From positions 1 to 64,000 of the forward strand of contig NZ_PVTI01000012.1 in assembly GCF_003002895.1 (NCBI RefSeq): DNA of 64,000 bases. Direction: 5' to 3'. The notes under the pieces were generated by a model, which was not told where the DNA came from, did not search any database, and saw only the letters and a program-made list of their open reading frames with translations. This DNA comes from Knoellia remsis (GTDB taxonomy: Bacteria > Actinomycetota > Actinomycetes > Actinomycetales > Dermatophilaceae). A program made the position numbers and the translations under genes. Within the stretch, counting starts at the first letter, position 1, and each line of letters begins with the position of its first letter. Shown one piece after another: positions 1-64,000 of the stretch.

Positions 1-105
1 GCAGATTTCGGCCTTGCCGATGTCCAGAGCAGCCACCCGCTCCACCAGCGGTGCGCTGTCCAGGGTGACGTCGTCATCGACGTCGTTGTCGAGGTTCATC
101 GTCAT
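1..105 (-). CDS. IS110-family transposase, N-terminal fragment
   Basis: Only the first 35 codons are inside the window; the gene runs off the left edge. After an acidic leader (MTMNLDNDVDDDV) comes LVERVAALDIGKAEIC, which resembles the first RuvC-like strand of IS110 (DEDD) recombinases, where the aspartate in LDIGK is the first catalytic acid. A strong ribosome binding site, GGAGGTG, lies upstream; spacing favours the second ATG (complement of 97-99), with 103-105 as the alternative. IS110 enzymes recombine the element into specific targets without classical terminal inverted repeats. The call rests on a short fragment but the motif is characteristic. Confidence 0.6.
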   Translation of the reverse strand, partial: MTMNLDNDVDDDVTLDSAPLVERVAALDIGKAEIC

Positions 106-328
106 CACCTCCAACTTGGGACGTGACCTCAAAGGCCGGGTGCCTGTAGGAGCGGTCAGGGAAGGAACTGAATCTGATCCGCGTGCTCGAAGCAACAGTG
201 AAGGGCCCACAAGTCCGCTCCCGCGCCAAACTGATTGACGACCTCAAGGGTCAATGTCGGCCGACGTGAACAGGCACCCGCATGCCCATTTTCTCCCCGG
301 AACGGGCCGCCCGGAACGGGCGCACAGA
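1..328 (-). mobile_element. 5' end of an IS110-family insertion sequence (truncated by window edge)
   Basis: The first 105 bases encode the start of an IS110-type recombinase on the minus strand. The roughly 220 bases upstream of its start codon contain no gene, as expected for the non-coding end of such elements. An 11-bp perfect inverted repeat lies in this stretch (137-147 and 270-280, CGGGTGCCTGT and its complement). I place the outer boundary at about 328 because the regular repeat array starts at 329; ACTGATTG also occurs at 229, exactly 100 bp away, so the true end could be further in. The family is known to carry its structured guide (bridge) RNA in a non-coding end. The boundary is an inference. 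Confidence 0.5.
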
Positions 329-504
329 ACTGATTGCCGATTCCGTTCGCCACCTCCCCCACTGATTGCCGATTCTGTTCGCCACCTCCCCCACTGATTG
401 CGCACAGTTCGCCACCTCCCCCACTGATTGCCGATTCCGTCCGCTCCCCTCCCCCACTGATTGCGCACAGTTCGCCACCCTCATGCGAACTGTGCGCAAT
501 CAGT
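329..504. repeat. Tandem array of intergenic palindromic repeats, five direct units plus one inverted unit
   Basis: Five direct units start at 329, 361, 393, 423 and 456. Units 3 and 5 are the 20-bp type A (ACTGATTGCGCACAGTTCGC); units 1, 2 and 4 are the 22-bp type B (ACTGATTGCCGATT then YYGTYCGC). They are separated by a near-identical polypyrimidine spacer, CACCTCCCCC. A sixth unit, 485-504, is the inverted type A; with unit 5 it forms a perfect 20-bp stem around a 9-nt loop (476-484). The array sits between the IS110 end and an orotate phosphoribosyltransferase gene. The constant spacers and two alternating unit types exclude a CRISPR. Confidence 0.85.
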
Positions 505-545
505 GGCAGGGGTCGACCAGGTGACGGGGGTCTACCCTGCGAACC

Positions 546-1076
546 ATGGTCGACGACCCGAGCCTGGCGGCCGACATCGCCGCAGCGTGCCGCCTCACCG
601 GCACGTTCATCCTGCGGTCGGGGACGGTGTCCGACACCTATTTCGACAAGTACCTCTTCGAGGCCCAGCCCGTCCTCCTCCAACGGATGGCGGCTGCGAT
701 GGTCGCTCTCATCCCAGAGGACACGGACCTCCTGGGCGGACTCGAGCTCGGCGGCATCCCGATAGCGACCATGGTGTCTGCGAAGACAGGGATCCCGACC
801 CTGTTCGTGCGCAAGCAGGCGAAGACGTACGGAACCGCCAAACTCGCCGAGGGGCCCGACGCGACGGACCGGCGCGTGACCCTCATCGAGGACGTCATCA
901 CGTCCGGTGGCGCAGTCCGTGACGCGACCATCGCCCTGCGCGAGCGCGGCGCGGTCGTCGAGGCCGTGGTGTGCGCGATCGATCGGTCACCCGAGGACGC
1001 ACGACCGTTGGCCGACCTGCAGCTCGACGTGCGGGCGGTGCTGACCCGGGCAGAGCTCGAGGCCACCCCGAACTGA
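546..1076 (+). CDS. Orotate phosphoribosyltransferase paralogue
   Basis: The 176-residue product resembles orotate phosphoribosyltransferases, which join orotate to PRPP to give OMP in pyrimidine synthesis. The PRPP loop VTLIEDVITSGGAV is at residues 111-124 and the substrate-binding lysine segment RKQAKTYGT at about 89-97. Length is typical for a stand-alone enzyme. A second gene at 48283-48837 matches the usual actinobacterial PyrE better, so this copy may be an accessory or specialised phosphoribosyltransferase. There is no clear Shine-Dalgarno before the ATG. It is flanked on both sides by the palindromic repeat family, upstream as an array and downstream as a hairpin, and has no operon partner. 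Confidence 0.75.
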   Translation: MVDDPSLAADIAAACRLTGTFILRSGTVSDTYFDKYLFEAQPVLLQRMAAAMVALIPEDTDLLGGLELGGIPIATMVSAKTGIPTLFVRKQAKTYGTAKLAEGPDATDRRVTLIEDVITSGGAVRDATIALRERGAVVEAVVCAIDRSPEDARPLADLQLDVRAVLTRAELEATPN

Positions 1077-1084
1077 GCCGCGGC

Positions 1085-1203
1085 GCCGAACGGAATCGGC
1101 AATCAGTCGGGTGGACGGGCCACTGATTGCGCACAGTTCGCATGGGCGATGCGAACTGTGCGCAATCAGTCGGGGTGGGGAGCGAACGGAATCAGCAATA
1201 AGT
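1085..1203. repeat. Palindromic repeat cluster, probable hairpin between convergent genes
   Basis: Four units of the dispersed family: type B at 1085-1107, type A inverted at 1122-1141, type A direct at 1151-1170, degenerate type B at 1182-1203. The two type A units form a perfect stem that extends to 22 bp (1122-1143 with 1149-1170) closed by a 5-nt loop. The cluster fills the gap between the stop of the phosphoribosyltransferase gene and the stop of the small membrane-protein gene on the other strand, so it may act as a bidirectional terminator, although it has no U-tract. Confidence 0.8.
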
Positions 1204-1216
1204 CGGGGGAGCCGGG

Positions 1217-1465
1217 TCAGCGGTTGCGGCGCTCGGACAGGACCTCGATGAGCACCGAGACGCCGGCCGCGAGCAGCCCGATGGTGAGCGCCCCGAGGAT
1301 GCCGAGATAGCCGACCGCCGTCGCCGTCGAGTACTGCCCCTGCTGCACCCGCGTCGAGTCCTCGAACCCGCGGAACAGCCCGAGCGCCCCGCCAACAGCG
1401 AAGCCGACGACGGCTCCGATGAGGAGCACACGGATGTGGTTGGGGCGGCGGACCGGGTCGTTCAC
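1217..1465 (-). CDS. Small two-helix membrane protein of unknown function
   Basis: An 82-residue product is obtained from the GTG start, chosen because it begins just after the stop of the upstream LLM oxidoreductase gene; longer versions would run into that gene. Two hydrophobic segments are visible, about residues 11-29 (RVLLIGAVVGFAVGGALGLF region) and 52-74 (GYLGILGALTIGLLAAGVSV region), separated by a polar loop with a short basic tail (SERRNR). This suggests a hairpin inner-membrane protein with both ends in the cytoplasm. I do not recognise the family. It is the last gene of the minus-strand group 2783-1217. Confidence 0.55.
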   Translation of the reverse strand: MNDPVRRPNHIRVLLIGAVVGFAVGGALGLFRGFEDSTRVQQGQYSTATAVGYLGILGALTIGLLAAGVSVLIEVLSERRNR

Positions 1466-1475
1466 GCAGGACACG

Positions 1476-2390
1476 CTACGACGATGGCGACGCCCCGGCA
1501 CCATCGGACGCCACATCACCGCCCGCGCCACCCCCGGTCCCGAAGCGTGCGGCGACCTCCTCCAGCGTCGCCTCGGACCCGGCATACGGCTCCGACGACC
1601 GCGGCCAGTGGGTGATCGTGTCGGTGAAGCCGAGCTCGGCGGCGCGCCCGGTCATCTCCTCGTAGACCCCGACCGACGAGAGCGAGAACTGCGGCGACGC
1701 GTCGAGCAGGAGATAGCGCGCCTTCCCCGCCGAATCCTCGAGAGCCGAGAACCGCTCCGCCAGCTCCCCCACCCGAGCCCACCACTCGTCGAGCGACTCC
1801 ACGGACGGTCCGGTCGTCACCCACCCGTCGCCGTACTTCGCCGCGAGCCGCAGCGAGCGCGGCCCGTTGGCGGCGACGACGAACGGCACCCGGTCGCGCA
1901 CGGGACCGGGCAGCGTCCGGGCGTCGCGGACGGCATACCACTCCCCCTCGTGGTCGACATGGTCCTCGCGCAGCAGCCGGTCGAGCAGCGGGACGTACTC
2001 GTGGAACCGGTCGACCCGCTCCTTCACCGTGTGCGACTCACCGAGGATCGCCGAGTCGAGGTCGCCGCCGGTCCCGAGCCCGCAGATGACGCGGCCACCC
2101 GACAGGTCGTCGAGGGCGAGCACGTCACGCGCGAAGACATAGGGGTGGCGGAAGTTCGGCGACGTGACGAACGTGCCGAGCCCGATCCGCGACGTCACCC
2201 CTGCAGCCGCGGCGAGGGTCGGCACGGCGGGAAACCACGTCGCGTCGGGCAGCCCACCCCAGACCAGGTGGTCGTAGACCCACGCGTGCGCGAACCCCAT
2301 CTCCTCGACGGCCCGCCACCGCGGCTCGGCCTCGCGCCACGGCAGGTCCGGGAGGATCGAAATCCCATGTCGCAGAAGGCTTTTCGTCAT
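1476..2390 (-). CDS. LLM-class (F420-type) flavin-dependent oxidoreductase
   Basis: The 304-residue protein has the bacterial luciferase-like TIM-barrel signature: an N-terminal strand with GFAHAWVYDHLV, then RIGLGTFVTSPNFRHPYVFARDV and LDDLSGGRVICGLGTGG, which build the cofactor pocket. Actinobacterial members mostly use coenzyme F420 in place of FMN; that is family knowledge and the substrate is unknown. The start lies only 3 nt after the stop of the sterol-carrier-like gene upstream, so the two are probably co-translated. The last 25 residues (GGGAGGDVASDGAGASPSS) are a low-complexity tail. A second LLM enzyme is encoded at 17644-18573. Confidence 0.8.
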   Translation of the reverse strand: MTKSLLRHGISILPDLPWREAEPRWRAVEEMGFAHAWVYDHLVWGGLPDATWFPAVPTLAAAAGVTSRIGLGTFVTSPNFRHPYVFARDVLALDDLSGGRVICGLGTGGDLDSAILGESHTVKERVDRFHEYVPLLDRLLREDHVDHEGEWYAVRDARTLPGPVRDRVPFVVAANGPRSLRLAAKYGDGWVTTGPSVESLDEWWARVGELAERFSALEDSAGKARYLLLDASPQFSLSSVGVYEEMTGRAAELGFTDTITHWPRSSEPYAGSEATLEEVAARFGTGGGAGGDVASDGAGASPSS

Positions 2391-2393
2391 GGC

Positions 2394-2783
2394 TCAGCTT
2401 CCGTCGTGGTCGTCGAACAGTGGCAGGTATGCCGTGAGGTCGGCGCGCGTGCCACTCACCCGGAGTCGTCCGCTCGCCTGCGCGTCGGCGGCGGTGAGGT
2501 GCCCGAGCGCCAGCTCGAGCCAGGTCGCGGCGTCGGTCTCGATGACGTTGGGCGGGGTCCCTCGGCGGTGGGTCAGGCCCTCGATGCACTGGACGACGCC
2601 GAACGGCGGGACCCGGACCTCGACGCTGCGCCCGGGCGCGCGCGCCCCGAGCTCCTCGAGGGTGAAGCGGACCGCGAGCGCCGTCGTCGACCGGTCGGTC
2701 CCGTCGGGGTCGGCCGCCCACGAGGTGAGGGCAGCGCGACCGGCGTCGACGGGCACGCGGCGACGGGACGGCATACGGCTCAT
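2394..2783 (-). CDS. Sterol carrier family protein (bacterial SCP-like domain)
   Basis: The 129-residue protein matches the small actinobacterial family annotated as sterol carrier family protein. The diagnostic region is VRVPPFGVVQCIEG followed by RGTPPNVIETDAATWLELALG and a C-terminal SGTRADLTAYLPL. The family is predicted to bind hydrophobic ligands, and the true ligand is not known. It often lies near purine genes in actinobacteria, which fits the purine cluster a few kb away. It is the first gene of a short minus-strand operon with the LLM oxidoreductase (3-nt gap). The fourth codon ATG overlaps a GGCATAC motif, so translation could start at 2774 instead. Confidence 0.7.
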   Translation of the reverse strand: MSRMPSRRRVPVDAGRAALTSWAADPDGTDRSTTALAVRFTLEELGARAPGRSVEVRVPPFGVVQCIEGLTHRRGTPPNVIETDAATWLELALGHLTAADAQASGRLRVSGTRADLTAYLPLFDDHDGS

Positions 2784-2829
2784 CGTAGGTCGCGGGAGCT
2801 GCCCGCTGACTCAAGCCGCCACACCCCGC

Positions 2830-3795
2830 TCAGTCGTCCATGGCCTCGATGCCGAGCTCGGCGAGCTCACCCATCCGCGCCCGGATGTGCTCGACCTGCT
2901 CGGCCGGCGCTGGCGTCCAGCCGCGGACCTCCTCGACGACGCGCACCGGTTCGCGGGTGCGGTAGGACCGGGTCGGGTTGCCGGGGAAACGCTTGTCGGT
3001 GACGTTCGGGTCGTCCTCGATGGGACCGGTCGGCTCGACGCGGTAGACCCGCGGCGGCCCGTCACCGCGCGCGAGCTCCGCGGCCAGCGGCGCCCCGACC
3101 TCCGAGGCGGTGACGTAGAGATGGTTCGCCGCTCGTCCCGAGCCGTAGTTGGAGCGCCACCCGGGCGTGAGCAGGTCACCTGGGCGCAGAGCGGCGCGGG
3201 TGCCGTGGAAGAACGGGCCCGGGTCGTCGACGACACGCTTCGGAGACGGCGGGTCGCGCAGCAGGGACTCGAGGCGGGACAGGTGCTGGGCGACGCGGGT
3301 CCGACCCTCGGGCAGGCGCGGGTAGCGCGACAGCACGCCGCGAACGGTCTCGTCGGCACGCTTCGCGGCGCCGTCGAGCAGGTACTCGGCGACCACCGGG
3401 TCGTCACCGCGGTCGAGCTCGGCAGCGCGGGCGGCGTGGGCCGCCGCGCCGAGGATGTGGCGCACCTGGCTCGCCTTCTCGAGCGGATGCAGGTATGCCG
3501 CGGCAGCGGCATCTCCTGCGGCGTTCGCCGCGTGGGCGGCGGCCTCGTTGCCGGACGTGCCGGCGACGTCGCGAGCGGCGCGGTGGGCGTCGGCAGCGGT
3601 GACCCGCTGGAGGCGGGATCGGGGTGCGCCGTCGGCGAAGGTGCGGGCGGCATCAAGGGCGGCCCGGGGTCTGGGGTCCTCCGGGACCGCCCGGGTGAAG
3701 ATGGACAGCACGGGTTCGGCGCACGCGACGGCATACGCGGCCACCGCCCGCAGCTCGTCCTCGGTCAGCTCGAAGTCGCCGGGCGTCTGCTTCAC
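2830..3795 (-). CDS. Arr-type rifampin ADP-ribosyltransferase fused to a putative immunity-protein domain
   Basis: The 321-residue protein has two parts. Residues about 190-300 closely match Arr enzymes, which inactivate rifamycins by ADP-ribosylating the C23 hydroxyl with NAD: FFHGTR at 195-200, LLTPGWRSNYGSG after it, ANHLYVTA, VYRVEPTGPIEDDPNVTDKR and the hallmark FPGNPTRSYRTREP at 270-283. Residues about 10-165 are an alanine-rich helical domain (RPRAALDAARTFADGA, AAHAANAAGDAAAAAY) resembling putative immunity proteins of toxin systems. Arr alone is about 140 residues, so this is a genuine fusion. The gene is monocistronic with no rifamycin-response element that I can identify upstream. 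Resistance is expected from the family but not shown. Confidence 0.75.
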   Translation of the reverse strand: MKQTPGDFELTEDELRAVAAYAVACAEPVLSIFTRAVPEDPRPRAALDAARTFADGAPRSRLQRVTAADAHRAARDVAGTSGNEAAAHAANAAGDAAAAAYLHPLEKASQVRHILGAAAHAARAAELDRGDDPVVAEYLLDGAAKRADETVRGVLSRYPRLPEGRTRVAQHLSRLESLLRDPPSPKRVVDDPGPFFHGTRAALRPGDLLTPGWRSNYGSGRAANHLYVTASEVGAPLAAELARGDGPPRVYRVEPTGPIEDDPNVTDKRFPGNPTRSYRTREPVRVVEEVRGWTPAPAEQVEHIRARMGELAELGIEAMDD

Positions 3796-4003
3796 CCCTC
3801 CATCATCGCGGGGCGCGAACCGGCCGACGACCCATCGCCTCGGCCGACCCGAGAACTCGGCGAGATGTCACACGGAATTCAGAGATTGTTGTGCGGACCC
3901 GGTGACGGCGTTCGCTCCGTGAGGCAGCATGGAGGGCAGCGCCGGGGCCCCTGCCCGGCCTCGATGACGGTGCGGACGGCCCGCGCGTCACCCCGGAGGA
4001 AGC

Positions 4004-6049
4004 ATGAAGCAGAAGAGAAGGCTGGTCGCGCTCGCGGCTGGCGCGGCACTCACCGGCTCGGCGCTGCTCACCAGCCCGACGGCCTCGGCCGCGACGAACA
4101 TGAACGGCGCCCCGCTCCCCGCGGGCACCACCCCGATCAACATCCTCAACCTCAACGACTTCCACGGCCGCATCGACACCGACGGCAAGGGAACGCTGGG
4201 CAAGAACTTCGCCTGCACGATCCTCACCCAGCGTGAGGCCCTCGGCGCCGCGAACACCCTGACCCTCGGTGCCGGCGACCTCATCGGCGCCTCGCCCTTC
4301 ACCTCGGCGATCCAGGACGACAACCCGACGATCGACTACCTCGACGCCATCGGCCTCAACGCCTCCGCGACGGGCAACCACGAGTTCGACAAGGGCTACG
4401 ACGACCTGACCAACCGGGTCGAGCCGCGCGCCGACTACGAGTACGTCGCGGCCAACGTCTTCCTCAAGGGCACGCAGACGCCGGCGCTCAAGCAGTACCA
4501 GACCTACGACGTCGCGGGCGTGCGCGTCGCCGTCATCGGCGGCGTCACGAAGGACACCCCGAACCTCGTCGCCGGCGAGGGCGTCAACATGCTCGACTTC
4601 ATCGACCCCGTCGAGGGCGTCAACCGCGTCGCGAACCAGCTCACCGACGGCAACGAGGCGAACGGCGAGGCCGACGTCCTCATCGCCGAGTACCACGAGG
4701 GCGGCCCCTACTCCTCCACGACGGGCACCCTCGAGGACCAGATGAAGGTCCCGGTCTTCGCGCACCTCGTCAACGACACCTCGCCGAAGGTCGCCGCGAT
4801 CCTTCAGGGCCACACGCACCAGGAGTACGTCTACGACGTGCAGATCCCGGGCGCCGCTGCGGGCCAGACGCGTCCGGTCCTGCAGACGGGCCAGTACGCC
4901 GCCAAGGTCGGCAAGATCCAGCTCGGCTACGACGCCGCGCAACGCAAGGTCACGGCATACAACGCCGAGAACGTGCCCGCGATCGCGCCGTCCGCGGCCT
5001 GCCTCGCCAACCCGGCCTACATCTCCGCGGCGCAGATCATCGACGCGGCCATCGCGTATGCCGCGCCGATCGCCGCCCAGCCGGTCGGCAAGGTCACCGC
5101 GGACATCACCCGTGCGAAGAACAACGGCGCCGAGGACCGTGGCCGCGAGTCGTCGCTGTCGAACCTCGTCGCGCAGCAGTACGTCGACTCGGTTAACGCG
5201 GCCGGTCGTGACATGGGCGCCGACATCGGCGTCATGAACCCCGGCGGCGTGCGCGCCGACCTGCTCTACGGCACCGACGGCACGGTGACCTTCGCCCAGG
5301 CGGCGGCCGTGCTCCCGTTCGGCAACACGATCAAGACGGCCGACTACACCGGTGCGCAGTTCAAGCAGATCCTCGAGGAGCAATGGCAGCCGGACGGCGC
5401 GTCGCGTCCGTTCCTCGCGCTCGGCCTGTCCGAGAACGTCAACTACACCTACGACCCGACCCGGGCCCGCGGTGACCGCATCCTCGAGATCTACGTCAAT
5501 GGCGCGCCGATCGACCTGGCCGCGACGTACACGCTGACGTCGTCGTCGTTCCTCATCACCAACACGGGCTCGGCGCCGGACAACTTCGCCACCTTCCTCC
5601 AGGGGACGAACTACCGCGACTCCGGTCTCGTCGACCAGAACGCGTTCGTCGACTGGTTCAAGGCGAACTCGCCGGTCTCGCCGCCCATCGTCCAGCACGG
5701 TGTCGGTGTGCTCAACTCGTCGGTCACCATGAGCAAGCAGGGCGACGCCATGATCACGCTGCGCCTCGAGGGCTTCGACCTGGCCAGCACCGGCGCGATC
5801 GCGAACACGACGGCGACGATCTCGGCCCCGGGACTCCCGACGACGACCGCACCGATCCGCACGGTCCGGGTCGAGTCGCCGGTGCCCACCCGCACCGGCG
5901 TCATGGACGCGACCATCACGCTGACCAAGAAGCAGCTGAAGGCGCTGCTGCCCAAGGGCAAGCCCACGCCGGTCGACCTCACGATCACGGTCACGGCGAC
6001 CGACACGGGCACCGTGGCGTACGTCCCGGTGACGCTCAGCAAGCGCTGA
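4004..6049 (+). CDS. Secreted 5'-nucleotidase / bifunctional metallophosphatase
   Basis: The 681-residue protein begins with a Sec signal peptide (MKQKRRLVALAAGAALTGSA, cleavage near ASAA at 27-30). The calcineurin-like phosphatase domain shows NDFHGR at 51-56, GAGDLIGAS at about 89-97, GNHEFDKG at 124-131 and GHTHQ near 270, which bind the two catalytic metals. The C-terminal nucleotidase domain carries VMNPGGVRADL, typical of substrate recognition in the UshA/5'-nucleotidase family. It probably dephosphorylates extracellular nucleotides to salvage nucleosides and phosphate. The final 120 residues are a beta-rich, Thr/Val-rich extension. RBS GGAGGAAGC precedes the ATG. A strong hairpin follows 25 bases after the stop. 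Confidence 0.9.
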   Translation: MKQKRRLVALAAGAALTGSALLTSPTASAATNMNGAPLPAGTTPINILNLNDFHGRIDTDGKGTLGKNFACTILTQREALGAANTLTLGAGDLIGASPFTSAIQDDNPTIDYLDAIGLNASATGNHEFDKGYDDLTNRVEPRADYEYVAANVFLKGTQTPALKQYQTYDVAGVRVAVIGGVTKDTPNLVAGEGVNMLDFIDPVEGVNRVANQLTDGNEANGEADVLIAEYHEGGPYSSTTGTLEDQMKVPVFAHLVNDTSPKVAAILQGHTHQEYVYDVQIPGAAAGQTRPVLQTGQYAAKVGKIQLGYDAAQRKVTAYNAENVPAIAPSAACLANPAYISAAQIIDAAIAYAAPIAAQPVGKVTADITRAKNNGAEDRGRESSLSNLVAQQYVDSVNAAGRDMGADIGVMNPGGVRADLLYGTDGTVTFAQAAAVLPFGNTIKTADYTGAQFKQILEEQWQPDGASRPFLALGLSENVNYTYDPTRARGDRILEIYVNGAPIDLAATYTLTSSSFLITNTGSAPDNFATFLQGTNYRDSGLVDQNAFVDWFKANSPVSPPIVQHGVGVLNSSVTMSKQGDAMITLRLEGFDLASTGAIANTTATISAPGLPTTTAPIRTVRVESPVPTRTGVMDATITLTKKQLKALLPKGKPTPVDLTITVTATDTGTVAYVPVTLSKR

Positions 6050-6073
6050 CCCCGAGTGGGCTCACCCCCGCGC

Positions 6074-6117
6074 AGCCAAGCACCCCCTTCGCCCCATGGC
6101 GCAGGGGGTGCTTGGCT
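6074..6117 (+). terminator. Strong hairpin after the 5'-nucleotidase gene
   Basis: A 15-bp perfect stem pairs 6074-6088 (AGCCAAGCACCCCCT) with 6103-6117. Inside it, CGCC/GGCG adds four more pairs after one mismatch, closing a CCAT loop. It lies 25 nt after the nucleotidase stop and has no U-tract, as is common for actinobacterial terminators. Confidence 0.75.
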
Positions 6118-6123
6118 GTCCGG

Positions 6124-6939
6124 GTGAAGGCCGAACCGGAGCTCACCCACGACGGCGACGTCACCTGGATCCGCGTGGGCGGGCACGCCCAGTCCGCGGT
6201 GTCGCTGGACGACCCCGAGCTGCTCGTCTTCGAGTACGTCCAGCACCTCGCCCTCGCCGTCGACGCGCTGTTCCCCCGCCCGACACCGCTGCGCGTGACC
6301 CACGTCGGCGGCGCGGGCCTCACTCTCGCTCGGTGGGTGCACGCCACACGCCCCGGGTCGCCCCAGATCGTCCTCGAGCCGGACGTCGCCATGACCGAGC
6401 TCGTCCGCCGGGAGCTGCCGCTGCCGCGGGGTCACCGCATCCGCGTGCGTCCGGTCAGCGGCGAGGAGGGGGTGGCCGGGTTACGTTCTGCCAGTGCGGA
6501 TCTCGTCGTCCTCGATGCGTATGCCGGTGCGCGCGTGCCTCCCGGTCTCACCACGGTCGAGTGGCTGGGTGAGGTGTCGCGGGTGCTCGTGCCGGAGGGT
6601 GTCTTCCTCGCGAACCTCGGTGATCGTCCCGGGCTGCGGTATGCCGCGCGCGTCGCCTCGGGCGTGCGGGCGGCGCTGGGACCGGTCGCCGACGGGAAGG
6701 GCGCGCGGACGGCATACGTCGGGTTGCACCACACACTCAAGGGGAAGGGGTTCGGCAACGTCGTCCTCGTCGCGTCCCGGCGTCCGCTACCCCTCTTCGA
6801 GATGCGCCGGGCCACGGCCCGCCTCGCCATCCCGACGGGCGTCGTGGCTCCGGACGAGGTGCTGGCTCGCTCAGGTGGGGCCTACCCGTTCAGTGCCGAG
6901 CTGGGTGACGTCTCGTGGTCACCGGCGCCGCCGGACTGA
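6124..6939 (+). CDS. Spermidine-synthase-like (fused methyltransferase-fold) protein
   Basis: The protein, 271 residues from this GTG, has a Rossmann methyltransferase fold like polyamine aminopropyltransferases: FEYVQHLALAVDALFP, the glycine motif VTHVGGAGLTLARWV, an acidic residue after strand 2 (IVLEPDVAM), DLVVLDAYAGARVP and the C-terminal GNVVLVAS. Many actinobacterial relatives have unknown substrates, so a true spermidine synthase role is uncertain. The start is unclear: TTG at 6112 is in frame but lies inside the terminator stem, and I see no Shine-Dalgarno sequence for either. Its 3' end is 3 nt from the stop of a convergent gene. Confidence 0.65.
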   Translation: MKAEPELTHDGDVTWIRVGGHAQSAVSLDDPELLVFEYVQHLALAVDALFPRPTPLRVTHVGGAGLTLARWVHATRPGSPQIVLEPDVAMTELVRRELPLPRGHRIRVRPVSGEEGVAGLRSASADLVVLDAYAGARVPPGLTTVEWLGEVSRVLVPEGVFLANLGDRPGLRYAARVASGVRAALGPVADGKGARTAYVGLHHTLKGKGFGNVVLVASRRPLPLFEMRRATARLAIPTGVVAPDEVLARSGGAYPFSAELGDVSWSPAPPD

Positions 6940-6942
6940 CGG

Positions 6943-7143
6943 TCAGGTCGACGCGAGGCCCTCGCGCTCGAGGCGGGCGCGGCGGGCAGCCTCGACCTTC
7001 GCGGCGCGCTGACGCTTGAGCCGCTCCTTGGGGTCGTCCTGGCTGCCGAGCTGTGCCGGGCCGAAGATCTCCATGGTCATGAGCTGGAAGCGGTAGCCGA
7101 AGCGGTAGGCGAGGGACAGGCCCTCGTTCTCTGGCTTGCTCAT
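6943..7143 (-). CDS. Small conserved-looking protein of unknown function
   Basis: The 66-residue product starts MSKPENEGLSLAYRFGYRF and ends in a highly charged helix (DDPKERLKRQRAAKVEAARR). No membrane segment or known domain is visible. It is divergent from a MarR/OhrR-type regulator, and two palindromic operator-like sites lie in the shared 73-bp gap, so it may be controlled by that regulator. A GGGTG ribosome binding site precedes the ATG. Function unknown. Confidence 0.6.
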   Translation of the reverse strand: MSKPENEGLSLAYRFGYRFQLMTMEIFGPAQLGSQDDPKERLKRQRAAKVEAARRARLEREGLAST

Positions 7144-7157
7144 CGTCGCACCCTTTC

Positions 7158-7185
7158 GTTAGTGTACTAACCATTTGTGTACACA
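7158..7185. promoter_or_regulatory. Paired palindromic operators between a MarR-type gene and its divergent neighbour
   Basis: Two palindromes share a GTGTAC core: GTTAGT-gt-ACTAAC (7158-7171) and TGTGTACACA (7176-7185). They sit about 30 bp before the regulator's start and 15 bp before the divergent start, the usual arrangement for MarR autorepression. Confidence 0.6.
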
Positions 7186-7216
7186 CGATAGCAGGGTCCG
7201 GCGTAGACTGCCATCC

Positions 7217-7735
7217 GTGAGCACCGAGAGCAGCACCCCCGAACCGCGCCCCTCCGCACCCGTGGCTGGCGAGAGCGTCGACGCCGAGGACCTGCTGGCA
7301 CTCGACCGGCAGGTCTGCTTCGCCCTCGCGGTGGCGGCGCGCAACGTCATCGCGCTGTACCGACCGCTGCTCGACCCGATGGGGATCACCCACCCGCAGT
7401 ACCTCGTCATGCTCGCTCTCTGGGAGGAGGCGCCGCTCAAGGTCAACGAGCTCGGCCGCCGGGTGAGCCTCGAACCGGCCACCCTGTCCCCGCTGCTCAA
7501 GCGGCTCGAGGCGAGCGGCCTCGTCACCCGCGACCGCGACCCCCAGGACGACCGAGCGCTCGCGGTCTCGCTCACGCCCAAGGGGCGCCGCCTGCGCCAG
7601 CGCGCGCTCAAGGTGCCGCCGGCGATCCTGGAGCGGCTCGGCATGGACCTTCCCGAGCTCGAGGAGCTGCGCGACGGCCTGACCCGCCTCATCGACGCCG
7701 CACGCACCACCCCGGACGAGACCCGTACCGCCTGA
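7217..7735 (+). CDS. MarR/OhrR-family transcriptional regulator
   Basis: A 172-residue winged-helix regulator. After a disordered Pro/Ser-rich start it reads LALDRQVCFALAVAARNVI; Cys34 is placed like the peroxide-sensing cysteine of OhrR repressors (CFAL motif). The DNA-binding helix is LKVNELGRRVSLEPATLSPL and the wing is LVTRDRDPQDDRALAVSLT. OhrR proteins sense organic hydroperoxides, so this one may respond to oxidants; no ohr peroxidase gene is adjacent. GTG was chosen as start because it leaves room for the operators and follows the -10 region. The stop is 14 nt from that of a convergent gene. Confidence 0.75.
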   Translation: MSTESSTPEPRPSAPVAGESVDAEDLLALDRQVCFALAVAARNVIALYRPLLDPMGITHPQYLVMLALWEEAPLKVNELGRRVSLEPATLSPLLKRLEASGLVTRDRDPQDDRALAVSLTPKGRRLRQRALKVPPAILERLGMDLPELEELRDGLTRLIDAARTTPDETRTA

Positions 7736-7749
7736 CGCCCGGCCCTGGG

Positions 7750-8475
7750 TCAGCTGGGCCGGCGGAAGTCCTCCGGCGACCACTCCCGCCCCCGGTTCGG
7801 CGGGTCGTCCGTCACCACCTCGTCGCGGGCAGTGTCCGCGGTGGGTGACGTGACGACGCTCGAGGGGGGCCCGTCCGCATCGACCCGCTCGCCCGATACC
7901 AGTGCCCCGAGGCCCTCAGCCTCCTCCTGGTCGGCCTCGCCCTCGTCGGCTTTCGTGTCGTCCGCCGCCGGCACCGACGACACCCCTGCAGCCGCCAGGA
8001 GAAGCACTGCTGCGCCGAGGAAGGCCAGGTTGGCGAGCGCCATCTGCGAGTAGGGCTGAACACCGATCCAGCCACCGTCAACCGGGTCGGGGGGAGCCGT
8101 CAGGATGTAGAGGTGGCCAGCAACCAGCACCCCGAGAGGGACGCTCACGAGCGCACCGGCTCCCAGAACCTCCCAGCGAAGCCGTCTCGGGGCCACGCGT
8201 GGATGGACCCGGCGCAGGGCCATCGCTGCGATCACCACCAGGGCCGCGCCGACCAGCACGGCCACCCCGACCTGGCGGAAGCTCACGTCGTACATGAACG
8301 ACAGCGCACGCTGGGCGAACGGGACGTCGATGTCCGCCGTCGTGCCGTCCGGTGCCACCTGCGGGAGTGACATGCGCCAGGACAGCCAGAGGCTCACGGA
8401 GGCCCCGATCGCGGTGAGGGCCGATGCCGCCGCGAGCAGCCGCACCGTCACGACAGCCCTCCGGTCGTTCGACAT
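7750..8475 (-). CDS. Four-helix membrane protein with an acidic cytoplasmic tail
   Basis: The product (241 residues) has hydrophobic segments near residues 10-30, 68-88, 102-122 and 142-164, an extracytoplasmic loop rich in Asp/Thr between the first two, and an 80-residue acidic, Pro/Ser-rich tail starting at about 168. I do not recognise the family. It begins 24 nt after the purL stop and is probably transcribed with it. ATG 8475 is preferred for its GGGGTGG ribosome binding site; an in-frame GTG at 8490 is possible. Confidence 0.6.
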   Translation of the reverse strand: MSNDRRAVVTVRLLAAASALTAIGASVSLWLSWRMSLPQVAPDGTTADIDVPFAQRALSFMYDVSFRQVGVAVLVGAALVVIAAMALRRVHPRVAPRRLRWEVLGAGALVSVPLGVLVAGHLYILTAPPDPVDGGWIGVQPYSQMALANLAFLGAAVLLLAAAGVSSVPAADDTKADEGEADQEEAEGLGALVSGERVDADGPPSSVVTSPTADTARDEVVTDDPPNRGREWSPEDFRRPS

Positions 8476-8499
8476 GTCCACCCCGCTCACGACGGCGCC

Positions 8500-11400
8500 T
8501 CAGCCCACGTGGGTCCGGGCGTTGCGGAACATCCGCATCCACGGCGAGACGTCCTCGAGCCGACCGCTCGTCCACGACAGCTGCGCGTTGCGCTGCACCC
8601 GCTCGGGGTGCGGCATCATCGCGGTGAAGCGGCCGTCCGGGGTGGTCACCGCGGTGAGCCCGTCCGGCGAGCCGTTGGGGTTCGCAGGGTATGCCGCCGC
8701 GACGCTACCGCGGTTGTCGACGAACCTCGCGACCCGGTGCACGGCCGCCTCGTCGCCCCGGGCAGCGAAGTTCGCGAAGCCCTCGCCGTGCGCGACGGCG
8801 ATCGGGATGAGCGAACCGGCCATGCCGGGTGTGAAGATCGACGGCGAGTCGAGGACCTCGACGAGCGAGAGCCGTGCCTCGTACTGCTCGGAGACGTTGC
8901 GGGTGAACCGCGGCCACGCCTCCGCGCCGGGGATGAGGTCGGCCAACGCAGCGAACATCTGGCAGCCGTTGCAGATGCCGAGGCCGAAGGTGTCGCCGCG
9001 CGAGAAGAACTCGGAGAACTCCTCGGTCAGCGCGCTGTTGAAGAGCACCGACCGCGCCCACCCCTCGCCGGCGCCGAGGGTGTCGCCGTAGGAGAAGCCG
9101 CCGCAGGCGACGAGTCCGACGACGTCGGACAGCGAGGCGCGCCCGCTCTGCAGGTCGGTCATGTGTACGTCGAGCGCCTCGAACCCCGCGCGATGGAAGG
9201 CGTACGCCGTCTCGACGTGGCTGTTGACGCCCTGCTCGCGCAGGATCGCCACCCGCGGCTTCGCTCCGACGTTCACGAACGGCGCGGCCACGTCCTCGAC
9301 CGGGTCGAACGTCGTGTTGACGATGAGACCCGGGTCGTCGTCCGCGCCGACGGACGCGTGTTCCTGGTCGGCGCACTCGGGGTTGTCGCGCAGCGACGCG
9401 ATCCGCCACGACACCTCGTCCCACGCCTGCGCCAGGTCGTGCACCGTCTCGTCGATGGCACCATCGCCGTCGACCGACACCTGCACCCGCCGCTCGGGCT
9501 GGGTCCCACCGATGACCGAGGCGAACTCCGCGACCCCGGCCTTGACGAGGACGTCGCGCACCTCGCTCACCGAGTCGCCGCGCACGCCGAGGACCACGCC
9601 GAGCTCCTCCGTGAACAGTGCCTCGACGGACTCGACCGCGATCTCCACGCCCAGCCCACTCGCGAACGCCATCTCGCACACGGTCGCCCAGAGCCCGCCA
9701 TCGGAGCGGTCGTGGTAGGCCGTCACCAGCCCGCGAGAGCGCAGCTCGGTCACTGCCTCGACGAGCGCGATGAGCCGGCCGGGGTCGTCGAGATCCGGCA
9801 CCTCCCCGCCGAAGGCGCCGTTGACCTGCGCGAGCATCGACCCGCCGAGTCGGTTCGCGCCCGCCCCGAGGTCGATGAGCACGAGCGCCGACTCGGGCGC
9901 GAGCTGTGGCGTGAGCGTGCCGCGGATGTCCGGTAGGGCCGCGAACGCCGACACGACGAGCGACACCGGCGACGTCACCTGACGCGCCTCCCCCGACTCG
10001 GCATCGGTCCAGCGCGTGCGCATCGACAGCGAGTCCTTGCCCACCGGCACCGAGATCCCGAGCGCCGGGCACAGCTCCATCGCGACGGCCTGCACCGTGT
10101 CGAAGAGCGCGGCGTCCTCGCCCGCCTCACCGGCTGCGGCCATCCAGTTGCACGAGAGCTTCACCGACGACAGCGACGCGATGGGCGCGGCGAGCAGGTT
10201 CGTCAGCGCCTCCCCGACCGCCATCCGACCGGACGCGGGAGCGTCGACCGCGGCGAGCGGCATACGCTCCCCCGACGACATGGCCTCACCCGCGAAGCCG
10301 ACGTGGTCCGCGAGGGTGACCGCGACGTCGGCGACGGGCACCTGCCACGGCCCGACCATCTGGTCACGGTGGGTGAGGCCGCCGACCGTGCGGTCGCCGA
10401 TGGTGATGAGGAACCGCTTGCTCGCGACCGTGGGGTGCCGCAGGATCGCGTATGCCGTGTCTCGCAACGAGATTCGGCTCACCTCGAGGTCGTCGCCAGT
10501 GCGCGCGACCCGGCCCACGTCCCGGGTCATCCGCGGCGGTTTGCCGAGCAGGATCGCCATCGGCATGTCGATCGGCACGTCCTCGGGAGCGTCGGACTCG
10601 CCCGCAACGTAGAGCTGCGCGTCGTCGGCCGCGACGCCGATGACCGACAGCGGGCACCGCTCGCGTGCCGCGAACGACTCGAGCAGCTCGAGCGACTCCG
10701 GTGCGATCGCGAGGACGTAGCGCTCCTGGCTCTCGTTGACCCAGATCTCCTTGGGCGCGAGGCCGGACTCCTCGAGCGGCACTGCCGACAGGTCGAAGCG
10801 CGCACCGAGACCAGCGTCGTCGACGAGCTCGGGGAAGGCGTTGGACAGACCGCCCGCGCCGACGTCGTGGATCGCGAGGACGGGGTTGTCGGCGCCGAGC
10901 GACCAGCAGTGGTTGATGACCTCCTGCGCGCGCCGCTCCATCTCGGGGTTGCCGCGCTGCACGGAGTCGAAGTCGAGGTCGGCAGCGTTGGCACCGGCGG
11001 CCATCGACGAGGCCGCGCCACCGCCCATGCCGATGCGCATGCCCGGGCCGCCGATCTGCACGAGCAGCGTCCCCGCGGGGAAGCGCACCTTCTCGGTCTG
11101 GTCGGCACTGATCGAGCCGAGCCCGCCGGCGCTCATGATCGGCTTGTGGTAGCCGCGACGGACTCCATCGACGGTCTGCTCGTAGACGCGGAAGAAGCCG
11201 CCGAGCCCCGGCCGACCGAACTCGTTGTTGAACGCCGCCGCACCGATCGGGCCCTCGATCATGATGTCGAGCGGGGACGCGATGTGGTCGGGCGCGCCGT
11301 ATTCCTCACTCTCCCAAGGCTCTTCGGTCCCGGGCAGGTTGAGGTTGGAGACGACGAACCCGGTGAGCCCGGCCTTCGGCGCCGAGCCCCGTCCGGTCGC

Positions 11401-12414
11401 ACCCTCGTCGCGGATCTCGCCTCCGGCACCCGTCGCGGCGCCGGGGAACGGCGAGATCGCGGTCGGGTGGTTGTGCGTCTCGACCTTCATGAGGACGTGG
11501 ACGTCCTCCTCGCGGGCCTCGTATGCCGTGGGGCCGTCACCGCGTCCGGGTCGCCAGCGCTCGATGCGGTGTCCCTCGATGACGGACGCGTTGTCCTTGT
11601 AGGCGACGACGGTGCCGGCGCCCGCGACCTTCTCGGTGTGCCGGATCATCCCGAACAGGCTGGACGTCTGAGCCTCCCCGTCGACGATGAAGTCGGCGTT
11701 GAAGATCTTGTGCCGGCAGTGCTCGCTGTTGGCCTGCGCGAACATCATGAGCTCGACATCGGTGGGGTTGCGGCCGAGTCCGGTGAACGACTTCTCGAGG
11801 TAGTCGATCTCGTCGTCCGAGAGGGCCAGTCCGTATGCCGCGTTCGCGCCTTCCAGCGCGGCACGCCCACCGCCGAGGACGTCGACGTGCTCCATCGGCT
11901 CGGCGTCGCGCTCGTCGAAGAGGTGGGCAGCGTCCTCGCGGGACGGCAGCGCGGTCTCCGTCATCCGGTCGTGGAGGAGAGCCGCGATCGCGGCGCGGTC
12001 CGCGTCGGTGAGGGGCGCGTCGGCGTCGGCCAGGCCGTGGAGGGTGAACTCGGTGACCCGCTCGACGCGGTGGATGTCGATGCCGCAGTTGTGGACGATG
12101 TCGGTCGCCTTGCTCGCCCACGGGGAGATCGTGCCGAGGCGGGGTGCCACCACGAGCGTCTCCGCAGTGCTGGAAGCGGGCTCACCGGCATACGGGTCGC
12201 CGTAGGTGAGCAGCTGCGCGAGCTTCGCCGCGTCCTCGTCGATGAGCGGCTGCTCGCTTGCGACCCAGTGGACGTGGCGGGCGCTGACCCCGGTGATGCT
12301 CGGCGCCACCGCCTGCAGCCGGGCGAGGAGGGCGCGGGCGCGGAAGTCCGAGAGAGCCGAACCGCCCTCGAACACGGTCAGCACCAAGTCGTGCGAGGGA
12401 GCCGTTGAGGGCAT
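8500..12414 (-). CDS. purL: Phosphoribosylformylglycinamidine synthase, large single-chain type
   Basis: At 1304 residues this is the large form of PurL, which converts FGAR, ATP and glutamine to FGAM in purine synthesis. Order: PurS-like N-terminal domain; linker with [18 protein letters not shown] and [10 protein letters not shown]; two ATP-binding synthetase halves ([29 protein letters not shown]); C-terminal class I glutaminase with nucleophile Cys in [11 protein letters not shown] (about residue 1150), HGEG and PHPER. Most actinobacteria split the enzyme into PurS, PurQ and small PurL, so this form is unusual here. ATG 12414 was chosen over an upstream in-frame start because the MPSTAP start fits the N-terminal domain. 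purC lies upstream on the same strand. Confidence 0.95.
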
Positions 12415-12495
12415 GTGGGACTCTCTGGGCGCAGCTGGACGGACGCCGGACAGCCTAACGGTGGCCCGGGTCACGTCCACTGCCCTGGTCGGGCG

Positions 12496-12687
12496 TCAGT
12501 CCGCGTCCTGGACCGGGTTCTCCTCCGGGGTGGCGATCCCCGGGTTGTCGCCGCGGCGTCGCTGGAGCTCGGCTGATACGGCTCGTTCAACGAGGTCATC
12601 TCGTGACTCCGCACGACCAGCGGAAATCTCCTGGTCCATGAACTCGACGAGGTGATCTGCGATCGGAAGCGTGATCGTCGTCCTCAT
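12496..12687 (-). CDS. Orphan ribbon-helix-helix antitoxin-like protein
   Basis: The 63-residue product starts MRTTITLPIADHLVEFMDQE and continues SAGRAESRDDLVERAVSAEL, a beta-strand plus two helices typical of ParD/CopG ribbon-helix-helix DNA-binding antitoxins. Such genes usually overlap a downstream RelE/ParE-type toxin gene. Here the next gene, 81 nt downstream, is purL, and no toxin-like reading frame is present. It therefore looks like a solitary antitoxin or a small regulator caught between purC and purL. A role in controlling the purine genes is possible but untested. Confidence 0.65.
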   Translation of the reverse strand: MRTTITLPIADHLVEFMDQEISAGRAESRDDLVERAVSAELQRRRGDNPGIATPEENPVQDAD

Positions 12688-12740
12688 GCAAGCAGGCTAC
12701 GCCCGCGGTCGGACAGAGCACCGAGCCTTCCCCGTCCGGC

Positions 12741-13631
12741 TCAGAAGGTGCGTCCGGTGAGGCGCTCGTAGGCCTCGACGTACTTCGCCCGCGTCTGCTC
12801 GACGACCCGCTCGGGCAGCGGCGGCGGGGCCTCGCCCGACGCCTTGTCCCAACCCGACTCCGCCGACATGAGCCACTCGCGCACGAACTCCTTGTCGAAG
12901 CTCGGCTGCGGGTGCCCCGGCTCCCACTGGTCGGCCGGCCAGAACCGCGACGAGTCCGGCGTGAGCACCTCGTCGGCGAGGACGAGAGTCCCGTCGGCGT
13001 CGCGCCCGAACTCGACCTTGGTGTCCGCGATGAGGATGCCGCGCTCGGCCGCGATCTCGTTCCCGCGGGCGAGGATGCGCGTCGTGAGGTCGCGCAGATC
13101 GGCGGCGAGGCCCGCCCCGACGGCCTCCTCCACTGCCTCGAAGGACATCGGCTCGTCATGCTCCCCCTCCGGCGCCTTCGTCGAGGGCGTGAAGATCGGC
13201 CAGTCGAACCGGTCGCCGTCGACGAGCCCCTCGGGCAGCTCCAGCCCGCTCACGGTGCCGGACACGGCATACTCGCGCAGCCCGCCGCCGGTGAGGTAGG
13301 CACGCGCGACGCACTCCACGGGCACCATGTCGAGTCGCTTGACGAGCACGGCTCGACCGGCCACCACCTCGGGCACCTCGGTCGACAGCACGTGGTTCGG
13401 GACGATGTCCTCGAGCTGCTCGAACCACCACAGCGACAGCTGCGTCAGCACCGCACCCTTGTCCGGGATCGGCGGTTCGAGGGCGAAGTCGAACGCCGAG
13501 ATGCGGTCCGACGCGACGAGGAGCAGCTCGTCCTCACGCCCGTCGGGCACGTAGAGGTCGCGCACCTTGCCCGAGTAGAGGTGGGTGAAGCCGGGGATGG
13601 CCAGGGGCGCCTGGTCGGGCGTCGTCGTCAT
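12741..13631 (-). CDS. purC: SAICAR synthetase
   Basis: Phosphoribosylaminoimidazole-succinocarboxamide synthase joins CAIR and aspartate using ATP. The 296-residue protein shows YSGKVRDLY near residue 19, the LLLVASDRISAFD motif, then VKRLDMVPVECVARAYLTGGG, ILIADTKVEFG and LADEVLTPDSSRFWPADQ, which form the ATP, CAIR and metal sites. Length fits the longer single-domain form. It is on the same strand as purL with only the ribbon-helix-helix gene between, suggesting one purine transcription unit. The gap to soxR upstream is 26 bp. Confidence 0.95.
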   Translation of the reverse strand: MTTTPDQAPLAIPGFTHLYSGKVRDLYVPDGREDELLLVASDRISAFDFALEPPIPDKGAVLTQLSLWWFEQLEDIVPNHVLSTEVPEVVAGRAVLVKRLDMVPVECVARAYLTGGGLREYAVSGTVSGLELPEGLVDGDRFDWPIFTPSTKAPEGEHDEPMSFEAVEEAVGAGLAADLRDLTTRILARGNEIAAERGILIADTKVEFGRDADGTLVLADEVLTPDSSRFWPADQWEPGHPQPSFDKEFVREWLMSAESGWDKASGEAPPPLPERVVEQTRAKYVEAYERLTGRTF

Positions 13632-13657
13632 GCCGCGATTGTGTCAGCCGCGCGGGC

Positions 13658-14113
13658 TCACTGTGCACGGGCGGCGCGGGGCCAGCGTCGGGCGCCGGGA
13701 CCGTCGGCCGCGAGCTGGTCCCCCGCGTTGTAGATCGGGCACGACGACACCGAGAGGCAGCCACACCCGATGCAGCCGGTCATGCCGTCGCGCACCTCGA
13801 TGAGCGCCTCGATGCGCTCGGTCAGCGCGTCGTGCCACGTCCGCGAGAGCCGCGCCCAGTCCCGCTTCGTCGGTGGCGTGTCGTCGGGCAGCGTCGCGAG
13901 CGCCTCGCCGATCTCCGCCAAGCTCAGCCCGAACCGTTGGCCCGCGCGGATGACCGCGATCCGGCGCAGCGTATGCCGTGGGTACCGGCGGTGGTTGCCG
14001 GCATTCCTCACGCTGTGGAGCAGTCCGCGTTCCTCGTAGAACCGGACGGTCGGCACGCTCACACCACTGCGTGCCGCGATCTCGCCGATGGGCAGGGCGT
14101 CGTTCTTGTCCAC
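13658..14113 (-). CDS. soxR: Redox-sensing regulator SoxR
   Basis: A 151-residue MerR-family regulator. The DNA-binding part reads LPIGEIAARSGVSVPTVRFY with the wing NHRRYPRHTLRRIAVI; a long dimerisation helix follows; the [2Fe-2S] cluster ligands are Cys114, 117, 119 and 125 (CX2CXCX5C), the same spacing as in E. coli SoxR. In actinobacteria SoxR responds directly to redox-active compounds such as phenazines and quinones rather than acting through SoxS. A near-consensus SoxR box lies in the gap to the divergent MFS transporter, which is therefore its probable target. Confidence 0.9.
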   Translation of the reverse strand: MDKNDALPIGEIAARSGVSVPTVRFYEERGLLHSVRNAGNHRRYPRHTLRRIAVIRAGQRFGLSLAEIGEALATLPDDTPPTKRDWARLSRTWHDALTERIEALIEVRDGMTGCIGCGCLSVSSCPIYNAGDQLAADGPGARRWPRAARAQ

Positions 14114-14133
14114 TCCCGTAGCCTACGGCTTGA

Positions 14134-14151
14134 TCTCAAGCGCACTTGAGA
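14134..14151. promoter_or_regulatory. SoxR box between soxR and the MFS gene
   Basis: TCTCAAG-cgca-CTTGAGA is a perfect inverted repeat with 7-bp arms and a 4-nt spacer, the geometry and core (CTCAAG/CTTGAG) of the known SoxR box CCTCAAG-N4-CTTGAGG. It lies 20 bp before soxR and 16 bp before the transporter start. Confidence 0.8.
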
Positions 14152-14167
14152 GTTCAGGCTGCTCGTC

Positions 14168-15610
14168 ATGACCACGACCAGCCACGCGGCGACAGAACCC
14201 GGGACGGGACCGGACGGCATACCCACTCACGCGGACGGGGCACGCACCGAGCGGGAACGGCTCTTCAGCGCCAAGCACCTCCCTGTGGCGGCTGGGATCG
14301 TCGCACTCGTCACCCTCGGCGCGTTCGAGAACCGCGCGACGATCGCCATCCTCCCGACGGCGGCGCGGGCGCTCGACGGGCTCGCGTGGTTCGGACCGGC
14401 GAACGCCGCGCCGATGGTGACGTTCATGGTCGCGGTCGTCGTCGCGGGGCGCTGGGTCGACCGGGCCGGGGCACGCACCGTCCTCGTCACGGGTCTCGTG
14501 ACCTTCGTTGCTGCGCAGCTCGTCACGGCGGCGGCACCGAGCATGGCGGTGTTCGTCCTCGGGCGCGCGATATCGGGCGTGGCCGAGGGCCTCATCGACG
14601 TGTCGACGCTGGTCTTCGCGGCACGCGCCTTGCCAGAACACCTGCGCGCCAAGGTTTTTGCGACGTTCGCGGCGGCGTGGATCGTGCCGAGCCTCGTCGG
14701 GCCCGGTGTGGCCGGGGTCGCGGAGTCGCTCGTCGGATGGCGGCTCGTCTTCCTCCTGCCGTCCCTGCTCGTCGCCCCGCTCTTCGCGGTCCTGCTGCCG
14801 GGACTGCGCCGGGTGGGCAGCGCCCGCCCGGCCGAGGGCACCGACGCCGGGGCCGCGCCGCTGGCACCCGCGGTGGGTCTCGCCGCTGCGGTGGCGCTGC
14901 TCAGCGTCGGTGGCCCGCTCGCCTTCGACGGCGGACCACACCACACCGCTGGGCTGGCCACGCTCACCATCGGCTCCCTCGCCCTCGTCGCGACGGTGCG
15001 CTCCGCACTGCCCGCCGGCACGCTCACGGCCGCACGCGGCATACCGGCCGTCGTCGCGCTGCGGACGCTGCTCGTCATCGCGTTCGGCGGGATCGGCGGC
15101 TTCCTGCCGCTCATGCTCGACGTCACCCAGGGCGTCGGGCCCGCAGTGGCGGGCATCAGCCTCACGATCACCGGGGTGTTCTGGGCGGTCGGGTCCGCCG
15201 TGCACAGCCTCGACGCGGTGCAACGGCGACTCGACGCCGCCGCGCGGGTGCGGCTCGGCCTCACCTTCATCACCGTCGGGGGCGTCGGCCCGGTCCTGCT
15301 CTCGCTCGGGATCGTCGGGCTCGTCCCGGGCATGGTCGGCTGGGCGCTCGCCGCGACCGGCATGGGACTGGCGTCGCCGAGTCTCGCGACGGAGATCTTC
15401 GTCCTCGCCCCGGAGCACGAGCAGGGACGGGCGACCGCAGCCTCGCAGGTCGGCGCCAGCCTCGGCAGCGCCCTGACAACCGTCGGTGGTGGAGCCCTCG
15501 TCGCGGCTCGCCACGACAGCCTCGACGGCGGCGTCTTCGCCCTCATCATGGGTATGTCGCTCGCGGCCGCCGTGATCGCGCTCACCGTGACGTCGCGGAT
15601 GCGTGCGTAG
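14168..15610 (+). CDS. MFS drug-efflux-type transporter, probable SoxR target
   Basis: The 480-residue protein has a 35-residue polar N-terminus followed by about 12-14 membrane helices. The MFS loop 2-3 signature is GRWVDRAGAR, and VLGRAISGVAEGLIDVST resembles the drug/proton antiporter motif C region. Such pumps export redox-active or toxic compounds; the substrate is not known. It is divergent from soxR with the SoxR box in between, which argues for induction by redox-cycling agents. The stop is followed by bioY with an 84-bp gap. Confidence 0.8.
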   Translation: MTTTSHAATEPGTGPDGIPTHADGARTERERLFSAKHLPVAAGIVALVTLGAFENRATIAILPTAARALDGLAWFGPANAAPMVTFMVAVVVAGRWVDRAGARTVLVTGLVTFVAAQLVTAAAPSMAVFVLGRAISGVAEGLIDVSTLVFAARALPEHLRAKVFATFAAAWIVPSLVGPGVAGVAESLVGWRLVFLLPSLLVAPLFAVLLPGLRRVGSARPAEGTDAGAAPLAPAVGLAAAVALLSVGGPLAFDGGPHHTAGLATLTIGSLALVATVRSALPAGTLTAARGIPAVVALRTLLVIAFGGIGGFLPLMLDVTQGVGPAVAGISLTITGVFWAVGSAVHSLDAVQRRLDAAARVRLGLTFITVGGVGPVLLSLGIVGLVPGMVGWALAATGMGLASPSLATEIFVLAPEHEQGRATAASQVGASLGSALTTVGGGALVAARHDSLDGGVFALIMGMSLAAAVIALTVTSRMRA

Positions 15611-15674
15611 GACGTCGTCCGCGCGCGGTGCGGCGGTGTCCCCCAGCCGAGAGCCGGTTCCGCGACCACCTCGG

Positions 15675-15689
15675 GTACTGGCACAGTAC
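15675..15689. promoter_or_regulatory. Small inverted repeat immediately before bioY
   Basis: GTACTG-gca-CAGTAC lies 5 nt before the bioY start. It could be the operator of a biotin regulator or a small hairpin over the ribosome binding site; it does not match a BirA or BioQ site that I can recall. Confidence 0.35.
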
Positions 15690-15694
15690 GGGGC

Positions 15695-16282
15695 ATGCTG
15701 AAGTCCAGAGACCTCGCGCTCATCGCCATCTTCGCCGGGATCATCGCCGCCCTCGGCCTCGTGCCGGCGGTGTCGCCGTTCGGGATCGCCGTGCCGATCA
15801 CCGCCCAGTCGATGGGCATCATGCTCGCCGGCGCGATCCTCGGCGCGAAGCGCGGTGCGCTCTCGGTGCTGCTGCTCCTCGCGCTCGTCGCCGTCGGCCT
15901 GCCACTGCTCGCCGGCGGCCGTGGGGGTCTCGGCGTCTTCGTCGGGCCGAGCGTCGGCTTCCTCATCGGCTGGCCGATCGCGGCCTGGGTCGTCGGCCTC
16001 CTCACCGAGCGGATCGGCCGCCCCTACCGCGTCGTGCAGGGCGCGATCGCCAACATCCTCGGCGGCATCCTCGCGCTCTACGTCCCCGGCATCATCGGCA
16101 TGTCCGTCGTCGGCGGCCTCGGCCTCATCGAGGCCACGACGACGTCCGCCGTCTTCATCCCCGGCGACCTCGCCAAGGCGGTCCTCGCCGCTGTCATCGC
16201 CGGTGGCGTCCACGCGGCCTACCCGGGCCTCATCCCGGCCCGCCGCGACCGGTCAGCAGCGCCGGACCGCGTCTCCGCCTGA
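15695..16282 (+). CDS. bioY: Biotin transporter substrate-binding subunit BioY
   Basis: The 195-residue membrane protein is the S-component of an energy-coupling-factor transporter for biotin. About six hydrophobic segments are visible, and the BioY hallmarks VPITAQSMGIMLAGAILGAKRG and the central LPLLAGGRGGLGVFVGPSVG are intact. The following two genes supply the ATPase (BioM) and transmembrane coupling protein (BioN), so the cell can build a dedicated three-part transporter. The bioM start is 32 nt after the bioY stop. Confidence 0.93.
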   Translation: MLKSRDLALIAIFAGIIAALGLVPAVSPFGIAVPITAQSMGIMLAGAILGAKRGALSVLLLLALVAVGLPLLAGGRGGLGVFVGPSVGFLIGWPIAAWVVGLLTERIGRPYRVVQGAIANILGGILALYVPGIIGMSVVGGLGLIEATTTSAVFIPGDLAKAVLAAVIAGGVHAAYPGLIPARRDRSAAPDRVSA

Positions 16283-16314
16283 GCGCACTTCCCGAACGCC
16301 CTACTGCCGCAACC

Positions 16315-17010
16315 GTGCCCGAGATCCGCGTCGACGCTGTCAGCCACGCCTTCGGTGACGGCGCGACGCGGCGACAGGTCCTGCGCGACGTCGACCTCAC
16401 CCTGGTCGAGGATCGCATCGGCGTCGTCGGCGGCAACGGCTCGGGCAAGTCGACCTTCGTCCGGCTGCTCAACGGCCTCATCCACCCCGACGAGGGCAGG
16501 GTCACAGTCGACGGGCTCGACACCGTCCGCGACGGGCGCGAGGTGCGGCGGCGCGTGGGCTTCTGCTTCACCGACCCCGACGCCCAGATCGTCATGCCGA
16601 CCGTCGCCGAGGACATCGCCTTCGGTCTGCGGCGTCGCGGCCTGTCCACCGCGGAACGCGAGGAGCGCACCCGAGCCGCGCTCACGGCATACGGCCTGGA
16701 GAACCACGCCGACCACCCGGCACACCTGCTCTCCGGCGGACAGAAGCAGCTCCTCGCCCTCGCGAGCGTCCTCGTCACCGACCCGGACGTGCTCGTCCTC
16801 GACGAGCCGACGACGCTGCTCGACCTGCGCAACGCAGCGATGGTGCGCCGGCTCGTCGACGGGCTGCGCCAGCAGGTGATCCTCGTGACTCACCACCTCG
16901 ACCTGCTCGACGGGTTCGACCGGGTGCTCGTCTTCGACGACGGCCGCGTCGTCCACGACGGCGCTCCGGCGGAAGCGGTCGCGGCCTACCGCGATCTGGC
17001 GATGCGCTGA
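16315..17010 (+). CDS. bioM: Biotin ECF transporter ATPase BioM
   Basis: A 231-residue ABC ATPase. Walker A is GGNGSGKST (residues about 38-46), the Q-loop region FTDPDAQIVM, the ABC signature LLSGGQKQLLALA, Walker B DVLVLDEPTTLLD and the switch histidine VTHHLD. This is the energy-coupling subunit for BioY/BioN. GTG at 16315 gives the standard N-terminus (VPEIRVDAVSHAF). It overlaps bioN by one base in a TGATG arrangement, so the two are translationally coupled. Confidence 0.9.
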   Translation: MPEIRVDAVSHAFGDGATRRQVLRDVDLTLVEDRIGVVGGNGSGKSTFVRLLNGLIHPDEGRVTVDGLDTVRDGREVRRRVGFCFTDPDAQIVMPTVAEDIAFGLRRRGLSTAEREERTRAALTAYGLENHADHPAHLLSGGQKQLLALASVLVTDPDVLVLDEPTTLLDLRNAAMVRRLVDGLRQQVILVTHHLDLLDGFDRVLVFDDGRVVHDGAPAEAVAAYRDLAMR

Positions 17011-17618
17011 TGGCCGGGCAGGCCGTCCCGCTCTTCCACCCGGGCACGTCGCTGGTGCACCGGCTCGGCGCCGGCACCAAGCTGCTGTCGCTCCTCGTCG
17101 CGGGTGTCGCACTCACGGTGTGGCGGGCGCCGTGGCAGATCGCCGTGGCCTTCGTGGTGGTTCTCGCGGCGTATGCCGTGGCGCGCCTTCCGGTGCGGCT
17201 GCTGCTGCGCCAGGTGGTGCGGTTGGCGTGGATCGCGGTGCCGCTGTTCGCGATCCAGCTGTTGCTCGCGTCCTGGCAGGCGGCGGTCGGCGTCGTCGGC
17301 TCGTTCGTGGCGCTCGTGCTGCTCGCGGGTCTCGTGACGCTCACGACACGGACGACGGCGATGGTCGACGTCGTGGTCCGCGTCGCGGGGTGGCTGCGCC
17401 GGTTCGGGGTCGACCCGGAGCGGGTGGGGCTCATGCTCGCGCTCGGCATCCGGTCGGTGCACGTCGTGCTCGGGCTGGCCGAGGAGGTGCGCGACGCGCA
17501 GTACGCGCGGGGGCTGCGCGCGAGCCCGCGGGCGTTCGCGGTGCCGCTCATCGTGCGTTCGCTGCGGCACGCCGACCGGCTCGGCGAGGCCCTCGCCGCC
17601 CGCGGCATCGACGACTGA
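17010..17618 (+). CDS. bioN: Biotin ECF transporter coupling protein BioN (EcfT)
   Basis: The 202-residue protein has four to five membrane helices and the two cytoplasmic EcfT signature motifs with the Ala-Arg-Gly core: AQYARGLR near residue 165 and ALAARGID at the C-terminus. These grooves dock onto the ATPase dimer. It forms an operon with bioY and bioM. The gene ends 25 bp before an unrelated LLM oxidoreductase, which may be read from the same transcript. Confidence 0.9.
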   Translation: MAGQAVPLFHPGTSLVHRLGAGTKLLSLLVAGVALTVWRAPWQIAVAFVVVLAAYAVARLPVRLLLRQVVRLAWIAVPLFAIQLLLASWQAAVGVVGSFVALVLLAGLVTLTTRTTAMVDVVVRVAGWLRRFGVDPERVGLMLALGIRSVHVVLGLAEEVRDAQYARGLRASPRAFAVPLIVRSLRHADRLGEALAARGIDD

Positions 17619-17643
17619 CGAGGCGGTTCCTAGGCTGGGGGTC

Positions 17644-18573
17644 ATGGACTTCCGGATCTTCACCGAGCCACAGCAGGGCGCAACCTACGACGACCTCCTC
17701 GCCGTCGCGCGGGTGACCGAGAGTGCCGGGTACGACGGGTTCTTCCGGTCCGACCACTACCTGCACATGAGCGGTGACGGGGTGCCGGGGCCGACGGATG
17801 CGTGGATCACCCTCGCGGGGCTCGCACGCGACACCTCGCGGATCCGGCTCGGGACGCTCGTCACGGCCGCGACGTTCCGGCTGCCGGGACCGCTCGCCGT
17901 CGCGGTCGCAGGTGTCGACCAGATGTCCGGTGGGCGCGTCGAGCTCGGTCTCGGGGCGGGCTGGTTCGAGGCGGAGCACGCGGCCTACGGCATCCCCTTC
18001 CCCGACGTGAAGGACCGCTTCGACCTGCTCGAGGAGCAGCTTGCGGTCATCACCGGCCTGTGGGCGACCCCGCCCGGTGAGACGTGGAGCCACGACGGGT
18101 CGCACTACCCGATCGTCGACGCGCCCGGCCTCGTGCAGCCGGCCCAGGCCGGTGGGATCCCGATCATCATCGGCGGCTCCGGCAAGCGCCGCACGCCCGC
18201 CCTCGCCGCGCGGTATGCCGCGGAGTTCAACTCCGCGTTCACCTCACCCGAGCGGACGGCCGAGCTGTATGCCGGGGTGCGCGCGGCCTGCGAGGACCGC
18301 CGCCGCGACCCCGCGACGCTGGTGCTGTCAGCAGCGCAGGTGCTGTGCCTCGGCGCCGACGAGGCCACCCTGCGGCGGCGCGCCGACGCCATCGGACGGG
18401 AGGTGGACGAGCTGCGCGAGAACGGCTTTGCCGGCTCGCCGGACGAGATCGTCGACCGCATCGGCCGGTTCGCCGAGGTCGGCACGACGCGGTTCTACCT
18501 GCAGGTGCTCGATCTGTCCGACCTCGACCACATCGAGGAGTTCGCCGCGACGGTCGTGCCCCAACTCAGCTGA
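17644..18573 (+). CDS. LLM-class F420-dependent oxidoreductase
   Basis: The 309-residue luciferase-like enzyme shows GYDGFFRSDHYL, a substrate-side loop, SRIRLGTLVTAATFRLPGPLA, MSGGRVELGLGAGWFEAEH and GIPIIIGGSGKRRTPALAARY, the order found in the F420-dependent TIGR03560-type subfamily. A C-terminal SPDEIVDRIGRFAEVGTTRFYLQ completes the barrel. The substrate is unknown. It is convergent with purD (15-bp gap). Compare the gene at 1476-2390, which belongs to the same superfamily but differs in the cofactor-side loops. Confidence 0.85.
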   Translation: MDFRIFTEPQQGATYDDLLAVARVTESAGYDGFFRSDHYLHMSGDGVPGPTDAWITLAGLARDTSRIRLGTLVTAATFRLPGPLAVAVAGVDQMSGGRVELGLGAGWFEAEHAAYGIPFPDVKDRFDLLEEQLAVITGLWATPPGETWSHDGSHYPIVDAPGLVQPAQAGGIPIIIGGSGKRRTPALAARYAAEFNSAFTSPERTAELYAGVRAACEDRRRDPATLVLSAAQVLCLGADEATLRRRADAIGREVDELRENGFAGSPDEIVDRIGRFAEVGTTRFYLQVLDLSDLDHIEEFAATVVPQLS

Positions 18574-18588
18574 CGCCGCACGCCCGGA

Positions 18589-19869
18589 TCAGCCGACGCT
18601 GATCTCCCCGCGGGACGCCTTGAGTGCGATGTCGCGGCGGTGGTGCGAGCCATCGAGCTTGACGAGATCCGTTGCGGCATAGGCCCGCTCGCGCGCCTCG
18701 GCGAGGTCCGCCCCCGTCGCGACGACGGAGAGCACGCGCCCACCCGCAGAGACGAGCTGGCCGTCAGCGTCGCGGGCCGTGCCGGCGTGCAAGACGTAGG
18801 CCGACGGGACGGCGTCGACCTCGTCGACGCCGGTAATCGGGTCGCCCGTGCGGGGTGTGCCGGGGTAGTTCTCGGCTGCCACGACGACCACAACGGCGCT
18901 CTCGTCGGACCAGCGCAGTGCCTCGTAGTCGTCGAGGCGGCCCGTGGCGGCGGCCTTGAGCAGCCCACCGAGCGGGGTGAGCAACCGGGCGAGGACGACC
19001 TGGGTCTCGGGGTCGCCGAAGCGGGCGTTGAACTCGATGACCCTCGGCCCGCGCGAGGTGAGGGCGAGCCCGATGAAGAGCACCCCGACGAACGGCGTGC
19101 CCCGCCGCCGCATCTCGTCGATGGTCGGCTGGGCGACGCGCGCCACGAGGTCTTCGACCAGGTCGTCCGGCGCCCAGTCGAGCGGTGTGTAGGCGCCCAT
19201 GCCGCCGGTGTTTGGGCCGGCGTCGTCGTCGCCGACGCGCTTGAAGTCCTGCGCCGGCGACAGCGGCACGACGCTCACTCCGTCACTGACGACGAAGAGC
19301 GACACCTCTGGGCCGTCGAGGAACTCCTCGACGACGACGCGACCACCCTCCTTGGCCAGGCACGCCTGCGCGTGCGCGAGCGCCGCCTCACGGTCCTCGG
19401 TGACGACGACGCCCTTGCCGGCGGCGAGCCCGTCGTCCTTGATGACGTACGGCGCACCAAAGGCGTCCATCGACTCGGCCACCTCGTCGAGCGTCGTGGC
19501 GAGGTGCGCCATGCCGGTCGGCACGTCGGCAGCCGACATGACCTCCTTGGCGAAGGCCTTGCTGCCCTCGAGCCGCGCAGCCTCGGCGGACGGACCGAAG
19601 ACGTCGAACCCGTTGTCCCGCAACGCATCCGCGACCCCGGCAACGAGCGGGGCCTCAGGTCCGACGACGACGAGGTCGACCTCATGACGGCGCGCGAGCT
19701 CGACAACGGCACCGGCATCGGTGGCGTCCGACAGGGGCTCGCACAGGGCGATGACGTCCATGCCGGGGTTGCCGGGCGCCACGATGACCGCGTCGACGGC
19801 GTGGTCGGCGGCGAGGCTGCGGACGATGGCGTGCTCCCGGGCACCAGAGCCGACGACGAGGACCTTCAT
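18589..19869 (-). CDS. purD: Phosphoribosylamine-glycine ligase (GAR synthetase)
   Basis: A 426-residue ATP-grasp enzyme that makes GAR from phosphoribosylamine, glycine and ATP. N-terminal MKVLVVGSGAREHAI, then GPEAPLVAGVADAL, ATP-grasp elements IKDDGLAAGKGVVV and EEFLDGPEVSLF, GGMGAYTPL, and the metal-binding VIEFNARFGDPETQVVL. ATG 19869 was chosen because the MKVLVVGSGAREH start is universal. It is separated from purL/purC by about 5 kb but on the same strand. The leader contains mutually exclusive hairpins. Confidence 0.95.
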   Translation of the reverse strand: MKVLVVGSGAREHAIVRSLAADHAVDAVIVAPGNPGMDVIALCEPLSDATDAGAVVELARRHEVDLVVVGPEAPLVAGVADALRDNGFDVFGPSAEAARLEGSKAFAKEVMSAADVPTGMAHLATTLDEVAESMDAFGAPYVIKDDGLAAGKGVVVTEDREAALAHAQACLAKEGGRVVVEEFLDGPEVSLFVVSDGVSVVPLSPAQDFKRVGDDDAGPNTGGMGAYTPLDWAPDDLVEDLVARVAQPTIDEMRRRGTPFVGVLFIGLALTSRGPRVIEFNARFGDPETQVVLARLLTPLGGLLKAAATGRLDDYEALRWSDESAVVVVVAAENYPGTPRTGDPITGVDEVDAVPSAYVLHAGTARDADGQLVSAGGRVLSVVATGADLAEARERAYAATDLVKLDGSHHRRDIALKASRGEISVG

Positions 19870-19943
19870 GGTCGCCCAGCCTAGAGGCGCGGCAGGTGAC
19901 CGCGAACGGCAGGGCGAGCGGACGGCATACCTGCTCGTGAGAG

Positions 19944-20017
19944 GCCCACCTTCGGGAGAAAAAGGTGGGCGCGGTGCGCCCGGGGAGCAGGGGGGTACCC
20001 CCAGGTGCACCGCGCCC
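19944..20017. other. Two overlapping, mutually exclusive hairpins in the purD / LuxR-gene divergent gap
   Basis: The 300-bp gap 19870-20169 has no gene. It holds a 9-bp stem, GCCCACCTT (19944-19952) with AAGGTGGGC (19962-19970), and an 11-bp stem, GGGCGCGGTGC (19967-19977) with GCACCGCGCCC (20007-20017), enclosing the palindrome GGGGGTACCCCC (19991-20002). The stems share 19967-19970, so both cannot form fully at once. No riboswitch class is recognised. Confidence 0.55.
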
Positions 20018-20169
20018 GTCCACGCGGCGCTCACGGTTGGGGGGAACCGGCGCTCTGCGTGAACGTCGACGATGTCGACTCGCCAACCATGACACGTCGT
20101 TCACCGTTCATCCAAACCGAATGGCGGCGGGTTCCTGACAATGTCGCGATTCCGCCATATCGTGGGGGC

Positions 20170-21162
20170 GTGACCGAGCAGCCGGAGCCCCGCGCGCCCG
20201 GGGACCAGCTTTCGACGCGGGTCTACATGCATCTGCTGCGCGATCCCTCCCCGCGGCGCAGCCACCTCGCGAAGGAGGGCTTCAGCGAGCCCGAGATCGT
20301 CGCCGCCCTGACCACGCTGCAGGCGCGCGGTCTCGTCGACGCATCACGGCGTGACGCCATCGACGTCGCGCCACCCGAGACGACCCTGCCGGCCTACGCC
20401 GCCGACCTCGAACGGCAGGCCAGGGCGACGCGGTCGGCGATCGAGGGTCTGGCACACATGTACAGCGCGGCACGGGCCGGCGACGGCTCCACGGACGCGA
20501 GTCGTGAGATCCGGCTGCTCGACACCGTCGACGACATCGAGAACGCCTTCTTCCGCGCGGCTCGCGGTGCGGAGAGCCGGATCGTCCGCCTCGTCGCCCG
20601 CAGCGAGCGGATGGACCAGGTCGTCATCCGGCACGCCGAGTCGATCGTGGCGAAGCCGACCGCCCGGGCCGGCGGGCTCGAGCGGATGGCGGTCTTCGAA
20701 CAGTCCATTCTCGAGGTGGAGGGCGCGTTCGCCGCGCTCGAGGCGATCCGCGCAGACGGCGTCGACGTCCGACTCACCCCGCACCTCGCGTTCTCGGTGC
20801 TCGCCGTCGACCGGGCGTCGGCGGTCATCGACATCAGCCACCTCGAACCGCAGGGCGGAGGGTCGCTCTTCGTCCGGCAGCGGCAGCTCGCGAGCGCGCT
20901 CATGGACATGTGCATCGGCCTCTTCTCGCTGGCCACGCCCCTACCGCGTTCCCCACAGGGTGCCGCGCTCGGACGGCTCAGCGAGCGCGACGGGCAGGTG
21001 CTGGCGCTGCTCGCGGCCGGTGCCAGTGACCAGACCATCGCGCGCCAGCTGTCCATCTCCCAGCGCACCGTCGAACGGCGGGTGCGCGCCATCATGGAGG
21101 AGCTCGGCGCGACGACCCGGTTCCAGGCCGGCACGACCGCTGTGCGACGCGGCTACCTCTGA
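20170..21162 (+). CDS. LuxR-type HTH regulator with a TrmB-like N-terminal part
   Basis: A 330-residue regulator. The C-terminus has a LuxR/GerE helix-turn-helix (LSERDGQVLALLAAGASDQT, then ARQLSISQRTVERRVRAIME). The N-terminus (STRVYMHLLRDPSPRRSHLA, LTTLQARGLVDAS) looks like a TrmB-type winged helix, and the middle (DDIENAFFRAARGAESRIVR) resembles the phospholipase D-like sensor domain of such regulators. The effector is unknown. GTG 20170 was taken as start; an ATG at 20089 is in frame but would place 27 unlikely residues in front. A second regulator of similar architecture is at 24987-25820. Confidence 0.65.
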   Translation: MTEQPEPRAPGDQLSTRVYMHLLRDPSPRRSHLAKEGFSEPEIVAALTTLQARGLVDASRRDAIDVAPPETTLPAYAADLERQARATRSAIEGLAHMYSAARAGDGSTDASREIRLLDTVDDIENAFFRAARGAESRIVRLVARSERMDQVVIRHAESIVAKPTARAGGLERMAVFEQSILEVEGAFAALEAIRADGVDVRLTPHLAFSVLAVDRASAVIDISHLEPQGGGSLFVRQRQLASALMDMCIGLFSLATPLPRSPQGAALGRLSERDGQVLALLAAGASDQTIARQLSISQRTVERRVRAIMEELGATTRFQAGTTAVRRGYL

Positions 21163-21253
21163 GGTTTCTCCCAGCCAAGGCCCCGTAGACTCGGGAGTTC
21201 CGTGCGCTCGCACCCGGCGCACCCGACACGCCTCGCAGGGAGGGCTGACGACC

Positions 21254-23470
21254 GTGACGGCCACGCGCGCCGGTTCCGCCGAGACGTCGGCGGAGGTTGC
21301 CCGCGAGATCGAGCTCGAGCAGGCGCACGTCGACCGCGTCTACGCGGAGCTGGAGAAGGCAGCCACCCGTGCCGCCGACGTCGAGGCCGATGGCCTCGCG
21401 CGTGGTCGGACGAGCCGCACCGGCGACGTCCGCGACGAGGAGCTCACCGGCCTCTTCGAGCGCGACGCGCTCGTGTATGCCGCCGCGAAGCGCCGGTCTG
21501 CGATCGAGAAGCAGTACGAGGGGCTCGTCTTCGGGCGGCTGGACCTCGGCTCGGTGGAGACCCCGGCCGCCGAGCGGGAGATCCGGCACATCGGCCGGCT
21601 CGGTGTCCGCGACGACGACTACGAGCCGCTCGTCATCGACTGGCGGGCGCCGGCCGCGGCAGCGTTCTACCGGGCGACGCCGGTGGACCCGATGGGTGTC
21701 ATCCGTCGCCGGGTCCTGCGCTCGTCCGGCGCGACCGTCATCGGCGTCGAGGACGACCTCATGGTCCCCGAGGCACCGGACGACATCGTCGTCGTCGGAG
21801 ACGGCGCCCTCATCGCCGCCCTGACCCGCAGCCGCGGGCGGCGGATGCGCGACATCGTCGCGACGATCCAGCGCCACCAGGACGAGGCGATCCGCGCGCC
21901 CTCCCGCGGCGTCACCGAGATCACCGGCGGTCCCGGCACGGGCAAGACGGTCGTCGCACTGCACCGGGCGGCATACCTGCTCTACTCCGAACGGCGACGC
22001 TTCGAGAGCGGCGGCATCCTCGTCGTGGGGCCGTCGGCCGCCTACACGGCATACATCGAACGCGTCCTGCCCTCGCTCGGTGAGGAGTCCGTGGCGCTGC
22101 GCGCTCTCGGCGACCTCGTCGACGGGGTGACCGCGACGCGCACGGACCAGCCCGAGGTGGCCGCGATCAAGGGGTCGCTGCGCATCCGGCGGCTGCTGTC
22201 GCGGGCAGCGGGACGTGCGCCGGAGGGCGCGCCGGAGCAGTTCCGCGCGTTCGTTGCTGGTGCGGCCGTGCGCGTGGATGGGCCTGTCCTGCAACGGATC
22301 CGGCGTCGCGTCCTGCGCTCCGCCCAGCACAACCTCGCCACGGCACAGGCCCGTGAGGAGCTGGCGCGTGCCGCATGGGAGAGCGTGGGGCAGGGAGACC
22401 GCGACGCGTTCTTCGACGCCTTCGACTCCTCACGCGACGTCGACGAGTTCATGGCGACGTGGTGGCGACAGCTCGACCCGCGCGAGGTCCTGCTCGCCCT
22501 CGGCGACACCGACGACGTCGTGACGCTCGCGCGCGGCGTGCTCGACCACGAGGAGGCGGCGGCGTTCGCCGGGTCGATCCGCGAAGCGCTCGAGCGCGGC
22601 ACGTGGTCCGTCGCGGACGTCGCCCTCATCGACGACCTCGCCGCCCGACTCGGACCGGTGCAGGAGACCGAACCCGAGGAGCGCGGCTTCTACGAGATCG
22701 AGGAGCTCGACGAGCGGGCGGCGGCGCAGGCTCTCGGGGGGCCCGAGGCGGTGGCCCGCGAGTCGCGTGCGCAACGCGCCGGCGGCTCGGTCGTCGCGCC
22801 GAGCGATGCCCGGGAACGCCTGCTGCACGGGCGGATCGACCGACCGTCGAGCAGCGCGCACGTCCTCGTCGACGAGGCGCAGGACCTCTCCCCCATGCAG
22901 TGGCGGATGCTCGCCCGGCGCGGTCGGGGCGCGTCGTGGACCGTGGTCGGCGACGCGGCGCAGGCGTCGTGGGCCGACCTCGACGAGGCGGCAGAGGCAC
23001 GGCGCGAGGCCTACGGCTCGCAGCAGGTGCGCAGCTTCCACATGGACACGAACTACCGCAACGCCCGCGAGATCTTCGACTACGCGCGCGACGTCATCCT
23101 GCCGCTCGTGCCGGACGCCGACATCCCGGAGGCGGTGCGCGACACCGGTGTCGACCCGGTGGAGCGCGTGGTCGAGGCGCCACCGACCACGGCGGTCGAG
23201 CTGGCCGTCGACGAGCTGCTCGGTGAGGTCGAGGGCTCCATCGCGGTCATCACCCCGGCGCGCTGGGTGGACCGGCTTGCCCACCTCGACGGCGCCGGGG
23301 ACGGCCGGGTCCAGGTCATCGACCCGCTGTCGACCAAGGGGCTCGAATGGGATGCGACGGTCGTCGTGGACCCGGACGGCATCGTCGAGGAGTCACCGGG
23401 TGGGGTGCGTGTGCTCTACGTCGTCCTCACCCGCGCCGCGCACCGCATGACGGTCCTGCGCGTCGGCTGA
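21254..23470 (+). CDS. HelD-like UvrD-family ATPase / RNA polymerase-associated helicase-like protein
   Basis: The 738-residue protein starts with a coiled-coil arm (AREIELEQAHVDRVYAELEK), then the HelD signature PLVIDWRAPAAAAFYRATP, Walker A GGPGTGKTVVALHRAAYLL at about residue 228, a long insert, Walker B-like HVLVDEAQDLSPMQWRML near 536, and C-terminal helicase motifs ending VLYVVLTRAAHRMTVL. HelD proteins push into RNA polymerase channels to release stalled enzyme and nucleic acid; some actinobacterial ones displace rifamycins. Whether this one does is unknown. It lies just after the LuxR-type gene, and a related protein is encoded at 31480-33489. GTG start. Confidence 0.85.
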   Translation: MTATRAGSAETSAEVAREIELEQAHVDRVYAELEKAATRAADVEADGLARGRTSRTGDVRDEELTGLFERDALVYAAAKRRSAIEKQYEGLVFGRLDLGSVETPAAEREIRHIGRLGVRDDDYEPLVIDWRAPAAAAFYRATPVDPMGVIRRRVLRSSGATVIGVEDDLMVPEAPDDIVVVGDGALIAALTRSRGRRMRDIVATIQRHQDEAIRAPSRGVTEITGGPGTGKTVVALHRAAYLLYSERRRFESGGILVVGPSAAYTAYIERVLPSLGEESVALRALGDLVDGVTATRTDQPEVAAIKGSLRIRRLLSRAAGRAPEGAPEQFRAFVAGAAVRVDGPVLQRIRRRVLRSAQHNLATAQAREELARAAWESVGQGDRDAFFDAFDSSRDVDEFMATWWRQLDPREVLLALGDTDDVVTLARGVLDHEEAAAFAGSIREALERGTWSVADVALIDDLAARLGPVQETEPEERGFYEIEELDERAAAQALGGPEAVARESRAQRAGGSVVAPSDARERLLHGRIDRPSSSAHVLVDEAQDLSPMQWRMLARRGRGASWTVVGDAAQASWADLDEAAEARREAYGSQQVRSFHMDTNYRNAREIFDYARDVILPLVPDADIPEAVRDTGVDPVERVVEAPPTTAVELAVDELLGEVEGSIAVITPARWVDRLAHLDGAGDGRVQVIDPLSTKGLEWDATVVVDPDGIVEESPGGVRVLYVVLTRAAHRMTVLRVG

Positions 23471-23591
23471 CCTGTCTACCCGATCCGGTTCGCGAACCAT
23501 GGCCTCCTTCGCAGTCCGGATCGATCCAGTTTACGAAGCACGCCGTGGTTCACGAACCGTTGCGGGTCAGATGTACGGGTGACGCTGCGGG
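23471..23591. repeat. Short repeats between helD-like gene and purA, including a duplicated purA tail
   Basis: Two near-identical palindromes exactly 60 bp apart, GGTTCGCGAACC (23487-23498) and GGTTCACGAACC (23547-23558), plus a third degenerate copy (AGTTTACGAA, 23527-23536). The sequence next to the purA stop is a tandem near-duplicate of its last 24 bp, including the stop: a second His-Pro-Tyr-Ile-stop follows the real His-Pro-Leu-Ile-stop. The gap separates convergent genes. Confidence 0.6.
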
Positions 23592-24890
23592 TCAGATGAG
23601 CGGGTGGCGCTCGATGATCTCGTGCCGGCCCGGGCCGACGCCGATCGCCGAGACGCGGGCGCCGATGAGCTCCTCGACCCGCAGGACGTACTTCTGCGCG
23701 TTCTCGGGCAGCTCCTCGAACGTCCGGGCACCCGAGATGTCCTCCCACCAGCCGGGCAGCTCCTCGTAGATCGGCGTCGCGTGGTGGAAGTCGCTCTGGT
23801 CGACCGGCATCTCGTCGTGCCGGACGCCGTCGACGTCGTAGGCGACGCAGATCGGCACCGTCTCGAGCCCGGTGAGCACGTCGAGCTTGGTGATGACGAA
23901 GTCGGTGACACCGTTGATGCGCGTGGCGTACCGGCCGATGACGACGTCGAGCCAGCCACAGCGCCGCGGCCGCCCGGTCGTCGTGCCGTACTCCGCGCCG
24001 ACCTTGCGCAGGTGCTCGCCGAAGTCGTCGAAGAGCTCGGTCGGGAACGGCCCCTCACCGACGCGGGTCGTGTACGCCTTGAGGATCGCGATGACCCGCG
24101 ACACCCGCGTCGGTGGGATGCCCGAGCCGGTGCACGCACCGCCGGCCGTCGCCGACGACGACGTCACGAACGGGTAGGTGCCGTGGTCGACGTCGAGCAG
24201 CGTCGCCTGCCCGGCCTCGAGCAGCACGTTCTTGTCGTCGTTGAGGGCCTTCTCGAGCTCCAGCGCGGTGTCCGCGACCATGGGACGCAACCGGTCGGCA
24301 TACGACAAAAGCTCCTCGACGACCCGGTCCACCTCGGCCGCGCGCGTGTTGTAGATCTTGACGAGCACCTGGTTCTTGAACGCGAGCGCCGCCTCGACCT
24401 TCTGGCGCAGGATGCCCTCGTCGAAGATGTCCTGGATGCGGATGCCGACGCGGTTCATCTTGTCGGCGTAGGTCGGGCCGATGCCGCGGCCGGTCGTGCC
24501 GATCTTGCGCTTGCCGAGGAAGCGCTCGGTCACCTTGTCGAGGGTGCGGTTGTAGGGGGCGATGACGTGCGCGTTGGCGCTGATGAGCAGCTTGCTCGTG
24601 TCGACGCCGCGCGCCTCGAGCCCGTCGAGCTCCTGGAAGAGCACCTCGAGGTCGACGACGACGCCGTTGCCGATGACGGGCGTGACACTCGGCGTGAGGA
24701 TGCCGGAGGGCAGCAGGTGCAGGGCGTACTTCTCGCGCTGGCCGTCCTCGCCCTCGATGACGACGGTGTGGCCGGCGTTGTTGCCGCCGTTGAACTTCAC
24801 GACGTAGTCGACGTCCTCGCCCATGAGGTCGGTCGCCTTGCCCTTGCCTTCGTCGCCCCACTGGGCTCCGACGAGCACGATTGCCGGCAT
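23592..24890 (-). CDS. purA: Adenylosuccinate synthetase
   Basis: The 432-residue enzyme converts IMP, aspartate and GTP to adenylosuccinate in AMP synthesis. Hallmarks: the GTP loop [16 protein letters not shown] at residues 8-23, catalytic [32 protein letters not shown] (IMP binding), [17 protein letters not shown], the Arg loop [14 protein letters not shown] and the base-binding TKLDVL. The start ATG is part of a GTATGCC motif; the upstream in-frame ATG adds 16 unusual residues. It is in line with the other minus-strand purine genes of this window. Confidence 0.96.
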
Positions 24891-24986
24891 ACGTCTTCGG
24901 TTCCTTCCCTGCGCGGACGGCCCGCGGCTGCGTGACATGCGAGGAGCCCGACGCGTGGATCGCGGCGGGCCCCGGTCGCACCAAGA

Positions 24987-25820
24987 CTAACGGGTATGCC
25001 GGGTGCCCACCGTCGCCTGCGGGCGCCGGTGGCCGTTCGCTGACTGCGCGTTCGACAGCCGTTGCTCGGCGATCGCGACGCCGAGCTGGAACCGGGTGTC
25101 GACGCCGTGCACCGCCATGAGGGCGGCGATGCGGCGCCGGACCGTGCGCAGTCCGATGCCGAGGAAGCGCGCGATCGCCTCGTCCTTGAGGCCCATGCCG
25201 AGCAGCTCGACGAGGCGTTCGTCGCCGGGCAGGCTCGCGGCGAACGGCACCGCGTGCGCGTGCTCCCAGGCGAGGTCGAAGTAGGCCGTGAGGCCGGCGA
25301 TGAGGAGCGGGTCCCGGACGAGCACGTAGCCGGAGGAGAGGTCGCCCCACTTCGCGAGGGCGACCGCGCCGGTCGTGCCGAAGACGGCGAACTCCGTGGC
25401 GACGGTCGGGAGGAGACGCTGCTGCTCGCCGATCGAGGCCCACGAGCGCAGCCACTGCAGGCTGGGCGGGGCGTCGAGGGCCCCTGCGGGGTAGATCGCG
25501 CGCTGCTCGTTGCCCTCGGCCATCCACTGCTTGTTGTCACGCACGGTCGCCTCGTCGACGCCGGGGCCGGTGTCGAGCGCCATGATCAGGGTGCGGAGCA
25601 CCCCGCTCGCCTCGTGGATGAGCCGCTGGACGACGGTCGGGGCGATGTCGTCGGCGATCGGCTCGACCCCCTCGCGCTGGACCGTCTCGCCGGGGGTCAG
25701 GGTCTCGATGAGGCCGCGCACCTGGCGCAGGTCACGCAGCCGTTCCTCGATGCGGGCGTCCTCGCGGTCGATGTACTCCTCGAGCATCCGCGCGGGCGAC
25801 ATCGTGTCGACGCTGGGCAT
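24987..25820 (-). CDS. LuxR-type HTH regulator
   Basis: A 277-residue regulator. The C-terminal HTH is LVELLGMGLKDEAIARFLGI followed by GLRTVRRRIAALMAVHGVDT, and the middle (APTVVQRLIHEASGVLRTLI ... WMAEGNEQRAIYP) again resembles the phospholipase D-like sensor region of TrmB/LuxR hybrids. The N-terminal helix RMLEEYIDREDARIEERLRD may be a coiled coil. The ligand is unknown. ATG 25820 follows GGTGGAG directly; the in-frame GTG at 25829 is an alternative. It is divergent from nothing obvious and is followed by purA 96 bp downstream. Confidence 0.6.
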   Translation of the reverse strand: MPSVDTMSPARMLEEYIDREDARIEERLRDLRQVRGLIETLTPGETVQREGVEPIADDIAPTVVQRLIHEASGVLRTLIMALDTGPGVDEATVRDNKQWMAEGNEQRAIYPAGALDAPPSLQWLRSWASIGEQQRLLPTVATEFAVFGTTGAVALAKWGDLSSGYVLVRDPLLIAGLTAYFDLAWEHAHAVPFAASLPGDERLVELLGMGLKDEAIARFLGIGLRTVRRRIAALMAVHGVDTRFQLGVAIAEQRLSNAQSANGHRRPQATVGTRHTR

Positions 25821-25869
25821 CGTCTCCACCCTTCCGAGGGGTCTACTGCCGGGTACTCCCGAACAGTTG

Positions 25870-25887
25870 TTGGCAGGATACTGCCAA
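25870..25887. promoter_or_regulatory. Operator-like palindrome upstream of the LuxR-type gene
   Basis: TTGGCAG-gata-CTGCCAA is a perfect inverted repeat (7-bp arms, 4-nt spacer), 50 bp before the regulator start, positioned for autoregulation. Confidence 0.5.
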
Positions 25888-26007
25888 TGGCATCTGAGTG
25901 CCCGAGAAACCTGTGAGGACCGTGCATGATGGGTCCATCACGTCCGAGGTGGCAGGGGACACAACGGACGTTCGCGCTTCGGCGCGAGGCGCCCTGGCAG
26001 GGGCAGC

Positions 26008-26038
26008 AGAAGGGCCCGGACACCGTCCGGGCCCTTCT
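26008..26038. terminator. Strong hairpin downstream of the fba-DUF3151 operon
   Basis: A perfect 14-bp stem, AGAAGGGCCCGGAC (26008-26021) with its complement at 26025-26038, closes a 3-nt loop 25 bp after the DUF3151 stop on the minus strand. The TTCT end gives only a weak U-tract. Confidence 0.65.
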
Positions 26039-26062
26039 CGCATGCGTGCCGTCGCGTTCGGC

Positions 26063-26467
26063 TCAGAGACCGAGCTCGCGGGCTCCCGTGGCCGACGAGT
26101 CGCGCAGGAAGTCGGCGCAGCGCCGCTCCTCGTCGGTCTCACCGATGGCGCCGGCCGCCCGGGACAACGCCGCGAGCGCCCGCAGGAAGCCGCGGTTCGG
26201 CTCGTGCTCCCACGGCACCGGCCCTTGGCCGCGCCAGCCGGCCCGCCGCAGCGCGTCGAGCCCGCGGTGGTAGCCGGTGCGGGCGTAGGCGTAGCCCTCG
26301 ATCGTGCGTCCGTCCGCGAGGGCGTCCTCGGCGAGGGTCGCCCACGCCAGCGACGACGTGGGGTATGCCGCCGCGACCTGGTCCGCGGCGACGCCGGCTT
26401 CCAGCCGGGTCGCCGCCGGGTCCTCCGGCAGCCGGGTCTCGGGGATGCCGAGCAGGTTCTCGCTCAT
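26063..26467 (-). CDS. DUF3151 domain protein
   Basis: A 134-residue protein of the actinobacterial DUF3151 family: MSENLLGIPETRLPEDP, then PTSSLAWATLAEDALADGRT, GYAYARTGYHRGLDALRRAGW and GPVPWEHEPNRGFLRALAAL. The size is typical. The family has no known activity but is regularly found directly after class II fructose-bisphosphate aldolase, as here (17-nt gap), suggesting a link to glycolysis or its regulation. It is followed by a strong hairpin. Confidence 0.85.
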   Translation of the reverse strand: MSENLLGIPETRLPEDPAATRLEAGVAADQVAAAYPTSSLAWATLAEDALADGRTIEGYAYARTGYHRGLDALRRAGWRGQGPVPWEHEPNRGFLRALAALSRAAGAIGETDEERRCADFLRDSSATGARELGL

Positions 26468-26484
26468 CGGGTCACTCCCGCCGT

Positions 26485-27513
26485 TCAGGACTGGTGGGTG
26501 CCGGCCGAGCGGAGGTTCTCGCAGGCCTCGACGACGCGGGCCGCCATCCCCGCCTCGGCCTCCTTGCCCCAGGCGCGCGGGTCGTAGTCCTTCTTGTTGC
26601 CGACCTCGCCGTCGATCTTGAGGACGCCGTCGTACTTGGTCATCATGTAGCCGACCACGGGGCGGGTGAAGGCATACTGGGTGTCCGTGTCGACGTTCAT
26701 CTTCACGACGCCGTAGTCGACGGCGGCGGCGATCTCCTCGGGCGTGGAGCCCGAGCCGCCGTGGAAGACGAGGTGGAACGGCTTGTCGTCCTCGGTCGTG
26801 AACTCCTGGTGCACGGCGTCCTGCGCGGCCTTGAGGACCTCCGGCTTGAGCTTGACGTTGCCCGGCTTGTAGACGCCGTGGACGTTGCCGAAGGTGAGGG
26901 CGGTCATGTAGTAGCCGCGGTCTCCGGTGCCGAGGGCACGGGCGGTGGCGATGGCGTCCTCGGGGGTGGAGTAGAGCTTGTCGTTGATCTCGTTGGCGAC
27001 GCCGTCCTCCTCGCCACCGACGACCCCGACCTCGATCTCGAGGATGACCTTGGCCGCGCGGCAGAGCTCGAGCAGCTCCTCGGCGATCTGGAGGTTCTCC
27101 TCGAGCGGCACGGCCGACCCGTCCCACATGTGCGACTGGAAGATCGGCAGACCGCCGGCCTTGACACGCTCGGCGCTCGCGGCGAGCAGCGGGCGGATGA
27201 AGCCGTCGAGCTTGTCCTTCGGGCAGTGGTCGGTGTGCAGGGCGATGTTGACGGGGTAGTTCTTCGCGACCTCTTCGGCGTAGGCGGCGAGAGCCTTGGC
27301 GCCGGTGACCATGTCCTTGATCGTCGAGCCGGAGGCGTACTCGCCTCCGCCGGTCGAGACCTGGATGATGCCGTCGCTGCCGGCCTCGGCGAAGCCGCGG
27401 ATGGCCGCGGTGATCGTCTGGCTCGAGGTGATGTTGATGGCCGGGTAGGCGAAGGCGTCGCGCTTGGCCCGGTCGAGCATGTCGGCGTAGACCTCGGGGG
27501 TGGCGATGGGCAT
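26485..27513 (-). CDS. fba: Class II fructose-bisphosphate aldolase
   Basis: The 342-residue zinc enzyme cleaves fructose-1,6-bisphosphate into DHAP and glyceraldehyde-3-phosphate. Visible elements: INITSSQTITAAIRGF, VNIALHTDHCPKDKLDGF with the catalytic Asp and zinc His, QSHMWDGSAVPLEEN, EIEVGVVGGEEDG, TFGNVHGVYKPGNVKL, FHGGSGSTPEEI and KMNVDTDTQYAFTR. A CCAGGAGAGTTC ribosome binding site precedes the chosen ATG; a longer in-frame version has no support. It forms an operon with DUF3151. Confidence 0.95.
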   Translation of the reverse strand: MPIATPEVYADMLDRAKRDAFAYPAINITSSQTITAAIRGFAEAGSDGIIQVSTGGGEYASGSTIKDMVTGAKALAAYAEEVAKNYPVNIALHTDHCPKDKLDGFIRPLLAASAERVKAGGLPIFQSHMWDGSAVPLEENLQIAEELLELCRAAKVILEIEVGVVGGEEDGVANEINDKLYSTPEDAIATARALGTGDRGYYMTALTFGNVHGVYKPGNVKLKPEVLKAAQDAVHQEFTTEDDKPFHLVFHGGSGSTPEEIAAAVDYGVVKMNVDTDTQYAFTRPVVGYMMTKYDGVLKIDGEVGNKKDYDPRAWGKEAEAGMAARVVEACENLRSAGTHQS

Positions 27514-27621
27514 GAACTCTCCTGGTGGCGGTGTGAGGTGGATCGCGTTCGATCCTTCCACGCGCGTTCCCCGCGTCAACAGGGCCGTCCCACGACCGGC
27601 GGGTAACCGGCCCGGGACGGT

Positions 27622-29196
27622 TCAGGCCCGGACGTCGGCGATGCCGGCACGACCTTCCTCGACGAAGATCGAGGCGCGCGTGAACGCCGACCCACCCGGC
27701 CGCGTCACGACCGGCGTGACGACGTAGTCGCACCGGAGCTCGTCACGCGTGAGGTGCACCCGCTGGTAGCCGCGCTGGCTGTTGTGGAAGCGCATGTGCG
27801 GGTTCTCCGCGAGCCACACGTTGCCCAGCGAGTCCTGGTCCAGACCGTCGCCCCCTGAGGAGATGGACGTGCCGAGGAACTCGGTCCCCACCGTCGCCGA
27901 TGCCGCGTCCGTGAAGTCGAGCTTGAGGTCGGCCGCGACGCTGCGGTGCGCGTCCCCGGTCACGACGACGAAGTTCTCGACGCCACGCTCGTGGACACCG
28001 TCGAAGAGACGCTGGCGCGCGGCGGCATACCCGTCCCACGGGTCCATGCCGTACCGCTCGTCGTCGCCCGCGGTGTGGTCGGCCTCCATCATGAAGACCT
28101 GGTTGGCGAGGACGTTCCACGTCGCGGTGGAGCTGGCGAGGCCGCCGAGCAGCCATGCCTCCTGCTCCGCGCCGAGCATGGTGCGGCTGGTGTCCCACCG
28201 CTCCCGGCAGTCGCCGATGCAGGACGCGATGAGCCGGTCGCGCCAGCGGCGCGTGTCGAGGACGTTGACCTGTGCGAGCCCACCGAAGGTGAGGCGCCGG
28301 AAGACCTGCATCTCGGGTCCCGAGGGCATCGAGGTCTTCCGCAGGGGCAGGTTCTCGTAGTAGGCGCGGTATGCCGCGGCGCGCCTCGCGCGGAAGACCG
28401 CCGGGTCCTGGTCTGGCTCGGTGTCGGGCTGCGAGTGATCACCGGCCCAGTTGTTCTCGACGTCGTGGTCGTCGGGCGCGACGACCCAGGCCGCGGCGGC
28501 GTGCGCGGCCTGGAGTGCGGGGTCGAGCTTGTACTGGCTGTAGCGGATCCGGTAGTCCTCGAGGGTGAAGGTCTCGTGGGCCGGCAGGTGGGCGCGGCCG
28601 AGCTTGCCGACGTTGCCACCCTCGTAGATGTAGTCGCCGAGGTGCAGGACGAGGTCGAGGTCGTCCTGGGCCATGTGGTCGAACGCGGTGAAGTAGCCGT
28701 CGTAGTACGCCTGGCAGCTTGCGAACGCGAACGTCATCGAGGCCAGCGAGGTGCCGAGGGCGGGAGCGGTGCGGGTCCGCCCGACCGGGCTGATGTCGTT
28801 GCCGGTCCGGAAGCGGTACCAGTAGACGCGGTCGGGACGGAGTCCGCTGACCTCGGCGTGGACGGAGTGGTTCCACTCCGGGGTCGCCAGCTCGACGCCG
28901 CGGCGCACGACCCGTCGGAACCTCGGGTCCTCGGCGACCTCCCACTGCACGGGGACGCGACGGGCCGGCATACCTCCGGACGCGTCGAGCGCGAGCGGCT
29001 CCGGCGCGAGGCGCGTCCACAGGACCACTCCGTCGGGGAGCGGGTCGCCCGAGGCGACGCTGAGCGTGAACGGGCTCCGGATCGGCGCAGCGAGGCTGGG
29101 CTGCGGGGTGGCGAGGGCGACGGCACCGACGGTGGCTGCGGTGCCACCGAGTCCGAGCAGCTGGCGTCGGTCGAGGATGGGGTTCAGGGAGGCCAT
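27622..29196 (-). CDS. PhoD-family alkaline phosphatase / phosphodiesterase (Tat-exported)
   Basis: The 524-residue protein carries a twin-arginine signal (LDRRQLLGLGG, then a hydrophobic run ending SLAAP near residue 37), as PhoD enzymes fold with metals before export. The N-terminal domain has SGDPLPDGVVLWTRLAP; the phosphatase core shows FASCQAYYDG, HLGDYIYEGG, WVVAPDDHDVENNWAGD and VVTGDAHRS, the Fe/Ca ligands of the family. It probably releases phosphate from extracellular phosphodiesters. No Pho box is recognised. It stands alone, downstream of the ECF42 module on the same strand. Confidence 0.9.
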   Translation of the reverse strand: MASLNPILDRRQLLGLGGTAATVGAVALATPQPSLAAPIRSPFTLSVASGDPLPDGVVLWTRLAPEPLALDASGGMPARRVPVQWEVAEDPRFRRVVRRGVELATPEWNHSVHAEVSGLRPDRVYWYRFRTGNDISPVGRTRTAPALGTSLASMTFAFASCQAYYDGYFTAFDHMAQDDLDLVLHLGDYIYEGGNVGKLGRAHLPAHETFTLEDYRIRYSQYKLDPALQAAHAAAAWVVAPDDHDVENNWAGDHSQPDTEPDQDPAVFRARRAAAYRAYYENLPLRKTSMPSGPEMQVFRRLTFGGLAQVNVLDTRRWRDRLIASCIGDCRERWDTSRTMLGAEQEAWLLGGLASSTATWNVLANQVFMMEADHTAGDDERYGMDPWDGYAAARQRLFDGVHERGVENFVVVTGDAHRSVAADLKLDFTDAASATVGTEFLGTSISSGGDGLDQDSLGNVWLAENPHMRFHNSQRGYQRVHLTRDELRCDYVVTPVVTRPGGSAFTRASIFVEEGRAGIADVRA

Positions 29197-29290
29197 GGCG
29201 TCAACCCAACCGGACCGTCGCTGTCCCTCTGATGAACGCGACACGACGACTCGGTGGCGATCAGCTGACCGCGGCGTGCCCCACGATCGG

Positions 29291-30523
29291 CTAGCTCCCG
29301 GCCTGCACCGTGGCCCGTCGCTCATCGAGGTGTGCTCGCTCGATGTCGTTGTCGCACAGGGCAATCGCGGCATCCAGCTCGGCCAGGGCCGCGTCGGTCT
29401 CACCGGCCCGGGCGAGGAGCTCACCCCTCACGGCAGGGAGCCGATGACCCGGCAGCTCGACGTCGGCGAGCAGGGCGAGTCCGGCACGCGGCCCGTCCGC
29501 CTCTGCCACGGCGACGGACCGCGCCACGCGCACCGCGGGAGACGGGAGGACACCCTCGAGTGCGGCATACAGGTCGGCGATCCGCGACCACCGCGTCTGT
29601 TCGGGGTCGATCGCCACCGCGTGCTCGGCCGCGATGAGCGCTTGGAGTCGGTGGCTCTCGGCGAGCGGCGAGCTGGGTGGCGTGGCGGCGTACTCGCGCT
29701 GCAGGGCCAGTGCCGCGTCGATCTCGTCATGGCGCCAGCGCGACCGGTCCTGGTCGGGTAGCAGGACGAGCCGACCGGCTTCGTCGAGCCGGGCATCACG
29801 ACGCGAGTGCTGCAGCGACATGAGGACGATGAGGTGCGCGAGGGTGTCGGTCGGTCGCAGGTCATGCGCGACGCGCGCGAGCCGGATCGCCTCACCGGCG
29901 AGCTCGGTGCGCACGAGGTCGGGACCGCTGCCGGGTGCGTAGCCGGCCGTGAAGGCGAGGTATGCCGTCCGCGCGACCGTGTCGATCCGGTCACCGAGCA
30001 CGTCGGCCGCCGGGACGGCGAAGGGGATGCCGGCCGTGACGACCTTCTTCTTGGCGCGGGTGATGCGGGCGGCCATGGTCGGCTCGCTCACGAGGAAGAG
30101 GCGAGCGATGTCGGCGGTGGTGACGCCCATGACGAGGCGGAGGGACAGTGCGGTGGCGCCCTCGGGAGGGAGGGCGGGGTGGGCGCACATGAGGACGAGC
30201 CGCAGCAGGTCGTCCTCGACGAGTGAGCCGTCGTCGGCCATGGTCCCGCCCTGCCTGCGGTGGGTCTGTTGGACGACGAGGAGCGGCTCCTTGCGGGCGG
30301 CCGTCGCCTCGGTGCGGAGGCGGTCGAGGATGCGGCGGCGGGCGGCGGTGTGCAGCCAGGCCGCCGGATTGTCGGGAGTGCCGGCGTCGGGCCAGGTGCG
30401 CGCGGCCGCCTCGACGGCGTCGCCGAGCGCGTCCTCGACGAGGTCGAGCCGGCGGAAGTGCGCGAGGAGCAGGGCCACGAGCCGGCCCCACTCCTCGCGC
30501 ACCACACGCTCGAGCGGTGTCAC
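29291..30523 (-). CDS. ECF42-type RNA polymerase sigma factor with C-terminal TPR-like domain
   Basis: A 410-residue ECF sigma factor. Sigma-2: ERVVREEWGRLVALLLAHF and VEDALGDAVEAAARTWPDAG; region 2.4/linker AWLHTAARRRILDRLRTEA; sigma-4: GVTTADIARLFLVSEPTMAA with ARITRAKKKV; then a roughly 200-residue helical extension (APGSGPDLVRTELAGEAIRL, AALQREYAATP, PAVRVARSVAVAEADGP) typical of ECF42, where this domain is needed for activity. The GTG start overlaps the stop of a 24-codon reading frame. ECF42 factors are genetically linked to YCII (DGPF) proteins, exactly as seen upstream, and there is no anti-sigma gene. Confidence 0.88.
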   Translation of the reverse strand: MTPLERVVREEWGRLVALLLAHFRRLDLVEDALGDAVEAAARTWPDAGTPDNPAAWLHTAARRRILDRLRTEATAARKEPLLVVQQTHRRQGGTMADDGSLVEDDLLRLVLMCAHPALPPEGATALSLRLVMGVTTADIARLFLVSEPTMAARITRAKKKVVTAGIPFAVPAADVLGDRIDTVARTAYLAFTAGYAPGSGPDLVRTELAGEAIRLARVAHDLRPTDTLAHLIVLMSLQHSRRDARLDEAGRLVLLPDQDRSRWRHDEIDAALALQREYAATPPSSPLAESHRLQALIAAEHAVAIDPEQTRWSRIADLYAALEGVLPSPAVRVARSVAVAEADGPRAGLALLADVELPGHRLPAVRGELLARAGETDAALAELDAAIALCDNDIERAHLDERRATVQAGS

Positions 30524-30594
30524 CCGGCGTGCTCGTCGTCGGTGGCGAGGGTGGGGCGCAGCGCCAACGCGATGAGGACGACGTAGCGCCTCAT
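30520..30594 (-). CDS. 24-codon reading frame bridging the YCII and ECF42 genes
   Basis: The frame reads MRRYVVLIALALRPTLATDD then EHAG and stops. Its ATG overlaps the YCII stop (ATGA) and its stop overlaps the sigma GTG (GTGA), so it links the two genes by translational coupling. The first eight residues resemble the start of DGPF/YCII proteins (MRYVVLI), so it may be a remnant of a third YCII gene kept as a coupling peptide. No ribosome binding site of its own is needed. Confidence 0.5.
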   Translation of the reverse strand: MRRYVVLIALALRPTLATDDEHAG

Positions 30595-30980
30595 TGCCGG
30601 CGGTCGGCGTCGGTGACGACGGGGCGGACCTCGATGCCGTCGCCGAGCTCGGCGAGCGGCTGGCAGCAGTCGAGCAGGTCGTCGAGGTCGCTCGTGCGGA
30701 CCTGGAAGTAGCCGCCGACCTGCTCGGCGGACTCGGCGAACGGGCCGTCCGTGACGGGACCGCCGCCGAGCCGGATGGACCTGGCCGTCGCGGTGCCATG
30801 CAGCTCGGCACCTCCAGTGACAGTGTGGCCACGCTCGGCGAGCTGCTGCGCGAAACGGCCGTAGACGGCATACCCGTCCGCCCGCTCCTGCGGGCTCATC
30901 GTCGTCCACCAGCGGTCGGTGTTGCCGACGATGAGCACGACGTACTCCTTCTCCTGCTGGGCGTTCCTGGTGTCAGTCAT
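30591..30980 (-). CDS. YCII/DGPF-domain protein, ECF42-associated
   Basis: The 129-residue protein has the ferredoxin-like YCII fold with the defining DGPF motif (GGGPVTDGPFAESAEQVGGYF, middle of the protein) preceded by a conserved EKEYVVLIVGNTDRWWTTMS. The family is small and of unknown activity; in ECF42 loci such proteins are the main sigma targets and may act as enzymes or regulators of the stress response. It is the second gene of the ECF42 operon, 18 nt after the first YCII gene. Confidence 0.85.
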   Translation of the reverse strand: MTDTRNAQQEKEYVVLIVGNTDRWWTTMSPQERADGYAVYGRFAQQLAERGHTVTGGAELHGTATARSIRLGGGPVTDGPFAESAEQVGGYFQVRTSDLDDLLDCCQPLAELGDGIEVRPVVTDADRRQ

Positions 30981-30998
30981 GGTGAATCCCCTTGTCTC

Positions 30999-31346
30999 TC
31001 AGACCATTCGGCGGAACTCGATGTGCTCACCGCGCGCGGCGAACTCGGTGCAGATGCGGCGCAGGTCGTCCTCGTCGTCGCTGTCGACGAGGTAGAACCC
31101 CACGACCTGCTCGGCGGACTCGGTGAACGGGCCGTCGGTGACGAGCGCGTTGCCGCAGCCGTCGGGCCGCATCGAGGTGGCCTGTGCCGAGGGCTCCAGC
31201 GGACCGACCGCGACGACGGTGTGACCACCGGCGGCGAGGTCGGCGTGGAACGTCTCGTGCGACTGCTGGCCCTTCGCGTGCTCCTCGGGCGGCAGCCGAT
31301 CCCACTCCGCCTCGGGGGCCGGCAGCAGGATCAGGTAGCGGCTCAT
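30999..31346 (-). CDS. YCII/DGPF-domain protein, first gene of the ECF42 operon
   Basis: A 115-residue paralogue of the next gene: MSRYLILLPAPEAEWDRLPP, then the DGPF motif in NALVTDGPFTESAEQVVGFYLV and a C-terminal RGEHIEFRRMV. The pair share the fold but differ in the loop before DGPF. GGAGGAGAACC is a good ribosome binding site. The ECF42-type promoter starts 54 bp upstream of its ATG, so the operon is YCII, YCII, short frame, sigma. Confidence 0.88.
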   Translation of the reverse strand: MSRYLILLPAPEAEWDRLPPEEHAKGQQSHETFHADLAAGGHTVVAVGPLEPSAQATSMRPDGCGNALVTDGPFTESAEQVVGFYLVDSDDEDDLRRICTEFAARGEHIEFRRMV

Positions 31347-31399
31347 CGGTTCTCCTCCTGGTCAGGTGGCGGGGCCGCGGGCGCAACCCTCACTCCGAT

Positions 31400-31426
31400 G
31401 ACGAGCGAACCACACCCCGATCGACA
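31400..31426 (-). promoter_or_regulatory. Probable ECF42 promoter
   Basis: On the minus strand, TGTCGA (31426-31421) is followed after 17 nt by CGTC (31403-31400). This equals the reported ECF42 promoter elements TGTCGA (-35) and CG[A/T]C (-10). It points at the YCII-YCII-sigma operon, so the sigma factor should control its own transcription. Confidence 0.75.
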
Positions 31427-31479
31427 CCCGGGCCCGAAAAATCCTCGCCTTGTGTGCCTGACGCAGACGAAGACGTCTG

Positions 31480-33489
31480 TCAGGCACTCAGGGCGGGTGG
31501 GAGGGGCTGCGCGTGGACGACGGTGAGGTCCGAGACGGCGCGGGTGAGGACGACGTAGAGCCGTCGCAGTCCGGTGCGCTCGTCCGGCTCGGCCGCGGCG
31601 ATCTCGGCCGGCTCGAGCACGAGGACGTGGTCGAACTCGAGCCCCTTGGCGACGGTCGCGGGCACGACGTCCACCTGGTGCTCGACGTCGCCGTGACCGG
31701 CGCCGAGGGTCCCGTGGTCGATCCCGGCGGCGGTCAGCGCCGTCGACACCTCGCCCACGCGGGCATCCGGCACGATGACGCCGACACTCCCCTCGCGGGT
31801 CCGCACCTCCTCCACCCGCTCCACGAGGGCCCCGACCAGCTCCGCCCCCGCCACCGGCACGAGGTCGAGCCGGCCGGGGTTGTCGCGCACCGACTCCGGC
31901 GCGGCCAGCCCCGGGGCCGCCTCCGGCAGCAACCGGGCCGCGAACTCGATGACGGACGCCGGCACCCGGAAGCCGCGCCGCAGCTCCTCGACCACGCCGT
32001 CGGGCTTGCCGAGATGACGCAGGCTCTCGACCCAGGACGCGGTCGCCCACGGCGTCGTCCCCTGCGCGATGTCGCCCAGGACCGTCGCCGCACCGGTCGA
32101 GCAGCGCCGCCCGACCGCCCGCAGCTGCATCGGCGACAGGTCCTGCGCCTCGTCGAGCACGACGTGCCCGAGGCCCGGGGTCCGCTCGAGGAGGTCACCG
32201 AGCTCGTCGAGCAGCCACGTGTCGGCGAGCGACCACTTCGCTGTGCCGGGCGTGCGGGAAGGCTTGTCCCACACCAGCATTCGCTGTTCGTCACCGGTGA
32301 GGACGCCGTCCGCCGCTGCCGCGAGGACCTGCGGGTCGGACAACAGCCGGTGGAGCAGCGACCGGGCGTCGACCTTGGGCCACAGCGACGCGGCATACGC
32401 CTTGACCGGCGCGCTGCGCGCGACGGCGTCCTGCACGCGGTCGTCGGGGTACTCCCCCAGCGCCTCCATCTTGACGAGGACCGCGTGGGCGAGCCGTTGC
32501 GGCAGCAGCTGCCGCGCGGACTCGTAGCGGATCTCGCGTCCGGCGAGTCCGTCGGCGAGCGGCGCGATGTCGTATGCCGGTACGCGCCACCGTCGCGAGC
32601 CGCGCGGCACGACCATGGCCTCGGCCGGCGGGACGAGGTGCGACCACACGGCGCGGTGCAGCACCTCCGCCATGCGCGCGTCGCCCTTGAGCCGGGCCAC
32701 GTCGGGCTCGTCCACGGCCCGCACCGGAACCGACGCCGTGAGGGCCTCGATGCTCGTGTGCCGCACCTCGACCTCGCCCAGCGTGGGCAGCACCGCACCG
32801 ATGTGCTCGAGGAACGCATCGTTGGGGCCGATGACGAGGACGCCACTGCGACTCAGCCGCTCGCGGTACGCGTAGAGCAGCCACGCGGCGCGATGCAGCC
32901 CGACCGCGGTCTTGCCCGTGCCCGGCGCACCCTGGATGCAGACCGTCGTCGCGGCGTCGACGCGAACGAGCGCGTCCTGCTCGGGCTGGATCGTCGCGAC
33001 GATGTCGCGCATCGGGCCGACGCGAGGGCGCTCGATTTCGGTGGCGAGGATCTGCGAATGCGCCTCCGGTTCAGCGGGATCGAGCAGGTGCTCGTCCTCG
33101 ATCGCGGTGATCTGGCCGTGGTCGTAGCCGAACCTTCGGCGCAGTCGCACGCCCATCGGGTCCGCGTGCGACGCGCGATAGAACGTCGACGACACCGGAG
33201 CACGCCAGTCGATGACGAGCGGGTCGCCCGCGTCGTCGGTGACGTGGCGGCGTCCGACGTACCACCGCTCCTCGGTGTCGAGGTCGACGCGACCGAAGAA
33301 GAGGGCCGTCGTCGGGTCGTCCTCGAGGGACCTGGCCCGGCGCCAGAGGTTCTCGGCGAGCCGCTCGGAGGACACCGCGTCGCCGCCCTGGACGTCGAGG
33401 GCGAGTGTGCGCTCGCGCATGCGGGCCAGTTCGGCGCGGGCGGTCTCGAGGTGGTGTCGTTCTTCCGTGAGCTCCTCGTTCATGGGCAT
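31480..33489 (-). CDS. HelD-like RNA polymerase recycling / rifamycin-tolerance-type protein
   Basis: A 669-residue UvrD-like ATPase of the actinobacterial (class II) HelD group. N-terminal coiled arm (ELTEERHHLETARAELARMR), PLVIDWRAPVSSTFYRASHA, Walker A GAPGTGKTAVGLHRAAWLL near residue 188, Walker B-like HVVLDEAQDLSPMQLRAVG, and C-terminal RRLYVVLTRAVSDLTVVHA. Mycobacterial and Streptomyces relatives bind RNA polymerase, clear nucleic acids and can dislodge rifampicin (HelR). It is divergent from the Asp23 operon with a CRP-type site in the gap. It is shorter than the copy at 21254-23470 in the insert region. Confidence 0.87.
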   Translation of the reverse strand: MPMNEELTEERHHLETARAELARMRERTLALDVQGGDAVSSERLAENLWRRARSLEDDPTTALFFGRVDLDTEERWYVGRRHVTDDAGDPLVIDWRAPVSSTFYRASHADPMGVRLRRRFGYDHGQITAIEDEHLLDPAEPEAHSQILATEIERPRVGPMRDIVATIQPEQDALVRVDAATTVCIQGAPGTGKTAVGLHRAAWLLYAYRERLSRSGVLVIGPNDAFLEHIGAVLPTLGEVEVRHTSIEALTASVPVRAVDEPDVARLKGDARMAEVLHRAVWSHLVPPAEAMVVPRGSRRWRVPAYDIAPLADGLAGREIRYESARQLLPQRLAHAVLVKMEALGEYPDDRVQDAVARSAPVKAYAASLWPKVDARSLLHRLLSDPQVLAAAADGVLTGDEQRMLVWDKPSRTPGTAKWSLADTWLLDELGDLLERTPGLGHVVLDEAQDLSPMQLRAVGRRCSTGAATVLGDIAQGTTPWATASWVESLRHLGKPDGVVEELRRGFRVPASVIEFAARLLPEAAPGLAAPESVRDNPGRLDLVPVAGAELVGALVERVEEVRTREGSVGVIVPDARVGEVSTALTAAGIDHGTLGAGHGDVEHQVDVVPATVAKGLEFDHVLVLEPAEIAAAEPDERTGLRRLYVVLTRAVSDLTVVHAQPLPPALSA

Positions 33490-33556
33490 GACGAAGTGCC
33501 TCTCCTGAGCTCAGGGATGGGGTGGGGGGAAGGAACAGCCTAGGTGAGGCGAGACG

Positions 33557-33572
33557 TGTGACGCGGATCACA
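33557..33572. promoter_or_regulatory. Perfect CRP/GlxR-type binding site
   Basis: TGTGA-cgcgga-TCACA matches the CRP-family consensus TGTGA-N6-TCACA exactly, and the palindrome extends one base each side. It lies 68 bp before the helD-like gene and 96 bp before the first Asp23 gene, so a cAMP-responsive regulator could act on both. Confidence 0.75.
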
Positions 33573-33667
33573 CGGCATACGGCATGAGGAAGGATCGGCT
33601 GGCGACGTCTTCCTCGTGTCCTGATCGTTCGGCCCGGATGACGCCGGGCCTGTCCCCAAGGAGCATC

Positions 33668-34219
33668 ATGTCGAACACCTCGATCCCGCAGACCGGCCAG
33701 GAGAAGGAGCGCGCGCAGGACCGCGAGCGCGCCCAGCAGGAGAAGGCCCAGGAGAAGGCGCAGGAGCGCCAGGCAGAGCAGCAGGCGGCGAACAGCCCGC
33801 TCAAGACCGACCGCGGCACGACCACCCTCGACGACACCGTCGTCGCGAAGATCGCCGGCATGGCGGCGCGTGAGGTCCCCGGCGTCTACGACATGGGCAA
33901 TGCCGTCCGTCGCGCCTTCTCGGCCATCTCGGAGCGCATCCCGAACGCCCAGACCAACGTCACCGGCGGCATCACCGTCGAGAAGGGCGAGACCCAGACC
34001 GCCATCGACGTGACCGTCGTCGTCGAGTACGGCGCGTCGATCCTCGAGGTCGGCGAGGCCATCCGCCGCAACGTCATCGAGCAGGTCGAGGGCACGACGG
34101 GCCTCGAGGTCGTCGAGGTCAACGTCAACGTCGTCGACGTGCACCTGCCGCAGGACGACCAGGGCGGCTCGTCCTCGAACACCGGCAGCACCAACCCCAC
34201 CAAGACCGAGCTTCAGTGA
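33668..34219 (+). CDS. Asp23/Gls24 family envelope stress protein, first gene of the operon
   Basis: The 183-residue protein has a highly charged, Gln/Glu/Arg-rich N-terminal coil (residues 8-40) and an Asp23 domain: RGTTTLDDTVVAKIAGMAAR, EVPGVYDMGNA, GGITVEKGETQTAIDVTVVV, GASILEVGEAIRRNVIEQVE and VVEVNVNVVDVHLP. Asp23 proteins line the inner face of the membrane, bound to AmaP, and respond to cell-wall stress. Its start is ATG 33668 after AAGGAGCATC. The 5' leader has a 7-bp hairpin (GGCCCGG 33631-33637 with CCGGGCC 33644-33650) and the CRP-type site further up. Six more genes of the same operon follow. Confidence 0.9.
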   Translation: MSNTSIPQTGQEKERAQDRERAQQEKAQEKAQERQAEQQAANSPLKTDRGTTTLDDTVVAKIAGMAAREVPGVYDMGNAVRRAFSAISERIPNAQTNVTGGITVEKGETQTAIDVTVVVEYGASILEVGEAIRRNVIEQVEGTTGLEVVEVNVNVVDVHLPQDDQGGSSSNTGSTNPTKTELQ

Positions 34220-34286
34220 CCGTCACGGTGGGGCCCGGCTCGTCCCTCCCCGACGGGCCGGCTCCCACCGGGAACAAGGAGTACCC

Positions 34287-34463
34287 ATGAAGACCACCCA
34301 CCTCGCCCTGTTCATCGGCCTCTTCCTCGGGGCCGCGCTGGCTTTTGGCAGCTTCACGCAGTTCTTCCTCGTCGTCGTCTGCGGCGCCATCGGGCTCGTC
34401 GTCGGCCTCTTCCTCGAAGGCCGCGTCTCCGTCCAGGGCCTCACCGACCGCCGGGGGCCGTGA
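34287..34463 (+). CDS. Small two-helix membrane protein of the Asp23 operon (DUF2273-like)
   Basis: The 58-residue product, MKTTHLALFIGLFLGAALAF then a polar turn and FFLVVVCGAIGLVVGLFLEG with a short charged tail, forms a membrane hairpin. It resembles the small DUF2273 proteins often encoded beside Asp23/AmaP genes. AAGGAGTACCC is a clear ribosome binding site. Its stop is 2 nt from the next ATG and overlaps an alternative GTG start (34460) of that gene. Confidence 0.7.
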   Translation: MKTTHLALFIGLFLGAALAFGSFTQFFLVVVCGAIGLVVGLFLEGRVSVQGLTDRRGP

Positions 34464-34465
34464 CG

Positions 34466-34921
34466 ATGGCCGCCACGACGACTGACGTCCGCGGCGGACC
34501 CGAGGTGACGACCCGTCACTCGGCCAGCGGCCGGGCGACCACCGGCCGCACGGCCACGGGCGAGGAGCCCACGAGCCGCGGCACGACGACCATCCCCTCG
34601 GACGTCGTCGCGAAGATCGCCGCCCAGGTCGCGTCCGAGTGCCCGCACATCGGAGCGGCCGCCGGTGGCGTCCTCGGTGTCGGCGCACGTCGGGACTTCG
34701 GTTCGCGCCCCACGGCCACCTGCGACCTCTACGGTCGCAAGGCGGTCCTGCGCCTCGACGTCGGCGTGGACTTCCCCACCCCGCTGCGTTCGACGGTGCA
34801 GACCCTGCGCGAGCAGGTCACCAGCCGCGTCGAGCACCTCACCGGTCTCGAGGTCTCTCGGGTGGACGTCGACATCTCCTGGTTGAACCCCGCGAACGAA
34901 GGACGGAGGCAGCTGCGATGA
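34466..34921 (+). CDS. Asp23/Gls24 family protein
   Basis: A 151-residue paralogue with a Thr/Gly-rich disordered start (residues 1-38) and an Asp23 domain: RGTTTIPSDVVAKIAAQVAS, a Gly/Ala-rich stretch, RPTATCDLYGRKAVLRLDVG and TGLEVSRVDVDISWL at the end. The operon has several such paralogues, presumably forming a mixed membrane-associated layer. The stop overlaps the ATG of the next gene (ATGA). Confidence 0.85.
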   Translation: MAATTTDVRGGPEVTTRHSASGRATTGRTATGEEPTSRGTTTIPSDVVAKIAAQVASECPHIGAAAGGVLGVGARRDFGSRPTATCDLYGRKAVLRLDVGVDFPTPLRSTVQTLREQVTSRVEHLTGLEVSRVDVDISWLNPANEGRRQLR

Positions 34922-35466
34922 GCTCCGAACCCCGTGGCCTGGCCCGCCGGCCGGCCCGCGCGATCCCCACGACGATCCTCGCCCTGGCGCTCCTCGCGCT
35001 CGGCGGGCTCGCCGCCTGGCTCATCGGAGCCCGGCTCGTCGACGGCGAGTGGCCACCCCAGGCCCAGGACGTCATCGACGAGGTCGCGACGACTCGACTC
35101 GACTCCACGCCGGCTCTCCTGCTGGCGATCGCGCTCGCCGTCATCGGCCTCGTGCTCCTGCTCGCCGCGTTCAAACCGGGCAAGCCGTCTCGCAGCGAGG
35201 TCCGCAGCGACGGCGTGCCCGGCGAGACCGTGGTGCCCAACCGCGACCTCGCTCGCCTCGTCCGCAGCCGGACCCGGCACGTCGAGGGCCTGCAGGACAC
35301 CACGGTTCGCGTCACCTCGCGCCGCATCGACGTCGTCGCCACGGCACTCGGTGACGACACCGACCGCGTCCGCGACGACGTGTCCACGGCGGCCGAGAAG
35401 GCCGTCGCCGACCTCCAGCCGGACCGACCGCTGCCCGCTCGCGTGCGGGTGCGGCAGACCACCTGA
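34918..35466 (+). CDS. DUF6286-type membrane protein of the Asp23 operon
   Basis: The 182-residue protein has two membrane helices (about residues 15-40, ALALLALGGLAAWLIGARLV; and 63-84, LLLAIALAVIGLVLLLAAF) and a C-terminal domain with RDLARLVRSRTRHVEGLQDT and RRIDVVATALGDDTDRVRDD, similar to the helical end of Asp23/AmaP partners. It probably anchors or organises the Asp23 proteins. ATGA overlap with the upstream gene; 17 nt to the next. Confidence 0.7.
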   Translation: MSSEPRGLARRPARAIPTTILALALLALGGLAAWLIGARLVDGEWPPQAQDVIDEVATTRLDSTPALLLAIALAVIGLVLLLAAFKPGKPSRSEVRSDGVPGETVVPNRDLARLVRSRTRHVEGLQDTTVRVTSRRIDVVATALGDDTDRVRDDVSTAAEKAVADLQPDRPLPARVRVRQTT

Positions 35467-35483
35467 ACGAAGGGAGTCTCCTC

Positions 35484-36098
35484 ATGCGCTCCATCTCCGG
35501 AAGCGGCAACCGGTTCGCGCTGGCCGTCTTCGGCCTGCTCAGCCTCGTGGCTGCGGCGTGGCTCGCGGCTCCGCGCTTCGACCTCGCGTCCCGATGGCCG
35601 GCGGGCGAGCCCGTCCTCGCCCACGGCGACACGACCCCGCAGTCGCTCGTCGACTGGCACGGCCCCTGGCTGGTCCCGGTGGCGTGTGCCGTCGTGATCG
35701 CCGCCCTCCTCGTCGGCATCACCCTGCTCCTGCGGCAGGTCCCCCGGCAGCCCGCGGCGCCGACGCTGCGCCTCACCGGCGACGACGGTGCGCTCCTCGC
35801 GAGCCTCGAGCCGTCCGTGCTCGAGCGGGCACTCGAAGAGCGCGCGAAGGGTGTCACCGGCGTCCTCGACGCCGACGTCCGCGTCGGCGGCACGTCCAGG
35901 GCCCCGTGGGTCCAGGCGTCCGCCACCCTCGACGAGGACAGTGAGACCGGCTGGGTCATCGACGAGGTGCGTCAGCGGATCGCCGACGACCTCGCGCAGA
36001 CGCTCGGCGCCGACCCGAGCCGGGTCGACCTGCTCGTCCACCTGCGCTCGCGCAAGAGCTCGGGCCGGGCGCAGCTCGAGGCGGCCCCGCGCGCATGA
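35484..36098 (+). CDS. AmaP-like alkaline shock membrane anchor
   Basis: A 204-residue protein with helices near residues 12-30 (FALAVFGLLSLVAAAWLAA) and 62-84 (PVACAVVIAALLVGITLLL) followed by a C-terminal cytoplasmic domain (LEPSVLERALEERAKGVTGV, WVIDEVRQRIADDLAQTLGA, VDLLVHLRSRK). This is the layout of AmaP, which tethers Asp23 to the membrane. Its stop overlaps the ATG of the sigma-factor gene (ATGA). Confidence 0.8.
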   Translation: MRSISGSGNRFALAVFGLLSLVAAAWLAAPRFDLASRWPAGEPVLAHGDTTPQSLVDWHGPWLVPVACAVVIAALLVGITLLLRQVPRQPAAPTLRLTGDDGALLASLEPSVLERALEERAKGVTGVLDADVRVGGTSRAPWVQASATLDEDSETGWVIDEVRQRIADDLAQTLGADPSRVDLLVHLRSRKSSGRAQLEAAPRA

Positions 36099-36718
36099 AC
36101 CCGGTCGCCGCGGCGGAGCTGCGCACTCTCGTGCTGCGTGCCCAGGACGGTGAGGTCGAGGCGTTCGAACGCCTCGTGGACCTCACCCAGGGCCGCCTGT
36201 TCCGCACGGCGTTCATGCTCCTCGGCGACCGGCAGGACGCCGAGGACACGGTCCAGGAGTCGCTGCTGCTGGCGTGGCGGAGGCTGCACATGCTGGAGAA
36301 GCCCGACGCGTTCGGCGGCTGGCTCACCCGGATCTGCGTCCGGCGCGCGACCGACCTCGGTCGCCAGCGTGCCCGGCGCGCGACCGACGTCACCGCCACC
36401 GAGGACCTCGAGAAGCTGCCGTATGCCGCGGGCGCCGCGCCCGCGGCATACGGCACCGCCGCGTCAGGCACCACGGGCGCAACGGCATACGGCACCTCCC
36501 CCGAGCACACCGCCATCGTCGATGCGCAGCTGGGCGCCCTCACCCGCGTGCTCGGGTCGATCGACCCAGACCTGCGCGCCTGCTGGGTGCTGCGGGAGAT
36601 CGACGGCCTGACCTACGACGAGATCGCCCGAACCCTGGCGATCACCGAGCCGACCGTCCGCGGCCGGCTCGCGCGAGCACGCTCGCTCATCATCCGACGC
36701 ATGGACGAATGGAGGTGA
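36095..36718 (+). CDS. ECF RNA polymerase sigma factor embedded in the Asp23 operon
   Basis: A 207-residue ECF sigma factor: sigma-2 EVEAFERLVDLTQGRLFRTA and DRQDAEDTVQESLLLAWRRL; sigma-4 DPDLRACWVLREIDGLTYDE with ARTLAITEPTVRGRLARARS. Between them is an odd 30-residue Ala/Gly/Tyr-rich linker (residues 109-138) encoded by a perfect 31-bp palindrome and a further GGCATAC motif. It is translationally coupled to AmaP and to the next gene, so it may feed back on the operon. No zinc-binding anti-sigma gene is visible; the neighbouring proteins might take that role. Confidence 0.87.
   Translation: MNPVAAAELRTLVLRAQDGEVEAFERLVDLTQGRLFRTAFMLLGDRQDAEDTVQESLLLAWRRLHMLEKPDAFGGWLTRICVRRATDLGRQRARRATDVTATEDLEKLPYAAGAAPAAYGTAASGTTGATAYGTSPEHTAIVDAQLGALTRVLGSIDPDLRACWVLREIDGLTYDEIARTLAITEPTVRGRLARARSLIIRRMDEWR
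36421..36451. repeat. 31-bp perfect palindrome inside the ECF sigma gene
   Basis: GTATGCCGCGGGCGC (36421-36435), one central C, then its exact complement GCGCCCGCGGCATAC (36437-36451). Both ends are the over-represented GTATGCC/GGCATAC motif; a third copy is at 36484-36490. It encodes the mirror-like peptide YAAGAAPAAY in the interdomain linker. Confidence 0.9.
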
Positions 36719-36723
36719 GCCCC

Positions 36724-37233
36724 ATGCCGATCGACCCCGACACCGACGCCGAGATCACGGACGAGGCCACCGAGAAGCGTTACCGAGAGCTGGTGGACAC
36801 CGTGGTCCGTCAGTGGAACGACCTCGAGGCCGCCGGCGACCGGTCGGTCCAGCTGAGCGCCGAGGTGCTCACCGGGCTCAAGGACGCCGTGCGCGCCGAC
36901 GCCCGCCACGGCCCGCAGGTGGAGATGCCGCCGACGGACGCCGGGCCGTGGACGACGTCGGAGCTCGCGCTGCGCACCCTCGTCCGTCACGCCGTCGACG
37001 CGGTTCCCGACGCGCTGTCGCTGCGGACGAGCTTCGACTACGCGGACGGCGAGGGCCGCACCCGCGGACGCCCGGACCGCATCACCTGCCGGATCTCCGC
37101 GAGCACCCGGACCCCGAACCTGCCCGCGCTGGGCGAGGCCGTGCGCACCGCCGTGGCGACGGCGTGCCAGGACGAGCTCGCCCTCGCGGCCCCGGCCATC
37201 GACGTGCACATCGAGGACCTCCATGAGCGCTGA
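36724..37233 (+). CDS. Uncharacterised soluble protein of the Asp23 operon
   Basis: The 169-residue acidic protein has no membrane segment. It reads TEKRYRELVDTVVRQWNDLE, LSAEVLTGLKDAVRADARHG, WTTSELALRTLVRHAVDAVP and ends PAIDVHIEDLHER, which resembles the strand-helix pattern at the end of Asp23 domains, so a distant member is possible. It starts 5 nt after the sigma stop, and its end overlaps the next gene by 11 bp. It could act as partner or regulator of the sigma factor; this is only inferred from position. Confidence 0.6.
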   Translation: MPIDPDTDAEITDEATEKRYRELVDTVVRQWNDLEAAGDRSVQLSAEVLTGLKDAVRADARHGPQVEMPPTDAGPWTTSELALRTLVRHAVDAVPDALSLRTSFDYADGEGRTRGRPDRITCRISASTRTPNLPALGEAVRTAVATACQDELALAAPAIDVHIEDLHER

Positions 37234-37663
37234 CGAGACGGCCGACCAGACCACCGACCGGACGGCCGCCGGGACGCCCGACACCTCGGCCGAGGTGCCC
37301 TCGCAGGTCCCCGCCGAGCCCACCCTGCAGCCGACGACGAGCGACCGTCTCGTCGGCGTCGTCACGGCCGTCCCCGGCGTCAGCGGGATCGAGCCCGGCA
37401 TCGCCACGACGGTCGGCGCCATCGACGCCCGGCTGCGTCGTTCGCCGGACCGGTATGCGCGCTACGGACTCGTCGTCGACGCGGACACGGGCACGGCCAC
37501 GGTCGAGGTCGCGCTCGACGGGACCCGACCGGTGCGCGAGGTGGTCGCGGACGTCCAGCGCGCCGTCGCCGCGGCGGTCGCCGAGGTGGGGGTGCTCGAT
37601 GAGCCACTGCGGGTGCACGTGCGCGTGCAGTCGGTCACGACGCCGGGGATCACCCACGGCTGA
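37223..37663 (+). CDS. Asp23-like protein, last gene of the operon
   Basis: A 146-residue protein with a disordered Thr/Asp-rich start (1-40) and a shortened Asp23-like domain: VGVVTAVPGVSGIEPGIATT, RYARYGLVVDADTGTATVEV, RPVREVVADVQRAVAAAVAE and LRVHVRVQSVTTPG. It overlaps the preceding gene and closes the seven-gene operon. It is convergent with the RNA methyltransferase gene, 23 bp away. Confidence 0.75.
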   Translation: MSADETADQTTDRTAAGTPDTSAEVPSQVPAEPTLQPTTSDRLVGVVTAVPGVSGIEPGIATTVGAIDARLRRSPDRYARYGLVVDADTGTATVEVALDGTRPVREVVADVQRAVAAAVAEVGVLDEPLRVHVRVQSVTTPGITHG

Positions 37664-37686
37664 CCCCCGCGTGGCGCGCCCCTGCG

Positions 37687-38337
37687 TCACACCCCTTGGT
37701 CGAAGACGTGCCGCCGGACCCAGGCATGCATGGCGATGGCCGCGGCCGCACCGGCGTTGATCGACCGGGTCGACCCGAACTGCTCGATGTGCAGGACCAC
37801 CTCGCACTCGGCGCGCATCGCCTCCGACAGTCCCGGCCCCTCCTGCCCGAACACGAGCATTGCGTCGCGCGGCAGGTCATAGGTCTCGAGCGGCCGGCTG
37901 CCGGGGAGGTTGTCGATCCCGATGAGCCGTATGCCGCGTGCGCGCGCCCACGTCGCGAGGTCGCCTGCCGTGGGGTGGTTGTGCTCGTGCTGGTAGCGGT
38001 CGGTGACCATCGCACCACGGCGGTTCCAGCGGCGACGGCCGACGATGTGGAACGCGGCGGCGCCCATGGCGTTGGCGGTCCGCACGACGGAGCCGATGTT
38101 GAAGTCGTGCTCCCAGTTCTCGATGGCGACGTGGAACGCGTGCCGGCGCGTGTCGAGGTCGGCGACGATCGCGTCGTGCCGCCAGTAGCGGTAGCGGTCG
38201 ACGACGTTGCGCCGGTCGCCTTCACGGAGCAGGTCGGGTTCAAGCCGCTCGTCATCCGGCCACGCCCCCTCCCACGGCCCGACACCGACGACGCCGTCCC
38301 CCGCACCAGTCGCGTGTCCGCCCGAGCCCTGAGTCAC
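37687..38337 (-). CDS. SpoU/TrmH-family RNA 2'-O-methyltransferase
   Basis: The 216-residue protein has the SPOUT trefoil-knot signatures: HVAIENWEHDFNIGSVVRTA (motif 1 with the catalytic Asn/Arg), LVFGQEGPGLSEAM (motif 2) and LHIEQFGSTRSINAGAAAAI (motif 3, AdoMet binding). Proteins of this family methylate ribose in tRNA or rRNA; which RNA is the target cannot be told from sequence alone. The start is followed immediately upstream by the palindromic repeat cluster 38355-38448. Confidence 0.88.
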   Translation of the reverse strand: MTQGSGGHATGAGDGVVGVGPWEGAWPDDERLEPDLLREGDRRNVVDRYRYWRHDAIVADLDTRRHAFHVAIENWEHDFNIGSVVRTANAMGAAAFHIVGRRRWNRRGAMVTDRYQHEHNHPTAGDLATWARARGIRLIGIDNLPGSRPLETYDLPRDAMLVFGQEGPGLSEAMRAECEVVLHIEQFGSTRSINAGAAAAIAMHAWVRRHVFDQGV

Positions 38338-38354
38338 GGACCCAACCTACGTGT

Positions 38355-38448
38355 GCGAACTGTGCGCAATCAGTCGTCTTTTCGAACCACTGATTGCGCA
38401 CAGTTCGCATGCTCGCTGGCGCTCGCACGCGAACTGTGCGCAATCAGT
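38355..38448. repeat. Palindromic repeat cluster, three type A units
   Basis: Direct (38355-38374), inverted (38389-38408) and direct (38429-38448) copies of GCGAACTGTGCGCAATCAGT, all exact. Units 1-2 form a 20-bp stem around 14 nt and units 2-3 a 20-bp stem around 20 nt, so alternative hairpins are possible. The cluster fills the gap between the stop of the 94-aa gene and the start of the RNA methyltransferase gene, both on the minus strand. Confidence 0.9.
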
Positions 38449-38464
38449 GGGGGGAGATGTGTGC

Positions 38465-38749
38465 CTAGTGGTTGCGGAGGGCGTCGATGAGCTCGTCCTT
38501 GGACATGGACGAGTGGCCCTCGATGCCGAGCTTCTTGGCCCGGTCGCGCAGCTCGTCGACAGTGCGGTCCTCGTAGTTCTCGGCCTCACCGCCGCGTTCG
38601 CCGACCTTCGACCGACCGGATTTCGCTGCCGCGTTGGCGATGCGGGCAGCCTTCTCCTTGCTCGCACCGTCCTCGCGCAGCTCCTCGTAGAGCTCGGGAT
38701 CCTTGACGCTCGGTCCGGGCCCGTCCTGGCCCGTCGTGTCCTTGGGCAT
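38465..38749 (-). CDS. Small Rho N-terminal/SAP-like helix-extension-helix protein (DUF7218 type)
   Basis: The 94-residue, very charged protein begins [20 protein letters not shown] and contains [14 protein letters not shown]; its last 35 residues, [20 protein letters not shown] plus [16 protein letters not shown], form a Rho N-terminal or LEM/SAP-type helical fold that often binds nucleic acid. Actinobacterial relatives are small and abundant but uncharacterised. CAGGAGGCGTC gives an excellent ribosome binding site for ATG 38749. The repeat cluster begins 16 bp after its stop. Confidence 0.75.
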
Positions 38750-38879
38750 GACGCCTCCTGCAGGGGTGGAGTGCTTTGCCCTTCCACCGTGCGCCCGGCC
38801 CTTCCCGACCGCAAGGCCCCACCGCACGAAGGCGAGCCTGGGCCGCGCACCGCGCGGGACGGCATACGCTCTCTCCGTG

Positions 38880-39566
38880 ATGATGCCGATGCTCGGACCG
38901 GACTGGATGGACCCCCAGTGGCTCTTCGACCAGTACGGCAACGCGTTCTTCTGGATCTCGCTCGCGATCGTCTTCGTCGAGTGCGGCCTCTTCTTCCCGA
39001 TCCTGCCGGGTGACTCGCTGCTCTTCGCGGTCGGCATCTTCATTGCCGGGGGCGAGCTCAAGGTCAACCTCGTCGTGGCGCTGCTCGCGCTGACCGCGGC
39101 CGCATTCCTCGGCAACGTCGTCGGCTACGAGCTGGGTCGGCTGCTCGGTGCACCGCTCTATGAGCGCGACGGGCGGATCATCAAGAAGAAGTACTTCGAC
39201 CAGACCCACGAGTTCTTCGAGAAGCACGGTGCGAAGGCGCTGGTGCTCGGGCGGTTCGTGCCCATCGTGCGGACGTACATCACCGTCGTCGCGGGAGTGA
39301 GCCGTATGGAGCGGCGGCACTTCTTCGTGTGGTCCGGGGTCGGGGCGGTGCTCTGGGTGGCGCTGCTGACGCTCGCCGGCTACTTCCTCGGCAACATCAC
39401 GGTCATCAAGGACAACCTCGAGGCCGCGATCCTGCTCATCGTCGCGCTGTCGGTGCTGCCGATGGTCGTCGAGGTCATCCGGGCCAAGCGCGGGCACACG
39501 GCGGCTGAGACGGTGCTCGAGGAGACCGCCGAGGTCGCCCGCGACCTGCGCGACGACCGCCTCTGA
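38880..39566 (+). CDS. DedA-family membrane protein
   Basis: The 228-residue protein has about five membrane segments and the DedA signatures [19 protein letters not shown] and [20 protein letters not shown]. DedA proteins are linked to membrane lipid flipping (undecaprenyl phosphate or phospholipid) and proton-dependent homeostasis. Three consecutive possible starts exist (GTG 38877, ATG 38880, ATG 38883); the first ATG is used. The C-terminal tail ([20 protein letters not shown]) is acidic and cytoplasmic. Confidence 0.9.
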
Positions 39567-39585
39567 GGGCCTGGAGTACGCGCAG

Positions 39586-39966
39586 TCAGTCCTTCGGCCG
39601 GGTGAGCAGGCCGATGACGACCGCCAGCCCGACACCGGCTCCGAAGATCGCGCCGAGACCGCTGAGGAAGACCGCGGGGTCGAGGAGCTCGTCGGTGTCG
39701 CCGGACGCCAGCCGGGGGACGGTGCCGATGGCGAGTCCCAGTCCCCACCCCACCGCGAGGCCGGTGAGGATGACCCAGAGACCGCGGGTCGTCTGTGCCA
39801 TGGGGGTGCGGCCGCGCAGCCGGAAGGCGAGCCCGACACCTGCGGCGAGGAGCACCAGCCCGAACACGAGCAGCGCCTGACCGGCGACGCCCTCACCGCG
39901 GAGGAACGCGCCGAGGACCGTGCCGGTCGCACCTGATGCGAGGAGCAGCCATGGCATGCCGGTCAT
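39586..39966 (-). CDS. Four-helix membrane protein of unknown function
   Basis: The 126-residue product has hydrophobic segments near residues 3-20, 28-48, 62-82 and 98-120 with short loops, and no recognised motif. It overlaps the C-terminal end of the upstream MFS gene by 74 bp in another frame, so the two are coupled or the MFS tail is abnormal. The stop is 19 bp from that of dedA on the other strand. Confidence 0.55.
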   Translation of the reverse strand: MTGMPWLLLASGATGTVLGAFLRGEGVAGQALLVFGLVLLAAGVGLAFRLRGRTPMAQTTRGLWVILTGLAVGWGLGLAIGTVPRLASGDTDELLDPAVFLSGLGAIFGAGVGLAVVIGLLTRPKD

Positions 39967-41266
39967 CGTGGCACGCTGACACGTTCTCAGTGTCGAGTTG
40001 TGGCTGCATCCCCCGGGCCCGAGTCAGCCACAATCCGACATGAGTGGAGGCAGCGGGCGTGAAGGCGCCGGCGCGGTGCAGGGCGAGGCCGGCCCACACC
40101 GCGACGAGGCACCCGAGCCCCCCGGCGACGACGAACGACACTCGCGGCCCCAGCGTCGACGCCGCCAGTCCGCCGAGTGCGAGGGCGGCCATGGTGCACG
40201 TCCGGGCCATGCCGTTGATGAAGGCCAAGGCCTTGCCCCGCTCGTGACCCGGGACGGCGCGGACGATGACGGCGAAGAGACACGCGTTGCTGACGGCGTT
40301 GGCCAGGCCGAGGGTCGCACCCCAGCCATAGAGCCACGTCACGCTGGGCGCGAGGCCCTGACCGACCTGGGCCAGCGACATGACGGCGAGACAGGTGACG
40401 ATCGCGCGCAGCCGCAGGTCGTCACGGCGCATCCAGCCCGCTGCCACCGCACCGACGAAGGCACCCGCCCCGGTCGCCGTCTGCCAGAACCCGAACTCCG
40501 ACTGCGTCGCACCGACGGCGTCGCGGGCGAGGAAGACCTCGACGGCGTTCATGCTCTCGAGCGTCACGACGAAGGGCAGCAGCGCGAGGACGAGGACCCA
40601 GACGACCCGGTGTGAGCGCACGACGGTGAGGCCCGCGCGCGGGACGAGGCTGAGCCAGCGCCTGGACCCGGCCTGTTCCGGAGTGCTCGGATGGGGCGCC
40701 GGCCGACTGTGCACGAGCACGCCGGCCGTGAGAAGCGCGAAGGTCGTCGCGGCGTCGACGAGGAACACGACCCGGTCGCCGTGCAGCTCCACGAGGACAC
40801 CACCGACGCCGGCGCCGACGGGGGACGCCACGGCGGCGAGGGCCTGCTGGATCGACACGAGCCGACCGACGTGGTCGTCGCCGACCGCCCGGCTCAGCAC
40901 CGAGCTCCACAGCGGGTTGGTGAACGCGAAGCCGGTCTGCAGCACCAGGACGAGCAGGAAGGTCTCGGCCAGCCCGTCGACGAGCGCGAGGCCCACGAGC
41001 GCCGTCACCTGAGCGCCGTGGCCGAGGCCGAAGACGAGCCGAGGGTCCCCCCGGTCGGCCACCTCCCCCGCGAGCCCCATCGTGACCACGACGGGCAGCG
41101 AGAAGCACACGAGCAGGAGCGTCACGGCATACGGCCCGGCGCCGGAGTCGTGGACCCGCAGCAACAGCGCGACCATCGCCATCGCGTCGCCCGCGATGGA
41201 GAGCCCAGCCGCGGGCACGGCGAGGCGGACGTCTCGCACACGCCATACGTGAAGCACTTCCTTCAT
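39893..41266 (-). CDS. MFS transporter under control of a divergent ArsR-type regulator
   Basis: A 457-residue transporter with about 12 helices; GLAGEVADRGDPRLVFGLGH is the loop 2-3 MFS signature and GAGVGGVLVELHGDRVVFLV lies near helix 5-6. Such MFS-3 type proteins often export drugs. The last 40 residues (ARGMQPQLDTENVSACHDDR and beyond) are polar, unusual for the family, and overlap the next gene, which suggests loss of an original stop codon. The ATG lies inside a 36-bp palindrome, so the regulator probably blocks both transcription and translation. Confidence 0.8.
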   Translation of the reverse strand: MKEVLHVWRVRDVRLAVPAAGLSIAGDAMAMVALLLRVHDSGAGPYAVTLLLVCFSLPVVVTMGLAGEVADRGDPRLVFGLGHGAQVTALVGLALVDGLAETFLLVLVLQTGFAFTNPLWSSVLSRAVGDDHVGRLVSIQQALAAVASPVGAGVGGVLVELHGDRVVFLVDAATTFALLTAGVLVHSRPAPHPSTPEQAGSRRWLSLVPRAGLTVVRSHRVVWVLVLALLPFVVTLESMNAVEVFLARDAVGATQSEFGFWQTATGAGAFVGAVAAGWMRRDDLRLRAIVTCLAVMSLAQVGQGLAPSVTWLYGWGATLGLANAVSNACLFAVIVRAVPGHERGKALAFINGMARTCTMAALALGGLAASTLGPRVSFVVAGGLGCLVAVWAGLALHRAGAFTPAASTHVGLWLTRARGMQPQLDTENVSACHDDRHAMAAPRIRCDRHGPRRVPPR

Positions 41267-41286
41267 AGTTGTGAAGGTAGTGCTTC
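41251..41286. promoter_or_regulatory. 36-bp operator palindrome across the MFS start codon
   Basis: GAAGCACT-t-CCTTCA, a 6-nt centre, then TGAAGG-t-AGTGCTTC: perfectly symmetric, including the single t on each side. It covers the start codon of the MFS gene (41264-41266) and ends 31 bp before the ArsR-type gene. Nested arms suit an ArsR dimer pair. Confidence 0.75.
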
Positions 41287-41316
41287 AGTTCTCCCTCGGT
41301 CAACTACCCTGTCCGT

Positions 41317-41895
41317 ATGCCGCGCAGTCGCCGACGTTCGACCCTCACCATCGATGACCCGAAGGCCCTGCGCGCCCTCGCCCATCCCGCCCGGCAGCGC
41401 GTCATCAACGAGCTCTACAACGGAGAGGTGCTCACGGCGACCGAGGCCGCGCGGCTGTGCGACCTCACCCCCTCGGCGATGAGTTACCACCTGAGAGCAC
41501 TGGAGAAGTGGGGCATCGTCGAGCGCGACGAGGACAGTGGCGACGGTCGCGAGCGGCCATGGCGGGCCGTCGCCGACAACATCACCGTCTCGGGCACCGC
41601 GCACGCCGCGGCCGGCGTCGCGGCGAGCAGCACCTTCCTCGTGCCGTGGGCGGACGAGGTCCGCCAGGGCCTCGAGCGGGCCGCCCGGACACTGGCCCAC
41701 GACATTCCCGACAAGCGCACGCAGATGAGCCGCGGCCGCCTCTGGCTCACCGCCGAGGAGGCGAAGGAGCTCGACAAAGAGCTGCGTGCCGTCCTCCAGC
41801 CCTACAAGAAGCGCACCCTCAAGAACCACCCCGAGGGAGCCGTTCCCCGCGACGGCTACTGGATGCTGCTGCCACCGCCGGGCAGCGACGTGTGA
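41317..41895 (+). CDS. ArsR-family HTH transcriptional regulator
   Basis: A 192-residue regulator with an N-terminal winged helix: DPKALRALAHPARQRVINEL, TATEAARLCDLTPSAMSYHL and RALEKWGIVERDEDSGDGRE. The C-terminal half (SSTFLVPWADEVRQGLERAA; GRLWLTAEEAKELDKELRAV) is the dimerisation/effector part seen in longer actinobacterial members. No metal-binding cysteine pair is present, so the effector is probably an organic molecule. It is divergent from the MFS gene with the 36-bp palindrome between. Its ATG is part of a GTATGCC motif. Confidence 0.8.
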   Translation: MPRSRRRSTLTIDDPKALRALAHPARQRVINELYNGEVLTATEAARLCDLTPSAMSYHLRALEKWGIVERDEDSGDGRERPWRAVADNITVSGTAHAAAGVAASSTFLVPWADEVRQGLERAARTLAHDIPDKRTQMSRGRLWLTAEEAKELDKELRAVLQPYKKRTLKNHPEGAVPRDGYWMLLPPPGSDV

Positions 41896-41914
41896 CCGGG
41901 CCCCGCTGGTCACC

Positions 41915-42559
41915 TCAGAGGTTGAGGATCCCTGCCTTGTAGGCCGCGGTCACGGCGCCCGTGCGGTCGGTCACCTCGAGCTTGGCGAAGATCCGCAGCA
42001 GGTGCGTCTTGACCGTGGCCTCGCCGATGAAGAGCTCACGCCCGACCTCCGCGTTCGACAGCCCGCGCGCCACCGCCTGCAGCACGTCGAGCTCACGCGG
42101 GGTCAGCTCGACCGGCGCCGGCGCCCGCAGCCGTTCGGCCAGCTTCGCCGCGACCGGTGGGGCGAGCACTGTCTCGCCCGCGGCCGCCCGCCGGATCGCC
42201 TCGGCGAGGGCGGTCGGCGCGGTGTCCTTGAGCAGGTAGCCCCGCGCCCCGGCCTCGACGGCCCGGACGATGTCGGCGTCGGTGTCGTAGGTCGTGAGGA
42301 CGAGCACCTGTGGCGCACCCGGCTGGTCCCGCAGCCGCGCCGTCGCCTCGGCACCGTCCATGACGGGCATCCGCAGGTCCATGAGGACGATGTCCGGGTC
42401 GAGCCGGGGCGCGAGCGCGAGCGCCTCCGCACCGTTGCCGGCCTCCCCCACCACGTCGAAGCCGTCGACCTCACCGAGCAGCGCGACCATCCCGGCCCGT
42501 ACGACAGGGTGGTCGTCGACGACGAGGATCCGGATGCGGTCGGGCGCAGTGGCGGTCAT
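41915..42559 (-). CDS. NarL/FixJ-type response regulator
   Basis: A 214-residue two-domain regulator. Receiver: RILVVDDHPVVRAGMVALL with the acidic pocket, phosphorylation Asp in DIVLMDLRMPVMDG, Thr in VLVLTTYD and Lys in GYLLKDTA. DNA-binding LuxR domain: LTPRELDVLQAVARGLSNAE, ELFIGEATVKTHLLRIFAKL. The start ATG 42559 overlaps the stop of the histidine kinase gene (ATGA), so it pairs with that kinase. The linked ABC-2 exporter genes upstream are the probable targets. Confidence 0.93.
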   Translation of the reverse strand: MTATAPDRIRILVVDDHPVVRAGMVALLGEVDGFDVVGEAGNGAEALALAPRLDPDIVLMDLRMPVMDGAEATARLRDQPGAPQVLVLTTYDTDADIVRAVEAGARGYLLKDTAPTALAEAIRRAAAGETVLAPPVAAKLAERLRAPAPVELTPRELDVLQAVARGLSNAEVGRELFIGEATVKTHLLRIFAKLEVTDRTGAVTAAYKAGILNL

Positions 42560-43770
42560 CGGGACAGCTCCAGCTCGAGTCGGGTGCCGCAGGGTTCTCC
42601 GGGAGTGACCGACACGGTTCCGCCGACCTCGCCTGCACGTGCCCGCAGGCCGTGGAGCCCGAATCCCGTTGTCGCAGTAGTGGGGTCGAACCCGCCACCA
42701 TCGTCGGTGACGCACAGCGTGACCGACTGGGCGGCATACGAGAGAACGATCCGCGCGGTGCGAGCACCGGAGTGCCGTCGCACGTTCGACAGCGCCTCCT
42801 GCGCCGCCCGGAGGACGACGACCTCGGCGTTGCCGCCGAGCGGCACCGGCTCTCCGGCGACCTCCGCGTCGACGCGTATGCCGGTTTCGCGCGTCACGGT
42901 CTCGGCCAACCGGGTGAGCGCCTCACCGAGGGTGCGCGACTGCAGGTGACCCGGGGTGAGCTCGGCGACGATGACCCGGGCCTCGGCGAGGTTGTCGGTG
43001 GCGGTGCGCTCGATCATGGCCAGGCGCTCGCGGACGGCGGCGGCGTCGTCGCGGTCAAGGGCAGCGGTCGCGGCGCGGGACAGGGCGATGACGGAGGTGA
43101 AGCCCTGCGCGAGGGTGTCGTGGATCTCGCGGGAGAGGCGGCTGCGCTCCTCCTCGACCCCCTGGGCGCGTTCGACGGCGGCCAGCTTGGCCTGGGTCGC
43201 ATGGAGCTCGTCGATCGTCTGGGCGCGGCTGTCGGCCTCGCGCACGACGCGGTCGATGAAGAGGCCGAGAGTCACCGACAGCACGAGCATGATGATCGTG
43301 CTGATGGCGATGCCGACGAGCTCGTCCTCGGTGCGCGGCGCCTGCCACACCCGCGCGATCGCCAGGGCGATGATCGCGACGACGACGGTGACGGCGGCAC
43401 GGTTGCGGGGCAGGCTCGCCCACGTCTGCGGGAAGAGGCCGAAGGTGAGCACCCAGGCCGAGCCCGGCCCGTCGAGAGCGGTGAGCACGACCATGAGCGA
43501 CCAGGCGACGACGGCGTAGGTCATTGCTGCGCGGCGGTTCTCGTCTCCCAGGCCGCGCCACCCCCAGATGCCATAGGCGGCAGCGATGCCGACGACACAC
43601 ACGACCTGCCAGAGCAGATGCTCGCCGGCCTCGAACGCGACGACGACGAGGGTCGCGACGAGCAGCACCCCGAAGAGCAGGTGCCACCACACGACCTGGC
43701 GCCGCCACATCTCGTCGAGCTCGACCGAGGACTGGCCGATGCGCGGTGTGCAGGCCTCCTCGTCGCTCAT
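42556..43770 (-). CDS. Sensor histidine kinase (HisKA_3 type)
   Basis: The 404-residue kinase has five to six membrane helices (residues about 30-180), a coiled linker (DELHATQAKLAAVERAQG), the dimerisation/phosphorylation site SRLSREIHDTLAQGFTSVIA and a C-terminal ATPase (AAQEALSNVRRHSGARTARI; DDGGGFDP; GFGLHGLRARAGEVGG). It partners the overlapping response regulator. No extracellular sensor domain is visible, so it may sense the membrane or the linked ABC transporter, as in antibiotic-sensing systems. GTG at 43776 is an alternative start. It lies 7 bp after the ABC permease stop. Confidence 0.92.
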   Translation of the reverse strand: MSDEEACTPRIGQSSVELDEMWRRQVVWWHLLFGVLLVATLVVVAFEAGEHLLWQVVCVVGIAAAYGIWGWRGLGDENRRAAMTYAVVAWSLMVVLTALDGPGSAWVLTFGLFPQTWASLPRNRAAVTVVVAIIALAIARVWQAPRTEDELVGIAISTIIMLVLSVTLGLFIDRVVREADSRAQTIDELHATQAKLAAVERAQGVEEERSRLSREIHDTLAQGFTSVIALSRAATAALDRDDAAAVRERLAMIERTATDNLAEARVIVAELTPGHLQSRTLGEALTRLAETVTRETGIRVDAEVAGEPVPLGGNAEVVVLRAAQEALSNVRRHSGARTARIVLSYAAQSVTLCVTDDGGGFDPTTATTGFGLHGLRARAGEVGGTVSVTPGEPCGTRLELELSR

Positions 43771-43777
43771 GGACACA

Positions 43778-44587
43778 TCATGTCGTGCCGCGCTTGGTCC
43801 AGCGGAAGGTTCGCGCGCACAGGAGCAGCCCGAGGACGAGCCAGGCGACGAGCACGAGCGCCGTCCGACCGTGCTCCCACGAGCCCGCCATCTCGGCGCG
43901 CTGCCACTGCTCGGGGAAGAACACCGACCGCATGCCCTGCGCGATCCACTTCAGCGGGAAGACCGACGCGACCTGCTTGAGCCAGTCGGGCAGGTCGGCG
44001 AACGCGAAGTAGACGCCGGAGATGAACTGCAGCACGAGCGTCGGCGCGATGACGAGCGCACCGATGGCGCGAGCCGAGCTCGCCATGGACGAGTACGCGA
44101 TGCCGAGCACCGTCCCACCCGCGACACCGAGCACGAACACCCACGCGAAGGTGAGCCAGCGGCCGGGGTCCGTCGGCAGCTCGACGCCGAAGGCGAGACG
44201 CGCCACGAGGAGCAGCAGGGCGAACTGCGCAAGCGACGTGACCACCACGAGCCCCACCTTGCCGAGGAAATAGGACATGGGCGGCATCGGCGTCGCCCGT
44301 AGCCGCTTGAGCGTCCCGTCGTCGCGCTCGGTCGCGACCGACATCGCCATCGTCTGGAAGCTCGTGAGCATCACTCCGGCAGCCGCCATGCCCGGGAGGA
44401 AGAACCGCGCCGCCGTCACTCCGTCCTCGGCGGCGTTCCCCTCGGTGAAACCGTCGCCGAAGATCATGGAGAAGAGCGCGAGCATGAGGACGGGGAAGAG
44501 GAACCCGAAGAAGACGGCCTCCTTCTCACGGCTGTACATCTTGAGCTCGACCAGGGTGCGGTCGAGGCCGATCGCCAGCGCGTTCAT
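43778..44587 (-). CDS. ABC-2 type exporter permease
   Basis: A 269-residue protein with six membrane helices; the ABC-2 signatures are FFGFLFPVLMLALFSMIFGD, VATERDDGTLKRLRATPMPP and GVYFAFADLPDWLKQVASVFPLKW. It forms a half of a drug- or lipid-exporting transporter with the ATPase gene upstream (ATGA overlap). The kinase and response regulator follow directly, an arrangement common in antibiotic-resistance modules of Gram-positive bacteria. Confidence 0.9.
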   Translation of the reverse strand: MNALAIGLDRTLVELKMYSREKEAVFFGFLFPVLMLALFSMIFGDGFTEGNAAEDGVTAARFFLPGMAAAGVMLTSFQTMAMSVATERDDGTLKRLRATPMPPMSYFLGKVGLVVVTSLAQFALLLLVARLAFGVELPTDPGRWLTFAWVFVLGVAGGTVLGIAYSSMASSARAIGALVIAPTLVLQFISGVYFAFADLPDWLKQVASVFPLKWIAQGMRSVFFPEQWQRAEMAGSWEHGRTALVLVAWLVLGLLLCARTFRWTKRGTT

Positions 44588-45465
44588 GCCGGCACCTCCT
44601 CGGCGATCGGCTCACTGCCCTGTCCGACGTGTGGGGCGATGAGGCGCAGGTAGGTGTCCTCGAGCGTGGGCCGGCTCACGACGAGCTCCGGCACCTCGCC
44701 GTGGTACTGCTCGGCCAGTCTGGTGACGAGTTCCGTTGGGGTGCTTGTCTTTTCGGTATGCCGTCCGCTCGCCTCGTCGAGCCACGTCACCGTGGCCTCC
44801 TCGCTCGCCCGTCCGCCGAGGTTGGCCGGGGTGTCGAGGGCGAGGAGCCTGCCTGCGGCGATGACGCCGACCCGGTCGGCGAGCTGCTCGGCCTCGTCGA
44901 GGTAGTGGGTCGTCAGCAGGATCGTCGTGCCCTCGGCGGCGAGGCCGCGGATGAGCCCCCAGAAGTCACGGCGAGCCTGCGGGTCGAAGCCGGTCGTCGG
45001 TTCGTCGAGGAAGACCAGCTCGGGCCGGCCGATGATGCCCAGCCCGACGTCGAGGCGACGGCGCTGCCCACCGGACAGCCCGGCGATGCGCGAGTCCGCC
45101 TTCTCCTCGAGGCCCACGGCGGCGACGACATCGTCGACGGCGCGCGGGGCGGCATACGTCTTCGCGGTTGAGGTGAGGATCTCGCGCGGGGTGAGCAGGT
45201 CCAGGCCCGACGAGGACTGCAGGACGATGCCGATCCGGTTGCGCCACAGGCGATCCGCGCGCGCGGGGTCCGCGCCGAGGACGCTCACCTCCCCGGCGTC
45301 CCGGTCGCGGAAACCCTCGAGGATCTCGACCGTTGTCGACTTGCCGGCGCCGTTGGGCCCGAGGAGGGCGAAGACCTCGCCGGTCTCGATGTCGAGGTCG
45401 AGCCCGTCGACGGCCCGCGTGGCACCGTAGGTCTTGACCAGTCCCCTGATGCTGATCGCTGTCAT
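44584..45465 (-). CDS. ABC exporter ATPase
   Basis: A 293-residue ATPase of the drug-exporter (DrrA-like) group: Walker A GPNGAGKSTTVEILEGF, Q-loop LQSSSGLDLLTPRE, signature LSGGQRRRLDVGLGIIGRPE, Walker B LVFLDEPTTGFDPQARRDFW and switch LTTHYLDEAEQLADR. The C-terminal 80 residues (TVTWLDEASGRHTEKTSTPT, SRPTLEDTYLRLI) are the usual dimerisation extension. ATG 45465 is used because the longer frame has no ribosome binding site. First gene of the ABC-kinase-regulator operon. Confidence 0.92.
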   Translation of the reverse strand: MTAISIRGLVKTYGATRAVDGLDLDIETGEVFALLGPNGAGKSTTVEILEGFRDRDAGEVSVLGADPARADRLWRNRIGIVLQSSSGLDLLTPREILTSTAKTYAAPRAVDDVVAAVGLEEKADSRIAGLSGGQRRRLDVGLGIIGRPELVFLDEPTTGFDPQARRDFWGLIRGLAAEGTTILLTTHYLDEAEQLADRVGVIAAGRLLALDTPANLGGRASEEATVTWLDEASGRHTEKTSTPTELVTRLAEQYHGEVPELVVSRPTLEDTYLRLIAPHVGQGSEPIAEEVPA

Positions 45466-45514
45466 GCGGCCAGCGTGCCGCCGCAGGCGAGTCGCGCGCC
45501 CCGACCGACGGACG

Positions 45515-45548
45515 GACCCCGGGTCCACCGATCAGTGGGCCCGGGGTC
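45515..45548. terminator. Hairpin downstream of the secreted phosphodiesterase gene
   Basis: GACCCCGGG (45515-45523) pairs with CCCGGGGTC (45540-45548); inside, CCAC and GTGG extend the stem after a t/g wobble around cgatca. It lies 24 bp beyond the phosphodiesterase stop and 50 bp before the ABC ATPase start. Confidence 0.65.
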
Positions 45549-45572
45549 TGTCCGCCCAGGTGTCGCTTGGGC

Positions 45573-46649
45573 TCAGCCGGCGGGGAAGACGGTGAGGTCC
45601 TGCGCCGTGTCGAACTGGCTGCCCGGGACGCTCGGCAGGTCTAGCAGGTCGGCCGTGAGGTTCGCGAGGTCGCCGTTGCGTACCGGCTGGGTGCCGGAGT
45701 AGCTCGTCTTCGCCGTGCCGGGGTTGGCGCGGCTGGTCCCGTTGAGCGCGTAGAGGTCCGCGCCTGCCGCCACGCCGGATCCCCACACCATGAAGGGGAT
45801 CGTGTAGTTCTCGCGCGTCGTCGTCGTGCTGTGGCTCGTGCCCGAGCCGCCGTGGTCGGCAGTGAGGACGACAGCGGTGTCGGCCTTGCGCGCGGCGTTG
45901 CCGTCGATGGTCTTGAGCACCTGGCCGAGGAGCGCGTCGCTCTGCTCTACGGCGGTGAGGTAGCGCGACGACATCCAGCCGTAGGAGTGGCCGGCACTGT
46001 CCGGCAGGGCGATGTGCAGGAAGGAGAACGTGTCGGGCGAGGTCGAGCCGAGCGTGGTGGTGAGCGCCGTCGTCGCGCCCTGGCTGTCCGTGAGCCGGTA
46101 GGTGTCGATCTTGTCGCGGCCCTCGTCGGTGCCGGTCGTGTCGGGTGCGCCGTTCGTGGCATTCCAGCTGCGGTCGAGGACGTTGAACTTGTCCTTGGCG
46201 ACATAGAGGCCGGTCCGGCCGCCGCGGTCGTGGACGACGTCGAAGATGCTGCTGACGTAGCGGCCCGCTGACGCTTGGACGGTCGTGCCGGTGTCGGAGT
46301 TCACCGTGACCCCGTGTCCGCCGGCCGTCTTGTCGATGCGCGTGCCGGTGACCATCGACGTGTGGTTGGGGAGGGTGACCGTCTGCTCGACCATGGTGCG
46401 AGCGTTGAGGGTCGTGGCACCCTCGTTGATCATCCGGTAGAGGTTCGGAACCTTGCTCGCGCCGAGCGAGGTGATGGCGTCCGGCCGCAGTCCGTCGATG
46501 GAGATGGCCACGACACGGTCGATGGCCGGGTTGGCGGCGACGGTCGCGGTCTGCGAGGCAGTCGCGGTGGGGGAGGCGGCGAGTGCGGCTGCGACGGCGC
46601 CTGCGGCGAGGCCGGCGAGCAGGGTCGTGCGTCGGGTCGGGTGGGACAT
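45573..46649 (-). CDS. Secreted alkaline phosphatase-superfamily nucleotide pyrophosphatase/phosphodiesterase
   Basis: The 358-residue protein has a Tat- or Sec-type signal (MSHPTRRTTLLAGLAAGAVA, cleavage near ATAS at about 32). The metal and catalytic elements of the type I phosphodiesterase family are VVAISIDGLRPDAI (first Asp), TLPNHTSMVTGTRI (nucleophilic Thr), HIALPDSAGHSYGWM and VLTADHGGSGTSH. The enzyme probably hydrolyses extracellular nucleotides or phosphodiesters. It is monocistronic; the signal resembles a lipid-free Tat substrate (RRTT). ATG 46649 was chosen to give a proper signal peptide. Confidence 0.87.
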   Translation of the reverse strand: MSHPTRRTTLLAGLAAGAVAAALAASPTATASQTATVAANPAIDRVVAISIDGLRPDAITSLGASKVPNLYRMINEGATTLNARTMVEQTVTLPNHTSMVTGTRIDKTAGGHGVTVNSDTGTTVQASAGRYVSSIFDVVHDRGGRTGLYVAKDKFNVLDRSWNATNGAPDTTGTDEGRDKIDTYRLTDSQGATTALTTTLGSTSPDTFSFLHIALPDSAGHSYGWMSSRYLTAVEQSDALLGQVLKTIDGNAARKADTAVVLTADHGGSGTSHSTTTTRENYTIPFMVWGSGVAAGADLYALNGTSRANPGTAKTSYSGTQPVRNGDLANLTADLLDLPSVPGSQFDTAQDLTVFPAG

Positions 46650-46782
46650 GCGAGAACTCCTCAACGATGGCGGCAGGAACGCCACCGACGCTAGGCAGCC
46701 CCATCGACCGGTTCCCGATGGAGCGGTGACCGGCGGGTGGACCGTCGGTCAAGACATCGTCAGCAAACCTCGTGATACGGGC

Positions 46783-47208
46783 TCAGGAGTGGGCGCCGCG
46801 GCGGAGCACGATCCGGGTCCACGACCCGAGATAGAGCACGCCGCCGGTGTCGATCGGATGGCCCGCGACGATGGGGTCGTCCGGAATGTCGCCGATCGCC
46901 GAGCTGACATAGGTGCCGTTGGCCGAGCCGAGGTCCTCGACGACCCAGCCCAGGCCGTGCCGGGTCAGCTGCGCATGCCGGCGCGACACTCCCGCGTCGT
47001 CACCGCAGTCGATGTGCGGCGTGACGGCCTTGGCCTCGCTGTGCCGGCCGATGAGCACCTGGCTCCCACGCAGCTCGACGACCGTCGGTCGGGTGGGCGC
47101 CGGCAGCCGGTCGGGGCTGCTCTGGCACTCGTACCACTGGGGGTCGACCCAGACCTCGGCGACCCACGGCGCGGAGACGGCGGACCGGGCGCCGGCGAGC
47201 AACGGCAT
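46783..47208 (-). CDS. FHA-domain protein
   Basis: A 141-residue protein whose C-terminal two-thirds form a forkhead-associated domain: VLIGRHSEAKAVTPHIDCGD, AGVSRRHAQLTRHGLGWVVE, DLGSANGTYVSS. The Gly-Arg, Ser-x-x-His and Asn-Gly residues bind phosphothreonine, so it reads Ser/Thr kinase signals. The first 40 residues (WVDPQWYECQSSPDRLPAP) are specific to a group of actinobacterial FHA proteins. It starts 11 nt after lemA; the two probably form an operon. No kinase gene is nearby. Confidence 0.85.
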   Translation of the reverse strand: MPLLAGARSAVSAPWVAEVWVDPQWYECQSSPDRLPAPTRPTVVELRGSQVLIGRHSEAKAVTPHIDCGDDAGVSRRHAQLTRHGLGWVVEDLGSANGTYVSSAIGDIPDDPIVAGHPIDTGGVLYLGSWTRIVLRRGAHS

Positions 47209-47219
47209 ACGGACCCAGC

Positions 47220-48041
47220 TCAGGCGCGCGGCGCCGGAGGTGCCGGCGGAGCGGGAGGCACGTCGCCCGGCGGGACGTCACCGGGCGCGGTCGGGTCGTT
47301 CGGGGTGTTCGGCGGCATCTGTGGCGCGGCCTCCGGGGGCATGCCACCGGGCGCGGTCGGAGCCGTTTCGGGTGCTGCCGGAGTCGTCGCCGGCGACTGA
47401 GTGCCGGGCGGCGTCTGCGGCGTCTGCGGCGTCGAGTAGCCGCTCGGCGGCGGGATCGTCGCGTCGCGCTGGCCGAAGTCGACCTTGGGCGCCTCGCGCT
47501 GCTCCCCGACGGCCTCGAAGTACTCCGCCTGCTTGATGCCGAAGATGCCCGCGACGAAGTTCGTCGGCACGGTCTCGACCTTGGTGTTGAGGTCGCGCAC
47601 GGTCGCGTTGTAGTAGCGGCGGGCCGACGCGATGCGGTCCTCGGTCGAGGTCAGCTCGGCCTGCAGCGCCATGAAGTTCTGGTTCGCCTTGAGATCGGGG
47701 TATGCCTCGGCCACCGCGAGCAGCCGGCCCATCGCCTGGCTGAGGATGTTCTCGCTCTCGGCCTGCTGCGCGGGCGACTGGTTCGGCGCCATCGCGGCCG
47801 AGCGGGCCTTCATGACGTCCTCGAGGGTGCCTCGCTCGTGGGCCGCGTAGCCCTTGACCGTCTCGACGAGGTTGCCGATGAGGTCGTGCCGGCGGGTCAG
47901 CTCGACGTCGATCTGTCGCCACGACTCCTGCACGATGTTGCGCAGCTTGATGAGGCCGTTGTACATCCCGACGACGACGCCCACGAGCGCGAGCAGGACG
48001 ACGACGACGATGACGACGATCAGGATGCTGCCGGTGATCAT
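47220..48041 (-). CDS. lemA: LemA family protein with a Pro-rich tail
   Basis: The 273-residue protein has an N-terminal membrane anchor (residues 3-25, ILIVVIVVVVLLALVGVVVG) and the LemA helical domain: LRNIVQESWRQIDVELTRRH, DLIGNLVETVKGYAAHE, AYPDLKANQNFMALQAEL, STEDRIASARRYYNATVRDL and PTNFVAGIFGIKQAEYFEA. LemA function is unknown; it may present peptides or act in envelope stress. The last 75 residues are a Pro/Ala-rich disordered tail, longer than in most family members. Confidence 0.9.
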   Translation of the reverse strand: MITGSILIVVIVVVVLLALVGVVVGMYNGLIKLRNIVQESWRQIDVELTRRHDLIGNLVETVKGYAAHERGTLEDVMKARSAAMAPNQSPAQQAESENILSQAMGRLLAVAEAYPDLKANQNFMALQAELTSTEDRIASARRYYNATVRDLNTKVETVPTNFVAGIFGIKQAEYFEAVGEQREAPKVDFGQRDATIPPPSGYSTPQTPQTPPGTQSPATTPAAPETAPTAPGGMPPEAAPQMPPNTPNDPTAPGDVPPGDVPPAPPAPPAPRA

Positions 48042-48282
48042 GAGGACTCCCCTGTCGGTGACGGCTCGTCCGCGATCCTAGGCCCTGTATGCCGTCCGCT
48101 CGCGGATGCGCGCACCCTCACCTTGCGCGTGCGTGGACCCGGTCGGCCCTGCCCCCTGCGCCACTCGCGCACTTCTGCGCCGGTCGCGCGAGGGGCGCAG
48201 ACCCGGGCGAGAGGCGCTTCCATGGGTGCGCCCCGGGCCACGACCTGCGCCGCGGAAGGCGCGCCCGGGCATGGACCTCGAC

Positions 48283-48837
48283 TCAGGCGAGGCCGAGCTC
48301 CTCGAGGCCGAAGACGTAGCGGTACTCGAGGCCGGCGTCGGCGAAGACCTGCGCGGCGCCGGTGGAACGGTCGGCGATCGTCGCGACGGCGACGACCGTC
48401 GCACCGGCCTCCTGCGCGGCCTTCGCGGCCTCGAGTGGGGAGGCGCCGGTCGTGGAGGTGTCCTCGACGACGAGGACGCGGCGGCCCTCGATCGACGGGC
48501 CCTCGATGCGCTGCTGGAGTCCGTGCGCCTTGCCGGCCTTGCGGACGACGAACGCGTCGAGCCGCTCGCCGTCGGCCGCGGCGGCGTGCAGCATCGACGT
48601 CGCGACCGGGTCGGCACCGAGCGTGAGACCGCCGACGGCGTCGAAGTCGAGATCCTGGGCGAGGTCGCGCATGACGCGCCCGACGAGCGGGCTGGCCTCG
48701 CCGTCGAGGGTGATGCGGCGCAGGTCGACGTAGTAGTCGGCCTCCTTGCCGGAGGAGAGGGTGACGCGGCCGTGGACGATGGCCTTGTCCTTGACGATCT
48801 CGAGCAGGCGGGCGCGGTCGGCGGCGATGTCAGTCAC
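48283..48837 (-). CDS. pyrE: Orotate phosphoribosyltransferase
   Basis: The 184-residue enzyme matches the standard actinobacterial Pyr[56 protein letters not shown] (residues 97-114), and the PRPP loop [13 protein letters not shown] at 121-133. It makes OMP from orotate and PRPP. A second, more divergent copy is at 546-1076. The 241-bp gap on its far side (48042-48282) contains no gene that I can support. It is divergent from a cupin gene with 40 bp between the starts. Confidence 0.93.
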
Positions 48838-48877
48838 GCCCGTGAATCTACCGACCCCTCCGACCTACGCTGGACGC

Positions 48878-49243
48878 ATGCCCGTCGTCGACATCGCTGA
48901 CAAGCTCGCGCTGTTCTCCGACCACTGGTCGCCGAAGGTGGTGGCCCGGCTCAACGACTACGAGATCAAGCTCGTCAAGCTCAAGGGCGAGTTCGTGTGG
49001 CACACCCACGAGGACACCGACGAGCTCTTCCTCGTCATCGATGGGCGGCTCACGATCCAGCTCCGCGACGGCGACGTCACGCTCGGACCGGGTCAGCTCT
49101 TCGTCGTCCCGAGGGGTGTGGAGCACTGCCCCATCGCCGACGGCGACGTCAGTGCGATGCTCATCGAGCCGGCAGGAGTGGTGAACACCGGCGACGCAGG
49201 TGGCGAGCTCACCGCGGCCAGGGACACCTCACTGCTCGACTGA
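48878..49243 (+). CDS. Single-domain cupin protein
   Basis: A 121-residue cupin: [20 protein letters not shown] contains the metal-binding His-x-His and Glu of cupin motif 1, and [20 protein letters not shown] supplies the motif 2 His. The family includes small mannose-isomerase-like and dioxygenase-like proteins; the activity here is unknown. The stop overlaps that of eda on the other strand by 15 bp. Confidence 0.85.
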
Positions 49244-49906
49244 CGCCGGTGACGCGAGGGCCGACCCGAGGGTCGTGGTCGCGTGCTGCGCTCGTCGGGT
49301 GATCCCGGCCCAGTCGCCGGTCCGGACCAGCTCGGCCGGCGTGAGCCACGACCCGCCGACACACGGCACCCGCTCGATCTCCAGGTATGCCGCGGCGCGG
49401 GCAGCCGTGATGCCTCCCGTCGGGCAGACGCGCACCTCGCGCAACGGGGCGAGCACCGAACGCACGAACGCGGGTCCGCCGAGGGGCTCGGCCGGGAAGA
49501 CCTTGACCTCGTCGAAGCCGGCGTCCCGTAGCGCCATGACCTCGGAGACGGTCGCTGCGCCCGGCAGCGCCGGGACGGGCAGGTCCGTGAGTGCCTGCCG
49601 CAGGGCGGCGGTCGTGCCGGGGGTGACGACGAACTGCGCACCGGCCTCCACCGCCGCCTCGAGCTGGCCCACGTCGAGGACGGTGCCGGCGCCGACGAGG
49701 ACGTCGGGCACGAGCTCGCGCACCGCCGTCACCGCCGCGAGCGCGCCCTCACTGCGCAGAGTGATCTCGATGACCGGGATCCCTCCCGCGAGAAGGGCTG
49801 TGGCGACCTCGCGGCCTGCCTGTGCAGGCTCGACGTCCTCCGGGAGCTGCACCACGGGGATGACCGGGGCCCGGTCGAGCGGGGACCCCCCGCCGGGCGC
49901 GGTCAC
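49229..49906 (-). CDS. eda: KDPG aldolase
   Basis: The 225-residue protein is 2-dehydro-3-deoxy-6-phosphogluconate aldolase, which splits KDPG to pyruvate and glyceraldehyde-3-phosphate. Signatures: [68 protein letters not shown] with the Schiff-base Lys, and [18 protein letters not shown]. It is the last gene of the minus-strand half of the uronate locus; its GTG overlaps the iclR stop (GTGA). Confidence 0.92.
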
Positions 49907-50688
49907 CCGGCGTCCTCGGCCGCGCGGCCGGGGGGCAGGGCACTGTCCGGACCACCGATGGCCGTCGAGATCGCGGCCGCGGTACGAGCGACCATGGAGC
50001 CGAGCTCCTCGACCTCGGCCCCGGTGACGTCGAAGGCGAGGGACGAGACCGAGACACCGCCGATCGGCTCCCCGCGGTGGTTGACGACAGCCGCTCCGAC
50101 GCAGCGGGTGTGTGGCTCGTTCTCCTCGTCGTCGACAGCGAAGGACCGGGTGCGCACCTTCGCGAGGTGACGCAACAGGACCGTGGCGTCGGTCATCGTG
50201 CGCGGGGTCAGCGGGGGCAGGCCGGCCCGGCGGGCGACCTGACGGACCTCGGCGTCGGGCAGCTGGGCGAGGACCGCCTTGCCGATGGCGGTGCAGTGCA
50301 ACGGCAGGGTCATACCGATCCGCGAGCGCATGGCGTAGGCACGGGTTCCCTCGAGCTTGTCGACGTAGACGAGCTGGTCGCCGTCGAGCATCGCGAAGTG
50401 CACCGTGCGGCCGCTCTCCTCGCAGAGCCGACGCAGTTGCGGCCGCGCGAGGCGGGCGAGGTCCTCCGACCCGGTGGTCCGCGACGGCAGCGACAGCAGC
50501 CGTGCCCCGAGCACGTAGGTCCGACCCTCCTCCTCTCGCGCCCAGCCCGCGGTGACGAGCTCCTGCAGGATGCGGTGCACCGTCGAGACGGGCAGCCCGG
50601 TGTGACGGGCGATGTCGCTGAGCCGGCGCTCGTGGGCGAGCGCCTCGGTGACGGCGATCGCCTTCTGCAGAGCGGTCATTCGCGTCAT
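49903..50688 (-). CDS. IclR-family regulator of the uronate locus
   Basis: A 261-residue regulator. N-terminal HTH: MTALQKAIAVTEALAHERRL, SDIARHTGLPVSTVHRILQE, GWAREEEGRTYVLGARLLSL. C-terminal GAF-like effector domain: MLDGDQLVYVDKLEGTRAYA, LPLHCTAIGKAVLAQLPDAE and EEVGSMV-type end. IclR members such as KdgR sense KDG, the intermediate of this pathway, so it is likely the repressor of the divergent operons. It overlaps kduD upstream (ATGA) and eda downstream (GTGA). Candidate operators lie at 52363-52419. Confidence 0.88.
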   Translation of the reverse strand: MTRMTALQKAIAVTEALAHERRLSDIARHTGLPVSTVHRILQELVTAGWAREEEGRTYVLGARLLSLPSRTTGSEDLARLARPQLRRLCEESGRTVHFAMLDGDQLVYVDKLEGTRAYAMRSRIGMTLPLHCTAIGKAVLAQLPDAEVRQVARRAGLPPLTPRTMTDATVLLRHLAKVRTRSFAVDDEENEPHTRCVGAAVVNHRGEPIGGVSVSSLAFDVTGAEVEELGSMVARTAAAISTAIGGPDSALPPGRAAEDAG

Positions 50689-51464
50689 CGAGCCATCCAT
50701 CCGCCGTCGACGGTGAGCACGTGCCCGTTGACGTATGCCGCGCCGGGGCTCGCGAGGTAGACCACCGCTGGCGCGATGTCCTCGGGCTTGGCCCACCGCC
50801 CGGCGGGGATGCGTCCCGAGATCGCCTCGAAGCGTTCCTCGTCCGCCCGCAGCGCCTCGGTGTTGTTGGTCTCGACGTAGCCCGGCGCCACCGCGTTGAC
50901 CCGGACCCCCGAGGCGGCCCATTCGTTCGCGAGGGCCTTGGTGAGACCGGCGACGGCGTGCTTGGTCGCGGCATACCCGGGAACGGTGACCCCACCCTGG
51001 AAGGAGAGGAGCGAGGCGATGGTGACCACCGCACCGTCACCGCGCTCGACCATGCGCGCGCCGAGGACCTGGCTGAGGAGCCAGACGGAGTCGAGGTTCA
51101 CGGCCCGCACGAGGTCCCAGTCCTCCATGGACATCTCGGCCGCGGGGCTGCGGCGGATGGTTCCGCCGTTGTTGACGAGGACGTCGATCCGGTGCTCGTC
51201 GGCGACTTGCGTCGCGAGCTCACGCACCGCGTCGCGATCGGCGAGATCGGCGGCGACGCCAAAAGCCTTGCGCCCCAACGCTTCCACCTCAGCGGCCACC
51301 TCGTCCACGTCGCCGGCCTCGCGCCCCCAGAGGACGACGTCCGCGCCTGCCGCGGCGAGCGCGACGGCGCAGGCCCGACCGATGCCGGTGCGCGCCCCGG
51401 TGACCAGGGCGGTGCGGCCGGCGAGTCCGAACTGCGCCTCGAGCCAGGCGGGGTCGGTCGTCAT
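50685..51464 (-). CDS. kduD: 2-dehydro-3-deoxy-D-gluconate 5-dehydrogenase (KduD)
   Basis: A 259-residue short-chain dehydrogenase. Cofactor motif TALVTGARTGIGRA (residues about 19-32), VNNGGTIRR, catalytic Ser in IASLLSFQGG and Tyr-x3-Lys in VPGYAATKHAVAGL, then RVNAVAPGYVETNNTEALR and GRWAKPEDIA typical of KduD. It reduces DKII to KDG. Its ATG overlaps the kduI stop (ATGA). The NGGTIRRSPAAEM and SFQGG details distinguish it from general SDRs such as the one at 60403-61170. Confidence 0.9.
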   Translation of the reverse strand: MTTDPAWLEAQFGLAGRTALVTGARTGIGRACAVALAAAGADVVLWGREAGDVDEVAAEVEALGRKAFGVAADLADRDAVRELATQVADEHRIDVLVNNGGTIRRSPAAEMSMEDWDLVRAVNLDSVWLLSQVLGARMVERGDGAVVTIASLLSFQGGVTVPGYAATKHAVAGLTKALANEWAASGVRVNAVAPGYVETNNTEALRADEERFEAISGRIPAGRWAKPEDIAPAVVYLASPGAAYVNGHVLTVDGGWMAR

Positions 51465-52288
51465 CGCAGGTCCGTCGTCGCGACCGCGTCCATGTCGTCG
51501 TAGGCGAGGTTCTCGCCGGCGGTCGACCAGACGAACTTGTAGGAGGCGGTGCCGGCACCGAAGTGGACCGACCACGGCGGCGAGATGATGGCCTGGCGGT
51601 CGGCCACGATCATGCTCTTGGTCCGGCCCGGCTGTCCGGCGATGTGGACGACCCGCTCGCCTTCGGGGAGGTCGAAGTAGAGGTAGCACTCGGTGCGTCG
51701 GTCGTGGGTGTGGCACGGCATGGTGTTCCAGACGTTGCCGGGCTCGATCGTCGTGATGCCGAGGGCGAGCTCACACGAGGCGACGCCCTGGTCGTGGACG
51801 TACTTGCGCAGGGTGCGCCGGCTCGCCTTCTCCTCCTCGCCGATCTCGACGGCCTGCGCGTCGGCCTTGCGGATCAGGGTGGTGGGGTGGGCGAGGTGCG
51901 CGGGTGCGCTCACGAGGTAGAACGCGGCGTCCCCGGACAGCGTGACCCGACCACTGCCCTGGCCGACATAGACGATGTCCTCGGCGTCCACGGCATACGA
52001 CTCGCCGCCGTCGACGGCGACGGTCCCCGACCCGGAGAGGCAGACGACCCCGAGCTCCCGCCTGTCCGTCAGGGTCCCCTTGGCGCGGATCTCCGGTGGG
52101 GCCTCGAGGTCGAGCGACCCTCCCGCGGGCAGCGCGCCGCCGAGCAGGATCCGGTCGCTCTGGCTGAGCATCCAGCGCACCTCGCCCTCGGCGAAGAGCT
52201 CCTCGACGAGGAACCGCTCGCGCAGCTGGTCGGGGGTGAGCGCGGCGAACTCGTGGGGGTGCGTGGCGATGCGGACGTCGGTGGACAT
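51461..52288 (-). CDS. kduI: 5-dehydro-4-deoxy-D-glucuronate isomerase (KduI)
   Basis: The 275-residue cupin-fold isomerase converts DKI, the spontaneous product of unsaturated uronates, to DKII. Key elements: VEELFAEGEVRWMLSQSDRI, LLGGALPAGGSLDLEAP, NTMPCHTHDRRTECYLYFDL near residue 195 with the zinc-binding His and Glu, and SPPWSVHFGAGTASYKFVW. Length is typical. It is the first gene of the minus-strand operon, starting 180 bp from the binding-protein gene on the other strand. Confidence 0.93.
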   Translation of the reverse strand: MSTDVRIATHPHEFAALTPDQLRERFLVEELFAEGEVRWMLSQSDRILLGGALPAGGSLDLEAPPEIRAKGTLTDRRELGVVCLSGSGTVAVDGGESYAVDAEDIVYVGQGSGRVTLSGDAAFYLVSAPAHLAHPTTLIRKADAQAVEIGEEEKASRRTLRKYVHDQGVASCELALGITTIEPGNVWNTMPCHTHDRRTECYLYFDLPEGERVVHIAGQPGRTKSMIVADRQAIISPPWSVHFGAGTASYKFVWSTAGENLAYDDMDAVATTDLR

Positions 52289-52362
52289 GCGGCGCGGCTC
52301 CTCGGTGTCGGTGGCTCGTGCGACGGGCGGACGTCTAGCGCTGAGGCGCCTTCCCGTCCAGC

Positions 52363-52419
52363 GGAAATGACTTCCCTTGCGGCTGAAACGCTGACCACTA
52401 TGCCTCAACGGCACCGTTG
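52363..52419. promoter_or_regulatory. Candidate operators in the divergent kduI / binding-protein promoter region
   Basis: The 180-bp gap 52289-52468 has two palindromes: CAACGG-ca-CCGTTG (52406-52419, perfect) and GGAAATGACTTCC (52363-52375, imperfect). Either could be the site of the IclR-family regulator that must control both arms. Assignment is by position only. Confidence 0.4.
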
Positions 52420-52468
52420 CCGCCAGAGCCCTTCCGGTCGGCGGCCCACACCCTCAGGAGTGACCCCG

Positions 52469-53773
52469 ATGCGTTCCACCCTCATCAGCGGCCTGGCCGC
52501 CGTGAGCCTCGCGACGACCCTCGCCGCCTGCGCCCCCGGCACGAGCGAGTCGGGCTCCGGCGCCGACGCGCCCGCGCCCTCCGGCTCGGTCGACCTCAGC
52601 TCCTTCAAGGGCAAGAAGATCACCTACCTCTACTTCACCGACGGACCGGACGAGGCCGCCACCCGCTCCCTGCTCAAGGAGTTCGAGAGCAAGACCGGCG
52701 GCACGGTCGACCTCCAGATCGTGCCGTTCGCCGACCTCCAGCAGTCGCTGCAGGCGCGGCTCTCCGGAGGGAACGCCCCGGACGTCGCGCGCCTCGCGGA
52801 CCTCGCGCCGTTCAAGGACGAGCTCATGGACCTCTCCGGCGTCGTCGGCGCGGACTACGCCGACCAGTTCCTCGCCGGCCCGGCGACGGCGATGAAGGAC
52901 GGCGACAAGATCATCGCCGTCCCCAACGACCTCACGATGAACGGGCCGTTCGTCAACACCGACCTCTTCGAGAAGGCCGGGGTCCCGGTGCCGACGAAGT
53001 GGACCTGGGACGAGATGGTGGCCGCGGCCAAGAAGGTGCAGGCCGCGAACAAGACGGAGGCGGGCATCGCCATCGACAAGTCAGGCCACCGGCTCTCGAC
53101 GATCCTCAGCCAGTTCGGCACGACGATGGTCGGCAAGGACCTCACGAACACCCTCGACGAGGCCAAGGCCACCAAGGCGATCGACAGTCTCGTCACGCTC
53201 ATCGAGGACGGCACCATCCCCAAGGACTTCTGGATCGAGTCCGGCAGCAAGTACAAGGGCGCCAACGAGATCTTCCTCGCCCAGCAGGCGCCGATCTACA
53301 TCTCCGGCAACTGGCAAGTGGCACAGTTCGCGGATGCGGCGAAGTTCGGCTGGAAGGCCGTCCCGAACGCCTGCGCGGAGCGCTGCGGTGGCTTCCCCGG
53401 CGGCAAGTACACCGTCGCCCTGAGCCAGTCCAAGGAACCCGAGATGGCTGCGGCCCTGGTCCAGTTCCTCAACTCCAAGGAGTCCCAGGCCACGATGGAC
53501 GCCGCGTCGATGTGGCTGCCCACCCGTAACGACCTCATCGAGGGCAAGGGCGTGACCTACCCCGACCGGCAGGCCGACATGGAGGTCTTCACCGCCGACG
53601 TGGGAGAGACCCCGGAGGACACCTACGACGCGGTCGCCTCGCCCGCGTTCGGCGCCTCGGCGACGGTCCTCGTCGAGGAGTTCGCCAAGGCCGTCGCGGG
53701 ACAGCAGGACGCGGCGACGACGGCGAAGAACCTCAAGGCCGGCATCGACCAGGCCATCGCCGACAGCAAGTGA
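52469..53773 (+). CDS. ABC sugar transporter solute-binding lipoprotein
   Basis: The 434-residue protein is a family 1 binding protein with a lipoprotein signal (MRSTLISGLAAVSLATTLAA then Cys21 in the LAAC lipobox) and a Ser/Gly/Pro linker. Core: ITYLYFTDGPDEAATRSLLK, LQARLSGGNAPDVARLADLA, NKTEAGIAIDKSGH, ISGNWQVAQFADAAKFGWKA and FLNSKESQATMDAASMWLPT. It presumably binds oligosaccharides from pectin, glycosaminoglycan or similar polymers, given the uronate genes around it. RBS CAGGAG. Coupled to the permeases. Confidence 0.9.
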   Translation: MRSTLISGLAAVSLATTLAACAPGTSESGSGADAPAPSGSVDLSSFKGKKITYLYFTDGPDEAATRSLLKEFESKTGGTVDLQIVPFADLQQSLQARLSGGNAPDVARLADLAPFKDELMDLSGVVGADYADQFLAGPATAMKDGDKIIAVPNDLTMNGPFVNTDLFEKAGVPVPTKWTWDEMVAAAKKVQAANKTEAGIAIDKSGHRLSTILSQFGTTMVGKDLTNTLDEAKATKAIDSLVTLIEDGTIPKDFWIESGSKYKGANEIFLAQQAPIYISGNWQVAQFADAAKFGWKAVPNACAERCGGFPGGKYTVALSQSKEPEMAAALVQFLNSKESQATMDAASMWLPTRNDLIEGKGVTYPDRQADMEVFTADVGETPEDTYDAVASPAFGASATVLVEEFAKAVAGQQDAATTAKNLKAGIDQAIADSK

Positions 53774-54717
53774 GCACCACGACCGCGGTCGCGGGCGCCC
53801 CCGAGACGGGGCGCCCGCCCACCGGACCGCCGCCCCGAGCCACTGCCGCCCGGTCCCGCAACCGTTGGGCCCCATGGCTGTTCGTCGCGCCGAACATGCT
53901 GGTCTTCCTCGTGTTCACGATCTGGCCGGCGATCAACGGCTTCAACATCTCGTTCTACGACAGCCGCAACGGTCGCACCTTCACCCCCGTGGGCACGGGC
54001 AACTACACCCGGATCCTCGGCGACGACGAGTTCTGGGGGGTCGTCCGGCACACCGTCGTCTTCGTCGTCGCCTTCGTCGTCGTGACGATGGTCCTGGCCA
54101 CGGCGCTCGCCCTCCTGCTCAACGCACAGCAGCGCGGCCGTGGCGTCCTGCGAGCGGCCTACTTCCTGCCCGTCCTCCTCTCCCCCGTCGTCGTCGGCCT
54201 CATCTGGGGTTGGGCGCTCGAGCGCCGGGTGGGGCTCGTCAACACCATCACGGAGGCGATCGGCCTGGGGCAGCCCGGCTGGCTCATCGACCCGACGCTG
54301 GCGATGACCTGCACCGTCCTCGTCGGCGTGTGGACCCACCTCGGCTTCTACGCGCTCATCCTGCTGTCCGGCCTCCAGGGCATCGACGGCAACGTCTACG
54401 AGGCGGCCCGCCTCGACGGCTCGAGCACGTGGCAGACGATCCGGCTCATCACCCTGCCCCTGCTGCGACCCACGATGCTCGTCGTGCTCATCCTCTCGAC
54501 GATCACCGGGTTCCAGGCCTTCGACTTCATCTACACCCTCACCGGTGGTGGGCCCACCGGCTCGACGACGCTCATCGTCCAGTACATCTACGAGCAGGCC
54601 TTCGAGTCGCCGATCCGCTACGGCCTCGCGAGCGCGGCCGGGGTCATCCTCTTCGTGACGATCTTCGGCATCACGCTGCTCAACTACCTGCTCGGACGAC
54701 GCCAGGAGGCCGTGTGA
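53770..54717 (+). CDS. ABC sugar permease (MalF/UgpA type)
   Basis: A 315-residue permease with six helices: WAPWLFVAPNMLVFLVFTIW at the start, then FFVVAFVVVTMV-like helices, EAARLDGSSTWQTIRLITLP (the EAA loop that docks the ATPase) near residue 213 and LTGGGPTGSTTLIVQYIYEQ. The first 30 residues are polar and disordered. The GTG start overlaps the stop of the binding-protein gene. It pairs with the following MalG-type permease. No ATPase gene is present, so a shared MsiK-type ATPase must serve. Confidence 0.92.
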   Translation: MSTTTAVAGAPETGRPPTGPPPRATAARSRNRWAPWLFVAPNMLVFLVFTIWPAINGFNISFYDSRNGRTFTPVGTGNYTRILGDDEFWGVVRHTVVFVVAFVVVTMVLATALALLLNAQQRGRGVLRAAYFLPVLLSPVVVGLIWGWALERRVGLVNTITEAIGLGQPGWLIDPTLAMTCTVLVGVWTHLGFYALILLSGLQGIDGNVYEAARLDGSSTWQTIRLITLPLLRPTMLVVLILSTITGFQAFDFIYTLTGGGPTGSTTLIVQYIYEQAFESPIRYGLASAAGVILFVTIFGITLLNYLLGRRQEAV

Positions 54718-55592
54718 CCACCGCGACCCCGACCGCACCCTCGACCGCGTCCCCGGATAACTCGGGGGTCCGCACGCCGCCGAGCACCGGCAGCATCATC
54801 CGCGCCACACTCCTCGTGGCCGGCGCGATCGTCATGCTCATCCCCGTCGTGTGGGCCGTGCTCTCGTCCTTCAAGGACACCTCCGAGCTGGCCCAGCGGC
54901 CGCCGACGATCCTGCCGCAGGACCCGACGTTCTCGAACTACACCGAGGCGCTCACGAGCTTCAGCTTCCTCACGTACTTCAAGAACAGCGTCGTCGTCAC
55001 GGTCGCCGCCACGGCCCTGACGCTGCTCATCAACTCGATGGCGGCGTTCGCCCTGGCGAAGTACAACTTCCGGGGCCGCAACGCGCTCTTCCTGCTGACG
55101 CTCGCGACGATCATGATCCCGCTGCAGGTCATCCTCATCCCCGTCTACCAGGTCGTCGCGAACCTCGGGCTCGTCAACTCGCTGTGGGGCCTCATCATCC
55201 CGCCGGCCGCGACCCCGACGGGCGTGTTCCTCCTGCGCCAGTACATGCTGACCATCCCCGACGACCTCATCGAGGCCGCCCGGATCGACGGCGCCTCGGA
55301 GTGGCGGATCTTCTGGCGGATCATCATGCCGCTGTGTCGCCCCGCCCTCGCCGTGGTCGCGATCTTCTCGATCATCTGGCGCTGGAACGACTTCCTCTGG
55401 CCGCTCATCGTCGCCCAGGACGAGAGCGTCTACACGCTGCCCGTGGCCCTGGCCCGCTTCAACGGGCAGCAGGTCGTGCCGTTCAACCTCGTGCTCGCGA
55501 TGTCCGTGCTGACGATCCTGCCCGTCGTCATCATCTTCCTCGTGCTGCAGCGCCACATCCTCACCGGCATCGCCCAGACGGGGCTGAAGTGA
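54714..55592 (+). CDS. ABC sugar permease (MalG/UgpE type)
   Basis: A 292-residue permease with six helices: ATLLVAGAIVMLIPVVWAVL, TYFKNSVVVTVAATALTLLI, LFLLTLATIMIPLQVILIPV, then the EAA loop DDLIEAARIDGASEWRIFWR and RWNDFLWPLIVAQDESVYTL. It completes the membrane part of the importer. GTG start overlapping the previous stop (GTGA); its own stop overlaps the GTG of the 920-aa gene. Confidence 0.92.
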   Translation: MTTATPTAPSTASPDNSGVRTPPSTGSIIRATLLVAGAIVMLIPVVWAVLSSFKDTSELAQRPPTILPQDPTFSNYTEALTSFSFLTYFKNSVVVTVAATALTLLINSMAAFALAKYNFRGRNALFLLTLATIMIPLQVILIPVYQVVANLGLVNSLWGLIIPPAATPTGVFLLRQYMLTIPDDLIEAARIDGASEWRIFWRIIMPLCRPALAVVAIFSIIWRWNDFLWPLIVAQDESVYTLPVALARFNGQQVVPFNLVLAMSVLTILPVVIIFLVLQRHILTGIAQTGLK

Positions 55593-58351
55593 CAGGAGAC
55601 CGCACCACCGTGAGCGGCAACCGCACCGTCCACCGACTCGGCCGCGACGGCGCGGTCCTCGACTGGCTCGTCGGGCCGGTGTGGGAGGCGCCCTGCCTCG
55701 ACCTCGGATCCGTCGTGCCCGCGGACGGCTCACCCTGGGACGATGGTGGCCGGCTGGGCCGGTGGCGGCTCACTAACGGTCCCGATGTCGCACCGGTCAA
55801 GGACGCCCTGTATGCCGTTGTCGGGCCTTCGCTGCCGGTCGCACCGTGGTCGCCGCCCGAGTTCTCGGAGGATGGCGACTTCCGTTGGCCCACACCGTTC
55901 CCCGCGTCATCGTCACCCGCGGGCGGGCCCGAGCGCGAGCTGCAGGGAACCTGGGAACGGCACCGGACGGCATACGACGGTGTCGTGGAGCGGTCGACGT
56001 TCTGCTACACGCCGACGTACCGCGCGTTCGTCGCGGCGACGCGGCTCGAGGTGGACCAGCCGGAGGTGCGCCGCCTCGTGGTCCGCAGCACCGGTCCGCT
56101 GCGGGTGTGGCTGCGCGGGGAGCTGGTGCTGGAACACCCGGAGTTCGGCTACATGCAACCGTGGACGCAGGTCGTCGAGACCCTGCTGCCCTCGGGGACG
56201 AGCGATCTCGTCGTGGCCTCGTGGAACGTCGCCCTGCGCGAGGTGCGCCAGACCGTGTCGGTCCACGTCGAGGGCCTGCCGGTGCGCGTCGTCATCCCGT
56301 CGGCGGGCGCCGACGAGTCACGGGACGCCGTCGCCGAAGGACTCCTCGACGCGGTGACGGTGCGCCAGTGGGAGGCGACCGACGGGTCGGCGACGCTGCA
56401 CGGTCCGCCGGGGCTGCGCGTCCGGGTCCACGCCGGCCGCCACGAGGTCGGGGCACACACCTTCGACGACGCCGGTGTCGCCACGGTCCCGCTCGTCGCC
56501 GGCGACGCCGACAGCGAGCAGGCCTCGATGCTCGGCACCGGCGAGATCAGCCTCACCGTCCGCGTCGACGACCCGGCGTGCCGCTCACGCCGCGACCTGC
56601 TCGTCGGTCACCTCCCCTGGCGGCAGCGCCACTCGCCCGAGGCCGGTCCGGACACGTGGCGGACCGAGCTGCTCACGCACGCAGCCGGCCGCGGCGGGTC
56701 GGCGCGGGCACTCGCCGAGCACGCCCTCGACCCATCGGCCAGCGGGGTCGTGGTCACCGCCGACGCCCTCGCCCCGGCCCTGGGGTTCATCACGAGCCGC
56801 TCCGACTGTGCCGACTTCGAGGCGGTCGGGCTCATGCTGCTGTGGCACCGGGTCCCCGCGGAGCGCTGGGCACCGGGGACGCGCGACTCCGTGCGCGAGG
56901 CCCTGCTCGACTTCAAGTACTGGATCGACCAGCCCGGCACCGACGCCATGTGCTACTTCACCGAGAACCACCAGATGGTGTGGCACACCGCGGAAACCCT
57001 TGTGGGAGAGACGTTCTCGCGCGACAAGTTCACCAACACCGGATGGACCGGGGCCGAGCACGCCGACCACGGACGTGACCTCGCCAAGGCCTGGGTCGAC
57101 CGCAAGCTGACGTCCGGCTTCAGCGAGTTCGATTCCAACGCCTACCTGGCGATCGACGCGCTCGCCCTCGTCGCCCTCGTCGACCACGCCGCGGACGGCG
57201 ACCTGCGACGACGGGCCGAGGCGCTGCTCGACAAGATCCTGCTCACGCTCGCGTCGAACTCGTGGCGCGGCACGCACGGGTCGGCCCACGGACGCAGCTA
57301 CACCCCGACCCTCAGGGCGTCCTGTCTCGAGGAGACGGCCGGCATCATGTGGGCCCTCTGGGGCATGGGCGCCCTCAACGAGGCCACGCTGCCGGCCACC
57401 GCGCTGGCGACCAGCACGGCATACGCGCTCCCCGAGGTGATCCGCGCGATCGCCTCCGAGCCGGACGCCGACTGGACCGGCACGCAGTCCTACCGCGGTG
57501 AGTACGCAATGGAACGTGACCTGCTCACGCGCGGCTACTCGTCGCGCGTCGTCGTCCGGCGCGGGCGCGGCGGCATGGTCTCGTCGGTGCAGGACTATCG
57601 CGTCGGCCTGCCGGGCCTCCAGGAACACGTCTGGGGCGTCACCCTGCCGGGCGCGGTGCAGGTGTGGGCGACGAATCCCGCTGCGGTGAACCACGGTTCG
57701 CACACTCGCCCCAGCGGATGGGTCGGCCACCGTGTCCTGCCGCGAGTCCGTCAGCACGACCGCACCGTCATCGCCCTGCACCGCGGCGACACCCTCGCCG
57801 AACACGTGCACCTGTGGTTCCCCGCCGCTCGTCTCGACGAGTGGCGCGTCGACGGCGACTGGCTCGTCGGTCGCAAGGGCGAGGGCTTCGTGGCGGTCGC
57901 GACCCCCGGCGGGTTCGAGCCCGTGCGCGCGGGTGACGAGGCCTGGCAGAGCTGGCTTCCGCGGCAGGCGCCCCTGCTCGTCGCGGTGCACGCCGACGAC
58001 GCGATGGTGGACGGGCTCGACGCGTTCGTCGCCGGGCTCCCCGAGCTGGAGTGGCGGCCCGGCGACACCGCGGTCCGGGTCGGGCCGAGCGCGTCGAGCG
58101 CTGACGCCCCGGTCGAGCTCGCCTGGGACGGACCGTTCCTCGTGAACGACCGGCCCGTGGATGTCGCGGACGGCGTCCCCGTGACGCCACCGCACCTCGA
58201 CAACCGCGCGACCCGGGTGGCGGCGGCCGACGACCTCGTCTCGGTGACGTGGGGCGGACACCTGCTCGAGATCGACCCCGTGGCGGGCCGACGACGAACG
58301 CCCGCGAGCGGCATACGCGACGAAGGGGTGGACGGCACCGATGGCGGCTGA
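55589..58351 (+). CDS. Unrecognised 920-aa cytoplasmic enzyme of the uronate locus
   Basis: I do not recognise this family. There is no signal peptide. The first 350 residues look beta-rich (VRRLVVRSTGPLRVWLRGEL, LEHPEFGYMQPWTQVVETLL), like sugar-binding or jelly-roll domains. Residues about 370-650 look like an alpha-helical toroid: CYFTENHQMVWHTAETLVGE (ENHQ 459-462), GFSEFDSNAYLAIDALALVA (SNAY 516-519), HGRSY 567-571 and EETAGIMWALWGMGALNEAT. The rest is again beta-rich (PGLQEHVWGVTLPGAVQVWA). This alpha-toroid plus beta-sandwich order is that of many polysaccharide lyases. It is translationally coupled to the MalG-type permease and overlaps the GH105-type gene by 11 bp, so it probably cleaves the imported oligosaccharide. 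GTG at 55610 is an alternative start. Confidence 0.7.
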   Translation: MTGDRTTVSGNRTVHRLGRDGAVLDWLVGPVWEAPCLDLGSVVPADGSPWDDGGRLGRWRLTNGPDVAPVKDALYAVVGPSLPVAPWSPPEFSEDGDFRWPTPFPASSSPAGGPERELQGTWERHRTAYDGVVERSTFCYTPTYRAFVAATRLEVDQPEVRRLVVRSTGPLRVWLRGELVLEHPEFGYMQPWTQVVETLLPSGTSDLVVASWNVALREVRQTVSVHVEGLPVRVVIPSAGADESRDAVAEGLLDAVTVRQWEATDGSATLHGPPGLRVRVHAGRHEVGAHTFDDAGVATVPLVAGDADSEQASMLGTGEISLTVRVDDPACRSRRDLLVGHLPWRQRHSPEAGPDTWRTELLTHAAGRGGSARALAEHALDPSASGVVVTADALAPALGFITSRSDCADFEAVGLMLLWHRVPAERWAPGTRDSVREALLDFKYWIDQPGTDAMCYFTENHQMVWHTAETLVGETFSRDKFTNTGWTGAEHADHGRDLAKAWVDRKLTSGFSEFDSNAYLAIDALALVALVDHAADGDLRRRAEALLDKILLTLASNSWRGTHGSAHGRSYTPTLRASCLEETAGIMWALWGMGALNEATLPATALATSTAYALPEVIRAIASEPDADWTGTQSYRGEYAMERDLLTRGYSSRVVVRRGRGGMVSSVQDYRVGLPGLQEHVWGVTLPGAVQVWATNPAAVNHGSHTRPSGWVGHRVLPRVRQHDRTVIALHRGDTLAEHVHLWFPAARLDEWRVDGDWLVGRKGEGFVAVATPGGFEPVRAGDEAWQSWLPRQAPLLVAVHADDAMVDGLDAFVAGLPELEWRPGDTAVRVGPSASSADAPVELAWDGPFLVNDRPVDVADGVPVTPPHLDNRATRVAAADDLVSVTWGGHLLEIDPVAGRRRTPASGIRDEGVDGTDGG

Positions 58352-59444
58352 GGACACCGACAACGCGCGGCTCTCCGTGCCGCCGCGAGCGCCGTGGACG
58401 GTCGCGGCGACGACTCCCGAGGCGCTGCACCGCGTGGCGGACGAGACCGCGCTCGCGACGTGGCGCCTCGGCCTGCGGCGGTGGTTCTGGGGCGAGGGCG
58501 TGTGCCTCCTCGGACTCGTGCGCTCGGCGCGCGCGTGGGGCGAGCCGGTGCCCGCGGCCGTCGTCGACTGGTACGACGCCCGCCTCGCCGACCCGGCAGC
58601 CGACCCGACCGCCCTCCTCGACCACGTCAACGAGGTCGCGCCGGGGGCGGCGGCGAGCCTGCTCGTCGCGGACGCCGACCGCGCGGCCTACCTCCCCGCC
58701 CTCGACCGGCTCCGGAGCTGGACGCTGCGACCCGAGGTGACCCGCGACCCGAACGGCGCCATCGAGCACTGGCCGGGCGGGGTCTGGGCCGACACGATGG
58801 TCATGGTGGGGGTCTTCCTCATGCGTCTCGGGGAGCTCCGCCGTGACCGGGAGCTGGTCGCCGAGGGCGTCGACCAGGTCCTCGCCCACGCCGCCCTCCT
58901 CCAGGACGCGACGGGTCTCTTCGTGCACGGCACGCACCGCGGTGAGGCGATCCCGTGCCACTGGGGTCGGGCCAACGCCTGGGCCGCCCTCGCGCTCGTC
59001 GAGGCGCTCGAGGTGGACGCCGGCCTCGTCGACGCCGGCGCTCGCGAGGAGGTGACGCAGCGGCTCGAGGCGCAGCTCGTCGCCCTCACGAGGACCCAGC
59101 CCGCGCACGGGATCTGGGACGTGCTCGTCGACGGCCACCCCGAGACGGCCGGCATCGCCGAGTCGTCCGCGGCGGCCGGGGTCGCGGCGGCGATGCTCCG
59201 CGCGGGGCCGCCACTGGGGACGGACCGCTTCACGGAGCCGGGGTGGCGCGCCCTGCGTGGCGTGCTCGGTCAGGTCGACGACGGGGTTCTCACCCGGGTC
59301 AGCGCGGGCACGGTCCTGCAGCTGATCCCCTTCGGCTACAGCGTGATTCGCGACGATCGGGCACAACCGTGGGGCCAGGGCCTGCTGCTCCAGGCCCTGG
59401 CCGCTGCCGGTGACGCGATCCGTCGTGGAGAGCCGGCGCGATGA
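58341..59444 (+). CDS. Unsaturated glycuronyl hydrolase (GH105/GH88-like)
   Basis: The 367-residue protein has the (alpha/alpha)6-barrel signatures of GH105 hydrolases: GAIEHWPGGVWADTMVMVGVF (Asp in WADTM), IPCHWGRANAWAALALVEAL, GIWDVLVDGHPETAGIAESSAAAG and AQPWGQGLLLQAL. These enzymes hydrate the double bond of unsaturated glucuronyl or galacturonyl ends, releasing DKI, the substrate of KduI. No signal peptide, so it works in the cytoplasm on imported oligomers. It overlaps the 920-aa gene (11 bp) and kdgK (ATGA). Confidence 0.85.
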   Translation: MAAEDTDNARLSVPPRAPWTVAATTPEALHRVADETALATWRLGLRRWFWGEGVCLLGLVRSARAWGEPVPAAVVDWYDARLADPAADPTALLDHVNEVAPGAAASLLVADADRAAYLPALDRLRSWTLRPEVTRDPNGAIEHWPGGVWADTMVMVGVFLMRLGELRRDRELVAEGVDQVLAHAALLQDATGLFVHGTHRGEAIPCHWGRANAWAALALVEALEVDAGLVDAGAREEVTQRLEAQLVALTRTQPAHGIWDVLVDGHPETAGIAESSAAAGVAAAMLRAGPPLGTDRFTEPGWRALRGVLGQVDDGVLTRVSAGTVLQLIPFGYSVIRDDRAQPWGQGLLLQALAAAGDAIRRGEPAR

Positions 59445-60379
59445 CCGCGCCTCGCGTCCTGTGCTGCGGCGAACCCCTCGTCGTGCTCTCGACCCACCCG
59501 GGTGACGACCTCGAGACGGCGGCCGAGCTGCACGTCGGCGTGGCCGGGGCCGAGCTCAACGTGGCGCTGCACCTGGCCCGGCTCGGGATGGACGTGCGCT
59601 TCGCGGGTGCGGTGGGGGACGACCCGTTCGGGGACCGCGTCCGGGCCGCCCTCGTGCGCGAGGGGGTCGACGACAGCGGCCTGCACGAGGTGCCGGGCCA
59701 CCCCACCGGCGTCTACTTCAAGCAGCGGGTCGGTGGCGCCGGCAACGGCAGCGCCGTCCACTACTACCGGGCGGGCTCCGCCGCCACGAGCAGCTGGCCG
59801 CTCACCGACGACGACCTCCACGGCGTCGGCCACGTCCACGTGAGCGGCGTGTCCGCGGCGGTGTCGCCGTCGTTCCTCGCCCGGCTCGAGCAGTTGACCG
59901 CTCCCGAGCGCTCGTGGACCGTGTCCTTCGACCTCAACCATCGTCCCGCGCTCTGGCCCGCGGACGACGCGGGGCGGGTGCTCCGAGCCCTCGCCCGACG
60001 GTGCGACATCGTCCTCGTCGGGCTCGACGAGGCGGCCGAGGTGTGGGGGGCCCAGACCCGCGAGGAGGTCCGCGAGCACCTGCCGGAGGTGCCCGAGATC
60101 GTCGTCAAGGACGGTCCCGACCCGGCGTCGGTCTGGGCCGACGGTGCCTGGACCACGAGCGAACCGGTGCCCGTCGTCGTCGTCGAGCTCGTGGGGGCGG
60201 GCGACGCGTTCGCGGCGGCCTACCTCGCATCGAGACTGTCCGGTCACGGTCCCGGGGCGGCCATGCAGTCCGGGCACGTGCTCGCGGCGCACGTCATCGC
60301 GGAGACCGGCGACCAGGGCTCGCCCGATGCCGAGGCCTACACCCAGATCCGCGAGACCCTGCCCGGCCGCACCACCTGA
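59441..60379 (+). CDS. kdgK: 2-dehydro-3-deoxygluconokinase
   Basis: The 312-residue PfkB-family kinase phosphorylates KDG to KDPG for Eda. Signatures: VLCCGEPLVVLS, GVAGAELNVALHLARLGMDV, FAGAVGDDPFGDRVRAALV, FDLNHRPALWP, VLVGLDEAAEVWG and the anion-hole motif VELVGAGDAFAAAYLASRL. With GH105, KduI, KduD and Eda it completes the route from unsaturated uronides to pyruvate and triose phosphate. Last gene of the plus-strand operon. Confidence 0.9.
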   Translation: MTAPRVLCCGEPLVVLSTHPGDDLETAAELHVGVAGAELNVALHLARLGMDVRFAGAVGDDPFGDRVRAALVREGVDDSGLHEVPGHPTGVYFKQRVGGAGNGSAVHYYRAGSAATSSWPLTDDDLHGVGHVHVSGVSAAVSPSFLARLEQLTAPERSWTVSFDLNHRPALWPADDAGRVLRALARRCDIVLVGLDEAAEVWGAQTREEVREHLPEVPEIVVKDGPDPASVWADGAWTTSEPVPVVVVELVGAGDAFAAAYLASRLSGHGPGAAMQSGHVLAAHVIAETGDQGSPDAEAYTQIRETLPGRTT

Positions 60380-60402
60380 GCGCCGTCGACGGCGGGCCCC
60401 AG

Positions 60403-61170
60403 TCAGTCGCTCGGGCGGTGCGCCGAGCGCGACTGCCGACGCACGAGCGGCCGCGGCAGGACCCGCAGCGCACCCACGATCGCCTTGTACTGCATACCCG
60501 GCACCGAGACGACCTTGCCCTTGTCGGCGTCCGCGAGCGCATCACGGACGAGCCGCGGGGCATCGAGCCACATGAACTCCGGCATGCGCGTCATGTCGAG
60601 GTCGGCCCGCTCGTGGAACTCGGTGTGGGTGAAGCCGGGGCACAGCGCGGTCACGCCGACCCCGGTCCCGGTGAGCTCGGACGCCAGCCCCTCGCTGAAG
60701 ACCGTCACCCACGACTTCGACGCGCTGTAGGTGCCCGAGGCGATGAACGACGCCACCGAGGACACGTTGATGATCTGCCCCCGTCCGCGCTCCCGCATCG
60801 CCCGCCCGGCCGTATGCGAGAGGACCAGCACAGCCCGGGTAAGCACGTCGAAGACGGCTTCCTCGGCGGCGACGTCGTTGTCGAGGAAGCGCTGCTTGAG
60901 GGAGTAGCCCGCGTTGTTGACGAGGACGTCGACGGGGTCGTCGGCCGAAGCCACGCGCTCCGCGACCCGAGTCAGCGCCGCGCGGTCGGTGAGGTCGGCG
61001 GTCAGCACCTCGACGTCGATCCCGTGCTCGGACCCGAGCAGGTCGGCGAGCTCGTCGAGGCGGGCGGTGTCGCGCGCGACGAGGACGAGGTCGTGCCCGC
61101 GCGCCGCGAGCTGGACGGCGAACTCCCGGCCGATCCCGGCCGTCGCCCCGGTCACCAGTGCAGTGCTCAT
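60403..61170 (-). CDS. Short-chain dehydrogenase/reductase
   Basis: The 255-residue protein is a classical SDR: TALVTGATAGIGREFAVQLA, VNNAGYSLKQRFLDND, catalytic Ser in NVSSVASFIASGTYSASKSW with the YSASK motif, then VTALCPGFTHTEFHERADLD. The C-terminal VRDALADADKGKVVSVPGMQ resembles oxidoreductases of the YqjQ/DltE-like group acting on lipids or ketones. The substrate is unknown. Its 5' leader contains a 115-bp minisatellite built from GTATGCC units. It is convergent with kdgK. Confidence 0.85.
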   Translation of the reverse strand: MSTALVTGATAGIGREFAVQLAARGHDLVLVARDTARLDELADLLGSEHGIDVEVLTADLTDRAALTRVAERVASADDPVDVLVNNAGYSLKQRFLDNDVAAEEAVFDVLTRAVLVLSHTAGRAMRERGRGQIINVSSVASFIASGTYSASKSWVTVFSEGLASELTGTGVGVTALCPGFTHTEFHERADLDMTRMPEFMWLDAPRLVRDALADADKGKVVSVPGMQYKAIVGALRVLPRPLVRRQSRSAHRPSD

Positions 61171-61190
61171 ATCGCCATCCAACACGACCT

Positions 61191-61305
61191 TCCCGCATAC
61201 CGTCCTTCCCGTATGCCGGCTCGTCCCGTATACCGTCCCGTCCCGTATGCCGTCCCGTCCCGTATGCCGGCCTTCCCGTATGACGTCCTTCCCGTATGCC
61301 GGCCC
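61191..61305. repeat. Minisatellite of seven 16-17 bp units with a GTATGCC core
   Basis: Seven tandem units start at 61191, 61207, 61224, 61241, 61258, 61274 and 61290, each close to TCCCGTATGCCGTCCC. Five of seven keep the exact GTATGCC core. It lies in the 5' leader of the SDR gene (minus strand) within the 370-bp gap 61171-61540. Confidence 0.9.
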
Positions 61306-61352
61306 ACGCGGACCGTGGGACCCGCGCCCACCCACGTGCCCCCCGGTGCACG

Positions 61353-61401
61353 ACTGATTGCGCACAGTTCGCATCACCCGTGCAAACTGTGCGCAATCAG
61401 T
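61353..61401. repeat. Palindromic repeat pair (type A hairpin)
   Basis: Inverted type A unit 61353-61372 and direct unit 61382-61401 (one base changed, GCAAACTG) form a 20-bp stem with one mismatch around a 9-nt loop (61373-61381). Same family as 329-504, 1085-1203 and 38355-38448; here it lies between divergent genes. The remaining 61402-61540 holds only the leader of the next gene. Confidence 0.85.
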
Positions 61402-61540
61402 CAGCCGGTCTGGAGTGGCGGCGGCTCCGTCGGGAGGCGGGCGCACGGTTCCGTCGCGCGAGGGAGGTGCTGCCGGCGCGACGTCGCCAGAGTGGAGACA
61501 CCAGCGCACGACCTTCGCCGACTCACCCAGGGGAGCATCC

Positions 61541-62836
61541 ATGACTGCACGCCGCCAGCGACCTGCCCGCCGAGCCCTCGCCACCGTCGCCGTCCTCGCG
61601 TCGGGACTGACGACGATGACGGTCGCGAGCGTCATACCGACGTCTGCGGCCGCGGCCGACCCGCGTCCGGACGCGAAAGCCTTCCTGCGGCAGGCCACCC
61701 AGCCGGCACCGCTCGCCTCAGCGGGGCGCCCCGAGGCACTGCGGGGCGGCCAGCGCAGTGACCTCGCGGCGGCGGTCCGCGGTGTCGTCGCCGACGGTGC
61801 GGTCGCAATGACGGTGCGTGCCGAACGCGACCGGTTCGCCCTCGGCGCGGCCGACGGGCTCCGGCAGTGGGGCGAGAGGCCGCCGGCCGGCAGGAACAGC
61901 CCGTTCCGCGTCGCGAGCAACACCAAGATGATGGTGGCGACCCTCGCGATGCAGCTCGTCGAGGACGGCACCTGGTCCCTCGACACGACCGTCGAGGACG
62001 TCTGGCCCGGGCTCATCCCCGGCCGGGGCGACGAGGTGACCATCGAAAACCTGCTCCAGCACTCGTCGGGCATCCCCGACGGCGTCTTCCCCGTGGTGAC
62101 CGCCAACACGGACGGGCCGACGATGGCGGATGCGGTCGAGGCTCTCGAAGCCGACTACGAGCCGGAGCAGGTCCTCGAGGCCGCGCTCGCCCAGCCGTGG
62201 ACGTTCGAGCCGGGCACGCAGGCCGTCTACTCCAACACCGGCTACATCGTGCTCGGCATGCTCCTCGAGCGCGCCACCGGTGCCCCGCTCGCACACCTGT
62301 TGCGCGACAACGTCTTCTGGCCCGCGGGGATGACCGGCACGGCATACCTCACCGAGACGGGGCTGCCCAAGCCCGCGCTCGTCGACACGATCACGGCCGA
62401 CGGGCAGACCTACGACCTCGACGGGTTCGACCCCGAACTCTTCGCCGCCGCGGGCGCGGTGGTGTCGACGACGAAGGACCTCAATGCCTTCACCGAGGCG
62501 CTCGCCACCGGCCGGCTCGTGAAGCCGGCGACGTTCGAGCGGATGCGCCGGACCCGGCCGGTGCAGGTCACCGTCGACCCACAGGGCTCGCCGGTGCGCG
62601 TCGACTACGGGCTCGGCGTCTACCGGATGCCCGACCCCTGCGAGCCGGGGCAGTTCCTCTGGGGCCACGACGGCGCGACGTTCGGGACGTTGAGCTACGC
62701 GGTGACCTCGCTCGACGGCACCCGGCAGGTGAGCGCCGGGTGGACGGGGCGTGAGTACAACACCGACGGCAGCGTCTCCTACAACCCGATGGAGGCGATC
62801 GACGCCGCGCTGTCGGCGACCTGCGGGCGAGGCTGA
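61541..62836 (+). CDS. Secreted serine hydrolase, beta-lactamase/DD-peptidase (S12) family
   Basis: The 431-residue protein has a long Sec or Tat signal (RRQRPARRALATVAVLASGL, cleavage near ASVIPTSAAAA at about 38). The active-site triad is visible: Ser-x-x-Lys in RVASNTKMMVATLAMQ, Tyr-x-Asn in AVYSNTGYIVLGMLLERA and His-x-Gly in LWGHDGATFG. Members are DD-carboxypeptidases, esterases or D-aminopeptidases; true class C beta-lactamases are less likely. GGGGAGCATCC gives the ribosome binding site. Confidence 0.88.
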   Translation: MTARRQRPARRALATVAVLASGLTTMTVASVIPTSAAAADPRPDAKAFLRQATQPAPLASAGRPEALRGGQRSDLAAAVRGVVADGAVAMTVRAERDRFALGAADGLRQWGERPPAGRNSPFRVASNTKMMVATLAMQLVEDGTWSLDTTVEDVWPGLIPGRGDEVTIENLLQHSSGIPDGVFPVVTANTDGPTMADAVEALEADYEPEQVLEAALAQPWTFEPGTQAVYSNTGYIVLGMLLERATGAPLAHLLRDNVFWPAGMTGTAYLTETGLPKPALVDTITADGQTYDLDGFDPELFAAAGAVVSTTKDLNAFTEALATGRLVKPATFERMRRTRPVQVTVDPQGSPVRVDYGLGVYRMPDPCEPGQFLWGHDGATFGTLSYAVTSLDGTRQVSAGWTGREYNTDGSVSYNPMEAIDAALSATCGRG

Positions 62837-62931
62837 GGCTGACGCGACCCATCGCCGGGCGAGCACCGGCCCAGCGTGATCTGGCCGACGGACCCGTGAA
62901 GTTACCCGGGGTCGTCACCTAGGCTGGGCCG

Positions 62932-63717
62932 GTGCGGATCGCCACGTGGAACGTCAACTCCATCCGGTCACGGATCGACCGGGTCGAGGCGTGGCTGCAG
63001 CGCAGCGACGTCGACGTCCTCGCCATCCAGGAGACGAAGTCGCGCGAGGACCAGTTCCCGCACGACCGCTTCGAGGCGATGGGGTATGCCGTGGCGCACC
63101 ACGGCCTGAACCAGTGGAACGGCGTCGCGATCGCCTCCCGCGTCGGGCTCGAGGACGTCAGCCGCGGCTTCCCCGACCTGCCGCAGTGGGGTGAGCCGCC
63201 GGCCGCGGAGGCGAGGGTCATCGGCGCGACCGCGGGCGGCATACGGCTCTGGTCGGTCTACGTCCCCAACGGGCGGCACCTCGACGACCCGCACATGCAG
63301 TACAAGCTCGCGTGGCTCGAGCAGCTGCGCGCCCAGACCGCCGCGTGGGCCGCCGAGGGCGGGCCGTTCGCGCTCATGGGCGACTGGAACATCGCGCCGC
63401 GCGACGAGGACGTGTGGTCGATGGAGTACTACCTCGACAAGTCGCACGTGAGCCCGCCCGAGCGCGCCGCCTTCCAGGCCGTGCTCGATGCGGGCGTCGA
63501 GGACGTCGTCCGCCCGCACACGTCGGAGCCGGGCACGTACACCTACTGGGACTACCAGCGGCTGGCGTTCCAGAAGCGCCGCGGCATGCGGATCGACTTC
63601 ATCCTCGCGTCGCCGCCGCTCGCCGCCCGCGTCGTCGGCGCGGCCATCGACCGCGAGGAACGCAAGGGCAAGGGCGCGAGCGACCACGCTCCCGTCGTCA
63701 TCGAAGTGGAGGACTGA
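62932..63717 (+). CDS. xthA: Exodeoxyribonuclease III
   Basis: A 261-residue exonuclease/AP-endonuclease: RIATWNVNSIRSRIDRVEAW, VLAIQETKSREDQFP with the catalytic Glu, SVYVPNGRHLDD, ALMGDWNIAPRDEDVW with the Asp-x-Asn, YTYWDYQRLAFQKRRGMRIDF and GASDHAPVVIEV with the catalytic His. It repairs abasic sites and 3' blocks in DNA. GTG start with the usual N-terminus. The stop overlaps the next ATG (TGATG). Confidence 0.95.
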   Translation: MRIATWNVNSIRSRIDRVEAWLQRSDVDVLAIQETKSREDQFPHDRFEAMGYAVAHHGLNQWNGVAIASRVGLEDVSRGFPDLPQWGEPPAAEARVIGATAGGIRLWSVYVPNGRHLDDPHMQYKLAWLEQLRAQTAAWAAEGGPFALMGDWNIAPRDEDVWSMEYYLDKSHVSPPERAAFQAVLDAGVEDVVRPHTSEPGTYTYWDYQRLAFQKRRGMRIDFILASPPLAARVVGAAIDREERKGKGASDHAPVVIEVED

Positions 63718-64000
63718 TGAGCACGACGAGCAGCACCGGATGGAGCCGCGTCCTGTCGATCCCGGCAGCGGGCGGCGCGACGATCTCGGCGACGGAGTAT
63801 GCCGCGCCGGGCACCCCTGCGGACGACACGCCGACCGTCGTCCTCGCGCACGGATGGACGTTGAGCCGCAAGAGTTGGGAGCCGGTCATCCGTGCGCTCC
63901 AGGCCGAGCGCAACGTGCGCGTCGTCGCGTACGACCAGCGCGGGCACGGCCGTTCGACGTGGGGATCGGTCAAGGCCCAGCCGATCCGCGAGCTCGGCAA
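63717..64000 (+). CDS. Alpha/beta hydrolase, 3' end outside the window
   Basis: Only the first 94 codons are present. After a short leader (STTSSTGWSRVLSIPAAGGA) come the alpha/beta-hydrolase landmarks VVLAHGWTLSRKSWEPVIRA (oxyanion loop HGWT) and VVAYDQRGHGRSTWGS (the Asp-Gln-Arg-Gly-His-Gly-x-Ser strand before the nucleophile elbow). The nucleophile and acid are beyond the edge. Substrate unknown. It is translationally coupled to xthA. Confidence 0.85.
   Translation, partial: MSTTSSTGWSRVLSIPAAGGATISATEYAAPGTPADDTPTVVLAHGWTLSRKSWEPVIRALQAERNVRVVAYDQRGHGRSTWGSVKAQPIRELG

Follow-up and report, generated by a model that had tools for sequence, protein, structure and literature searches.

An unnamed protein family linked to GH88/GH105 genes, with a predicted cytosolic uronyl beta-eliminase in Knoellia remsis

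GH88 and GH105 enzymes need an unsaturated end on their substrate. Where a genome has kdu genes and a GH105 gene but no obvious cytoplasmic lyase, the source of this end is unexplained. The question is raised by a uronate locus of Knoellia remsis, found in a 64,000-nucleotide stretch of contig NZ_PVTI01000012.1 (the window), in which a gene for a 920-aa protein has an ABC sugar importer on one side and a GH88/105 gene on the other, among kduI, kduD, kdgK and eda.

The uronate locus and its 920-aa protein

The genes of the locus are as follows.

49229..49906, minus strand: KDPG aldolase Eda (TIGR01182 above cut-off)
49903..50691, minus strand: IclR/KdgR-type regulator (PF01614)
50748..51470, minus strand: KduD-type dehydrogenase, SDR (NF005390 the best match, below its cut-off)
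51461..52414, minus strand: KduI, 5-keto-4-deoxyuronate isomerase (NF002091 above cut-off; PF04962); the true start is probably further in than the ORF start
53770..54717, plus strand: ABC sugar importer permease 1 (PF00528)
54714..55592, plus strand: ABC sugar importer permease 2 (PF00528)
55589..58351, plus strand: member of an unnamed family, predicted cytosolic uronyl beta-eliminase (lyase or dehydratase), 920 aa (open ORF, relatives, invariant residues)
58341..59444, plus strand: GH88/GH105 unsaturated uronyl hydrolase (PF07470 E 2.7e-34; PDB GH105 3qwt 9e-26, YteR 2e-7)
59441..60379, plus strand: PfkB-type 2-keto-3-deoxygluconate kinase (profile matches)

The original prediction had placed an uncharacterised enzyme between the importer and the GH105 hydrolase of a uronate pathway, and the neighbours were found as claimed. 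The frame at 55589-58351 on the plus strand is open over 920 codons, and its GTG start overlaps the TGA (55590-55592) of the upstream permease. The protein may instead be 913 aa long, because a second candidate start, GTG 55610, has an AGGAG 11 bases upstream. Against the same-genus orthologue (79% identity) the ORF has a dN/dS of 0.23, and the differences at the three codon positions (115/122/340) fall mostly on the third, which marks it as a genuine gene under purifying selection. The protein sequence shows no apparent signal peptide.

The downstream neighbour belongs to GH88/GH105 by its PF07470 match and its matches to solved GH105 structures, and it is the sole PF07470 gene of the genome. 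A search of the genome for PF16889, PF05426, PF10022 and PL22 returned no match. Elsewhere the same genome encodes a PL8 lyase of the chondroitin AC/hyaluronate/xanthan type with a signal-like N-terminus. Such a secreted lyase could feed unsaturated disaccharides to GH105 without the 920-aa protein. The PL8 gene favours an explanation in which the protein is not an eliminase and, for example as a glycoside hydrolase or C5-epimerase, readies imported sugars while PL8 supplies the unsaturated disaccharides; import of unsaturated disaccharides made by lyases is already known (PMC12838403). With PL8 acting outside the cell, a dehydratase could also handle the saturated ends, by analogy with BcGDH in Bacteroides caccae.

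Distribution and gene order of the family

The 920-aa protein had been taken for the only uncharacterised gene of its pathway, outside any named family. It has no Pfam match at E 1 and no NCBIfam match, and queries of the PDB with its sequence and with two family profiles returned nothing meaningful, so that much stood. It is, however, a member of a widespread unnamed family and no lone orphan. Genome and plasmid searches found relatives in Actinomycetota, rhizobia, Rhodobacterales, Alteromonadales, Vibrionales and haloarchaea. Full-length orthologues with 48-79% identity occur in the sister species, Nocardioides gansuensis, another Nocardioidaceae bin and two further Actinomycetota, and short forms (24-32% identity) in Actinomycetota and Haladaptatus. 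Distant members (21-24% identity) were found in 199 plasmid records, mostly of Rhizobium and Sinorhizobium, with Pseudosulfitobacter, Pannonibacter, Shinella, Gemmobacter, Catenovulum and Photobacterium as further carriers. Two scans of viral contigs returned zero relatives, and the weak matches L033-L035 were dropped as looking like chance matches to unrelated proteins. Annotated records label the family members 'hypothetical protein', and no prior description was found in the open literature, subscription journals being outside the scope.

Gene order is the strongest evidence on the function of the family. A GH88/105 gene was present in the locus of all 16 long forms examined, adjacent or one gene off in 15 of them. 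The order permease, permease, family gene, GH105 was kept in six of six actinobacterial loci, including that of the sister species, and the KDG kinase came next after GH105 in five of the six. In the actinobacterial loci kduI is divergent, but downstream in L022, and kduD follows suit wherever the sequence reaches that far. The proteobacterial members likewise lie with GH88/105 and an ABC, TRAP or MFS importer, and kduI and kduD accompany many of them. Gemmobacter, Pannonibacter and Shinella share the arrangement GH88, kduI, family gene, ABC importer (kduD in two of three), and in Pseudosulfitobacter (L053) the family gene adjoins kduI in a locus that also holds a TRAP transporter, kduD and, about 6 kb away, GH88. 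The family gene is followed by GH88 and GH28 in Rhizobium, by GH88 and an MFS transporter in Catenovulum (L049), and by a GH105 homologue in Photobacterium and Sinorhizobium sojae; one rhizobial locus also holds an alpha-L-fucosidase gene. Most loci have CUT1-type ABC permeases.

Of 248 genomes surveyed in the order, only the two with the family gene had GH105 of the close type (>50% identity); GH105 genes beside a PL11-type rhamnogalacturonan lyase gene were found in other members of the order. A GH88/105 link that is kept in unrelated bacteria speaks against the non-eliminase explanation. The core tree agrees with a single group of GH105-linked long forms, at a support of only 0.68. No GH105 link was detected for the short paralogues, so the reaction may differ across the family.

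Invariant residues, modelled fold and comparison with named families

The predicted domains and motifs of the protein are listed by position.

55949..56302, plus strand: N-terminal domain, residues 121-238, CBM35/PA14/galactose-binding-like beta-sandwich (VIA-align, weak model)
56621..57463, plus strand: alpha/alpha toroid domain, residues ~345-625 (predicted helices; best by VIA-align GH154 dehydratases, PL17, PL35 and GH88)
56963..56971, plus strand: E459-N460-H461, invariant, a candidate carboxylate-neutralising pair (compare PL17 Asn201/His202)
57125..57145, plus strand: E513-x-x-S516-x-x-Y519, invariant, with Y519 as candidate acid/base (compare PL33 Y291, PL17 Y258)
57290..57301, plus strand: G568-R569-x-Y571, invariant, with a suggested likeness to R285/Y289 of BcGDH
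57473..58276, plus strand: C-terminal beta domain, residues 629-896, holding invariant Q678, W711 and H741 (modelled secondary structure; alignment)

Across 24 family sequences from bacteria and archaea, D406, D409, F410, E459, N460, H461, E513, S516, Y519, G568, R569, Y571, Q678, W711 and H741 are invariant. The motifs ENHQ (459-462), SNAY (516-519) and HGRSY (567-571), singled out earlier as conserved, lie at these positions, and eight of their residues are among the invariant ones; Q462, N517, A518, H567 and S570 vary among the relatives. In the 24 sequences the spacing from Asn to Tyr is 59 (57 in two), from Asn to Arg 107-109, and from Arg to Tyr 2. H680 was rejected as a counterpart of the lyase base His, being Thr in four alphaproteobacterial members.

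Published eliminases have such residues in the same order: N201, H202 and Y258 in PL17 (PMC4765187), N238, Y291 and H444 in PL33 (PMC11848413), and N192, Y246 and H401 in PL35 (PMC12088678). A common fold and most of the apparatus are shared by PL12, 15, 17, 21, 33 and 39 (PMC11848413). In the glucuronate dehydratase BcGDH, Y229, R285 and Y289 were proposed by the authors, with N176 and N177 close by (PMC12269599). In order and spacing the family residues resemble those of the toroid uronate beta-eliminases (PL12/15/17/33/35 and PL8) and the recently reported GH154 dehydratases, a resemblance that does not prove homology. The invariant set holds the Asn/His/Tyr/Arg combination of eliminases, which again counts against a non-eliminase, even though the epimerase DS-epi1 has the same fold; taken together, that explanation is unlikely. 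Its hydrolase version can point to the invariant acids D406, D409, E459 and E513, and is disfavoured; the hydrolase that had been offered as an alternative to a lyase found no support.

AlphaFold models built from three sequences had a mean pLDDT of 44.7 (full length) and 47.7 (core). Both weak models give beta structure, about a dozen helices and beta structure again, in the full-length one as beta 122-301, helices 354-623 and beta 629-896, so that the beta-toroid-beta layout proposed before is seen in a low-confidence model only. The N-terminal domain of the weak model reached a VIA-align Z of about 8-10 across some 100 residues, and by alignment it is absent from the short paralogues. With the core model, the top rows of VIA-align were BcGDH (Z 9.8, 240 residues, 4.4 A), GH154 8oi4 (9.0) and PL17 Alg17c (8.4), followed by PL17, PL35 and GH88 (PL35 and GH88 at 7.7-7.9) mixed with unrelated helical proteins at 7-8. 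The margin of the top rows over unrelated ones is small, and Z values of 8-10 are near background for helical proteins. Foldseek with the core model returned nothing at E 0.001, and with these low-confidence models no structural match to solved lyases stood well above background. The profile and structure-prediction check originally proposed gave no match in Pfam, NCBIfam or the PDB and a weak ranking of toroid eliminases on a low-confidence model.

Comparison with BcGDH and GH154 gave several likenesses: a modelled toroid, the best structural match of the low-confidence model, a GH88/105 partner, and Asn, Tyr, Arg and Tyr in the same order and at similar spacing as in the GH154 active-site set (N176 N177 W178, Y229, R285, Y289), with W178 absent and Asn to Arg 109 in both. 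The family differs in having ENH for NNW, GR-x-Y for GRSLTY and an extra N-terminal domain, and it shows no sequence or profile similarity: the 920-aa protein has no PF10022 match at E 1, the genome has no PF10022 gene, and HHalign of the family against GH154/PF10022 alignments scored 16.4 vs 15.1 for column shuffles, 34 of 120 of which were as good. PF10022 proteins do match BcGDH and 8oi4.

Like PL17 Alg17c, the family has adjacent Asn-His, a Tyr 59 residues on (57 in PL17), and a modelled toroid with a beta domain; unlike PL17, which works alone, it would work beside GH105, and it has no PF05426 match, the profile searched for the PL5/PL15/PL17 alginate lyases. A counterpart of the PL17 base His/Tyr of the beta domain was not identified. 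The PL12-type heparinase II/III lyases share N-H and, about 54 residues on in the heparinases compared here, S-x-x-Y, whereas neither PF16889 nor PF07940 matched. One HHalign run paired these two motifs, which was not statistically significant on trimmed alignments; the pairing is not taken as a sign of homology, since the trimmed score of 14.66 is at the column-shuffle level (mean 14.64). The GAG lyases PL35 and PL33 share Asn, Tyr and a modelled toroid with a beta domain and appear as weak structural rows (8khv, 8khw, 9o3q, 8r6z) on the low-confidence model; no sequence or profile match to them was found in the PDB, and the members studied so far depolymerise GAG or gellan. In conclusion, the family is new but of an already known mechanistic kind, and it lies outside every named family compared here.

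Predicted reaction and its meaning

The 920-aa protein is probably a cytosolic uronyl beta-eliminase with an N-terminal sugar-binding-like domain, an alpha/alpha toroid and a beta domain, its fold, residue roles, reaction and substrate all being predicted. The adjacent importer would bring an acidic oligosaccharide into the cell, and the protein would take the C5 proton from a uronic acid residue and expel the O4 substituent, which would give GH105 a delta-4,5-unsaturated uronyl end as its substrate. N460, H461 and R569 may neutralise the carboxylate, Y519 may act as acid/base, and O4 would be protonated by Y571 or Y519. The original proposal of a cytosolic enzyme of toroid-lyase type as the source of the unsaturated end for GH105 is strongly supported by synteny in unrelated bacteria and by the invariance of the named residues, with the lyase label as one of two live options. 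The poor models, near-background Z values, null HHalign result and secreted PL8 are observations against an eliminase.

An exo- or oligo-lyase would cleave X-(1->4)-uronate-Y inside the cell to X and delta-uronyl-Y, and GH105 would then split the latter. The N-H and Tyr as in PL17, the Tyr as in PL12/15/21/33/39, the modelled C-terminal beta domain as in such lyases and the CUT1-type permeases agree with this, and the rhizobial GH28, plus the alpha-L-fucosidase in one locus, suit pectin fragments. On a disaccharide, however, such a lyase would make GH105 needless; a trisaccharide would then be the smallest suitable substrate, a poor fit to the TRAP (L053) and MFS (L049) importers, and the invariant R569 and Y571 are closer to BcGDH; a lyase is slightly less favoured than a dehydratase.

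Loss of water rather than sugar, shown for BcGDH/GH154 and P29_PDnc, was not part of the original prediction and fits at least as well. Here the 4-OH and 5-H would be removed from a non-reducing terminal GlcA or GalA, and GH105 would replace a glucuronidase. Such a dehydratase acting on a uronyl disaccharide requires exactly GH105 and nothing more, and in the smallest loci the family gene and GH88/105 are the sole glycan enzymes. BcGDH/GH154 gave the best rows on the low-confidence model, R569-Y571 can be set against R285-Y289, and GH154 genes co-localise with GH88/105. The ulvan oligosaccharide dehydratase P29_PDnc is a second, unrelated precedent: it has been shown to make an unsaturated end for GH105, as predicted for the family, but uses Asp, Arg and Lys, and no sequence kinship is suggested. 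Against a dehydratase stand the missing profile link to PF10022, the replacement of NNW by ENH and the quality of the model. Because many loci hold just two glycan enzymes, family gene and GH88/105, and because of the TRAP/MFS importers, we lean slightly to water as the leaving group, a tentative first choice over sugar.

If confirmed, the family, which co-occurs with kdu and GH105 genes from Nocardioidaceae to Rhizobium plasmids, would close the gap in the origin of the unsaturated end. Many genes now called 'hypothetical protein' would become annotatable, and the prevalence of the dehydratase route would be directly testable. Should the dehydratase reading be true, a further route to the unsaturated end would stand beside lyases, GH154 and P29_PDnc. 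Possibly, widespread intracellular uronyl-oligosaccharide dehydratases stand in, together with GH105, for glucuronidases or galacturonidases when actinobacteria, rhizobia and marine bacteria take up acidic disaccharides.

A PL8 lyase away from the window, and further genes at uronate loci

Apart from the window, the same genome encodes a PL8 lyase, and further genes lie at uronate loci here and in Rhizobium binae:

L098:8244-10343 (contig C24 of the window's genome), minus strand, PL8 lyase of 699 aa or more
Window 48746-49243, small cupin protein, directly past the KDPG aldolase gene eda
L051:1-1251 and 11575-12939, alpha-L-fucosidase and GH28 gene, extra genes of the Rhizobium binae locus

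The PL8 lyase gene stands alone; its product carries a twin-Arg-like signal, and the lyases nearest to it are those of chondroitin AC, xanthan and hyaluronate type. The products of this enzyme could supply the window's importer. In the Rhizobium binae branch, the alpha-L-fucosidase and GH28 genes point to pectin fragments as the substrate.

Apparently decayed and interrupted copies

Two loci hold partial or interrupted relatives of the 920-aa protein:

L026:10258-10797, 179-aa ORF matching the 920-aa protein at residues 744-908 only
L029:8000-10200 (genome G583), family member interrupted by in-frame stops

The former looks like the leftover of a decayed copy, and the latter, because of its stops, appears to be a broken copy.

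Short members of the family

On a Haladaptatus plasmid (L048:1-25677), a short member is clustered with heparinase II/III, an aminotransferase, acetyltransferases and many Gfo/Idh/MocA oxidoreductases, an assembly that looks like surface polysaccharide biosynthesis, not uptake. LytR-CpsA-Psr lies near L027 and Gfo/Idh/MocA near the short member at L030, and no clear pathway was evident from these neighbours. Lipoprotein- or Tat-like signals were observed at the N-terminus of four short members from other Actinomycetota (L028, L030, L031 and L032); therefore, the unnamed family seems to be split into secreted and cytosolic branches.
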